NCBI GenBank assembly: GCA_017409905.1
Contig: JAFQRV010000013.1
Coordinates: 1-39,042, forward strand
DNA length: 39,042 nt
Direction of reading: 5' to 3'
From: Bacilli bacterium
Lineage (GTDB): Bacteria > Bacillota_I > Bacilli_A > ML615J-28 > CAG-313
Positions 1-39,042 of the stretch are shown here, piece after piece (position 1 is the first letter of the stretch; each line of letters starts with the position of its first letter). The position numbers were made by a program, and so were the translations under genes. The notes beneath the pieces are model-generated. The model did not search any database, was not told where the DNA came from, and saw only the letters and a program-made list of their open reading frames with translations.

Positions 1-1
1 C

Positions 2-226
2 AACTCATTGTATTCCCTAAAAGAATCAATAAAGGAATGTACCGCAAAAGTACATATATATATCGGTGAAAAGGAAAATAGTTCTATAAGAAAATCAGCC
101 GTGGATATTCACAACGCCTTGCCAAAAAGTACACTACATGTTTTGCCAAAATTGTATCACGGCGAATTTTCCATAAACCACGGCAACGATTATGCTCAAA
201 AAATAAGAGAGATCATTAGTATTTGA
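2..226 (+). CDS. 3' end of an alpha/beta-hydrolase-like protein (partial)
   Basis: The frame is open to the left window edge and ends at TGA (224-226), so only about 74 C-terminal residues are present. The pattern of a beta strand (VHIYIGEKE), a helix with charged residues, a second strand (STLHVLPK) and LYHGEFS resembles the end of an alpha/beta hydrolase, where the last His of the catalytic triad follows the final strand. Codons such as GCC, AAC, GGC and TTG are commoner here than in the rest of the window. It is one of only three plus-strand genes. A strong hairpin lies about 100 bases downstream. The fold is inferred from a short fragment; the substrate cannot be told. Confidence 0.5.
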   Translation, partial: NSLYSLKESIKECTAKVHIYIGEKENSSIRKSAVDIHNALPKSTLHVLPKLYHGEFSINHGNDYAQKIREIISI

Positions 227-327
227 CAAATTCCAATTTATTGAGATGTTAATCCTTATGGGGAATTTTCAAAAGTGTAGCCCACTATACTTTGCCAGCA
301 AAATCGTGTGTTTTACAAAGCAAAAGT

Positions 328-357
328 AAAGGATAGCGAAATTTTCGCTATCCTTTT
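328..357. terminator. Strong hairpin, probably a bidirectional terminator
   Basis: Arms 328-341 and 343-356 are perfect inverted repeats (core GGATAGCGAAA/TTTCGCTATCC) followed by TTTT on the plus strand. It sits between the plus-strand hydrolase fragment and the minus-strand isomerase gene, which converge here. The rest of 227-405 holds only a weak hairpin at 272-293 and no credible ORF. Confidence 0.75.
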
Positions 358-405
358 ATAATATCCTAAAAATCCCTACGGGACACGCCCTTTCGTTAGT
401 GTTTT

Positions 406-1212
406 TTATTTACCTGATTCATCCATATCATTTGCGGTAATAATAAGCTCATCTACACTATTAAATAATACCTCAGAACTATATAAACCATTATATCCTA
501 CTTCTTTTAAAGCTTTAAAATAAGCTTTATAATCAATTGTTCCAAGACCTATTCTTGCATGCATATCTTTTGTTCCATCATTATCACTAATATGTAAATG
601 ATATAAATCATCTTTTACTTGGTCTAAAAATTGAATAATATCAAAAGTATTATCACAAAACTTTGAAGCATGATAGTGTGCAGCATCAAAAATAAATTTT
701 AGGTTGTCCTCATTAATTAATTTTTTTAATTCAAAGTATTCTTCTACTGTACGCATTAATTCATTTTCACCTATTAAGTTTTCTAACATAATCGTCATAT
801 TATATTTTTTAGCATAAATGCATAATTCTTTAATATGTATGGCTGCTAATCTAACCCCTTCTTCTCTTGATACACTTCCATCTAAACAACCAGGATGTAA
901 AGTCAACTTTTTAATTCCAAAAATGTTAGAAAAATCGATTGCAGACTTAAATCTTTCTATAAGAATATCTATATTATATAAAGAAGCTAAGTTATTATCT
1001 TTTCCATATGGTAAGTGACATACCATTTCAACATTTGGATATTTTAAATATCTTTTGATGTTTTCTTTATACATCTCAATATGTTCAAGACTTTTTTGAT
1101 AAGGATAAAAGATTTCAACACCTACGTATATTCCTTTTTCAAGTAATACTTCGTAACTATTAATTTCTTCTTTTGTTCTATTAGGATTTACTGTAAAACA
1201 TTTTCTAATCAT
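406..1212 (-). CDS. Sugar phosphate isomerase/epimerase-like TIM barrel protein
   Basis: A protein of about 268 residues with the look of the xylose-isomerase-like TIM barrel family (AP endonuclease 2 fold). Visible metal-site motifs, in order, are LHPG, LEN (Glu ligand), FDAAH, LHISDNDG and a late SSE. Members isomerise or epimerise sugars or cleave DNA; the short length and lack of endonuclease IV signatures favour a sugar enzyme, substrate unknown. A longer frame begins at 1260 inside typA, but ATG at 1210-1212 is preceded by an AGGTG that overlaps the typA stop codon (TAG, 1220-1222), so the shorter start is chosen. It follows typA by 7 bases and is probably cotranscribed and translationally coupled with it. 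Confidence 0.75.
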   Translation of the reverse strand: MIRKCFTVNPNRTKEEINSYEVLLEKGIYVGVEIFYPYQKSLEHIEMYKENIKRYLKYPNVEMVCHLPYGKDNNLASLYNIDILIERFKSAIDFSNIFGIKKLTLHPGCLDGSVSREEGVRLAAIHIKELCIYAKKYNMTIMLENLIGENELMRTVEEYFELKKLINEDNLKFIFDAAHYHASKFCDNTFDIIQFLDQVKDDLYHLHISDNDGTKDMHARIGLGTIDYKAYFKALKEVGYNGLYSSEVLFNSVDELIITANDMDESGK

Positions 1213-1219
1213 ACTACAC

Positions 1220-3040
1220 CTACTTTTTTGGATGATATGCATCATATCTTTTACGATCATTAGTATTTAAAATAACTTTTCTAACTCTTATTGATTTAGG
1301 AGTTACTTCAACTAATTCATCATCATTAATAAATTCCAAATAATTTTCTAAAGACATCGCTTTTGGTCTTTTTAAAACAACAGTATTATCTTTTGTTGAA
1401 CTTCTTTGATTTGTTTGTTGTTTTTCTCTTGTAATATTAACAGCCAAATCTTCTTCTCTATTACAAATACCGACAATCATTCCTTCATACACTTCAGTTC
1501 CCGGTTCGATTAATAATTCACCACGTTCTTCAATTTGACCACAAGCATATGTTGTAGCAGGACCAGAATGACTTGATACTAAAGCTCCAAGTTTTCTTCC
1601 TAAAAAACCAATTTTTTCTTTTGGACGATATTCTAAGAAAGTATGACTCATTATTCCGTATCCATGAGTTGCAGTCATAAAATCAGTATTAAAACTAATT
1701 AAGCCTCTTGATGGAATAATATACAATAGTCTAGTTTGATTTTCATACGTATGCATTGTAACTAGTTCAGCATGTTTAGTTCCTAACATTTCAATTACTG
1801 AACCAATATATTCACTTGGACAATCGATTTGTAAATCTTCATATGGTTCACAAATAACGCCATCTATTTCTTTTTCAATTACTCTTGGACGAGATACGTG
1901 AAATTCAAAACCAAGTCGACGCATATTTTCAATTAAAATACCCAAATGTAATTCACCACGACCTGATACTACCCATTCTTCTTTACCTTCAACTCTTTCA
2001 ACTCTTAAACTAACATCTTTTTCGGTTTCTTTAAATAAATAATCTTCAATCTTTCTTGCTGTAACGAATTGTCCTTCTTGTCCACTAAATGGGGAAGTAT
2101 TTGTGCCAAAATTCATTTGAACGGTTGGTTCACTAATTTCAATTAAAGGAAGTCTTTCTTCATTTCCCCCTTTAGTAATTGTTTCACCAACAAATAAATC
2201 CGCAAGACCAGCAATACCAACAATATCACCAGCAAATGCTTCTGTTACTTCAACTCGTTTTAAGCCAATAAAACCGATTAATTTTTGAACTTTAAATGAC
2301 TTAATCGAACCATCAGTTCGAATACAATTTACTTGATCTCCAACTTTAACACTACCTTTAGTAATTTTACCAATACCAAGACGTCCTACATAGTCATTAT
2401 AATCAAGTAGTGCAGGTTGAAATTGGAATAATCCTTCAATATCTACTTTTGGATCAGGAATTTCTTTTAAAATCATATCTAGCAAGATTTTCATCCCTGG
2501 AACTTGTGTTGATACATCAGAACTTAGACTTGAAGTATTTTTAAATGCTGATGCATAAACAACTGGAAATTCTAATTGTTCTTCTTCAGCACCTAATTCA
2601 ATAAATAAATCTAATACTTCATCTACTGCTCTATCAGGGTCAGCAAACTCTCTATCAACCTTATTAATAACAACAATTGTTTTAAGTTTATGTTCTAAAG
2701 CTTTCTTTAAAACAAATCTTGTTTGAGGCATAGTTCCTTCATACGCATCAACAAGTAATAATACCCCATCAACCATTCCCATGATTCTTTCTACTTCACC
2801 AGAAAAATCAGCATGTCCTGGAGTATCTAAAATATTAATTCTGTAATCTAAATAATTGATCGCGGTATTTTTTGCGAGAATTGTAATACCTCTTTCTTTT
2901 TCTAAATCATTAGAATCCATTACTCGATTATCGTGAGTTTCATTTTTTCTAAATGTATCTGATGCTTGTAATAAAGTATCTACAAGAGTAGTTTTACCAT
3001 GGTCAACGTGTGCGATAATTGCGATATTCTTTATATTCAT
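1220..3040 (-). CDS. typA: Translational GTPase TypA/BipA
   Basis: The 606 residues match the usual length of TypA (about 610). The GTPase domain shows AHVDHGKT (10-17), the switch region with ERGIT near 49-53, DTPGH (72-76) and NKVD (126-129). After it come the EF-Tu-like beta barrel ([11 protein letters not shown]), EF-G domain III- and V-like parts and the TypA-specific C-terminal domain ([13 protein letters not shown]). TypA binds ribosomes and helps large-subunit assembly and growth under stress such as cold. The start is an ATG with AGAGGT six bases upstream. A possible minus-strand -10 (TATACT) lies upstream but no good -35 was seen. Confidence 0.97.
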
Positions 3041-3123
3041 AGGTTTACCTCTTTTTTTACTTTTAAAGTATACTCCAATTCATTAAAAAATACCAGAAAT
3101 TAATCTTGCTAATTAAAAATAAA

Positions 3124-3147
3124 AAACTTAGGAAGATTCCTAAGTTT
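3124..3147 (-). terminator. Intrinsic terminator after the SpoIIQ-like gene
   Basis: Perfect 11-base arms 3124-3134 and 3137-3147 (AAACTTAGGAA and its complement) overlap the stop codon of the minus-strand gene ending at 3146. On the minus strand the stem is followed by TTTTTTATTTTT. Confidence 0.85.
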
Positions 3148-3796
3148 ATTCAATTTCACTAATTTTTTTACCAACTAGTTTTTCGGGATTTAATTTTGTT
3201 CCATTTTTAGTAACTTTTAAAAATACATGATTACCTGCTTCTTGATCCATTTCAGTTGTACCACTAACACCCAATTTAGTTTTTTGATCAACTGTACTTC
3301 CTACTGCTACACACACTTCAGATAAACCATAATAATAGGTTTTAAGGTCTTCATCATGCTCTACAACTACATAATTACCATATAGTGGATGTTCTTTAAT
3401 TTCTACTACTTTTCCACTAAAGACACTTAAAACATCAAAACTACCATTATCTTTTAAACCATATGATGTACCATCACTAGTTCTAAATGTTGTACCATAC
3501 TTAATTAAAGCTTTTTCTTGATCAATTTTAGAAGCATCTTTTTCATAGAACTTACGAACAACTTGATAATTTAAACTATCATCAATTGGTAGTATAAATA
3601 CCTCTTCTACATCAGTTACTGTTTGTTCTGTATCAACAATAACATCATTATTGTTTACAACATCATCATTTGGAGTATCTTCAATTGGACTAGTTGATGC
3701 CGCAATAACTAAAGCAATTAAAACAAAAGATAAAATCCCGACAAAAAAGAAAAATTGAAACTTATTTTGACCAATTTTTTTCGGTAATTTCTTCAT
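3146..3796 (-). CDS. spoIIQ: SpoIIQ-like membrane-anchored degenerate LytM (M23) protein
   Basis: The 216 residues hold a basic start, one membrane span (about 14-34), an acidic Asn/Asp-rich linker and a LytM/M23-like domain (about 75-210). Blocks match what I recall of Bacillus SpoIIQ: VVRKFYEKDASK, SFDVLSVFSGKVVEIKE, YYYGLSEV, and GNHVFLKVTKNGTKLNPE near the end. SpoIIQ sits in the forespore membrane and pairs with mother-cell SpoIIIAH across the engulfing membranes. The M23 metal sites look lost: no HxxxD, and HxH has become HVF, so a structural role is likely. It has its own terminators on both sides and a sigma-G-like promoter. The DUF1146-like gene next door recalls Bacillus, where ywzB lies a few genes from spoIIQ. 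An unrelated M23 protein is the alternative. Confidence 0.78.
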   Translation of the reverse strand: MKKLPKKIGQNKFQFFFFVGILSFVLIALVIAASTSPIEDTPNDDVVNNNDVIVDTEQTVTDVEEVFILPIDDSLNYQVVRKFYEKDASKIDQEKALIKYGTTFRTSDGTSYGLKDNGSFDVLSVFSGKVVEIKEHPLYGNYVVVEHDEDLKTYYYGLSEVCVAVGSTVDQKTKLGVSGTTEMDQEAGNHVFLKVTKNGTKLNPEKLVGKKISEIE

Positions 3797-3812
3797 TTTA
3801 TCACCTCATAGT

Positions 3813-3841
3813 TATTATGGATAAAAGAAGTTTTTTTATAC
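3813..3841 (-). promoter_or_regulatory. Sigma-G/sigma-F-like promoter of the SpoIIQ-like gene
   Basis: On the minus strand GTATA (3837-3841) is followed after exactly 17 bases by CATAATA (3813-3819). This fits the known sigma-G consensus (-35 GHATR, 17-18 bases, -10 CATNHTA). A Shine-Dalgarno GAGGTG lies at 3803-3808, so the leader would be only about 10 bases, which is a caution. Confidence 0.55.
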
Positions 3842-3844
3842 AAA

Positions 3845-3870
3845 AAAAGTCTAAAAATCTTTAGACTTTT
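3845..3870 (-). terminator. Intrinsic terminator ending the uppS-to-DUF1146 operon
   Basis: Arms 3845-3855 and 3860-3870 (AAAAGTCTAAA and its complement, loop of 4) lie just after the minus-strand stop at 3876, with TTTTTTTGTAT on the minus-strand 3' side. It separates the envelope operon from the SpoIIQ-like gene. Confidence 0.85.
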
Positions 3871-3875
3871 AGACT

Positions 3876-4094
3876 TTATCTAACGATTATTAAAATTACT
3901 TCCAAAAACTTTACAACCATTGAAGCTAGCAAAAAACCTAATATTAAAGATATTAATATAGATGCTACAATAATTGAGTTAGTTTTTCCATTTTTAAAAA
4001 TCTTTGGGAAATTACTATCTTTGATTAATTTAAAAAATAATAAAAATCCTGATAAAAAGACAATTAGATAAGTAATTGATAAAAACAAATCCAT
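3876..4094 (-). CDS. DUF1146/YwzB-like small membrane protein
   Basis: A protein of 72-73 residues with two hydrophobic spans (about 5-23 and 42-70) around a short basic loop, NFPKIFKNGK. The length, the two-helix layout and the loop followed by a Gly-rich second helix resemble DUF1146 (Bacillus YwzB), a family of unknown function. Two tandem ATG codons occur (4095-4097 and 4092-4094). The AGGTG Shine-Dalgarno is only two bases before the first, so the second is preferred. The gene follows rseP by 5-8 bases and ends the envelope operon at a terminator. Confidence 0.65.
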   Translation of the reverse strand: MDLFLSITYLIVFLSGFLLFFKLIKDSNFPKIFKNGKTNSIIVASILISLILGFLLASMVVKFLEVILIIVR

Positions 4095-4102
4095 CATTTC
4101 AC

Positions 4103-5734
4103 CTATTTAAAAATCTTTAATACATCATTAAATGCAACAATTACAAATAATGCCATTAATAATATAAATCCAATTGAATGAATAGTATTTTCCACTTTAG
4201 GATTAGGTTTTTTCTTAGTAATTGCTTCATATCCTAAAAAAGCAATACGACATCCATCAAGTGCAGGTAATGGAATAATATTCATTAAACCAATATTAAC
4301 GCTTAACACTGCTAACCAATTTAATATAGTTAATGGTCCTTGTTCAACTATTGAAACAGTTGCGGAAGCAATACCAACTGGTCCACTTAAATCTTTAATT
4401 CCTAAACCACTATTTTTTTGGAATAATGCACCTAGTGTTTTAAAAATAACTAAACAACTTGATCCTACTTCTTTAACAGGTTCCCATAGTACTCTACCAA
4501 TATTTCTTGTAATTCTAGGAGAAATACCAATAACAACTCTTGCAACTTCTACACCTTGATCTTCAAAGATTTGTTTTTTATAAGTTGTAATAGGTTGTAA
4601 TGTTATTGTTTCAAGATTACGTACAACTTTTATTATAAATTTAGTAGAATCAGCACCACGTCCATTATTAAAATAATCTAAAGCACTTGCTCTAGTTGTA
4701 AATACTGTTTCAACACCTTTATCATCAATTACAGAATATAAAATATCTCCATCTCTTAATCCCGCAATGTATGAAGGCGTTTCTTCGTTATTATTTGGAA
4801 AAGCTGATACTTCTAAAGAATTTGATCCATCAGGTCTAAAATAAATATATGCAGATTGAATATACACTAATGGATTAATTGTTGTTGTATATTCTTTTCC
4901 ATCTCTTTCATATTTAACTAATAATTGACCATTAAAATCTTTACCTTCAGCATAATTATCTAAAGCGCTTGATAAATCATCCCATTTTGTAAATTCATTT
5001 GAATTACCAATCGAAATGATTTTATCTCCCTCTTGCAATCCCGCAACATATGCAGGTGTGTTTTCTTCTACAATGCCTAAAATTGTTGTTTTAGTGTCAC
5101 TATAACCTGTACATAAACCTATAATAAAGAAAACTAATAGTGCAAGAACAAAGTTCATTCCTGGACCCGCAAATATAGTTAAAAATCTTTGAAGAATTGT
5201 TTTATTAACAAATAAGCGATTATATGGAGCTATTTGAAAAGCTTCTTTTTTATTGAAACGAATCATCGCATTACGCATCAACTCATAACGAACAACTTCA
5301 TCATTCTCCATTACTTCAATATACAATTCCCCATCTTGCTCTTCTTTAGTTCCAACTAAATCATATTTAACAATTTTTTTAAAATCTTCTATATTTTGAT
5401 CAACTGGGAAATTAGTTTCTAAATCCTTTAAAACATATACTTCTACTACTTTACCTTCTTCATTAACAGTAAGTTTTGCATAGTTAAATCCTTTGATTGG
5501 ATCAGATTCAATTTCTTCACCTGCCATTGATACAAAACCTCCTATCGGAATTGCTCTAATCGAATAACAAGTTTCTCCAATCTTTTTTTGATATATAACA
5601 GGACCCATTCCTATAGAGAATTCATAACAAAGAATTCCAGCACGTCTTGCAAAAAAGAAATGACCCCCTTCATGAATAAGAACTATGATACCTAATATTA
5701 ATATAAATACAATTATTCCTAATACAACCATCAT
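4103..5734 (-). CDS. rseP: Site-2 intramembrane zinc metalloprotease RseP/RasP
   Basis: This M50B protease cuts transmembrane segments of anti-sigma factors and leftover signal peptides inside the membrane. The first span carries the zinc motif HEGGH (21-25). A long soluble insert (about 55-180) precedes FAGPGMNF in the second conserved span. Two PDZ domains follow (around ETPAYVAGLQEGD and ETPSYIAGLRDGD), then the last spans with NIIPLPALDG, the third metal ligand. The 543 residues exceed the 420-450 of Bacillus or E. coli enzymes because of the N-terminal insert, a feature I recall in other Firmicutes. The start is ATGATG. A GGAG lies inside the last codons of dxr, 2 bases upstream, so coupling is likely. 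Confidence 0.95.
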   Translation of the reverse strand: MMVVLGIIVFILILGIIVLIHEGGHFFFARRAGILCYEFSIGMGPVIYQKKIGETCYSIRAIPIGGFVSMAGEEIESDPIKGFNYAKLTVNEEGKVVEVYVLKDLETNFPVDQNIEDFKKIVKYDLVGTKEEQDGELYIEVMENDEVVRYELMRNAMIRFNKKEAFQIAPYNRLFVNKTILQRFLTIFAGPGMNFVLALLVFFIIGLCTGYSDTKTTILGIVEENTPAYVAGLQEGDKIISIGNSNEFTKWDDLSSALDNYAEGKDFNGQLLVKYERDGKEYTTTINPLVYIQSAYIYFRPDGSNSLEVSAFPNNNEETPSYIAGLRDGDILYSVIDDKGVETVFTTRASALDYFNNGRGADSTKFIIKVVRNLETITLQPITTYKKQIFEDQGVEVARVVIGISPRITRNIGRVLWEPVKEVGSSCLVIFKTLGALFQKNSGLGIKDLSGPVGIASATVSIVEQGPLTILNWLAVLSVNIGLMNIIPLPALDGCRIAFLGYEAITKKKPNPKVENTIHSIGFILLMALFVIVAFNDVLKIFK

Positions 5735-5736
5735 AA

Positions 5737-6855
5737 TTATCTTATCTCCTTTCTAATAATTTCTTGTACTTTCAAGATATTTTCAATATTTAATTCTAAA
5801 TCTTTAAAACTATTTTGATATTTATTCATTATTTCAAATAATTTTTCTTCAATATCTAAAAAGCTAATTTCTTGTTTTAAAAACTTATCAACTAAAATAT
5901 CGTTTGCTGTTGTAACAATGACACCACTAAAATGTTTATTATTTAATACATATTCAGCGGCTTTAATTAAAGGAAATCTGTCACTAGACAATTTTTCTAA
6001 TTTAAAGTTTTCCTTTAATTGTTCTAATGTGGTTAATTCATTTGATAAATTAAAATCAATAGAATTAGGATACTCTAGTGCATATTTGATTGGTAAATGC
6101 ATATCATTTTCAGCCATATGATATACAACACCATCCTCGAGTTCTAAAAATGCATGAATCTTACTTTTTCTATCAATTACTGCATGAATTTTCTCAATTG
6201 GAAAATCAAATAAATAATGAGCTTCTATTATTTCAAAAGCTTTATTCATCATGGTAGCACTATCTATTGTAATCTTTGATCCCATTTTCCAATTTGGATG
6301 ATTTAAAGCATCATTTACATTAACACTTTTTAATTGTTCTCTTGAAAAATCCCTTAAAGCTCCACCACTTGCAGTTATATATAATTCTTTAATATTTTGA
6401 TTTTTTATAATTAATTGGTAAAGAGCACTATGTTCACTATCAATTGGAACTATTACCCCATCATACTCTTTTTTTAAACTATTAACTAACTCTCCAGCCA
6501 TTACTAAACTCTCTTTATTAGCAAGTAACAAAACTTTTCTAGACTTAATAGTTTCAATAGTTGGAATCAAACCACAAATTCCTACTAAAGCATTAACAAC
6601 ATAATATTCATTAGAACCATACCATACAACATCTTTCAAATCATTTGTTGTTTGAATGTCGTTAATTTCATCAATTTCTTTAAATGGACTACAAACCAAT
6701 TCAGGTTTAAACTTTTCAATGATTTCTTTAGCTCTTTTTATATTATGTCCAAAAGAGAATGCTTTTAATGTATATTCATTTGGATTTTGTTCAATTATAT
6801 CTAAGACTTGAGTTCCTATTGACCCTGTAGCCCCTAGTAATATTATATTTTTCAT
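5737..6855 (-). CDS. dxr: 1-deoxy-D-xylulose 5-phosphate reductoisomerase
   Basis: The enzyme makes 2-C-methyl-D-erythritol 4-phosphate with NADPH, the committed step of the non-mevalonate isoprenoid pathway that feeds UppS. The 372 residues match the family. GATGSIGTQVLDII at the start is the NADPH-binding loop. ANKESLVMAGE, PIDSEHSAL (metal and substrate residues), ITASGGALRDF and NHPNWKMGSKITIDSATMMNK (written here as separate blocks NHPNWKMG and DSATMMNK) follow in the expected order. The start lies one base after the cdsA stop without a clear Shine-Dalgarno, which suggests translational coupling. Confidence 0.97.
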   Translation of the reverse strand: MKNIILLGATGSIGTQVLDIIEQNPNEYTLKAFSFGHNIKRAKEIIEKFKPELVCSPFKEIDEINDIQTTNDLKDVVWYGSNEYYVVNALVGICGLIPTIETIKSRKVLLLANKESLVMAGELVNSLKKEYDGVIVPIDSEHSALYQLIIKNQNIKELYITASGGALRDFSREQLKSVNVNDALNHPNWKMGSKITIDSATMMNKAFEIIEAHYLFDFPIEKIHAVIDRKSKIHAFLELEDGVVYHMAENDMHLPIKYALEYPNSIDFNLSNELTTLEQLKENFKLEKLSSDRFPLIKAAEYVLNNKHFSGVIVTTANDILVDKFLKQEISFLDIEEKLFEIMNKYQNSFKDLELNIENILKVQEIIRKEIR

Positions 6856-6856
6856 A

Positions 6857-7708
6857 TTATACTAAAAATGCTAAAAGCACATGAAATAATGCACCAGCAA
6901 ATATCATACTATCAAAACGATCTAATACTCCACCATGACCTGGAAAAATAGTTCCATAATCTTTTATATTATATTCTCTTTTAATTTTTGAAGCTACTAA
7001 GTCTCCAATTTGTGCCGCAAGAGATAAAAATACACTTATAAAAATTACTATTAAAATTTCCCAAACTATTCCTAAATCACTTGGAATACCTAATATACTT
7101 GAATTATATACTATTTTACTAATTATAAAATAAAATGCTATACCACATAAAGCTCCAAAACATAATCCACCGATTGCGCCTTCAATTGTTTTTTTAGGAG
7201 ATATTTCAGGACATAGTTTGTGTTTCCCAAAACATAGTCCAACAGTTAAAGCAAAGATATCTGTCAACATTACAATTAGAGCTAGATATGCAAAACGATA
7301 AAATCCAGCATTTATATAACCCATTTCAAATGGATTTCTTAACAAATATAAATAAGTTAAGCAAAGTCCACTATAAACATATGTAAAGATTAATTTCATT
7401 GAACCTCTAACATTAAAGTTTTTATGAAATACACCTAGAGATAAATAAACTAAACAAACAAACACCGCAACTGGCAATACCAATTCCGGATATAAAGCAG
7501 CTGTTAAAATAGTTAATCCATTCCAAATAGGTGCAATATATTTTAATCTTTTAAATTGATGTGTTTCATTTTCCATCATTTTTAAAAGTTCATATCCAGC
7601 TACTACTGATAATATTGATGCAAGAGCAGTATAAAACCACCCACTTAATATTACCATAGGCACAAATAAAATAATTAAAACAATTGCAGTTATAATTCTT
7701 TTTTTCAT
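6857..7708 (-). CDS. cdsA: Phosphatidate cytidylyltransferase
   Basis: This integral membrane enzyme turns phosphatidic acid and CTP into CDP-diacylglycerol, the precursor of phosphatidylglycerol and cardiolipin. The 283 residues form about eight hydrophobic spans. The C-terminal signature is clear: SPKKTIEGAIGG, then AAQIGDLVASKIKREYNIKD, then FPGHGGVLDRFDS, holding the metal-binding acidic residues. AGAGGTTG inside the last codons of uppS serves as its ribosome binding site, 4 bases after the uppS stop. Gene order uppS-cdsA-dxr-rseP is conserved across Firmicutes. Confidence 0.97.
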   Translation of the reverse strand: MKKRIITAIVLIILFVPMVILSGWFYTALASILSVVAGYELLKMMENETHQFKRLKYIAPIWNGLTILTAALYPELVLPVAVFVCLVYLSLGVFHKNFNVRGSMKLIFTYVYSGLCLTYLYLLRNPFEMGYINAGFYRFAYLALIVMLTDIFALTVGLCFGKHKLCPEISPKKTIEGAIGGLCFGALCGIAFYFIISKIVYNSSILGIPSDLGIVWEILIVIFISVFLSLAAQIGDLVASKIKREYNIKDYGTIFPGHGGVLDRFDSMIFAGALFHVLLAFLV

Positions 7709-7712
7709 TCTA

Positions 7713-8414
7713 TCAACCTCTTATTTGACCAAATTTACGATCTCTTTTCTGATATTCTTCTAATGCTTTATATAAGCTTCTTTTAGTAAAAGCAGGCCAT
7801 AATGTTTTAGGAAAATATAATTCTGCATAAGATGCTTGATAAAGCATAAAATTACTTAATCTTTGTTCGTGACTTGTTCTTATTAATAAATCAATTGCTG
7901 GTGCAGGATAAGTATATAAACACTTTTCAAAATTTTCTTTGGTAAAAGCCAATTTTCTCTTTTTCATTTCTTTAGAAGCATTTACAATTTCTAATTGTGA
8001 GCTATAGTTAAAAGCTACAAATAAAGTAAATCTGTCATTTATGAAAGGAGTATTATTTAATTTCTCAACTACTGATAATATTTTAGAATCTAAATTATCT
8101 TTTTCACCGATAACTCTAATATTAAAATCTAATTCTGGAAGTCTTTTTTCCAATTTTTCAAATTCTGTTAATGCTTTTTCCATTAAAAAGTCCACTTCTT
8201 CTTTTGGTCTAGAAAAATTCTCTACACTGAATGCATAAACACTCATATATTTTATATTAAGAGCTTTTACTTCCTTAACAATATTCCTTAAAGTTTTAAC
8301 CCCTTTAATATGTCCCATGGTTCTTTTCATTCCATGAAGTTTTGCCCATCTACCATTACCATCTAAAATAAATGCGATATGTGTAGGAAGTTTTTGAAAT
8401 TCGATACTTTCCAT
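7713..8414 (-). CDS. uppS: Undecaprenyl diphosphate synthase
   Basis: This cis-prenyltransferase extends farnesyl diphosphate to the C55 carrier lipid of cell wall synthesis. Motifs: ILDGNGRWA (catalytic Asp18), GHIKGV, YAFSVENFSRP, and the C-terminal DLLIRTSHEQRLSNF, which binds isopentenyl diphosphate. In most family members the last motif reads RTSGExR, so His in place of Gly is a small oddity. A longer frame begins with GTG at 8423, but that GTG belongs to the AAAGGTG Shine-Dalgarno. ATG at 8412-8414 is the likely start, giving 233 residues. First gene of the operon. Confidence 0.96.
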   Translation of the reverse strand: MESIEFQKLPTHIAFILDGNGRWAKLHGMKRTMGHIKGVKTLRNIVKEVKALNIKYMSVYAFSVENFSRPKEEVDFLMEKALTEFEKLEKRLPELDFNIRVIGEKDNLDSKILSVVEKLNNTPFINDRFTLFVAFNYSSQLEIVNASKEMKKRKLAFTKENFEKCLYTYPAPAIDLLIRTSHEQRLSNFMLYQASYAELYFPKTLWPAFTKRSLYKALEEYQKRDRKFGQIRG

Positions 8415-8431
8415 ATTTTTCACCTTTATAT

Positions 8432-8460
8432 ATTATACAATAAATATTTAGTTAATGCAA
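8432..8460 (-). promoter_or_regulatory. Vegetative promoter of the uppS operon
   Basis: Minus-strand -35 TTGCAT (8455-8460), 17-base spacer, -10 TATAAT (8432-8437). It lies 18 bases before the uppS start codon. Confidence 0.75.
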
Positions 8461-8500
8461 TTAAAAACTTATTTATTCACTAATTATTCAAGTTTTATAA

Positions 8501-8530
8501 AAAACAAGTAGATATTTATCTACTTGTTTT
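8501..8530 (-). terminator. Intrinsic terminator after the VTT protein gene
   Basis: Arms 8501-8514 and 8517-8530 (AAAACAAGTAGATA and its complement) meet the stop codon of the minus-strand gene ending at 8530. The minus-strand 3' side is T-rich. Confidence 0.8.
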
Positions 8531-9261
8531 TATTCATTCTTAATAGACTCTTCTTTTTTTAAATCCTTTTGTAATTTTTTATAAATAATTATTAAGGCGA
8601 TTAAAATTAAACTCCATACAATAAATGACCATGGAATTGCGCCATCTGTAATATGGTTAAATACAACCAATACTAATAACATTGTAACTAATCCAACAGT
8701 TCTTCCAATTAAATTACTAAAGAAGAAAAACCAAACGTCGATTTTTATTGAACCAGCAACTAAACATAATAAGTCATCTGGAAACAATGGTAAAAATACC
8801 GTAGCAGTATATGCCCATTTTCCCTTATGTCCTAAGAATTCACTCCATTTATCATATTCTTCTTCACTACCCGCACACCACATTAAAGCTTTTCTACCAT
8901 ACTTATATCCAAATGCATATGCAATTAATGCGCCTGCCATATAAGCACTAATTGAAACAGCAATAAATATCCAAAAATTAGAAGAACTAACGGTATTAAT
9001 GATTCCGGCTTCTTTACTTATTAAACCAATATTAACAGCAGCATTTAATACAATATATGCTGGTATTGGAATAATACACACTTGAATAAACATAATCATC
9101 CAAATGGTAAGCCACAATAACCATTTGTTATCAATACTATGAATATATTCACTAATCCATTCACTAACTCCAGGAATTGCGAAAATAGCTTCAAAAAACG
9201 TCATAAAAGCAGTAGCTATAATAGTAATTTTAAGTAATTTATAAACTTGCTCTTTATTCAT
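8530..9261 (-). CDS. VTT-domain (TVP38/DedA-like) membrane protein
   Basis: A 243-residue protein with about five or six hydrophobic spans. The central VTT block is recognisable: ALIAYAFGYKYGRKA, then KGKWAYTATVFLPLFPDDLLC, then VAGSIKIDVWFFFFSNLIGR. TVP38/DedA proteins are linked to lipid scrambling or flipping, including undecaprenyl phosphate in some members. The PLFPDDLL part corresponds to the re-entrant loop. The last 20 residues are charged and cytoplasmic. The gene follows the DUF362 gene by 41 bases with no terminator between, so the two may share a transcript. The exact substrate is unknown. Confidence 0.85.
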   Translation of the reverse strand: MNKEQVYKLLKITIIATAFMTFFEAIFAIPGVSEWISEYIHSIDNKWLLWLTIWMIMFIQVCIIPIPAYIVLNAAVNIGLISKEAGIINTVSSSNFWIFIAVSISAYMAGALIAYAFGYKYGRKALMWCAGSEEEYDKWSEFLGHKGKWAYTATVFLPLFPDDLLCLVAGSIKIDVWFFFFSNLIGRTVGLVTMLLVLVVFNHITDGAIPWSFIVWSLILIALIIIYKKLQKDLKKEESIKNE

Positions 9262-9302
9262 TTTTAGTCCTTTTCTATATATTTATTATATGTTTAAAAT
9301 TA

Positions 9303-10202
9303 TTATTTTATTTCAATTAATTCATACTCTATTGAACCCAAACCAATCTCATTTGCAGCTTCAATAGTATGTTCTCCATTTCTAGTTTGTACACGTTCTA
9401 GGAAATGTTCTTTCCCAGGATCATTAGATTCTTTCACTAAATCAATGCATGCTTTATCAATTGCAACTGGATCTATAGATGCCAGTATTCCAATATCTTT
9501 AATACATGGATCTTCAGCAACACTGCAGCAGTCACAATCAACACTCATATTAGCCATTACATTAATATAAGCAACGTCACCTTCAAAATATTCAACAACA
9601 GAAAATGCAGCATCAGCCATTGCTTCTAAAAATACATTTTGTGGAGCACAATGTTCCCAAAGAATATATTGATCTTTTGTATAACCACCCGAATGAATCC
9701 AAGATTTCCCTCTAGAAGATGCGCAGCCAATTGATAATTGTTTAATTGCACCACCATATCCTCCCATAGGATGTCCTTTAAAATGTGATAAAACTAACAT
9801 AGAATCATAGTTTCTAATATTTTTACCCAAATAATTATTCTTAATAACTTTTCCATTCGGTATAAGTATTTCTAAATCATCATCTTCTTCATCTAACAAA
9901 TCAACTTTAAAATAACGAGTCCAATTGTGTTCATTTAATAAAGCTAAGTGTTTTTCACTTGTATTTCTTTCTCCACCATACGCTGTATTACACTCAACAA
10001 CAGTTCCATTTACATAATTGATAATATTTTCAAAGAAATCAGGATGTAAATAATTTTGGTTCCCTTTTTCACCAGAATGAACTTTAACCGCCACATTACC
10101 TTGTAATACACCATTAGGTAATTCTTTTTCTATTAATTTATATAATTCTAACATTTTTTCTTGTGAAATTATTCTACAAAAATATACTTTAGGTTTATTC
10201 AT
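9303..10202 (-). CDS. DUF362 family protein without ferredoxin domain
   Basis: A 299-residue protein with DUF362 signatures: VAVKVHSGEKGN near the start, VLSHFKGHPMGGYGGAIKQL with IGCASSRGK in the middle, a Cys cluster CDCC, and DIGILASIDPVAIDKAC near the end. Many DUF362 proteins carry a C-terminal 4Fe-4S domain; none is seen here. The family's function is poorly known, with suggested roles in redox or iron-sulfur related processes. A GTG frame begins at 10217, but that GTG is part of the GAGGTG Shine-Dalgarno. ATG at 10200-10202 fits seven bases downstream of it. Divergent from copA. Confidence 0.85.
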   Translation of the reverse strand: MNKPKVYFCRIISQEKMLELYKLIEKELPNGVLQGNVAVKVHSGEKGNQNYLHPDFFENIINYVNGTVVECNTAYGGERNTSEKHLALLNEHNWTRYFKVDLLDEEDDDLEILIPNGKVIKNNYLGKNIRNYDSMLVLSHFKGHPMGGYGGAIKQLSIGCASSRGKSWIHSGGYTKDQYILWEHCAPQNVFLEAMADAAFSVVEYFEGDVAYINVMANMSVDCDCCSVAEDPCIKDIGILASIDPVAIDKACIDLVKESNDPGKEHFLERVQTRNGEHTIEAANEIGLGSIEYELIEIK

Positions 10203-10227
10203 AAAAAAACACCTCACTATTTTTTTA

Positions 10228-10236
10228 ATTATAACA
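10228..10236 (-). promoter_or_regulatory. Extended -10 promoter of the DUF362 gene
   Basis: Minus-strand TGTTATAAT is an extended -10 (TGn-TATAAT), 26 bases before the start codon. No good -35 is visible. Confidence 0.5.
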
Positions 10237-10285
10237 CACTTACTTTAAAAAAAGCATAAAATAACAATATTTTTTTAAAATATAG

Positions 10286-10304
10286 TATAATTTTATTAAG
10301 GAGG
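10286..10304 (+). promoter_or_regulatory. copA -10 element and ribosome binding site
   Basis: TATAAT at 10286-10291 is followed by AAGGAGG at 10298-10304, six bases before the copA ATG. The very close spacing implies a leader under 20 bases. The -35 is poor and no CopY or CsoR palindrome was recognised. Confidence 0.5.
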
Positions 10305-10310
10305 TTATCT

Positions 10311-12512
10311 ATGAAACATATTACTTTAAAAATAGGTGGTATGACTTGTAGCGCTTGTTCTAACTCATTAGAAAAGTTTTTAAAAAAACAACCGGGAATT
10401 ATTGATGCAACTGTAAATCTAGTATTAGCATGTGCAAGTATTACATATGAAGATAATCTAAAAGTTCAAGACATTAACAATTTTATTAAAAGATCAGGAT
10501 TTGAACCACTTGGTTTATTTAAATTAGATGATGAAACTAAAACGTTTAAAGTTAAATATATTTTATTAATATCCTATTCTATTTTATCAATTATCTTCTT
10601 GTATATCTCTATGGGACATATGTTTGGTCTACCATTATTTAAATTTATAGATATGAACACAAATCCTAAAAATTATGCAATATGTCTATTTATTCTAACA
10701 ATCCCTTATCTTTTATATGGACTAAACATTTTCAAAGCAGGAATTAAGAATATTTTTTATCTTAGTCCTAACATGGATACACTAGTTACTATTGGAGTTT
10801 TTTCAAGTTTTATTTATAGTACAATAAATACTATATTACTTTTACTAGACAAACAAAACACTATTCATAATTTGTATTTTGAGTCTTCAGCAATAGTTAT
10901 TTTCTTTGTAAATTTAGGAAGAGTAATTGATTCTAAAGCAAAAAGTAAAACTAAAGAAGCAATTAAAGGTTTAGTTCAAATAACTCCTACTATGGCTTTA
11001 TTAAAAACCGATGATGGATTTAAAGAAATTACAATCGATGAGGTTAAACCAAGTGATATATTAGTAGCAAGAACTGGAGATAAGATAGCAGTTGATGGTG
11101 TTATTATAAATGGAAATGGTTACTGTGATGAATCATTTTTAACTGGTGAAAGTAAGCCTTCTAAAAAGACTATCGATTCTAAGGTAATCGCAGGAAGTAT
11201 TATTCAAAATGGTTATATCGAATATAAAGCTGTTAAAATAGGAAAAGATTCAACTATTTCAGAAATAGTAAGATTAGTAGTTAACTCAACTAACAACAAA
11301 GCTAAAATATCAATGGTTGCGGATAAGGTTAGTGGATACTTTGTACCAAGTATAATCTTAATTGCAATAATCACCTTAATTGTATACCTAATAATTGGAA
11401 AAGATATTAATACTACATTATCTACTTTTGTTAGTATATTAGTAGTTGCTTGTCCTTGTGCTTTAGGACTTGCCACTCCACTCGCAATGGTAATTAGCAC
11501 TGGTGAACTAGCTAAAAGAGGAATTCTTACAAAGAAGAGTAATACTTTAGAAATTGTACCAAAAATTGATACAATTGTCTTCGATAAAACTGGTACTCTA
11601 ACTTATGGTAAGTTAAAAATATCTAGTATTATAGAATATCAAAAAGATTATATGCCTTATGTAGTATCTCTCGAAGCCAAATCAAGCCATCCAATAGCAA
11701 ATACTTTTATCGAATATGCTAAAACCAATAAAATCGAACTATTAGATGTTGCTGATTTTGAAGTATTAGAAGGCATGGGATTAAAAGGAACTATAAATAA
11801 CAAAATTGTTTACTTAGGAAATAATAAAATATTATCCTTACTTAATATTGTAAACATTTTTGAAGAAGATGAAACAAAATTAAGACAAAAAGGCAATACT
11901 ATTGTTTATGTTATTATTGATAAAATAGTTTACTCAATAATAGGTATTAGTGATGTTATTCGAAATAATGCAAAAAGTGTTATTGAACAATTGAAAAGTC
12001 GAAATATAGATGTAATTATGTTAACAGGTGACAATAAGGAAACTGCCGAAATTATTGCATATGAATTAAAAATCGAAAAAGTTATTAGTAATGTTTTACC
12101 AAAAGAAAAACTAGAGGTCATTCAAGAACTAATCAACAATAATAAAACTGTAATGATGGTTGGTGATGGAATAAATGATGCCCCATCTTTAACATTATCC
12201 ACTATTGGTGTAAGTATCAATAGTGGTACAGATATTGCATTAGATGCTGCAGATGTTATTTTAATGCATGATGATTTAAATAACATTATTGACCTATTAT
12301 ACATCAGTAAAAAGACTATTTTAAATATTAAAGAAAACCTCTTTTGGGCTTTCTTCTATAATATTTTAATGATACCAATCGCAATAGGCTTATTTAGAGG
12401 ATTCGGACTTAGTCTTACACCTATGCTAGGAGGTATAGGTATGACTATTAGTAGTCTAACTGTAATACTAAATGCATTAAGACTTAAAAATATTAAAATT
12501 AAAGGAGTATGA
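10311..12512 (+). CDS. copA: Copper-exporting P1B-type ATPase
   Basis: A 733-residue heavy metal ATPase that exports Cu(I). It begins with one HMA domain (GGMTCSAC, Cys13 and Cys16). Eight membrane spans follow in the usual layout. The actuator domain has TGES, the sixth span has CPC (about 381-383, in VACPCALGLATPLA), the phosphorylation site is DKTGT (Asp near 425), the nucleotide domain has SSHPIA, and the hinge is GDGINDAPSL (about 618). CPC with GMTCxxC marks copper or silver specificity. The stop TGA is one base from the next ATG, so it forms an operon with the metallochaperone gene. Confidence 0.96.
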   Translation: MKHITLKIGGMTCSACSNSLEKFLKKQPGIIDATVNLVLACASITYEDNLKVQDINNFIKRSGFEPLGLFKLDDETKTFKVKYILLISYSILSIIFLYISMGHMFGLPLFKFIDMNTNPKNYAICLFILTIPYLLYGLNIFKAGIKNIFYLSPNMDTLVTIGVFSSFIYSTINTILLLLDKQNTIHNLYFESSAIVIFFVNLGRVIDSKAKSKTKEAIKGLVQITPTMALLKTDDGFKEITIDEVKPSDILVARTGDKIAVDGVIINGNGYCDESFLTGESKPSKKTIDSKVIAGSIIQNGYIEYKAVKIGKDSTISEIVRLVVNSTNNKAKISMVADKVSGYFVPSIILIAIITLIVYLIIGKDINTTLSTFVSILVVACPCALGLATPLAMVISTGELAKRGILTKKSNTLEIVPKIDTIVFDKTGTLTYGKLKISSIIEYQKDYMPYVVSLEAKSSHPIANTFIEYAKTNKIELLDVADFEVLEGMGLKGTINNKIVYLGNNKILSLLNIVNIFEEDETKLRQKGNTIVYVIIDKIVYSIIGISDVIRNNAKSVIEQLKSRNIDVIMLTGDNKETAEIIAYELKIEKVISNVLPKEKLEVIQELINNNKTVMMVGDGINDAPSLTLSTIGVSINSGTDIALDAADVILMHDDLNNIIDLLYISKKTILNIKENLFWAFFYNILMIPIAIGLFRGFGLSLTPMLGGIGMTISSLTVILNALRLKNIKIKGV

Positions 12513-12513
12513 A

Positions 12514-12744
12514 ATGTTATTTGGAAAAAAACTAATTGAAAAGAAAATTTTTATTGAAGGATTAAAATGTGGAGGATGCGTAAAAAGAGTTGAAAATGTT
12601 TTGAGTTCTTTTAAAGAAATTAAAACTCTCAATGTCTCTTTAGATGAAAAATGTGCATATTTAGCATTAAAAAAAGATATTGATAACAATATTTTATCTC
12701 AAGCAATCGAAGATCTTGGATTTAAAGTAATTAATATTGAATAA
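12514..12744 (+). CDS. copZ: CopZ-like heavy-metal-associated chaperone
   Basis: A 76-residue HMA-fold protein with a short basic N-terminal tail and the metal motif GLKCGGCVKRV. The pattern of KKIFIEGLKC, a helix, a strand (IKTLNVSLDEKCAYLAL), a helix and GFKVINIE is the ferredoxin-like fold of copper chaperones. It would carry Cu(I) to CopA. AAAGGAG overlaps the end of copA, and the ATG lies one base after the copA stop. The metal loop is CGGC and not the common CxHC, so specificity beyond copper cannot be excluded. Confidence 0.87.
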   Translation: MLFGKKLIEKKIFIEGLKCGGCVKRVENVLSSFKEIKTLNVSLDEKCAYLALKKDIDNNILSQAIEDLGFKVINIE

Positions 12745-12745
12745 G

Positions 12746-12775
12746 AAAAAACCTGTTCTTTTGAACAGGTTTTTT
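12746..12775. terminator. Bidirectional terminator between copZ and the reductase gene
   Basis: Arms 12746-12758 and 12763-12775 (AAAAAACCTGTTC and its complement, loop TTTT) are flanked by A and T runs on both sides. It serves converging genes: copZ on the plus strand and the reductase gene that ends at 12776 on the minus strand. Confidence 0.92.
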
Positions 12776-13894
12776 TTAATTAAATTCTTTATCAATTACT
12801 TTTAATAATTCAATAATTTTTAAGTGTTGTGGGCAAACCCCTTCACATTGTCCACATTCAATACATGAACTAGGGGCGCCGAATTTTTCTTTTAAATTAT
12901 TAAATCGATCTTTATATTCTTTTAATTTTCCAAATTGACAAACACTATTATACAATGCGAAATATCTAGGTATCGCTATATTCATAGGACATCCATCAAC
13001 ACAATATTTACAATCTGTACATTGTATTGCGATAGCATCATTAATTATTTTAACAACTCTATCAATAACACTATATTCTTCATCAGATAATTTATTAAAA
13101 TTAACCATATAACTAGTATTATCAACTAATTGTTCCATATTACTCATACCACTAAGAACAATAATAACATTATCTAGACTAGCAGCATATCTTATTCCCC
13201 AAGAAGCAACTGATAAATCAGAACTATTTTTTAACACTAATTTTGCTTCATCAGGAATATTTATTAATTTGCCCCCTTTTAAAGGTTCCATAACTGCAAC
13301 TTTTTTATTATGTTTCACGCATACTTCATAACACTTGCGTGATTCAATTGAGGCACTATCCCAGTCAATATAATTAATTTGAAGTTGAACAAGTTCTACT
13401 TCTGGATGATCTGTTAATATACGATCTAATGTTTCTGCATTATCATGGAAAGAAAAACCTATATGTTTAATTTTTCCTTCTTCTTTTTTCTTTGATATAA
13501 ACTCAAATGCTTTGTGAGGTTGAACTTTCTCATCATATGAATTTCTATTTAATGAATGTAAGAAATAAAAATCAAAATAATCCACACAGCATCTTTCCAA
13601 TTGTTCATTAAAGATTCTTTCATAGTCTTCGATTTTTTCTATAATGAACATTGGCATTTTAGATGTAACTGTAAAAGCATCTCGTGGATATCTTTTAGAA
13701 ACTAATTCACCAAATAAACGTTCACTCATTCCCCCATGATACACATAAGCAGTATCAAAATAAGTAAATCCTTGTTCTAGAAAAGTATCTATCATTTCCT
13801 TTGCTGTTTCTTTATCAATACTTTTATAATCAGTTGAGTCTAATAGAGGCAATCTCATCAACCCAAAACCCAGTTTCTTATTTGGTGTATTCAT
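12776..13894 (-). CDS. Aldo/keto reductase with C-terminal 4Fe-4S ferredoxin domain
   Basis: The first 280 residues form an aldo/keto reductase barrel: GFGLMRLP, FDTAYVYHGG (Asp47 and catalytic Tyr52), VTSKMP (Lys), FYFLHSLN (His) and a late NVIIVLSGMSN. The last 80 residues carry two iron-sulfur motifs, CTDCKYCVDGCP and CIECGQCEGVCP. This fused family is common in anaerobes; it probably couples NAD(P)H-linked or ferredoxin-linked reduction of unknown carbonyl compounds. It is the last gene of the lysA-lipoprotein-reductase run and ends at a shared terminator. Confidence 0.9.
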   Translation of the reverse strand: MNTPNKKLGFGLMRLPLLDSTDYKSIDKETAKEMIDTFLEQGFTYFDTAYVYHGGMSERLFGELVSKRYPRDAFTVTSKMPMFIIEKIEDYERIFNEQLERCCVDYFDFYFLHSLNRNSYDEKVQPHKAFEFISKKKEEGKIKHIGFSFHDNAETLDRILTDHPEVELVQLQINYIDWDSASIESRKCYEVCVKHNKKVAVMEPLKGGKLINIPDEAKLVLKNSSDLSVASWGIRYAASLDNVIIVLSGMSNMEQLVDNTSYMVNFNKLSDEEYSVIDRVVKIINDAIAIQCTDCKYCVDGCPMNIAIPRYFALYNSVCQFGKLKEYKDRFNNLKEKFGAPSSCIECGQCEGVCPQHLKIIELLKVIDKEFN

Positions 13895-13905
13895 TTTTAG
13901 TCTCC

Positions 13906-15048
13906 TTATTCTTCTAATTTTGCTTTTTGTGCATTTATAAATTCTTCATATTGAGCAATATCATTCTTATATTCTTCTACAAATGATTGATAATACTCAT
14001 TTGCTTTTATTTCAACATCATTAACTATTTCTTCAACTGAAATACCCAATAATGCCACTACAGCATCTTCTGCAGCAATAAGTTGTTCTTCATATGTTTC
14101 CATTAAGCTAATTACTTTATCAAATTCTGCTTCAGCTTTAACTTTAGTGTTTTCTAAAGCTACTAAATAACCTTCATAACTAGCGATTAATTCATTTAAA
14201 GATGCAGTAGCAGTTTCTTTTACATTACCAGCAGGTAAAGATTCTACATATTTCTTTTGTTCATTTATTGCCACTTTACCTTCAATAGCTTTCTTTAAAG
14301 TCATTTGATATACAGAATCTGGTGCTAATAATGTACGATATTTAAGATTAACAACTTGATTCATTGTATTTTGATATAATTCCAATGCAGTTTTATATGT
14401 TTCTAAAATAAATCCATCTGTTTTTGCTTCAAATTCTTTTAAAATAGTTTCTTTTTCTTCAATTACTTCTTGATATTTTAATGACTCATAGTATAGTTCT
14501 TGCATTGTTACATCAATTAATTGTTTTGTTGCATTTCTGCTTTCACTTAAAATATTTAATAATTCTGTTTCAGTCTTTTCTTTTAACTCATCAAGAGTAT
14601 AAACAGAATATTTTTCAACATATTCAGCTAATTGTGCTTGTGTATATGCTGTAACTGTTTCAATTGTTGCAGTAATATTCTTTTCATCTAATGTTTCTTT
14701 AATAGTTTTTTTCATTTCATCTATTACTTTTTTAGCATTTGAATATTCTTCACTAATTGATAGTTTAACTGTATCATCTTGATATCCATATTCAACAGTT
14801 AAATTAATAATTACTTCAGTAGCTTCTTCTAAAGATTTACCTACTAATGATTCTCCATATAAAACAATACTCGCATCTTCATTTAATGCAGTTACAGCGA
14901 TTACTGTTTTTTCTTCATCGATAATCAATTCATAACTTGGATTAGTGTCAAGTGTTACTCTAGCCGTTTCTTCTTCTTTTTTTCCACAACTAGTAAGAGC
15001 AATTGTTAGAACAAACATAAAAAATAAAACAAATAATTTCTTTTTCAT
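13906..15048 (-). CDS. Lipoprotein with RsgI-like middle domain and helical tail
   Basis: The 380 residues begin with a lipoprotein signal (hydrophobic stretch then LTSC, Cys21). Residues about 29-130 resemble the extracytoplasmic domain of anti-sigma factor RsgI: VTLDTNPSYELIIDEEK, VIAVTALNEDA, and GKSLEEATEVIINL. In RsgI, an Asn-Pro bond in this strand is reported to cleave itself; the same NP (36-37) is present here. The cytoplasmic sigma-binding part and the membrane span of RsgI are missing. The rest (130-380) is strongly helical, with long charged stretches that suggest coiled coils. It lies 10 bases after lysA and 11 before the reductase. Function unknown; likely a surface-anchored sensor or structural protein. 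Confidence 0.7.
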   Translation of the reverse strand: MKKKLFVLFFMFVLTIALTSCGKKEEETARVTLDTNPSYELIIDEEKTVIAVTALNEDASIVLYGESLVGKSLEEATEVIINLTVEYGYQDDTVKLSISEEYSNAKKVIDEMKKTIKETLDEKNITATIETVTAYTQAQLAEYVEKYSVYTLDELKEKTETELLNILSESRNATKQLIDVTMQELYYESLKYQEVIEEKETILKEFEAKTDGFILETYKTALELYQNTMNQVVNLKYRTLLAPDSVYQMTLKKAIEGKVAINEQKKYVESLPAGNVKETATASLNELIASYEGYLVALENTKVKAEAEFDKVISLMETYEEQLIAAEDAVVALLGISVEEIVNDVEIKANEYYQSFVEEYKNDIAQYEEFINAQKAKLEE

Positions 15049-15058
15049 AATTTTCCTC

Positions 15059-16345
15059 CTAGAATAATCTTAATAAATCTTTTAACTCTTCACGTTTACT
15101 AATTACTTTAATGTCTTTTCCTACGAGAATCATTGCAGGCTTTAACATATTATTGTAATTAGAAAACATTGAATAATTGTAGGCCCCAGTTGAATAAACC
15201 ATAAGAATATCATTTTCTTCAACATTAGGTACCAATACATCAGTTCGGATAATATCACCCGATTCACAACATTTCCCCACTACATCCACAAGAATTTCTT
15301 TCTTATCATTCATCTTGTTTATAACATCTAATTCATATGTGGCCTGGTATAAAGCTGGTCTTATATTGTCAGTCATACCACCATCGATAAATAAATAATT
15401 TTTCTTTCCATAAGTAGGTTTAATTTGAGATATTGTATATAAAGTTATACCTGCATTACCCACAATCGATCTTCCCGGTTCAATATAAACATGTTTAATT
15501 AAACTCTTTGTTTTACTAATTTCACTTTCTAAATATGCAACAACATTTGGAATCATCTCATCTATTGGCAAAGCTTTATTATTTTTAGTATAAGTTATAC
15601 CAAATCCTCCTCCAATATTTAAGTGTTCCAAACAAATATGATATTTATTATTTATTTTATTTTGAAATTCAACCATTTTTTCAATTTCTAGTTGATATGC
15701 CTCATGTTCCATTACACTTGATCCTATATGAGCATGGAAACCAATTAATTCGACATATTTAGCTTTACTAACTGTTTTGATTAATTCATCAACTATTTCA
15801 TCATCATAAATACTTTCACCAAATTTCGAACATAGTTTTGATGTTTGAACGTATACGTGAGTATGAACATCAATTCCAGGATTTAATCGTATCATAATTT
15901 TAATGTTTTTTTCAAAACGATTAGTTATTTCAACTAGTCTTTTCAATTCAACTAAATTATCAACCACTAAAATACCAATATCATTTTGGACAGCATATTC
16001 TAACTCTTCAATACTTTTATTGTTTCCATGGAATACAATATGTTTCATATTAAAACCTGATTCTTTAGCTACATATAAATCACCAAGACTTACAGAATCC
16101 ATATATAAATTATGTTCATTTATAATCTTAGCAATTTCTTTGGTAAGTAAAGCTTTTGAAGCATATACAACATTAGTATTAAACATAGAACTTTTAAAAC
16201 AAGTTTTATAATCATTAATATTTTTTAATAACTGTACTTCATCTAAAACATATAGAGGGGTTTTATAGGTATGTGCAATATCTTTTAGTACGTGTCCATT
16301 TAAGTATGTAATATTGTCTTTATTTTTTAGTCCGATTGGTTTCAT
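15059..16345 (-). CDS. lysA: Diaminopimelate decarboxylase
   Basis: This PLP enzyme makes L-lysine from meso-diaminopimelate. It is 428 residues long, as usual. VVYASKALL holds the PLP lysine (Lys64). HAHIGSS, NIGGGFGI, EPGRSIVGNAG, CCESGD and YSTGAYNYSMFSNYN follow in the order of fold-III decarboxylases; CESGD near the end contributes to the partner active site in the dimer. The motif set favours LysA over ornithine or arginine decarboxylases. It heads a run with the lipoprotein and reductase genes and has a good promoter. Confidence 0.95.
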   Translation of the reverse strand: MKPIGLKNKDNITYLNGHVLKDIAHTYKTPLYVLDEVQLLKNINDYKTCFKSSMFNTNVVYASKALLTKEIAKIINEHNLYMDSVSLGDLYVAKESGFNMKHIVFHGNNKSIEELEYAVQNDIGILVVDNLVELKRLVEITNRFEKNIKIMIRLNPGIDVHTHVYVQTSKLCSKFGESIYDDEIVDELIKTVSKAKYVELIGFHAHIGSSVMEHEAYQLEIEKMVEFQNKINNKYHICLEHLNIGGGFGITYTKNNKALPIDEMIPNVVAYLESEISKTKSLIKHVYIEPGRSIVGNAGITLYTISQIKPTYGKKNYLFIDGGMTDNIRPALYQATYELDVINKMNDKKEILVDVVGKCCESGDIIRTDVLVPNVEENDILMVYSTGAYNYSMFSNYNNMLKPAMILVGKDIKVISKREELKDLLRLF

Positions 16346-16363
16346 GTATTTTACCTCTATTAA

Positions 16364-16392
16364 ATTATACCTTTTTTAGAAAAAAAATGCAA
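16364..16392 (-). promoter_or_regulatory. Vegetative promoter of lysA
   Basis: Minus-strand -35 TTGCAT (16387-16392), 17-base spacer, -10 TATAAT (16364-16369). AGAGGT before the ATG at 16345 is the ribosome binding site. The -35 sits in the T-run of the pckA terminator. Confidence 0.75.
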
Positions 16393-16400
16393 CTAAAAAA

Positions 16401-16432
16401 AAAGCAACTTAAAATAATTTTTAAGTTGCTTT
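16401..16432 (-). terminator. Intrinsic terminator of pckA
   Basis: Arms 16401-16414 and 16419-16432 (AAAGCAACTTAAAA and its complement, 4-base loop) are followed on the minus strand by a run of nine T. Confidence 0.9.
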
Positions 16433-16447
16433 ATAATTCTAAAATTA

Positions 16448-18040
16448 TTATTTAATTGGTTTTGGACCTGCTTCAACGATTTCACTTGGCATATTTGGAT
16501 ATTTCTTAGTGAAGTTATCAACGAACATTTGAGCTAATTTATTAGCTTGTTCATCATAAGCTTCTTTATTTTCCCACATACCACGTGCATCTAATTTTTC
16601 ATCAGGTACATTTGGACAGCTTACTGGATATTCAACATTGAATACGTCATGATGTTTGAATTCGATTGAATCAAAACTTCCATTTAAAGCAGCTGTAACC
16701 ATTGCACGAGTGTAAGCTAATTTCATACGTTTAGCACCACTAGCAGCTGATCCACCAGCCCATCCAGTATTAACTAGATATACTTTTGTTCCATATTTAT
16801 CTAATTTTTCACCTAACATTTCAGCATAAACAGCTGGATCCATTGGCATAAATGGTTCACCGAATAATGTTGAGAATGTTGGTTGAGGTTCTGTAATACC
16901 ACGTTCAGTACCAGCAAGTTTAGATGTGAAACCTGTTACAAAGTGATACATAGCAGCATTTTTGCTTAATCTACTGATTGGAGGAAGTACACCAAATGCG
17001 TCAGCTGTTAAGAAAATAACAACTTTTGGAATTCCACCAACACCAGGGATTTGAGCATTGTTAATATAATCAATGGGATAACCAACACGTGTATTTTCTG
17101 TTAATGAATCATCAGCAAAATCAAATTCACGAGTTTCAGGATCCATAACTACATTTTCAACTAATGATCCAAATCTAATAGCATTATAGATATCAGGTTC
17201 ATTTTCTTTTGATAAGTTGATACATTTAGCATAGCATCCACCTTCAAAGTTAAATACACCATCAGGACTCCATCCATGTTCATCATCACCGATTAATTTA
17301 CGTGATGGGTCAGCAGATAAAGTAGTTTTACCAGTTCCACTTAAACCGAAGAAAATAGCTGTTTCGCCAGTTTCTGGGTCCATGTTTGCAGAACAGTGCA
17401 TTGGTAATACATTTTCTTTTGTCATTACATAGTTCATAGTTGAGAATACACTCTTCTTGATTTCACCTGAATATTGTGAACCACAAATAATGATAAATTT
17501 AGCTTCATAATCAATGATAATAGCAGCTTCTGAATTTACGCCATCAACAACTGGATCGCATTTAAATCCTGGAACTACTAAAATAGTGTAATCAGCTTCA
17601 CCATAATTTTCTAATTCTTCAGCAGTTGGACGAATTAATAAATCACGAATGAATAAATTTTGGCTTGCTAATTCATTAATAATACGGAATTTCTTAGTAT
17701 ATTTCTTATCTGCACCAGCATATCCATCAAAAATGAATACTTCTCTGTTTTGCATATAAGCAAGCATTTTGCCTTTAATAGAATCAAATTTTTCTCTAGA
17801 GATTGGTCTATTTACTTTACCCCAAGCGATTTCATTATGTACGCCTTCAGAATCAACAATGAATTTGTCTTGAGGAGAGCGACCTGTATATTTACCTGTA
17901 GTAACAACTAAAGCACCAGTTTGTGATAAAGTACCTTCACCACGACGTAAAGCAGCTTCAGTTAATTGAGCTAAAGTAAGGTTACGATAAACCGCTTTTG
18001 GTTTGATTAAACCAATTTTTTCAAGTCCATAAGTTTGCAT
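16448..18040 (-). CDS. pckA: ATP-dependent phosphoenolpyruvate carboxykinase
   Basis: This enzyme interconverts oxaloacetate plus ATP with phosphoenolpyruvate plus CO2 plus ADP, for gluconeogenesis or, in anaerobes, for CO2 fixation with ATP gain. The 530 residues match the ATP-type family. Seen are TGRSPQDKF (53-61), the kinase P-loop GLSGTGKTT (232-240), LIGDDEHGW (249-257), FEGGCYAKCI, and the later TSKLAGTE and NTGWAGG blocks. Its codon use is richer in GTA/CCA/GGT-type optimal codons than most neighbours, suggesting high expression. It has its own strong promoter and terminator. Confidence 0.98.
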   Translation of the reverse strand: MQTYGLEKIGLIKPKAVYRNLTLAQLTEAALRRGEGTLSQTGALVVTTGKYTGRSPQDKFIVDSEGVHNEIAWGKVNRPISREKFDSIKGKMLAYMQNREVFIFDGYAGADKKYTKKFRIINELASQNLFIRDLLIRPTAEELENYGEADYTILVVPGFKCDPVVDGVNSEAAIIIDYEAKFIIICGSQYSGEIKKSVFSTMNYVMTKENVLPMHCSANMDPETGETAIFFGLSGTGKTTLSADPSRKLIGDDEHGWSPDGVFNFEGGCYAKCINLSKENEPDIYNAIRFGSLVENVVMDPETREFDFADDSLTENTRVGYPIDYINNAQIPGVGGIPKVVIFLTADAFGVLPPISRLSKNAAMYHFVTGFTSKLAGTERGITEPQPTFSTLFGEPFMPMDPAVYAEMLGEKLDKYGTKVYLVNTGWAGGSAASGAKRMKLAYTRAMVTAALNGSFDSIEFKHHDVFNVEYPVSCPNVPDEKLDARGMWENKEAYDEQANKLAQMFVDNFTKKYPNMPSEIVEAGPKPIK

Positions 18041-18076
18041 GTAATATTTCTCCTTTTTATTTTTTTATACCTTTCT

Positions 18077-18105
18077 ATTATATCATATTAAAAGTTTAAT
18101 TGCAA
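18077..18105 (-). promoter_or_regulatory. Strong vegetative promoter of pckA
   Basis: Minus-strand -35 TTGCAA (18100-18105), 17-base spacer, -10 TATAAT (18077-18082). AAAGGAG follows before the ATG at 18040, which leaves a leader of about 30 bases. Confidence 0.8.
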
Positions 18106-18129
18106 TATTTTAAATTATGAAAATATAAA

Positions 18130-18156
18130 AAACTCTATAGATTTTCTATAGAGTTT
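18130..18156 (-). terminator. Intrinsic terminator after gltS
   Basis: Arms 18130-18141 and 18145-18156 (AAACTCTATAGA and its complement) follow the gltS stop at 18163, with TTTTTTATATTTT on the minus-strand 3' side. Confidence 0.85.
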
Positions 18157-18162
18157 CTTTTC

Positions 18163-19644
18163 TTATTTTGTTTCTTCTTGTTTTCTTTTCTTAAAGATTT
18201 GTTTTCTAAATAAGATTGTTAATAATACTGCTAAGAAAGCAATAATTAGGAATAAAACTAAAATCGCATTTTCTCTACTTGTTTGAGCGACTTGAATTAA
18301 CATCATGATTGGGAAACCAAATACAATTGCAGGTAAGTTTTGATATACTAAGTTATCACTAGCTGGTGTTTCAAATTTTGGATCGATTTCTCTTAAAAGA
18401 ATCATACCTGTACTAGCAGTACCAGTTAACATACCATACATAGCGAAGAATTGTTCATGTTTATAAGTAGGATGTAGTTTCTTAGATACCATATGGATAA
18501 AAGCAAATGTTAAGACTGTTCCACCAGCGCCTAAAATTAATAATACCCACCAATAATCACGAATCAAATATAAATTGATAGCCGAAATACCCGCAACAAT
18601 CATAATATCAAATGCTACACCACCAATACGGTTTAACATAAAATTATTTAAATAACGACGTTTAACAATTCCCTTTTTCTTTAAGAACTTAAATATGGCT
18701 TTTAAAACTACCGCAAGCAAAGTTCCTAATAAGAAATTAAATCCAAAAACAGTTCTTTGTAAATTAACATTACCCGGGAAGAAACTCTTTAATAAATGCA
18801 TTAGGCCATAAGCTCCTGCATAGACAATAAACACAAATGCTAATTGGACAGTAAATTTATCCATTGATTCATTCATACCTATTTCATCTTTTTCTTGAAT
18901 TTCATTAGGATTTATTTGTTCTACATCATTAGTATCTAATACTTGAATTTTACCTTGACGTTTTAAAATATTTAAATAAATTACCCCACCAATACTAGCT
19001 GCTAAGAAACCTAAAGCTGCAATCGCAAGGCCAAAGTCTTTACCATTCTTTAAAAAATAATCAGGCATAATAGTTACTTGGTCAGCAAATGATTTACCGA
19101 AGTTCATTGCTTGTCCTGTACCTTGACCGAAACCTAAACATAAAATAATACCTGCAGCATCAATTAAACCATCAACAACTGGTGTTAATAAAATTGTAAC
19201 AACTAAACCAAAAATAGCTTGAATTAAATAAGTTGCAACTGTTGTTACTCCTGTATTAAATACATCAGTAGGATTAACCTTTGATTTACTCTTATCATTT
19301 TGTCTTAAGCCCATTGCAACAAAACCAATACCTAAGCAATGATAAGTAATAGTATCTAGCACGGCTGTACCAGTGATATTATTCGCATAATCTAACGCAA
19401 ATATTGGTAAGTCAAAAAAGACATCTTTTGTAATTAATTGATAAATTGTTGTAAATATTAATACAATTATTCCGCCCAACACAGACGCCGGAATTAACAT
19501 CTTATTTAAGGCAGGAATTAATTTCTTTAACATATGTGCAATCATCATTGATCCGCATAATATAGCTACTATTAAGATAAATGCCCAAGCGTTAGAATCC
19601 CAAAGTTCTGTTTGCAAAGCATTAAATACCCAAGAATTTTTCAT
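18163..19644 (-). CDS. gltS: Sodium/glutamate symporter GltS-like
   Basis: A membrane protein of 493 residues with about 11-12 hydrophobic spans. The two inverted half-repeats of the GltS fold are suggested by GFGQGTGQAMNFGKSF in the first half and YGMLTGTASTGMILLREIDP in the second; the latter is close to the TGTAPTGxALLREIDP of GltS. It would import glutamate with sodium. Length exceeds E. coli GltS (401) through a long central loop (QVLDTNDVEQINPNEIQEKD) and a basic tail. ATG at 19642-19644 with AAAGGAG is preferred to a frame starting at 19689. It overlaps the end of the acyltransferase gene by 23 bases. Confidence 0.82.
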   Translation of the reverse strand: MKNSWVFNALQTELWDSNAWAFILIVAILCGSMMIAHMLKKLIPALNKMLIPASVLGGIIVLIFTTIYQLITKDVFFDLPIFALDYANNITGTAVLDTITYHCLGIGFVAMGLRQNDKSKSKVNPTDVFNTGVTTVATYLIQAIFGLVVTILLTPVVDGLIDAAGIILCLGFGQGTGQAMNFGKSFADQVTIMPDYFLKNGKDFGLAIAALGFLAASIGGVIYLNILKRQGKIQVLDTNDVEQINPNEIQEKDEIGMNESMDKFTVQLAFVFIVYAGAYGLMHLLKSFFPGNVNLQRTVFGFNFLLGTLLAVVLKAIFKFLKKKGIVKRRYLNNFMLNRIGGVAFDIMIVAGISAINLYLIRDYWWVLLILGAGGTVLTFAFIHMVSKKLHPTYKHEQFFAMYGMLTGTASTGMILLREIDPKFETPASDNLVYQNLPAIVFGFPIMMLIQVAQTSRENAILVLFLIIAFLAVLLTILFRKQIFKKRKQEETK

Positions 19645-20824
19645 TATTTTCTCCTTTTTCCATTTTAAATTTATAAACCATATGCACATACTTCAAAGCA
19701 TTAAAATGGACATCTGATTTGATTTGAAATGTATCTTCTTTTGTAAAAAAGTTTACTTTATTCTTCCCGAATACCCCACTAGATACTATATTTTCAAGTT
19801 TGATTGTGAATACTTCACTTTCTTTAATAAACTCTATACGATTATTATAAAGTTTAATTAAAGCATCTTCATATAATAATTCCCTTTTCTTTCTGGGAAT
19901 TATTTTAAATAAAGAACCCTTATCTTCAAAAATTGGTATGTTTTCTGAAACTTCTCCTAAATTGTAATTTAAAATATATTGTTCTTGGTATTCATACCAT
20001 TCTGCAATATTCTTAAAAGAAATTTTTCCATCAAGTGATTCAAATTGTTTATATTCTGTATATTCAACTGTCGCGCCACACTTAGTACATGACATTTTAG
20101 ATCCCTTTGAAATGAAATGACTAAAGCCACAAACCGGACAATTGTAAATTGCTCTTTCAATATATTCAGCTCTTGTCTTTGACTTATAAGGACCAGATGG
20201 AATAGATTCATCAACAATTAAATTAGTTTTTACTAGTTCAAATAATTCCTCATATGATAAATCTTTATATTCTTCGTATTCAATTACTCTAGAAACATAT
20301 GCTTTACAGCGACCTCGTCTTTTCTTTTTAGCAAATCTCGGTTGAACACCATAAGCTCCTTCAATATTAACAATTGCTACAGGCAATTTTAAAAAATGAA
20401 TCATTTTAGCAATAGTTGGATTCATATGACATGTTTTACCACTATATGTTCTGTTTCCTTCTGGTGAAATACAAATATTCGCATTTTCACTTGCAACTTG
20501 TCTACAAGTTCTTAAAATAGTAAAATCCGTAGATGCTTTTTTATAAGGAATTAAATTGACCGTCCACTTAAGAATAGGTCCAACTGTTTTATGTGTTAAT
20601 AAATCGTCAGATCCAACATAATAAGTTTTACATTTGAATAAATATGCAATAAAAATTTGATCAAATGCACTAACGTGATTATATAATATTAAATAGTTTC
20701 TTTTATCCCTTTGAAATCTTTTATATCTAAATCCATAACCAAAAAATAAAATTGGCCACATAACTATTCTTGCAAGAAAAATAATAATTAAATGTCTTAT
20801 TCTAGACCATTTTTTCTTTTTCAT
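19622..20824 (-). CDS. PlsC-like acyltransferase fused to zinc ribbon and PH-like tail
   Basis: The first 200 residues are a lysophosphatidic acid acyltransferase-like domain with a hydrophobic N-terminal part, NHVSAFD (HX4D, His50 and Asp55) and SPEGNRTYSG (glycerol phosphate pocket). Next comes a four-Cys zinc ribbon (CPVC at 229-232 and CTKC at 246-249). The final 120 residues, rich in alternating strands (ALIKLYNNRIEFI, FTIKLENIV, DTFQIKSDVHF), look like a PH-like fold. Standard PlsC proteins are near 240 residues, so the two added modules are unusual. ATG at 20822-20824 with GGGTG is chosen over an in-frame GTG at 20833. Cotranscribed with gltS. Confidence 0.75.
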   Translation of the reverse strand: MKKKKWSRIRHLIIIFLARIVMWPILFFGYGFRYKRFQRDKRNYLILYNHVSAFDQIFIAYLFKCKTYYVGSDDLLTHKTVGPILKWTVNLIPYKKASTDFTILRTCRQVASENANICISPEGNRTYSGKTCHMNPTIAKMIHFLKLPVAIVNIEGAYGVQPRFAKKKRRGRCKAYVSRVIEYEEYKDLSYEELFELVKTNLIVDESIPSGPYKSKTRAEYIERAIYNCPVCGFSHFISKGSKMSCTKCGATVEYTEYKQFESLDGKISFKNIAEWYEYQEQYILNYNLGEVSENIPIFEDKGSLFKIIPRKKRELLYEDALIKLYNNRIEFIKESEVFTIKLENIVSSGVFGKNKVNFFTKEDTFQIKSDVHFNALKYVHMVYKFKMEKGENNEKFLGI

Positions 20825-20853
20825 ACAATTCACCCATTTCTTTTTACCTATTA

Positions 20854-20882
20854 ATTATACTATATTTTACTAATTTTTTCAA
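20854..20882 (-). promoter_or_regulatory. Vegetative promoter of the acyltransferase-gltS operon
   Basis: Minus-strand -35 TTGAAA (20877-20882), 17-base spacer, -10 TATAAT (20854-20859), 30 bases before the ATG. Confidence 0.75.
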
Positions 20883-20910
20883 GTGATGCATCTTTTAGTC
20901 AATTAAAATA

Positions 20911-20938
20911 AGCCAATATATATTCTAATATATTGGCT
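20911..20938 (-). terminator. Hairpin after the Sfp-type transferase gene
   Basis: Arms 20911-20921 and 20928-20938 (AGCCAATATAT and its complement, loop of 6) lie just after the minus-strand stop at 20944. The T-run (TTATTTTAATT) is modest. Confidence 0.65.
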
Positions 20939-20943
20939 ATACT

Positions 20944-21507
20944 TTACAAATATTCGTCCATATTTACTATCGTTTCAGGAGTATCAATGGATAATTTATA
21001 TTCTTTTTTGTCACTATCAAAGACTGTAAAAGTAATTATGTCTTTTACTTCTTTCATAGTAATACCAAAAAAATTACAATTATTATCTCTTTTATATCTT
21101 GCTTCTTTTTTTGTCCATAAATCATAAAACATATCTTTCGTAAAGATTGTTATCTCTTTATCTATTCTTCTAATTAGCTGTTCAAAGTTAGTTCTATCAA
21201 TACAACGCTCAATATCAATACCTAGTTCTTCCTTTCCAATTCCAATTGATATTAAATTATGTGAATGACTTATGTTAAAGTAAATGTCTGAGTTTCTAAA
21301 TTTTGGTTTACCTTTTTCATTTAATTCAATAACTAATTCAGATGTATTAATTAAGTATTCTTTTCGAAGAATTTCTTCTAAAAAACTCCACGCTACTAGG
21401 CTAACTTTACTTTTTTCATTTTTATATTTATTTACTTGTTTTAAAAATTCTATTGGTAAATTATTATTGACCTTATACTTTCTTAAATCTAGAACATACA
21501 CTTTCAT
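20944..21507 (-). CDS. Sfp-type 4'-phosphopantetheinyl transferase
   Basis: The enzyme moves the phosphopantetheine arm from coenzyme A to a Ser of a carrier protein. The 187 residues show GKPKF (66-70), FNISHSHN (77-84), GIDIE (96-100, Mg ligands Asp98 and Glu100) and WTKKEA (131-136), the ordered signature of the superfamily. Length is shorter than Bacillus Sfp (224). No polyketide or nonribosomal peptide genes occur in the window, so it may activate the fatty acid carrier protein or a distant target. It is a single gene between the SpeD terminator and its own hairpin, with a TATAAT -10 about 15 bases before the Shine-Dalgarno. Confidence 0.85.
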   Translation of the reverse strand: MKVYVLDLRKYKVNNNLPIEFLKQVNKYKNEKSKVSLVAWSFLEEILRKEYLINTSELVIELNEKGKPKFRNSDIYFNISHSHNLISIGIGKEELGIDIERCIDRTNFEQLIRRIDKEITIFTKDMFYDLWTKKEARYKRDNNCNFFGITMKEVKDIITFTVFDSDKKEYKLSIDTPETIVNMDEYL

Positions 21508-21548
21508 AATTTCACTTCCTATTTTATTATAACATAATATAAATAAAA

Positions 21549-21576
21549 AACCTTAAGATTTTATAATCTTAAGGTT
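21549..21576 (-). terminator. Intrinsic terminator of the ureohydrolase-SpeD operon
   Basis: Arms 21549-21560 and 21565-21576 (AACCTTAAGATT and its complement, loop TTAT) overlap the stop codon at 21575. The minus-strand 3' side reads TTTTTTATTT. Confidence 0.88.
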
Positions 21577-22384
21577 ATTTATCAATACCAATATTAGTTT
21601 GCCATAAAGTACTTGCTTTTAATTCATCTTCTGTAATAACTGATTTAACACGGTAAATATGTTTAGTACCACGAGGAACTAATACATTAGATTTTAAATT
21701 ACCTAATTCAGATAATTTACTATCTACTTCATCATAGTTAAATGGGGCACAAGAGAATAAATCAGCAAAGATTTTTTTATTTTTTATATCATAATGTAAA
21801 GCAATATGACTTTGTGCAATAATGATTATTCCAGAAATATAGTTAGGATTATTAGTTCTATCTTTATTAACAACACTTCTAATTATTGGATCCATGTTAA
21901 TATCTACAACTAAATTTTCTAAAAAGTCATACATATAATCCATTGTAATTTCTTTATTTGCATCAATTTCACACATTAAATGTGGACCAAAATCACAGTC
22001 TGTATCATATGGATTTTTATGGAAAGTTCTTTCGTCACGATTGATTATTTCAAAATTAGAAGCTTTTTCATCAAACGGTAATGTTTCCATAAAATAATCA
22101 TAAATTTGCTTTTCATCGAAATCAGTAGTGGAGAATACATCAACAAAATAACATTCTCTAAATGGGAATGTATGGATAGTTACGTGCCCTCCTTTTAATA
22201 AAACATAAGCACTGATTCCACTATCTTTTTTAACTCTACCATAATAATATGGAATAATATGTGGTGGAGCAATAGGAACTAATCCAAACTTATATCCCAC
22301 ATAATTTAAAATTTGATAAACAGTTGTTAAATCGTTTAAAGAATATTGACTTGCTCCGTAACAGTCTAAAGTAATATGTTTCAT
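21575..22384 (-). CDS. speD: Fused double SpeD-like pyruvoyl decarboxylase, one half degenerate
   Basis: Bacterial SpeD is a protein of about 120-140 residues that makes its pyruvoyl cofactor by self-cleavage before the Ser of ESHxxxH. Here 269 residues hold two such units. Unit 1 begins HITLDCYG and has GGHVTIHTFP (65-74) and VDVFSTT (81-87): Gly66 replaces the Ser and Thr86 the catalytic Cys. Unit 2 starts about 131 and has AQSHIALH (190-197, Ser192) and ADLFSCAPF (207-215, Cys212), so it keeps Ser, His and Cys, though Gln replaces Glu before the cleavage Ser. One active site per chain is expected. It lies 3 bases after a ureohydrolase gene and no spermidine synthase gene is seen. Its substrate may be S-adenosylmethionine, arginine or ornithine. 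Confidence 0.82.
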   Translation of the reverse strand: MKHITLDCYGASQYSLNDLTTVYQILNYVGYKFGLVPIAPPHIIPYYYGRVKKDSGISAYVLLKGGHVTIHTFPFRECYFVDVFSTTDFDEKQIYDYFMETLPFDEKASNFEIINRDERTFHKNPYDTDCDFGPHLMCEIDANKEITMDYMYDFLENLVVDINMDPIIRSVVNKDRTNNPNYISGIIIIAQSHIALHYDIKNKKIFADLFSCAPFNYDEVDSKLSELGNLKSNVLVPRGTKHIYRVKSVITEDELKASTLWQTNIGIDK

Positions 22385-22387
22385 ATT

Positions 22388-23263
22388 TTATCTCTTTTCT
22401 ATAATTTCTTTAAAAATTTCATATAATGTTTTTAATACTAACCATGAAGCAGTATTATTTTTATCATCTAAATTTGGTGATACTTCTACAATATCCATAG
22501 CAGTAATATTTAATTTAGATATTAAATTAATTAAGATTTTTAATAAAGTATATGAGTGAACTCCAAATGCCTCAGGCGTACCAGTTCCTGTAACAAATGA
22601 AGGATCATTTGCATCTATATCATATGATAAATAAATTTCATATTTTTCATCACTATATTTTTGAGTTATTTCATTAAGCATTTGTTCTATACCATTGTCT
22701 AATATATAACTTGCTTCATATATTTTAATTTCCGGGTGTTTTTCGAAAAATTCAATTTCTTGTCTTTCATATCCTCTAATACCTATTAAAGTAATATTTT
22801 CAAGGCTATAGCCTTTTTCATATGCGCGCATATTAGGACATGCATGAGAGTATTTAGACCCATCATAGAAATCACAAAAATCAGGATGTGCATCAATATG
22901 AATAATTACTGGAGTCTTACCTCTTTTAACCACATCGTCATAAAAATTAGCTTGTAAAGGAATAGAAACGGAATGATCTCCGCCAATATGAATTTTAAAA
23001 ACATCTTTAGAAAATAAATCTTTTGTAAGAATATTAATTTTGTCTAAGGTTCTAGTTTTTATTATACCATTATCATATAGTTTTATATCTTCAATAGACT
23101 TCCCATTCATAGTAAAAGGTGGTAAATGCTTAGACAAATTTCGAATAACTTTTGGAGCATTCCTTGCCCCTTTTCCAACCGATGCTCCTAAATCATATGC
23201 AATACCAGTTATTATTACTTTCGCATCTTCTTTTTTTGTTAATAAGCCTCTAAAAGTTTCCAT
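22388..23263 (-). CDS. speB: Ureohydrolase (agmatinase/arginase family)
   Basis: A binuclear manganese hydrolase of 291 residues. All metal motifs are intact: GGDHS (His97), HIDAHPD (His122, Asp124, His126, Asp128) and SYDIDANDP (Asp215, Asp217), with GTGTPE after them as in agmatinase. The loop HACPNMRA differs from the usual agmatinase HGTMFRRA, so guanidino substrates such as agmatine, arginine, formimidoylglutamate or guanidinobutyrate all stay possible. Its pairing with a pyruvoyl decarboxylase gene favours agmatine to putrescine plus urea. AAGGAG precedes the start. A -10 TATACT lies about 35 bases upstream, with a weak -35. Confidence 0.85.
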   Translation of the reverse strand: METFRGLLTKKEDAKVIITGIAYDLGASVGKGARNAPKVIRNLSKHLPPFTMNGKSIEDIKLYDNGIIKTRTLDKINILTKDLFSKDVFKIHIGGDHSVSIPLQANFYDDVVKRGKTPVIIHIDAHPDFCDFYDGSKYSHACPNMRAYEKGYSLENITLIGIRGYERQEIEFFEKHPEIKIYEASYILDNGIEQMLNEITQKYSDEKYEIYLSYDIDANDPSFVTGTGTPEAFGVHSYTLLKILINLISKLNITAMDIVEVSPNLDDKNNTASWLVLKTLYEIFKEIIEKR

Positions 23264-23358
23264 ACTTTTCTCCTTAAATACTAAAAGAGTATATCAAATT
23301 TCTTAAATGCTGTATAGATATTTAATAAATAATTATTTTTTTACTTAATGAATATTTC

Positions 23359-24270
23359 CTAAATATTTTCAATAAATTTGCTAATTTCTTCACTCAAAAA
23401 ATAAATATTATCACTACTAACTTCAATATCTCTATTGGTATGAATTCTTGAAGTATAGTAAATTCCTCTTTTACTTTTTTTTGTTGCGACTACACCTATA
23501 CCTAAATCAAAATTCTTATGATCAGAATTACCTAACGCTTTCTTAAAATTAATAAACTCTACACTATATAAATCATTACTATTTAAATGTTCTTTCAAAC
23601 AATTAAATAAAGAATTTTCTACTGTCTTTTCTTTATAAATTATAATAAAATGGTCACCATTTCCTACACAATCCAAATTAATTACAAGCTTATCTTTCAT
23701 AATTTCTTTATGCTTTTTTTGAAAAGCTTTTGAGCCAAGTAAACCTTTTTCTTCATTATCAAATAAAATAAAAGCAATATTATCATTTTTATTTTGTTCA
23801 ATTAAAGTTAGGATTGTAGCTACACCTGATGTATTATCATTGTAATTATTTTTATTAGGAAAACATCTAGTTAATAAATAGAAAGAACCTAAGTATAAAA
23901 TAATATACATTACCGCAAATACAAAATATGGTAATTTAAGAATCCAATAAATCAAATAGGCTATTCCTAATGAAGCAAAAGCTAAAAGAATTGGATAACT
24001 AAATGCATAAATTAATCCTAAAACTTTATTTTTTGGAAGCATCAAATTAGGAACTATGGAAGTAGCTGGTGTATCATAGTGAGCTGTAAAAACAACTTTT
24101 GCATTTTCTACATCACCAATTACAATATTATTGTGTTCTTTTTCTAGTATTTCAATTTCCACGTTATACCCAGAGACTTCTTCTTTTACATACTTAATAA
24201 AAGCTTCTTTTTGTTCTTTACTTCTTCTAATTGGATATTTTTCATTTAAAAAAGTTAAATAATCTTTCAT
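23359..24270 (-). CDS. M28 family metallopeptidase with a membrane-spanning insert
   Basis: A 303-residue zinc peptidase-like protein. The ligands occur in M28 order: AHYDT (His64, Asp66), YNDNTSG (Asp145), DNEEKGLLGS (catalytic Glu173, Glu174), INLDCVG (Asp200) and RIHTNRD (His277). Between the first two ligand sets, residues about 82-134 form two hydrophobic spans, which classical M28 aminopeptidases lack. An even number of spans keeps both halves of the active site on the same side, probably the cytoplasm because no signal peptide is present. It follows the SGNH gene by 12 bases and uses GTGGAG as ribosome binding site. Substrate unknown. Confidence 0.82.
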   Translation of the reverse strand: MKDYLTFLNEKYPIRRSKEQKEAFIKYVKEEVSGYNVEIEILEKEHNNIVIGDVENAKVVFTAHYDTPATSIVPNLMLPKNKVLGLIYAFSYPILLAFASLGIAYLIYWILKLPYFVFAVMYIILYLGSFYLLTRCFPNKNNYNDNTSGVATILTLIEQNKNDNIAFILFDNEEKGLLGSKAFQKKHKEIMKDKLVINLDCVGNGDHFIIIYKEKTVENSLFNCLKEHLNSNDLYSVEFINFKKALGNSDHKNFDLGIGVVATKKSKRGIYYTSRIHTNRDIEVSSDNIYFLSEEISKFIENI

Positions 24271-24282
24271 ATAATTTCTCCA

Positions 24283-25587
24283 CTACTTTGAATATTTTTC
24301 AATATCGCTTACTAATGCACGATAGAAAACATCACCAATTTGTAAATATCCAGCCATTGTTGGATGAACGCCATTTGTGCCAACTCTTTCTAATACTTCG
24401 GATCTCGCGTTGACCGGAACCATTAAACTAGGCATATTATATTCAACATCAAATTGAGCTTTCATATCAATATAGCGACAATAATCTTTATATTCATCTT
24501 TTTCACACAATTTTTCAAGATATTCATTATAATGACAAATCGTACTCACCTCACCAAACACATCCGAATATGGTCCACTAGCACCATAGTTTGCGGCAAT
24601 TCCACCATCAATTGACGGATATTGTACACCAATTAATCTAACTAATGCCTTAGGAAAATCAAGATGAATTCTATTTAATATTGTAGTAATATATGGCTCA
24701 AAATGTGAGAAATCATTATTAAATGGAATATACTGTCCATTCCAAGTTAATAAAATATAGACATAGTCAATTCCTTCATATCCATTGTTTTCACAATACT
24801 TCTTAAAATTAGGACCACTTATTTCATCATCATAAAAAGGATTCCCTTTTTCAAAATAGTATTTTGTAATATTTAAAGGTTCTAAAGTTTCGATACTATC
24901 GATACATTCAAATACATTGCCAACCTTTGGCAAACATGAATAATTCCCAGGGCCCCTTTTAAACTTTAATCTTTTTTCTTCAATTGATTCTAATACCCAA
25001 TTTAAATTAGCTGATTTCCATGCACTATGTTGATGATTTTCTGTTAAACTGTGTTCTTCAACTTCAACCCAAACAGCTGATGTAGTTGATACAGCCTCAT
25101 TTGTTACAAAGTGACGCCATTGCCACCCTCCATAACCTTCATAACCAACTTCTTCTTTTTTCATAGTACCAATAAAGTTTAAGGTGTCTTTAAACCCTAA
25201 TCCTTCAGGAACGCCTTCATCTTTAGTGAATCTTCTAAATCCCTCATATGGCCAAACTCCATTAAAAGTTAAGGAATCGCCAAAACAAAGAATATTTAAT
25301 TTTTTGCAAGGTTTAATCGGTTTTACAACATGAAGTGTTGTACTAGCTGCTTCAATAACATTACTATAATCATCATATAAAGTAATTGTTAATGGATAAT
25401 CACCAACTTCATTTTCATTAGGTGTAAATGTATAATATCTTGGATATGGTTTTCCTTTAGGAGATGTCACATGAATATAGTATTTATACGGATTCATTGA
25501 TCTTATTACTCCACGATAAAATAATTCAAATTTGTCGCCAACCACAAGATCATAATGCTTTGCTAGATATAGTAGTTTATCTTTCAT
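24283..25587 (-). CDS. SGNH/GDSL hydrolase with N-terminal beta domain
   Basis: A 434-residue protein. The first 90 residues look like a beta-sandwich domain (GDKFELFYRGVIR, DYPLTITLYDD). The SGNH core has FGDSLTFNG (Ser105), YGGWQWRHF (block II Gly), LTWNGQY (block III Asn) and GTNGVHPT (His408). In most SGNH enzymes the last block reads DGVHP, but here Asn405 replaces Asp, so the triad may be incomplete or use another acid. There is no signal peptide. Likely an esterase or deacetylase acting on a glycan or lipid. First gene of a two-gene operon with the M28 peptidase, preceded by a strong promoter and GGAGG. Confidence 0.82.
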   Translation of the reverse strand: MKDKLLYLAKHYDLVVGDKFELFYRGVIRSMNPYKYYIHVTSPKGKPYPRYYTFTPNENEVGDYPLTITLYDDYSNVIEAASTTLHVVKPIKPCKKLNILCFGDSLTFNGVWPYEGFRRFTKDEGVPEGLGFKDTLNFIGTMKKEEVGYEGYGGWQWRHFVTNEAVSTTSAVWVEVEEHSLTENHQHSAWKSANLNWVLESIEEKRLKFKRGPGNYSCLPKVGNVFECIDSIETLEPLNITKYYFEKGNPFYDDEISGPNFKKYCENNGYEGIDYVYILLTWNGQYIPFNNDFSHFEPYITTILNRIHLDFPKALVRLIGVQYPSIDGGIAANYGASGPYSDVFGEVSTICHYNEYLEKLCEKDEYKDYCRYIDMKAQFDVEYNMPSLMVPVNARSEVLERVGTNGVHPTMAGYLQIGDVFYRALVSDIEKYSK

Positions 25588-25614
25588 AATCTACCTCCAT
25601 AAGTTTTATACATT

Positions 25615-25643
25615 ATTATATCAAATAATTATCACTTTTTCAA
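25615..25643 (-). promoter_or_regulatory. Vegetative promoter of the SGNH-M28 operon
   Basis: Minus-strand -35 TTGAAA (25638-25643), 17-base spacer, -10 TATAAT (25615-25620), 28 bases before the ATG. Confidence 0.78.
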
Positions 25644-25660
25644 TAACTTGTATTTAAAAA

Positions 25661-25682
25661 CAAGAAGATTTAAATCTTCTTG
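25661..25682 (-). terminator. Palindromic terminator after the HAD gene
   Basis: A perfect 22-base palindrome (half-site CAAGAAGATTT) lies just after the minus-strand stop at 25688, followed by TTTTTAAAT on that strand. Confidence 0.8.
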
Positions 25683-25687
25683 CTTTT

Positions 25688-26395
25688 TTATAAATATTCT
25701 TTAATCTTATCAATTACTTTTCCCATTAAAATATGTTCAAATTGATTACGCGTTTTAGGGCTATTTATAACGTAATCTCCTACCATAAAACATTCTATTC
25801 CACAAAGTTTAGCACATTTGCCATCCTCATAAGTATTGTTCCCAAAAACAATTACTTCTTCTGGTTTTAAATTAAATTTATTTAAGAGTTCTTTAAAATA
25901 CATAGGATTAAGTTTACAATAATTTGAATTTTCATAATATGTAACATAGTCAAAGTCTTCTTCTTTTAAGCCTATATAACTCATTCTAGTCATTGTTCCT
26001 ACTTTTGGAAAAATTGGATTTGTCGATAAAACCACTAATAAATTATTATCTTTACAAAATGATACAATTGTTTTAGCTAAAGGATTATCTTCACAACTTT
26101 CTTTAGTTTTTTTAAATTCATTTGTATAAAACCCATCAATATAAGCTTTGTCTTTCATTTTTTCGATACCATAATGATTTTTAAAAGCATCCCAAAAAAC
26201 TTCTTCATTAGTTTTTGTCCCATCATTTTTGTACATTGCTTTAGTTCCCGCCCAGATTACACTTATTAATTCTTCTGGTTCATATCCTAATGGTATCATT
26301 CTTTTTGACAATAAGCCAAAATATATCTTAGTAAATTCTTCTTCATTTAATGGAAGTAGCGTTCCATCTAAATCAAAAAAAACAGCTTTTAACAT
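25688..26395 (-). CDS. HAD superfamily hydrolase
   Basis: A 235-residue protein with motif I FFDLDGTLL (Asp8, Asp10), motif II LSTNP, a Lys of motif III (CKLNP) and motif IV-like VFGNNTYEDGK. A helical cap lies between motifs I and II. Members are mostly phosphatases of small metabolites; the substrate cannot be told. In motif IV, GNN replaces the usual GDS but Glu-Asp follow, so metal binding is plausible. A longer frame starts at 26497, but it runs into the degV gene. ATG at 26393-26395 with AAGGTGG is preferred. It has a separate promoter inside the degV terminator region. Confidence 0.85.
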   Translation of the reverse strand: MLKAVFFDLDGTLLPLNEEEFTKIYFGLLSKRMIPLGYEPEELISVIWAGTKAMYKNDGTKTNEEVFWDAFKNHYGIEKMKDKAYIDGFYTNEFKKTKESCEDNPLAKTIVSFCKDNNLLVVLSTNPIFPKVGTMTRMSYIGLKEEDFDYVTYYENSNYCKLNPMYFKELLNKFNLKPEEVIVFGNNTYEDGKCAKLCGIECFMVGDYVINSPKTRNQFEHILMGKVIDKIKEYL

Positions 26396-26419
26396 ATTAA
26401 CCACCTTATTTTTTACAAT

Positions 26420-26448
26420 ATTATAACAAAAAATAGTCTTTTTGTAAA
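26420..26448 (-). promoter_or_regulatory. Promoter of the HAD gene, overlapping the degV terminator
   Basis: Minus-strand -35 TTTACA (26443-26448), 17-base spacer, -10 TATAAT (26420-26425). The -35 lies in the loop and arm of the upstream gene's terminator. Confidence 0.65.
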
Positions 26449-26456
26449 GACTATTT
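26431..26456 (-). terminator. Intrinsic terminator of degV
   Basis: Arms 26431-26441 and 26446-26456 (AAATAGTCTTT and its complement) overlap the stop codon at 26451, followed by TTTTTTG on the minus strand. Confidence 0.8.
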
Positions 26457-27320
26457 ATGTTTAGCATAAAAGCAAACGCCAACAGTGTCAGGACCACAGT
26501 GACTTCCTGCTGTTGGGTTGACTACAACATATTCAATATTTAAATTAGCACCATATTTTTCAATTAATTTATTTCCTAATTCTTCTGCAAGATTTAAAGC
26601 GTCAGTGTGCCCTATAACAATAGAATGATTATAAATATCTATACTCAATTCTTCAACATATTGAGCAAGTTTATTTAAGGCTGCTCTTCTTCCTCTTACT
26701 TTACCAATATTAGTCATTTGTCCTTCTGGGTTCATATAAATAATTGGTTTTATGCCAATTATATCACCCATAGTAGCACTAACATTTGTTACTCTTCCGC
26801 TTCTTTTAAAGAATTTCAAATTATCTGCAAAGAAGTAAGTTGCAAAATGATCAACTTCTTTTTCTGCCCAATCTAATATTTCTTCTATAGTTTTATCATC
26901 TCTATATAGTTCTCCAATGGATTTAACAATATTATAGCTAAGGATTGTAATACCTTTAGTATCAATTGTATAAAACTTTCTTTCTGGATACTTTTCTTTT
27001 AATTCTTCAACCGCAATATTCATTGCATTAAACGTCCCACTCATTGCTTTTGAAAAGTGAACATAAAGTATATCATTCCCTTTTTCGAATTCCGGTTCAA
27101 AATACTCACGATATGTTTCAGGGCTTATTGCACAAGTTTTAGGAAGTGCACCTTTTCTTAAAGTATCATAGAAAGTTTTATAATCAAATTCTTCAAAATC
27201 TTCATATGGTTTAACCTCATGATCATTTAAAACATATGGCATACTGATTAACTTATAACCATAATATTCAGCTTCTACTTTATTTATATCAGTGTCTGTA
27301 TCTGTAAATAATGTGTACAT
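26451..27320 (-). CDS. DegV family fatty-acid-binding protein
   Basis: A 289-residue protein of the DegV (FakB-like) family, which binds fatty acids and presents them to a kinase for phosphorylation. Seen are TLFTDTDTDI at the start, VHFSKAMSGTFNAM (the Ser-Gly-Thr lipid head group site), IDTKGITI, FKRSGRVTNVSATMGDIIGIKPI and the late VVNPTAGSHCGPDTVGVCF; the last three are family hallmarks. A frame starting at 27371 is longer, but ATG at 27318-27320 with AAAGGTGA five bases upstream is preferred and leaves the promoter outside the gene. Single-gene unit. Confidence 0.92.
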   Translation of the reverse strand: MYTLFTDTDTDINKVEAEYYGYKLISMPYVLNDHEVKPYEDFEEFDYKTFYDTLRKGALPKTCAISPETYREYFEPEFEKGNDILYVHFSKAMSGTFNAMNIAVEELKEKYPERKFYTIDTKGITILSYNIVKSIGELYRDDKTIEEILDWAEKEVDHFATYFFADNLKFFKRSGRVTNVSATMGDIIGIKPIIYMNPEGQMTNIGKVRGRRAALNKLAQYVEELSIDIYNHSIVIGHTDALNLAEELGNKLIEKYGANLNIEYVVVNPTAGSHCGPDTVGVCFYAKHK

Positions 27321-27342
27321 CAAATTCACCTTTAACTTTCTT

Positions 27343-27371
27343 ATAATATAATTATATAAAATAACTTTCAA
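27343..27371 (-). promoter_or_regulatory. Vegetative promoter of degV
   Basis: Minus-strand -35 TTGAAA (27366-27371), 17-base spacer, -10 TATTAT (27343-27348), 23 bases before the ATG. Confidence 0.7.
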
Positions 27372-27412
27372 TTAAACATCAACTAAATGTCAACTTTTGT
27401 TGAAAAAAGAAA

Positions 27413-27434
27413 AAAACTACCATTAGGTAGTTTT
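27413..27434 (-). terminator. Intrinsic terminator of the two-component operon
   Basis: Arms 27413-27421 and 27426-27434 (AAAACTACC and its complement, loop ATTA) overlap the histidine kinase stop at 27433, with TTTTTTCTTTTTTC following on the minus strand. Confidence 0.85.
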
Positions 27435-28491
27435 AGTATTCTCCTCTCAAAGTTACAATAAATCTGCAACCTTTTTGTTCATTATTTTCAATTCTAATAT
27501 CTCCATTACTAATATCTAATATTTTTTTAACTAATGCCAGCCCCAATCCATTACCATCACTTTTATGAGAAGTATCAGCTTGATAAAACTTATTAAATAC
27601 AAATTTTTGTACTTCATCGGATATTCCAGGCCCATCATCTTGAATCATGAAAATAATATCTTTATTCTCCTTATACAATTTAATCACAATATTACCACCA
27701 TATGGTCCGAATTTAATCGCATTATCGATAAGATTATTCCAAACATGAATTAATAAACTCTCATTACCATAATAATTAATTTCTTCTAATTCAATATCAA
27801 AAATTATATTTTTATTATCCCATTTAGGTTCTAAATATACTATTGAATTTCTAATTTGTTCATCTAGTCGATATAGTTTAGTATTCGAGCTAATGGAAAT
27901 ATTATCTAATTTAGATAATAATAAGATATTTCCAATTAACTCATTCATTCTTTTGGCATTATAATGAATTTTTTGGATATATTCTTTTTTTTCTTCATTT
28001 GTTAAATCAGGGCTAGATAATAAAGTCGCATACCCATCAATAGCATTAAGGGGGGTTTTAAATTCATGAGAAACATTAGATACAAAATCTGACTGGATTA
28101 TTTCAGTGGCTCTTAGTTCCTCCATCATTACATTAAAGTAATGGTAAATATCTTCTATTTCATCGATTGAACTAGTTTCTTTAGCTCTTATAGTAAGATC
28201 ACCATTTGCAACTTCATTCATCATATTTTTAAGTTTTTTAATAGGATATAATAAAACAATACTTATAACATAGGTTAATGCAATCCCAATAACAATACCA
28301 AATATTAAGTTCATAACAATATTTGGAATCACGATTTTTTCACCAAAAATATTATTCAACAAATCCGACAAAAGTGAAGATGCTCCAATTGTTACCATTA
28401 TTACTACAACAGAAACTATCATAAAAAATATTGTAAAACTAATTTTCTTTTTTAATTTCCAACTAACTTTTCTAATATTAATTTTTTTCAT
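27433..28491 (-). CDS. Sensor histidine kinase
   Basis: A 352-residue membrane kinase. Two spans (about 18-40 and 58-82) enclose a short extracellular loop of some 17 residues, too small for a normal sensor domain, so it may sense the membrane or a partner. A HAMP domain follows (about 83-130), then HisKA with SHEFKTPLNA (phospho-His142), then HATPase with NLIDNAIKFG (N box), QDDGPGI (G1) and GNGLGLALVKK (G2). Its start overlaps the end of the response regulator gene by 4 bases (ATGA), so the two are translationally coupled. Confidence 0.95.
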   Translation of the reverse strand: MKKINIRKVSWKLKKKISFTIFFMIVSVVVIMVTIGASSLLSDLLNNIFGEKIVIPNIVMNLIFGIVIGIALTYVISIVLLYPIKKLKNMMNEVANGDLTIRAKETSSIDEIEDIYHYFNVMMEELRATEIIQSDFVSNVSHEFKTPLNAIDGYATLLSSPDLTNEEKKEYIQKIHYNAKRMNELIGNILLLSKLDNISISSNTKLYRLDEQIRNSIVYLEPKWDNKNIIFDIELEEINYYGNESLLIHVWNNLIDNAIKFGPYGGNIVIKLYKENKDIIFMIQDDGPGISDEVQKFVFNKFYQADTSHKSDGNGLGLALVKKILDISNGDIRIENNEQKGCRFIVTLRGEY

Positions 28492-29159
28492 TTTTTAATA
28501 ACCTTATATCCAATCCCTCTCATAGTAACTATTTCAAAATCTGAATTTTCTTTAAATTTTTTTCTCAATCTTTCAATATGAACATCAACTGTATGTGTAT
28601 CACTTTCAGAATCATATCCCCAAATATCATCCATTAATTGTTGTCTTGTAAATATCTTACTAGGGTATGCACACATTTTATATAATAATAAAAATTCTTT
28701 TAAAGGCAGAACAATTGTTTCCTCTAAACTATATACAGTAAAAGTATCATATTCTAATATTGTATTTCCAATTGTTAATCTTCTTTCATTAGTCATCTGT
28801 GCTCTTCTTAAAAGGGCTGCTACTCTTAATACCATTTCATTGACGTTAACTGGTTTTACCATATAATCATCACTTCCTGATAGAAATCCTAAACGCATAT
28901 CATCAAAAGTAGATTTTGCGGTAATAAGCATAATTGGAATAGTTGATCCACTTTCTCGAATAGTTCTAACCAATTCATATCCATCCATTTCTGGCATCAT
29001 AATATCACTAATAATAACATCATAATAGTTTTTATCTAATTCTTCTAAAACTTGTTTACCATTTGATACAGCCTTTACAACATAACCATTTTTAATAAAT
29101 ACACTTTGGAATAGTTGTCTTAATTCTACATCATCTTCTGCGATTATTATTTTAAACAT
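28488..29159 (-). CDS. OmpR/PhoB family response regulator
   Basis: The 223 residues hold a receiver domain with acidic pair Glu8-Asp9-Asp10, phospho-acceptor Asp52 in SDIMMPEMDG, Thr80 and Lys102 (VKPVN), then a winged-helix DNA-binding domain with LPLKEFLLLYKMC, IFTRQQLMDDIWGY, HTVDVHIERLRKK and IVTMRGIGYKV. It is the first gene of the operon and would be activated by the kinase that follows. The signal and targets cannot be told from sequence. Confidence 0.96.
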   Translation of the reverse strand: MFKIIIAEDDVELRQLFQSVFIKNGYVVKAVSNGKQVLEELDKNYYDVIISDIMMPEMDGYELVRTIRESGSTIPIMLITAKSTFDDMRLGFLSGSDDYMVKPVNVNEMVLRVAALLRRAQMTNERRLTIGNTILEYDTFTVYSLEETIVLPLKEFLLLYKMCAYPSKIFTRQQLMDDIWGYDSESDTHTVDVHIERLRKKFKENSDFEIVTMRGIGYKVIKK

Positions 29160-29185
29160 ATTATTACCTCTTTTACTACTAATAT

Positions 29186-29214
29186 ATTATATAACAATAA
29201 CGCCTAAATATCAA
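29186..29214 (-). promoter_or_regulatory. Vegetative promoter of the two-component operon
   Basis: Minus-strand -35 TTGATA (29209-29214), 17-base spacer, -10 TATAAT (29186-29191), 27 bases before the response regulator ATG, which is preceded by AGAGGT. Confidence 0.78.
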
Positions 29215-29216
29215 GA

Positions 29217-29257
29217 AAAAGTCTTTTAAGAAGCATAATGCCTCTTAAAAGACTTTT
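29217..29257 (-). terminator. Long hairpin terminator after the DUF218 gene
   Basis: Fifteen-base arms 29217-29231 and 29243-29257 (AAAAGTCTTTTAAGA and its complement), with an inner GCAT/ATGC pair in the loop, overlap the stop codon at 29256. TTTTTCTTGATA follows on the minus strand. Confidence 0.88.
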
Positions 29258-29687
29258 ATTTTGTATATACCATAAAACGTATATTAGAACCTTCTAATTC
29301 AGTTAAAAAACTCTCGACTGCTTTATATATTGGATTTTTTAAATGATATAATGACGTACAAACGATTACTAAATCAGCATCAAGTTCTTTAATTATGGAA
29401 ACTGAGTATTTTGCATTTTCTACAGTTGATAAAGAATTTTCTTCTAGAACTAATCTTTCCTTTTCAATCCCTTTATTAATCAAATATTTAGCCATAGCTT
29501 TAGCTTCTGTAATACCTGGTATAGGATTAGCAAGTCCACCTGACAAGATAAAATAACTTGGTTTATACTCTTTTTCTAATTCTAAAGCTAATTCTAGACG
29601 TTCTTTTTGAATTTCTGTAATTGTTCCATCATCATTTAAACGATTACCTAAAACTACTACAATAATATTTTTATTCTCAAACTTCAT
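29256..29687 (-). CDS. DUF218/YdcF-like protein
   Basis: A small (143 residues) DUF218 protein: VVLGNRLNDDG, QKERLELALEL, YFILSGGLAN, EAKAMAKYLINKGIEKERL and LEENSLSTVENAKYS follow in the family order. Relatives include E. coli ElyC/SanA and YdcF, connected with envelope or nucleotide-related functions, but this is a bare domain without a membrane anchor. It starts 5 bases after the YwaF-like gene, with no clear Shine-Dalgarno, so coupled translation is likely. Confidence 0.83.
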   Translation of the reverse strand: MKFENKNIIVVVLGNRLNDDGTITEIQKERLELALELEKEYKPSYFILSGGLANPIPGITEAKAMAKYLINKGIEKERLVLEENSLSTVENAKYSVSIIKELDADLVIVCTSLYHLKNPIYKAVESFLTELEGSNIRFMVYTK

Positions 29688-29692
29688 AAATA

Positions 29693-30421
29693 TTAATTAT
29701 TTTGTTTTTTAGAATTATAAATCGCAAATGGCAAATGGAAGGCAACCATTAAAACTATAGCTGTAAGAATTAATTTTACAAAATACATATGCCAACCTTG
29801 ATTTAAATTAAGTATTGGTAAATTATCCATTGGTGGTCTAGCAACGAACATAAAATTAGTTCTTCCATCAACTAAAATACCATTTATATATAAACTTAAA
29901 AATCCAAATACTAATATTAAAACAATATTCTTCAACATTACTTTATAAGTTATGACAACTGTTTTACTAGTTAAAAGATATATAGCAAATCCAATAATAT
30001 AGGCATGATATATAAAATATTGATAAACTTGAGGAGTAGTAAATAATACACCTTCTGTAGGAATTAATAGTGAAAGAGTTGCACCAACACCCATTGAAGG
30101 AACCATAAAACCTAGTATTGTATCTTTTGTTGAATCCTTTTTAATAAAAAACATTAAAGCAACAATAAATACTATTTGTATAGTACATAAATGAAATGGT
30201 AGAGATTCATAATTTAAATACGTTCCACTTGTTTCAAAAGTTGGACCAACAACGCTTTCCATATTTAACATAACCTTCATTACTTCACTAGCTACTGCTA
30301 CTATAAATAAAGCAATTAGATTTGTTTTATATGAAAATTTAAATTTTTTATTCAATATAATATGAAGAGCTATAATCAATCCTGATATAGCTAACCATAT
30401 AAAATGTTTACCAGTAAACAT
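29693..30421 (-). CDS. YwaF/TIGR02206-like membrane protein
   Basis: A 242-residue protein with about six or seven hydrophobic spans. Polar residues in the spans recall the YwaF family: NYESLPFHLCTIQIV, YFIYHAYIIGFAIY and NFMFVARPP near the end. The pattern of a His-Cys in the third span and a second His in a later span is a family hallmark also noted in TMEM164-like proteins, some of which act as acyltransferases. No experimental role is known to me for the bacterial members. First gene of a two-gene unit with the DUF218 gene. Confidence 0.75.
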   Translation of the reverse strand: MFTGKHFIWLAISGLIIALHIILNKKFKFSYKTNLIALFIVAVASEVMKVMLNMESVVGPTFETSGTYLNYESLPFHLCTIQIVFIVALMFFIKKDSTKDTILGFMVPSMGVGATLSLLIPTEGVLFTTPQVYQYFIYHAYIIGFAIYLLTSKTVVITYKVMLKNIVLILVFGFLSLYINGILVDGRTNFMFVARPPMDNLPILNLNQGWHMYFVKLILTAIVLMVAFHLPFAIYNSKKQNN

Positions 30422-30446
30422 ATTTTTCTCCTTATATATAATATGG

Positions 30447-30472
30447 ACATATTATAACATATTTCGACATAT
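30447..30472 (-). promoter_or_regulatory. Three ACATAT repeats in 10-base phase around a -10 element
   Basis: Plus-strand ACATAT occurs at 30447-30452, 30457-30462 and 30467-30472, each exactly 10 bases apart. A minus-strand TATAAT (30451-30456) lies between the first two. The matching -35 region (GAGACT) is poor, as expected of a promoter that needs an activator. The site lies upstream of the YwaF-like gene. Confidence 0.4.
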
Positions 30473-30482
30473 AAGTCTCATA

Positions 30483-31280
30483 TTATAAAATAAACTTTAA
30501 TGCTCTCACTACTTCATAATAATCATCGGCTTCAAATTTGACTATATCTGAACCTATTAACTGACATCCTGGATAAAAAGAGGCATTAAAAGCATCATTA
30601 AATTTCTTATATTGAATTTCAACTTCAAAATGTTTTGGCAAAACAAGTAAATTATTTTTTAAGTTCTTCTCTAAAGCTTTTTTTACAGTTTCTTTAATTT
30701 CTTCATTAGTAACTGTAGGATGCTTACTAATAACTGCCCCATGTTTGCCTTCTTTTGTTGCAACAGTCTCAATATTAGAATTTAAGTCTTTAACCATTTC
30801 AGTTAAATTTTTATCTCCACTTAAAAATGCGATAGGAACTCCTAGGTAAGTAGCATATAGTGCATTTATATAAAATTCACTTGCAATTACACCATTAATT
30901 TTAACATAGTTATTTCTAAGATTCATTGTGTGAGCCAATGGATTTCCATCAGTTCCTGATGGACTGTGATAACCAATAAATACTACCGCATCAAATGACT
31001 TATCAAGACCGGCCATCATACTGCATGGCACTCCTTCCCAACCACGATGTAATTTAATAAACTCTGGCAAATCTTTTAAGATTAAATTTCTTGCCCAATC
31101 ATGTGCATCTTTAATTAAAATTTCATCAGCACCAGCAAGTTGTGCACCAAAACATGCAGCACTAACTTCTTCTGTCATTTGTTTTCGAAAATAAGTATAT
31201 TCAGGACATTTAGCATCTGTTTCATCCCAAGCTAAAATATTATTAACGCCTTCAATATCTGCACTTATAAATACTTTCAT
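30483..31280 (-). CDS. M55 family D-aminopeptidase (DppA-like)
   Basis: A 265-residue zinc peptidase that removes N-terminal D-amino acids from short peptides. Seen are ISADIEGVNN (Asp and Glu ligands), LIKDAHDWARN (DAHD), VFIGYHSPSGTDG with LAHTMN, SEFYINALYA and FLSGDKNL, the ordered DppA signature. No signal peptide, so it acts in the cytoplasm. It follows the GH3 gene by 9 bases with AAGGAG. The pairing suggests breakdown of peptidoglycan fragments, the GH3 enzyme on sugars and this one on D-Ala-containing peptides. Confidence 0.93.
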   Translation of the reverse strand: MKVFISADIEGVNNILAWDETDAKCPEYTYFRKQMTEEVSAACFGAQLAGADEILIKDAHDWARNLILKDLPEFIKLHRGWEGVPCSMMAGLDKSFDAVVFIGYHSPSGTDGNPLAHTMNLRNNYVKINGVIASEFYINALYATYLGVPIAFLSGDKNLTEMVKDLNSNIETVATKEGKHGAVISKHPTVTNEEIKETVKKALEKNLKNNLLVLPKHFEVEIQYKKFNDAFNASFYPGCQLIGSDIVKFEADDYYEVVRALKFIL

Positions 31281-31289
31281 ATTAACTCC

Positions 31290-32840
31290 TTATAATGGTA
31301 ATTTACCCTTAAATTCAAATTTTTCTTTTAATTGTTTAATAATTGTTCTAATACTGTTTGGAGTATATTCATACAAACAAGCATAATTAACTAATCCTTC
31401 AAAATATTGTTGATCAGTTGGCCCTTTAATAGAAATTACATAAACATTTTGATTAAATTTCAATAGCTTATTTATTGTTGCTTTTTGAACCTCATCGTTA
31501 TATGCATCATATGAATAAATTAATATATTTTCATAGTTCTTTGACATTTTTAATATTTCATCAACAAATTCAAAATCATTTTTAAATTCCACTACATCAT
31601 TATTGGGAAAAGCTTTTTTCATGGATTTAGTTAAATCTCTTGAATCAAATTCATCTTCTACAATACTTCTAACAATTGCTTTTGGTGTCATAATTAAAGT
31701 TTTATCATTAAGATAAGGAGCTTTACCTTTAACTAATGTATATGATTCATCTACAACATTTTGCATGTATTGATGCTCTTCATCAGAGATAACATATTCT
31801 TCTTTAGTAAAATGTTTTTCTAAGCCCTTTCTTAATTTTTCTTTTGCTTTATTTATTCTTCTTACCTTTTCTTTAATTAACTCTATTGATAAATCACCAT
31901 TATCGATTGCTTCTTTTACCGCATCCAATGCTTCTTTTTGGAAATCATAATCATGACATAATAATAAAATATCACATCCTGCTTGTAAAGCTTTAACTGT
32001 TCCTCCGGCTATTCCATAGTGATCTAAGATAGCTTTCATTTCCATTCCATCAGAAATTATTAATCCTTCATAATTTACTTCTTTTCTTAAAACATTAGTC
32101 AATATTTCATATGATAAAGTTGTAGGAACTTCTTCAAAAGATTTAAATATACAATGACTACTCATTAATGCATCACTTCTTAATAGTTTTAAAAATGGAT
32201 ACATATTATAATTTAATAATGTTTCACAATCATCTTCAATTAAAGATAATTCTAAATGAGTATCTTTTGTGCTACTTCCAGCTCCAGGAAAATGTTTAAG
32301 ACAACTTAAAGCTCCACTATCTTGAATTCCATCAACAAATCTTCCAGCATTTTGTAATACTATTTCTTTTGTTGCTCCATAACCTCTAACATTAACTAAA
32401 GGATTAGCTAAACCTTCATTTATTTCTAAACATGGAGCTAAATTTAAATTAACACCAAGCTTTAACATATCTTTACCAATAATATAACCAGTATGATATG
32501 GAGCATCTTTTACATGGGTAGCAGATGTTGTTAAAGGACTGGCGGGGAAAGTTACATCTTTAAACATTCTTACAACCATTCCACCTTCTTGATCAATTGA
32601 AACTAATGGAAATGAACCTGTAACATTATATGTATAATCATATAACTCTTCCATAAACTTTTTCATTTGAACAGTATTAGAATAATTTCTCGCAAACAAA
32701 ATAAAGTTACCAATCTTATAATCACTTATAAACTTTTTATATTCTTCATCTAATGAGGTACTTGGAAGACCAACCATAATAAGTTGCCCAATTAATTCTT
32801 GTATGCTCATTTCTTCAACAGATTTATATTTAAACTTCAT
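31290..32840 (-). CDS. nagZ: Glycoside hydrolase family 3, NagZ-like
   Basis: A 516-residue GH3 enzyme. Visible are IGQLIMVGLP, VSIDQEGGMVVRM, LNLAPCLEIN, the KHFPGAGSSTKDTH motif (the His of the mobile loop acts as acid/base in NagZ), SSHCIFKS and ISDGMEMKAI, whose Asp is the nucleophile. A C-terminal domain of about 190 residues with Rossmann-like strands follows, as in Gram-positive NagZ such as YbbD. It would remove N-acetylglucosamine from muropeptides. There is no signal peptide, so it is probably intracellular. A GTG frame begins at 32849, but that codon is in the AGAGGTG ribosome site; ATG at 32838-32840 is preferred. The -10 upstream is TATAAT with a weak -35. Confidence 0.92.
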   Translation of the reverse strand: MKFKYKSVEEMSIQELIGQLIMVGLPSTSLDEEYKKFISDYKIGNFILFARNYSNTVQMKKFMEELYDYTYNVTGSFPLVSIDQEGGMVVRMFKDVTFPASPLTTSATHVKDAPYHTGYIIGKDMLKLGVNLNLAPCLEINEGLANPLVNVRGYGATKEIVLQNAGRFVDGIQDSGALSCLKHFPGAGSSTKDTHLELSLIEDDCETLLNYNMYPFLKLLRSDALMSSHCIFKSFEEVPTTLSYEILTNVLRKEVNYEGLIISDGMEMKAILDHYGIAGGTVKALQAGCDILLLCHDYDFQKEALDAVKEAIDNGDLSIELIKEKVRRINKAKEKLRKGLEKHFTKEEYVISDEEHQYMQNVVDESYTLVKGKAPYLNDKTLIMTPKAIVRSIVEDEFDSRDLTKSMKKAFPNNDVVEFKNDFEFVDEILKMSKNYENILIYSYDAYNDEVQKATINKLLKFNQNVYVISIKGPTDQQYFEGLVNYACLYEYTPNSIRTIIKQLKEKFEFKGKLPL

Positions 32841-32910
32841 AATATTCACCTCTTTTTTATATTATATCATATTTATTAAATTGTTCCTAATAATGTTATT
32901 TATAATAAAA

Positions 32911-32930
32911 AAACCTTCAACAGAAGGTTT
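32911..32930 (-). terminator. Intrinsic terminator of the HEPN cluster
   Basis: Arms 32911-32918 and 32923-32930 (AAACCTTC and its complement) with TTTTTTT following on the minus strand. It lies 75 bases after the 53-residue ORF; that gap shows nothing else clear. Confidence 0.75.
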
Positions 32931-33005
32931 AGATTTTCAATGTCTAACTGCTAAGATATCTATTCTTTTATATGGTGTGTGGGACTATAAGTCTCTTTTC
33001 TTTAG

Positions 33006-33167
33006 CTACTTTAGTTCTAATATTTTATCTATTACTTTTTTCAGTTCATAGATGGCTTGTCCGATTTCTTTATCAGGATTTTCTCCAAGACTGATTTGCT
33101 CATCAATTAATATATCTTTTATTAAATCTATTTGATTTATTAAATTATTTATTTCCTCACGTGTCAT
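33006..33167 (-). CDS. Small helical protein (53 aa) following the HEPN gene
   Basis: A short ORF from ATG (33165-33167) to TAG (33006-33008), preceded by AAGGTAGG. It begins MTREEINNLINQIDLIKDIL and ends with KKVIDKILELK; the middle carries NPDKEIGQA. The heptad-like spacing of Ile and Leu suggests two helices, perhaps a dimer or a partner-binding protein. It starts 15 bases after the stop of the HEPN gene and precedes a terminator, so it probably belongs to the same operon. It could be an antitoxin or inhibitor of the HEPN protein, though that role is only inferred from position. Confidence 0.6.
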   Translation of the reverse strand: MTREEINNLINQIDLIKDILIDEQISLGENPDKEIGQAIYELKKVIDKILELK

Positions 33168-33182
33168 TTTATACCTACCTTT

Positions 33183-33707
33183 TTATTTATTTTTGCATAT
33201 AAGTTCTTTAATATTTACTAAACTATTAAAAGACAAAATGCACATTAATGATAATGATTCTTTATTTTCATTCCATAGTACGTATTTTTTATTATTCTTG
33301 AATAAATTACTATGAGCAAAAGAGTTTCTTAATCTTGTGAACAAAGCATCTAATTGACCAACATCATTTTTTATAAATATAATTAATTCCTTATTATTTT
33401 CAAATTGTTCTTTAAATTTTGTAAGTTCATTTTCGGTAATTCCGCCCTTTTTGATAAATATATAATTATCATTACCGACAATATTTTTAATTTCTTTAAT
33501 TATCTTTTTGTATTCTGAAGGTGATGAAATTCCATAATCACTAAATTTTTTAATACCTTTTGTACTACTGGAATATGGATTATTTAAAACATAAAAATGC
33601 AGTAATTCTTTTTCTTCATTTATGTTCTTATTCTTACAACTATAATAATTATCAAATTTCTTCTTTATTATTTTTATAAATTCTTTATATATTTCATTTT
33701 TATTCAT
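33183..33707 (-). CDS. HEPN-like protein with RX4H motif
   Basis: A 174-residue, Lys- and Asn-rich helical protein. Near the C-terminus, LDALFTRLRNSFAHSNLF contains R127-N-S-F-A-H132, the RX4-6H signature of HEPN ribonucleases; the preceding ALFTRLRN with a helix after it resembles the small pEK499_p136-type HEPN group. A helix of charged residues and a strand-like segment (YIFIKKGG, ELIIFIKND) precede it. HEPN proteins are often toxins or antiviral effectors cutting RNA. The upstream 39-residue ORF ends 4 bases before the start. The ribosome site is weak (TGGTAA), so coupling is possible. A non-catalytic HEPN protein is the main alternative. Confidence 0.68.
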   Translation of the reverse strand: MNKNEIYKEFIKIIKKKFDNYYSCKNKNINEEKELLHFYVLNNPYSSSTKGIKKFSDYGISSPSEYKKIIKEIKNIVGNDNYIFIKKGGITENELTKFKEQFENNKELIIFIKNDVGQLDALFTRLRNSFAHSNLFKNNKKYVLWNENKESLSLMCILSFNSLVNIKELICKNK

Positions 33708-33711
33708 ATAA

Positions 33712-33831
33712 TTACCATATTTTATATTCTAGCAAATTTCTTAAATATATTTTCTGCATTTTAAACAATACTAGCATTGTGCATGCAAGGAGTATTCCTA
33801 TTATTGATATTATCCTTATTGTTCTATTCAT
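33712..33831 (-). CDS. Single-span small membrane protein (39 aa)
   Basis: A short ORF from ATG (33829-33831) to TAA (33712-33714), preceded by GGAAGGA. It begins MNRTIRIISIIGILLACTML, has one hydrophobic span and a basic tail (KMQKIYLRN). It ends 4 bases before the HEPN gene. It could be a small membrane toxin, a membrane tether or a leader peptide controlling the next gene. The good ribosome site is the main support; no homologue is recognised. Confidence 0.45.
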   Translation of the reverse strand: MNRTIRIISIIGILLACTMLVLFKMQKIYLRNLLEYKIW

Positions 33832-33897
33832 ATTTCCTTCCGTTGGTTGGTAGTTGTTATTCAATAATCTCAACCCATATTTCAGAACATTTTAACT

Positions 33898-34362
33898 TTA
33901 TATATTTTTCTTCATTATAAAACACTCATCAATACAGTCTATAACAGTTGATTTAGCTATTGTTTCAAATCCTAATTTTTTATAAAATAATTCATGACTA
34001 ACTGTAACTAAATATAGAACTTTATTATTTTCTTTTGCTAATTCAATAATTTTGTCAACAAGTTTGGTAGCAATCCCTTTATTTCTATGTGCCTCATCGA
34101 CAAACAAATGATCCAAATATGGTGTTCCATTAAAACTTTCTGCAACACTTTCATTTACTAATGCTGCAAAACCAACAATTTCTCCATTTAGATAAGCAAC
34201 TATAACTTTTTCAGAATCAGTTAATTCATTATTTTCTAATGTTTCAGTTAAATATTCTGCAACACTTTCCCAACTACATTTTTTAAGATAATTTATGAAG
34301 TTACTATATTCATTTATATTATTAACATTTAAAATTTCTATTTTTAACATTTTCTTATTCAT
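33898..34362 (-). CDS. GNAT family N-acetyltransferase
   Basis: A 150-154-residue acetyltransferase that uses acetyl-CoA. Motif A is YLDHLFVDEAHRNKGIATKL, in which RNKGIA binds the pyrophosphate of acetyl-CoA. The order of strands (KVIVAYLNGEIVGFAAL before, VLYLVTVSHELFYKKLGFE after) is typical. The substrate is unknown. Two starts are possible: ATG at 34362 directly abutting AAAGG, and ATG at 34350, better spaced from it. The upstream -10 element in repeat copy 1 makes a very short leader, which favours the downstream ATG. The HEPN cluster follows 67 bases later with no terminator seen. Confidence 0.88.
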   Translation of the reverse strand: MNKKMLKIEILNVNNINEYSNFINYLKKCSWESVAEYLTETLENNELTDSEKVIVAYLNGEIVGFAALVNESVAESFNGTPYLDHLFVDEAHRNKGIATKLVDKIIELAKENNKVLYLVTVSHELFYKKLGFETIAKSTVIDCIDECFIMKKNI

Positions 34363-34373
34363 CCTTTGTAAAT

Positions 34374-34424
34374 ATTATAACACATTTCCTCATTTATTTC
34401 TACTATTTAAAAAGCAAGGTAACT
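34374..34424 (-). repeat. 51-base direct repeat, copy 1 (promoter-like)
   Basis: Nearly identical to 35537-35587; the first 42 bases differ at three positions. On the minus strand it holds TGTTATAAT (extended -10, TATAAT at 34374-34379) and TAGAAA 17 bases upstream. It lies just before the GNAT gene. Confidence 0.8.
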
Positions 34425-34460
34425 ATTTATTGTTTGGTTTAATGAGCTTTGTATTAATTT

Positions 34461-35432
34461 CTATTCACATTCAATTATTCTTTCTGCGTATTTAGAATTT
34501 CTATAATACTTATATTCATCACCTGAACATCCATATAATATAATTTCATCATCGGTATAACGTTTTACAAGCCATTCAATTGTATATTCTATATCTTTTA
34601 AATCTGTATTAAAATTATACCATGAATTGCACCATGATTCTTTATTTTCAATATTACTGTTGTAATTTCTAATTCTAAAATTTTGTTTTCCTCCACGTAA
34701 ACCTAAATCAAATGGTTCATCATATGATGCACAACAATATATGTTATCATTATCTCTTTGAATTGTAAAAGCATAATCTTTTTTTAATGTAGTAACAGTA
34801 AATATAAGTTTATCATCATCTACTTCAAAATTACTATTTAATCTCCACAAAATTAATGCTTTTTTAATACCAACTTCACTTACTTTTGGATTTTCTATTT
34901 TTTGTGACGTTGTATCAAATTTCTCCATTCTATTCATTTCTCTAGTAATTATTGAATTATACATTTCTCCAAGAAATTGTCTAATATTTTCATCGTTATA
35001 ATAAACTTTATCTCCAAATTTATACGCATATTTTGTAATTTCTAAATCATCATCTCTTTCAACGATTGCAATTAATGACTTATTGTTTTCAAACCCTTGA
35101 TATAGCTTAACACCAAATACATGTTGACTTGTAGCATAAAAATACAATGTGTATTTATTTGTAACTACAATTTCAGCATTTTTTGATTTATAAACCCCAC
35201 AAACAAAACTATCATACTTTACATCAAAAGTATCAATGCCATCTATTAATAATGAATCAGTAGTTACTTTAAATATTTTACTTATAAGAACTATTTTTTC
35301 TATTTCAGGATATACTTGGTCTAATTCCCACTTGGATACAGTTTGACGAGTAACACCAATTTTTTCTCCAAAAGCTTCTTGCGATAATCCTGCTTGAATT
35401 CTAATTTCTTGTATTCTATTACCTAATGTCAT
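34461..35432 (-). CDS. XRE-family regulator with large C-terminal domain of unknown function
   Basis: A 323-residue protein. Residues 1-65 are a Cro/CI-type helix-turn-helix: NRIQEIRIQAGLSQEAFGEK, then GVTRQTVSKWELDQVYPEIE. The remaining 255 residues form a strand-rich domain (YTLYFYATSQHVFGVKLYQG, LEITKYAYKFGDKVYY, YAFTIQRDNDNIYCC), without a known catalytic motif that I can see. They could bind a ligand. AAGGAG stands eight bases before the ATG. The gene is bracketed by 51-base direct repeats. Its upstream region shares a 22-base block with the 262-residue XRE regulator. Confidence 0.8.
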   Translation of the reverse strand: MTLGNRIQEIRIQAGLSQEAFGEKIGVTRQTVSKWELDQVYPEIEKIVLISKIFKVTTDSLLIDGIDTFDVKYDSFVCGVYKSKNAEIVVTNKYTLYFYATSQHVFGVKLYQGFENNKSLIAIVERDDDLEITKYAYKFGDKVYYNDENIRQFLGEMYNSIITREMNRMEKFDTTSQKIENPKVSEVGIKKALILWRLNSNFEVDDDKLIFTVTTLKKDYAFTIQRDNDNIYCCASYDEPFDLGLRGGKQNFRIRNYNSNIENKESWCNSWYNFNTDLKDIEYTIEWLVKRYTDDEIILYGCSGDEYKYYRNSKYAERIIECE

Positions 35433-35455
35433 ATATGAATCTCCTTATTCTTTAA

Positions 35456-35477
35456 TTTACAATAACATTATATCATT
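35456..35477 (-). repeat. 22-base shared upstream block, copy 1, with -10 element
   Basis: Exactly the same 22 bases occur at 37034-37055, ahead of another XRE gene. The block starts TTTACAATAAC on the plus strand and contains minus-strand TATAAT (35467-35472). Confidence 0.75.
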
Positions 35478-35505
35478 ATAATATCCATAAAGTCTACCTA
35501 GTCAA
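35475..35505 (-). promoter_or_regulatory. Candidate promoter of the 323-residue XRE regulator gene
   Basis: Minus-strand -35 TTGACT (35500-35505), 19-base spacer, -10 TATAAT (35475-35480). A second TATAAT lies eight bases further at 35467-35472. The spacing is longer than optimal. Confidence 0.5.
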
Positions 35506-35536
35506 GGTGGAACTTTGTCACGCTTTAGTTGACATC

Positions 35537-35587
35537 ATTATACCACATTTTCTCATTTATTTCTACTATTCAAAAAGCCAGCTAACT
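35537..35587 (-). repeat. 51-base direct repeat, copy 2 (promoter-like, overlaps a terminator)
   Basis: Copy 2 of 34374-34424. On the minus strand it contains TGGTATAAT (extended -10) and TAGAAA 17 bases upstream. Its high-coordinate end forms one arm of the terminator at 35575-35606. Confidence 0.8.
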
Positions 35588-35606
35588 TTTTTGAGTTAAC
35601 TAGCTT
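35575..35606 (-). terminator. Terminator after the XRE-membrane protein gene
   Basis: On the minus strand, arms 35594-35606 (AAGCTAGTTAACT) and 35575-35587 (AGTTAGCTGGCTT) pair over 13 bases with two G-U wobbles, followed by TTTTTGAATAG. Confidence 0.75.
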
Positions 35607-35616
35607 ATATCTACGA

Positions 35617-36138
35617 TTAAAATTCTAATAATATACCTAATAAAACAAAAGCAATAACTATAATAATTGGTGGTAATACTAATTTTCTAAAATTGTTTTT
35701 TTCTTTTATTTCATCTGAATTACATATCAAACCAATTATAGTTGAAATAATAATTATTGGAATAAGAACTACACCCACTACTGTTATTGAATAGTTAGTA
35801 GTAAATCTTAAAACCAAATATGTTAAAAATGCTATAGCACTGACAACATATAAAAATATATTAGCTTTGTTTATATTCCAAAATGATGGTTTCTTTTCTT
35901 CTTTAATTAATACTTCTTTTATGATTATTTTTTCTTTTGGAGCAACTAAATCATTACATATCAACTCATCTACACTACAATCAAATATTTGTGCTAATGA
36001 AATTACGTTTTCTGTTGATGGTTCTACTGTACCACTTTCCCATCTTGTAACAGCTTGACGTGTAACATCCATTAAATCAGCTAGTTGTTGTTGAGTAAGT
36101 TTACTCTTTAATCTAAATTGTTTTATTCTATTATTCAT
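35617..36138 (-). CDS. XRE-family regulator with C-terminal membrane spans
   Basis: A 173-residue protein. Residues 1-62 are a Cro/CI-like helix-turn-helix (KLTQQQLADLMDVTRQAVTR, WESGTVEPSTENV). A charged linker rich in Lys and Glu follows (70-84), then three hydrophobic spans (about 92-110, 116-138 and 152-171). Membrane-bound XRE regulators of this kind are common in Firmicutes. A DNA-binding domain held at the membrane suggests that a membrane signal or partner controls it. Its promoter overlaps a palindrome and is probably autoregulated. AGAGGTGA precedes the ATG. Confidence 0.88.
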   Translation of the reverse strand: MNNRIKQFRLKSKLTQQQLADLMDVTRQAVTRWESGTVEPSTENVISLAQIFDCSVDELICNDLVAPKEKIIIKEVLIKEEKKPSFWNINKANIFLYVVSAIAFLTYLVLRFTTNYSITVVGVVLIPIIIISTIIGLICNSDEIKEKNNFRKLVLPPIIIVIAFVLLGILLEF

Positions 36139-36156
36139 TTTATCACCTCTACCACC

Positions 36157-36185
36157 ATTATACTCACTAAGTATAGGTAAGTCAA
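36157..36185 (-). promoter_or_regulatory. Promoter with palindromic operator of the XRE-membrane protein gene
   Basis: Minus-strand -35 TTGACT (36180-36185), 17-base spacer, -10 TATAAT (36157-36162). TATACT (36159-36164) and AGTATA (36170-36175) form a 17-base inverted repeat that overlaps the -10 and the spacer. It fits the operator site of an autorepressing XRE protein. Confidence 0.72.
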
Positions 36186-36204
36186 TGCAACAATTGGTTA
36201 CCTA

Positions 36205-36993
36205 TTAATCAACATCTTTAATATTATAATTGTATTTATCAATTGATGGCACTAATAATGTTATTAATAATGGCACTTGATCTAAATGTGCTAATGTATA
36301 TTTTTCTACACCTGTTTTATCAAATTCTTCTCTATCAAATATAACATCAATATTGTTTAGTACTTTATTTACACAAGTATTATCTAATTTAGTTTCTTCC
36401 ATAATTTCGTCAATACTAAATGAATATACTTCTTTATTTTTAACATGTAAATTGAATAATCCAAAAATAACTTTTAATGTATTTAAATCACTAATCTTAT
36501 TTAAGTAATTAGCAACTTTTCTAATTGTTGTTATATCATAATCTCTTAAGTCAACAAAGCTAGATATAAATACACTTTCATCTGAACAAATTGTTAAACC
36601 TGTTTTTTCTTGACCATATGCTAAACTATAATCTCTTTTTCCAATTAATAGTCTTTCTGCTTGTTTTCTTTCTTTATCATTAATCGATGAAACAGCAAGT
36701 CTTGCAATTTTGTATGCATCATCAATTTTATTATCTGACGACTCAATTAATGATTTAATATCAATATAAATACTATTAATAGATGACATTGGTTTATAAC
36801 CTAATAATTCATCAATCGATACTCTATAGTAATCTGCTATTTTTGGTAACATTGTAATATCAGGGCAATTAATACCTAATTCCCATTTTGAAATACTTTG
36901 GCTTGATACTCCAAATATTTCTGCTAATTCTTCTTGAGTTTTACCTTTTTGTTTTCTTAATAATTGTAAATTTTCTGATAATTTAAAATTCAT
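36205..36993 (-). CDS. XRE-family regulator with helical C-terminal domain
   Basis: A 262-residue protein. Residues 5-65 are a Cro/CI-like helix-turn-helix (QLLRKQKGKTQEELAEIFGV, SSQSISKWELGINCPDIT, VSIDELLG). The rest is mainly helical; near 195-225 the stretch FSIDEIMEETKLDNTCVNKV recalls a second, winged-helix-like unit. No enzyme motif is seen. A similar C-terminal part is found in XRE proteins annotated only as helix-turn-helix. AAGGAC precedes the start. An 18-base palindrome lies between its -10 and start codon. Cys clusters are absent, so metal sensing is unlikely. Confidence 0.78.
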   Translation of the reverse strand: MNFKLSENLQLLRKQKGKTQEELAEIFGVSSQSISKWELGINCPDITMLPKIADYYRVSIDELLGYKPMSSINSIYIDIKSLIESSDNKIDDAYKIARLAVSSINDKERKQAERLLIGKRDYSLAYGQEKTGLTICSDESVFISSFVDLRDYDITTIRKVANYLNKISDLNTLKVIFGLFNLHVKNKEVYSFSIDEIMEETKLDNTCVNKVLNNIDVIFDREEFDKTGVEKYTLAHLDQVPLLITLLVPSIDKYNYNIKDVD

Positions 36994-37020
36994 AATATTT
37001 TGTCCTTAATTAAATTTATA

Positions 37021-37038
37021 GTAACCTTGCAAGTTTAC
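37021..37038 (-). promoter_or_regulatory. 18-base palindrome, candidate operator of the 262-residue XRE gene
   Basis: The sequence GTAACCTTGCAAGTTTAC reads as an inverted repeat with one mismatched base pair and core CTTGCAAG. It lies downstream of the minus-strand TATAAT (37045-37050), 27 bases before the start codon, where binding would block transcription. Confidence 0.55.
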
Positions 37039-37055
37039 AATAACATTATATCATT
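37034..37055 (-). repeat. 22-base shared upstream block, copy 2, with -10 element
   Basis: Exactly the same 22 bases as at 35456-35477, with minus-strand TATAAT (37045-37050). It overlaps the palindrome at 37021-37038 by five bases. Confidence 0.75.
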
Positions 37056-37197
37056 CTATTAAGTTGAAAACCATGTATCAAAAGTTGTATTTTAACTTTT
37101 CTTCTCGCTTATTAGTTGAATTAGTGATTTATAATTGTAATATCATAAATAACCAAATAATTTAAAATAGTCTTGATAATATTACCTTTATTAATAA

Positions 37198-38805
37198 TTA
37201 TTTTATAATAATTCCGTTATAAATAAATTTCTTTCTTGTTTTATCATCTTCAATTATACCTTCGTTAAATGCTTTAGTAATAATTAATGATCTAGTAAGC
37301 GTAACAGATTGAATAATAAATGATGTTTGTTTTTCTAAATAATTTGGAATTAAACTTCTAACTTTCATATATATTCTATTATAAAGTTCCTTATATGAAT
37401 TAACTAATTCTAAATCATTTATAACTTTATCACAAAATTCTTTATAATTTTCCATAGCCATTACTGGAATATTTATTTTGATATCATTGTCTTCAAGTTC
37501 TAAATATCCACGTTGAATATATTTATTTAAAATTTCTTTTTCTGACTCTAACATATCACTATACTTTTTATTCAAATTGAAAATATTATTCAATAAATCT
37601 AAATCAAACTCACCTGTTAAAGCCTTATTATATGCAATTACATCAGATGCTCCACCATCTTCTTTCCAATAGTTTGATGGAAATGCAATAATACCCATAC
37701 GATGATTATAATAATCCCAAAAATTACCATTAACTGAAATAAAGAATTCATCTGAGTATAATTTATCAACAGTTTCAAGTAACATTAAATCCCAATTAAA
37801 TCCATCTTTTCTCAATGTATATTCAGTTCTAAATTTATCTTCTACTGCAAACATTGCAATACCTAGTAAACTCCATAATAAGTGCTCATCTTTAGCATTT
37901 GTCTCGTCAAGTAATGATTTATAATAAGAAAAATTATTTTTAGCAAATTTCACTAACGCATTATAGTATCCTGAAAAATTATCTCTAACAAAATCAAGGA
38001 TTTCTCTTCTTTCTTTTTTATCAATAAAAGCAACATTAGATAAATATTTTCCATTTTCTAGTTTAATTAAGAAATCTTTTTTAACCAATTTTTCTACATA
38101 TTCTTCAATATATGGTCTAGAAATTCCAAGTTCTATTGAAAAATCTTCTATACTGCATTCATTTCCATATGAATGATATAGTAAATTTTTAATTAATAGT
38201 GAGTCAACATAAGCACTTGGATTATAGTTTATTTGTCCATTAAATGACTGAGTAACTTGAAAATTCTTTGGTACATATGCTTTCTTTCCATTTAGTTTTT
38301 CCATATCTAAATACTCCTTTAACTTTTTCCTAACTTCAGCTAATTTCCATTTAGCTGTTCCAAGAGGTATATTTAATTCTTCTGCTATGAACTTTAGATT
38401 TTTATCTTCTACGTAATAAGCGTAAAGTATTTCAGCGTAATCTTTACTTAATAGTTTTATGGCTTGATTCATTCTTCTAATCTTTTCATCTTCTAACATT
38501 TCATCTAGTGCTGATGGTGATTCATCTTTATCATCAATTTCTTCTTTATACTCAAGATTATTTCTATCTTTAATAGTTTTTCTTAAATACATATTATATT
38601 GATTTTTACAAACACCCCATACGTAATAATCTAAATTATCAATACGTGCACCCTTATCAATATTTTGGATTATTTCTAATAGGATTGTTTGTGACAAATC
38701 TTCAGCATCAATTCTACTATTACATCTTTTTACACAATAGAAAAATACTTTACTGGCATAATCAACTACTTTTTCTTTTAACTCATCTTTGTTCATATCA
38801 TTCAT
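37198..38805 (-). CDS. ECF-like sigma factor with 370-residue C-terminal extension
   Basis: The first 165 residues are a sigma-70-type factor. Region 2 has FYCVKRCNSRIDAEDLSQTI and YYVWGVCKNQYNMYLRK. Region 4 has LSKDYAEILYAYYV and FIAEELNIPLGTAKWKL, a clear helix-turn-helix. A typical ECF factor would end there. Residues 166-535 add a large domain: about 205-260 resemble a winged helix (CSIEDFSIELGISRPYIEEY, VEKLVKKDFLIKLENGKYL), followed by a long helical, aromatic-rich part of unknown type. No anti-sigma gene is seen next to it. The extension might regulate activity directly. AGAGGTAA precedes the ATG at 38805. It is followed by three XRE genes. Confidence 0.82.
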   Translation of the reverse strand: MNDMNKDELKEKVVDYASKVFFYCVKRCNSRIDAEDLSQTILLEIIQNIDKGARIDNLDYYVWGVCKNQYNMYLRKTIKDRNNLEYKEEIDDKDESPSALDEMLEDEKIRRMNQAIKLLSKDYAEILYAYYVEDKNLKFIAEELNIPLGTAKWKLAEVRKKLKEYLDMEKLNGKKAYVPKNFQVTQSFNGQINYNPSAYVDSLLIKNLLYHSYGNECSIEDFSIELGISRPYIEEYVEKLVKKDFLIKLENGKYLSNVAFIDKKERREILDFVRDNFSGYYNALVKFAKNNFSYYKSLLDETNAKDEHLLWSLLGIAMFAVEDKFRTEYTLRKDGFNWDLMLLETVDKLYSDEFFISVNGNFWDYYNHRMGIIAFPSNYWKEDGGASDVIAYNKALTGEFDLDLLNNIFNLNKKYSDMLESEKEILNKYIQRGYLELEDNDIKINIPVMAMENYKEFCDKVINDLELVNSYKELYNRIYMKVRSLIPNYLEKQTSFIIQSVTLTRSLIITKAFNEGIIEDDKTRKKFIYNGIIIK

Positions 38806-38870
38806 ATTTGTTACCTCTTTACTTATATAGTTGCAAAAGTTTTAAAAAGGTTGGTAATTTTACTAAAAAT

Positions 38871-38899
38871 ATTATACTATTTTTTTAGATTAATTTCCA
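38871..38899 (-). promoter_or_regulatory. Possible promoter of the sigma factor gene
   Basis: Minus-strand -35 TGGAAA (38894-38899), 17-base spacer, -10 TATAAT (38871-38876), giving a leader of about 60 bases. The -35 matches the consensus at four of six positions. Confidence 0.45.
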
Positions 38900-38914
38900 C
38901 CATTACCTCTTATA

Positions 38915-38971
38915 GGTTCGAGTCCCATCAAAACTAAAGGTTCGACACCCGTAAGTTAATGGTTCGAGTCC
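38915..38971 (+). repeat. Three tRNA T-arm-like motifs in tandem
   Basis: GGTTCGAGTCC (38915-38925), GGTTCGACACC (38939-38949) and GGTTCGAGTCC (38961-38971) recur with 24- and 22-base spacing. Each has a seven-base TTCGAxx loop with GG/CC closing pairs, as in a tRNA T-arm. No acceptor, D or anticodon arm was found, so they are not tRNA genes. The rest of 38972-39042 shows nothing recognisable. Confidence 0.6.
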
Positions 38972-39042
38972 GTGGTCAGTAACTAACATACTTTAAAATA
39001 AAAACAGCTATATGCCACATTGCTAGTCTACTAATCTTGCAG

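Follow-up and report, generated by a model that had tools for sequence, protein, structure and literature searches.

A fused double SpeD-like protein with a cofactor-less first half and its ureohydrolase partner in Bacilli: a predicted arginine-to-putrescine gene pair

Introduction

The active site of S-adenosylmethionine decarboxylase (AdoMetDC) takes residues from both halves of one chain or from both subunits of a pair (PMC1282579, PMC3975893). The eukaryotic enzyme has one site common to its two halves: the N-terminal half provides the pyruvoyl Ser, and the other half provides the His needed for processing and, at the end of strand 12, a ribose-binding Glu. The prokaryotic enzyme carries the residues of both sets and is a pair of identical molecules (PMC1282579). 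In the human enzyme, Ser229 and His243 take part in processing, Ser229 being the match of Ser55 in T. maritima SpeD (PMC3975893). A 2023 study described SpeDA, SpeDC, and a series of SpeD fusions in which the degraded half, if there is one, is C-terminal and the gene lies next to speE; the same study gave Gln, Thr, Phe, and Tyr as the residues diagnostic of SpeDC (its Fig. 8) and reported from Vampirovibrio a set of speD, second speD, speE, and speB of which the second SpeD decarboxylates arginine (PMC10407285).

Here we describe a fusion of two SpeD-like units from a Bacilli metagenome-assembled genome (MAG) in which the unit without a cofactor comes first and the partner gene encodes a ureohydrolase. 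A dead-first SpeD fusion with such a partner was not reported in the open-access papers searched, most subscription papers and all preprints lying outside that scope. The best explanation of the two genes, and one that we hold to be likely, is that they form a self-contained arginine-to-putrescine cassette in which the fusion is a SpeDA/SpeDC-like tandem with one composite site.

Results

The window, by which we mean the whole stretch of DNA analyzed, comprises 39,042 nucleotides (GCA_017409905.1, contig JAFQRV010000013.1) of a 1.37-Mb MAG that is 71% complete. The locus consists of two genes and a hairpin.

21575..22384, minus strand: fused double SpeD-like gene, predicted pyruvoyl-dependent arginine decarboxylase (ORF of 269 amino acids; two PF02675 matches; 17 homologs)
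22388..23263, minus strand: ureohydrolase gene, predicted agmatinase (ORF of 291 amino acids; PF00491, E = 1.2e-60)
21549..21576, minus strand: intrinsic-terminator-like hairpin after the fusion gene (12-pair stem and T-rich tail)

The ORFs and the double Pfam match bear out what a first-pass annotation had read from the letters of the DNA, namely, these coordinates and reading frames, a spacing of 3 bases between the fusion and the ureohydrolase gene upstream of it, and two SpeD-like units in one chain. Pfam AdoMet_dc (PF02675) matches the 269-residue chain twice (E = 3.3e-22), so the two units are not a product of chance, and together with the 17 homologs these matches rule out coincidence or a frame artifact as the source of the double unit. 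Given the terminator-like hairpin downstream of the fusion, the ureohydrolase and fusion genes look like a closed two-gene unit, and both are also present in the nearest relative compared, a Bacilli MAG from sheep colon. An Rfam search of the window returned no match, and promoter-like sites were not commoner than in shuffled sequences. Downstream of the fusion, at 20944-21507, lies a phosphopantetheinyl-transferase-like gene that is absent from this place in L003, from a relative of the same genus; there, the gene directly after the fusion encodes an acyltransferase.

Fusions with the dead unit first and the live unit second were found in 17 genomes from several families of the class Bacilli, several of these genomes being incomplete MAGs; in all 17, unit 1 lacks the Ser and the Cys and unit 2 has both. 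Within the order, 16 of 43 genomes gave a SpeD match, the fusion occurring in 12, a class 1a SpeD in 5, and both in G041. Sampling of the class and phylum added fusions in G252, G276, G310, G228, and G124, all from the same class, the last being shorter and divergent. A plasmid search with the fusion gave no match, and phage searches found only single-unit SpeD. One record filed as a phage, Microcystis phage MaAM05 (MW495066.1; L055 2477-5255), has speD, a second speD homolog, speE, and speB side by side; this polyamine cluster, almost complete, may be likened to the Vampirovibrio set on gene content only.

The halves of the fusion and the residues on which their assignment turns are as follows.

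21992..22384, minus strand: unit 1, residues 1 to 131, the cofactor-less half (boundary at FGPH; Gly66 and Thr86 at the Ser63 and Cys83 positions)
22187..22189, minus strand: Gly66 codon, pyruvoyl Ser position lost in unit 1 (alignment to T. maritima SpeD; Gly in 16/17, Phe in 1/17)
22127..22129, minus strand: Thr86 codon, catalytic Cys position lost in unit 1 (Cys in 0/17 homologs)
22172..22174, minus strand: His71 codon, probable unit 1 equivalent, by spacing, of T. maritima His68 and human His243 (17/17)
22211..22213, minus strand: Ser58 codon, unit 1 equivalent of T. maritima Ser55 and human Ser229 (17/17; Ser55 to Ser229 from PMC3975893)
21578..21991, minus strand: unit 2, residues 132 to 269, the cofactor-bearing half (Ser192, His197, and Cys212 in 17/17)
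21809..21811, minus strand: Ser192 codon, predicted self-cleavage site and pyruvoyl precursor (aligned with T. maritima Ser63; 17/17)
21749..21751, minus strand: Cys212 codon, predicted proton donor (aligned with T. maritima Cys83; 17/17)

The T. maritima SpeD reference sequence agrees with residues 6 to 103 of 1tlu. Alignment to it confirmed the earlier claim that unit 1 has lost the pyruvoyl Ser and the catalytic Cys; for unit 2, Ser192 and Cys212 stood, but His193, which had been listed with them, falls at the His64 position, and the catalytic and processing His68 corresponds instead to His197 of unit 2 and to His71 of unit 1 (both in 17/17). From residue spacing rather than from a computed result, we read His68 as the probable counterpart of human His243 and Glu72 as that of Glu247. 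The catalytic set expected of a class 1b SpeD (equivalents of the pyruvoyl Ser, His68, and Cys83) is complete in unit 2 only (17/17), and the WPE-loop Pro and the ribose-binding Glu, also expected of that class, are not jointly conserved in either unit. Unit 1 has the HTF sequence in 17/17, the loop of the window protein reading HTFP, and keeps the WPE-loop Pro in 15/17; at the ribose-binding Glu72 position, it has Leu, Phe, Ile, or Lys. In unit 2, the W70/P71/E72 loop is lost, the conserved Pro whose loss marks SpeDA is not conserved, and the Glu72 position is not Glu in most of the fusion sequences. The loss of WPE after the cleavage Ser, as first described, thus applies to unit 2, whereas unit 1 retains the equivalent loop. 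The Glu-to-Gln change before the cleavage Ser is likewise real (Gln191 in the window protein), but the suggestion that it signals an altered substrate is not supported, because the position varies within the fusion family, with Glu in 6/17 fusions.

Conservation is highest where the catalytic residues are missing. The core of unit 1 (residues 43 to 84) has 19 of 42 positions invariant and a mean identity of 75%, compared with 9 of 42 and 59% for the core of unit 2 (residues 172 to 213; 16 genomes in each case); with no other part of the protein as well conserved as the unit 1 core, pseudogene decay of that unit is ruled out. The losses are complementary, unit 1 having given up the Ser and Cys and kept the His, the Ser55 equivalent, and the HTFP loop, with the converse in unit 2 for Ser, Cys, and loop. 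From these losses, shared by 17 homologs, and from the literature on the shared AdoMetDC site, we infer one composite site in which the roles of the halves are reversed relative to the eukaryotic enzyme, in support of the pseudo-heterodimer with one site predicted at the outset; degenerate unit 1 is probably not simply dead but supplies part of the active site. Unit 2 also retains its own Ser184 and His197, a point against this reading.

An AlphaFold2 model made with viral homologs (pLDDT 76.7, pTM 0.76) has two copies of the same fold order, and Foldseek puts T. maritima SpeD at the top of its matches (TM 0.79-0.80 by target length); the model supports the prediction of two SpeD folds. Its match to whole eukaryotic (class 2) AdoMetDC is weak (TM about 0.3, rmsd about 13), and the alignment informed mainly unit 1, so the model speaks for the two folds rather than for their packing or interface. 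A further AlphaFold2 prediction with two sequences scored poorly (pLDDT 55.6).

The tree comprised 60 units over 129 columns, with some long branches and unsettled bootstraps, and left out the experimentally typed SpeDA and SpeDC proteins, so that the choice between arginine and ornithine decarboxylase rests on gene partners. True SpeD (HTWPE, TCG) split from all other units with support of 100/99, and unit 1 (100/100) and unit 2 (99/88) each formed one clade opposite true SpeD, on the same side as single-unit viral homologs and the second SpeD of MaAM05. Phylogenetic placement, which had been proposed as a check, therefore sets both halves away from true AdoMetDC and with neofunctionalized SpeD homologs; a single fusion event is the simplest reading. 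A class 1b SpeD would be expected to group with true SpeD and to have a SpeE partner; the 100/99 split separates the fusion from the former, and SpeE is absent from its own genome.

The window ureohydrolase has the metal-ligand motifs GGDHS, DAHPD, and DID. Agmatinase is its best family (TIGR01230; 161.6 bits, a little under the cutoff of 174.3), well ahead of arginase (92.1) and the formimidoylglutamase hutG (83.4), and the agmatinase family matched all 11 ureohydrolase members scanned (best E 2.2e-60). A ureohydrolase adjoins the fusion in 14/17 genomes and is the sole neighbor common to most (11 of 14 sampled neighborhoods), and fusion and ureohydrolase distances correlate over 14 pairs (Mantel r 0.91). 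In both trees, G009 groups with G038 and G040, which belong to another family, a pattern that fits joint transfer of the gene pair, the G009 contig being only 8 kb. G032, where a PF01276 decarboxylase stands in for the fusion, carries a ureohydrolase of the same subfamily.

Three fusion genomes depart from this arrangement. G010 and G228 gave no PF00491 match, and the match in G124 is distant, unlinked to the fusion, and altered in its metal motifs; in this arginase-like protein (L107 3471-4367), DAHxD reads SAHPS, and it is probably not a working ureohydrolase. Agmatine deiminase (PF04371) is present in these three genomes, which are of different families, and in 0/14 fusion genomes with the ureohydrolase (Fisher p 0.0015, computed within the 17 fusion genomes). 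In G228, aguA is followed by aguB and both products pass their cutoffs; in G124, AguA passes its cutoff and a carbamate kinase gene is next; in G010, an AguA-like protein, under its cutoff, is encoded about 4 kb from the fusion. The occurrence of agmatine deiminase only where the ureohydrolase is missing is the strongest evidence for agmatine and, therefore, for arginine decarboxylation. The proposed conversion of arginine to agmatine to putrescine by the pair, a prediction from the first reading of the DNA, thus gains support from tree placement, from agmatinase as the best ureohydrolase family, and from the confinement of agmatine deiminase, among fusion genomes, to the three that lack agmatinase, and the pattern by which SpeDA is recognized, a SpeD homolog without SpeE and with SpeB or AguA in the genome, is present. 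The G010 region (L104 732-10279, G010:C12) holds, besides the fusion and the AguA-like gene, genes for two RyR-domain proteins, a TIR protein, a ParA-like ATPase, and a Thoeris ThsB-like TIR protein, and it resembles a conflict or defense island.

We consider it improbable that the fusion is instead an ornithine decarboxylase of the SpeDC type and the ureohydrolase an arginase, with arginine passing through ornithine to putrescine. Both halves do lie in the branch with SpeDA-like and, according to the literature, SpeDC relatives, and known SpeD fusions include an ornithine decarboxylase half (PMC10407285), but the ureohydrolase scores as agmatinase rather than arginase, it lacks the arginase-type NTxxxxSGNxHG stretch that is present in the G042 arginase, and agmatine deiminase takes its place in three genomes. 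Action of the pair on another guanidino compound, or regulation of the ureohydrolase by a fusion that is not itself an enzyme, is also unlikely: the family of the pair is uncharacterized and the closest single PDB relative of the ureohydrolase is a guanidinobutyrase, but the enzymes that replace the ureohydrolase, including AguA with AguB in G228, are specific for agmatine, and the invariance of Ser192, His197, and Cys212 is as expected for an active enzyme.

Other polyamine enzymes were sought family by family. The remark that no spermidine synthase gene lies nearby could be extended to the whole of the window's own assembly and to the 96%-complete, same-genus G008, neither of which has SpeE; its loss through assembly gaps is unlikely, given its absence from G008 too. 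Within the order, convincing SpeE matches (E < 1e-49) occurred only in the five genomes that also have class 1a SpeD, with weaker matches in others; G041 alone among the fusion genomes has a clear SpeE, and its class 1a SpeD adjoins it. That the fusion has remained an S-adenosylmethionine decarboxylase, as a bacterial analog of class 2 AdoMetDC, is highly improbable, for although each unit has the fold of T. maritima SpeD and the one-dead-half logic is that of class 2, fusion genomes other than G041 have no convincing SpeE, the Glu72 position is not Glu in unit 1 or in most unit 2 sequences, and the tree position is away from true SpeD. A PF01276 decarboxylase above the family cutoff was found in 0/12 fusion genomes of the order, the set covered by this search; G041 had two matches below the cutoff, and the mutual exclusion of PF01276 and the fusion is not significant alone (p 0.08). 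Other PLP decarboxylase folds are partly excluded, PF02784 giving one match or none per fusion genome and the window's only match being LysA (identity checked in the window only). SpeY (PF01916) is absent from 17/17 fusion genomes, which rules out a homospermidine route through it. PF01564-matching proteins of about 540 amino acids occur in G039, G014, G035, G036, and G013, genomes without any SpeD.

Discussion

The architecture of the fusion, its kept and lost residues, its linkage to the ureohydrolase, and the accompanying genome patterns are established at the level of sequence, and the gene patterns suggest the predicted function, an arginine decarboxylase making agmatine. We propose that the 269-residue chain would cut itself once, between Gln191 and Ser192, to give one pyruvoyl cofactor. 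Unit 2 would bring the pyruvoyl group and Cys212, and unit 1, unable to make the cofactor, would reach across the interface with Ser58, His71, and the HTFPxR loop; the composite site so formed would decarboxylate L-arginine to agmatine, which the adjoining agmatinase-type ureohydrolase would convert to putrescine and urea. We also lean, with more reserve, toward the view that a bacterial lineage has arrived anew at the layout of class 2 AdoMetDC, with the roles of the halves reversed: an arginine decarboxylase descended from AdoMetDC would have been duplicated and fused, and its halves would have lost complementary parts, leaving one split site in which the cofactor-less half holds the substrate-binding and processing residues. 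If true, this would be the first case, within the open-access literature searched, of an AdoMetDC-derived arginine decarboxylase that takes the form of a fused pseudo-heterodimer. It would be a mirror image, made by nature, of the eukaryotic enzyme, for which an origin from SpeD fusions is under debate; it would offer a clean test of the passage from a homodimer with two shared sites to a single-site fused enzyme and would give little-studied gut Bacilli a PLP-free route to putrescine.

Among known systems, SpeDA shares with the fusion the SpeD fold, the pyruvoyl Ser, the lack of a SpeE partner, clustering with speB, and loss of the WPE-loop Pro (PMC10407285, PMC9992855), but the known SpeDA proteins are small and single-unit, whereas the window protein consists of two fused units, one without the cofactor. 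The SpeD1SpeD2 fusions of Desulfotignum, Omnitrophica, and Lentisphaerota (PMC10407285) likewise join two SpeD units, one of which may be degraded. Their working AdoMetDC is the first half, encoded beside speE, and any degradation affects the second; in the Bacilli fusion, by contrast, degradation affects the first half, the partner gene encodes a ureohydrolase, and the two halves fall on the neofunctionalized side. In the Trypanosoma AdoMetDC/prozyme pair (PMC5201418), too, an active AdoMetDC is partnered by a paralog without catalytic activity, but the two are separate chains and activation is by relief of autoinhibition, in contrast to the single chain of the fusion. With eukaryotic class 2 AdoMetDC (PMC1282579), the fusion shares duplication and fusion, one cofactor, and, as predicted for the fusion, one site built from residues of both halves; class 2 enzymes have the cofactor in the N-terminal half and a degraded C-terminal half, whereas in the fusion this order is reversed in 17/17, with the cofactor in the C-terminal half and a different predicted substrate.
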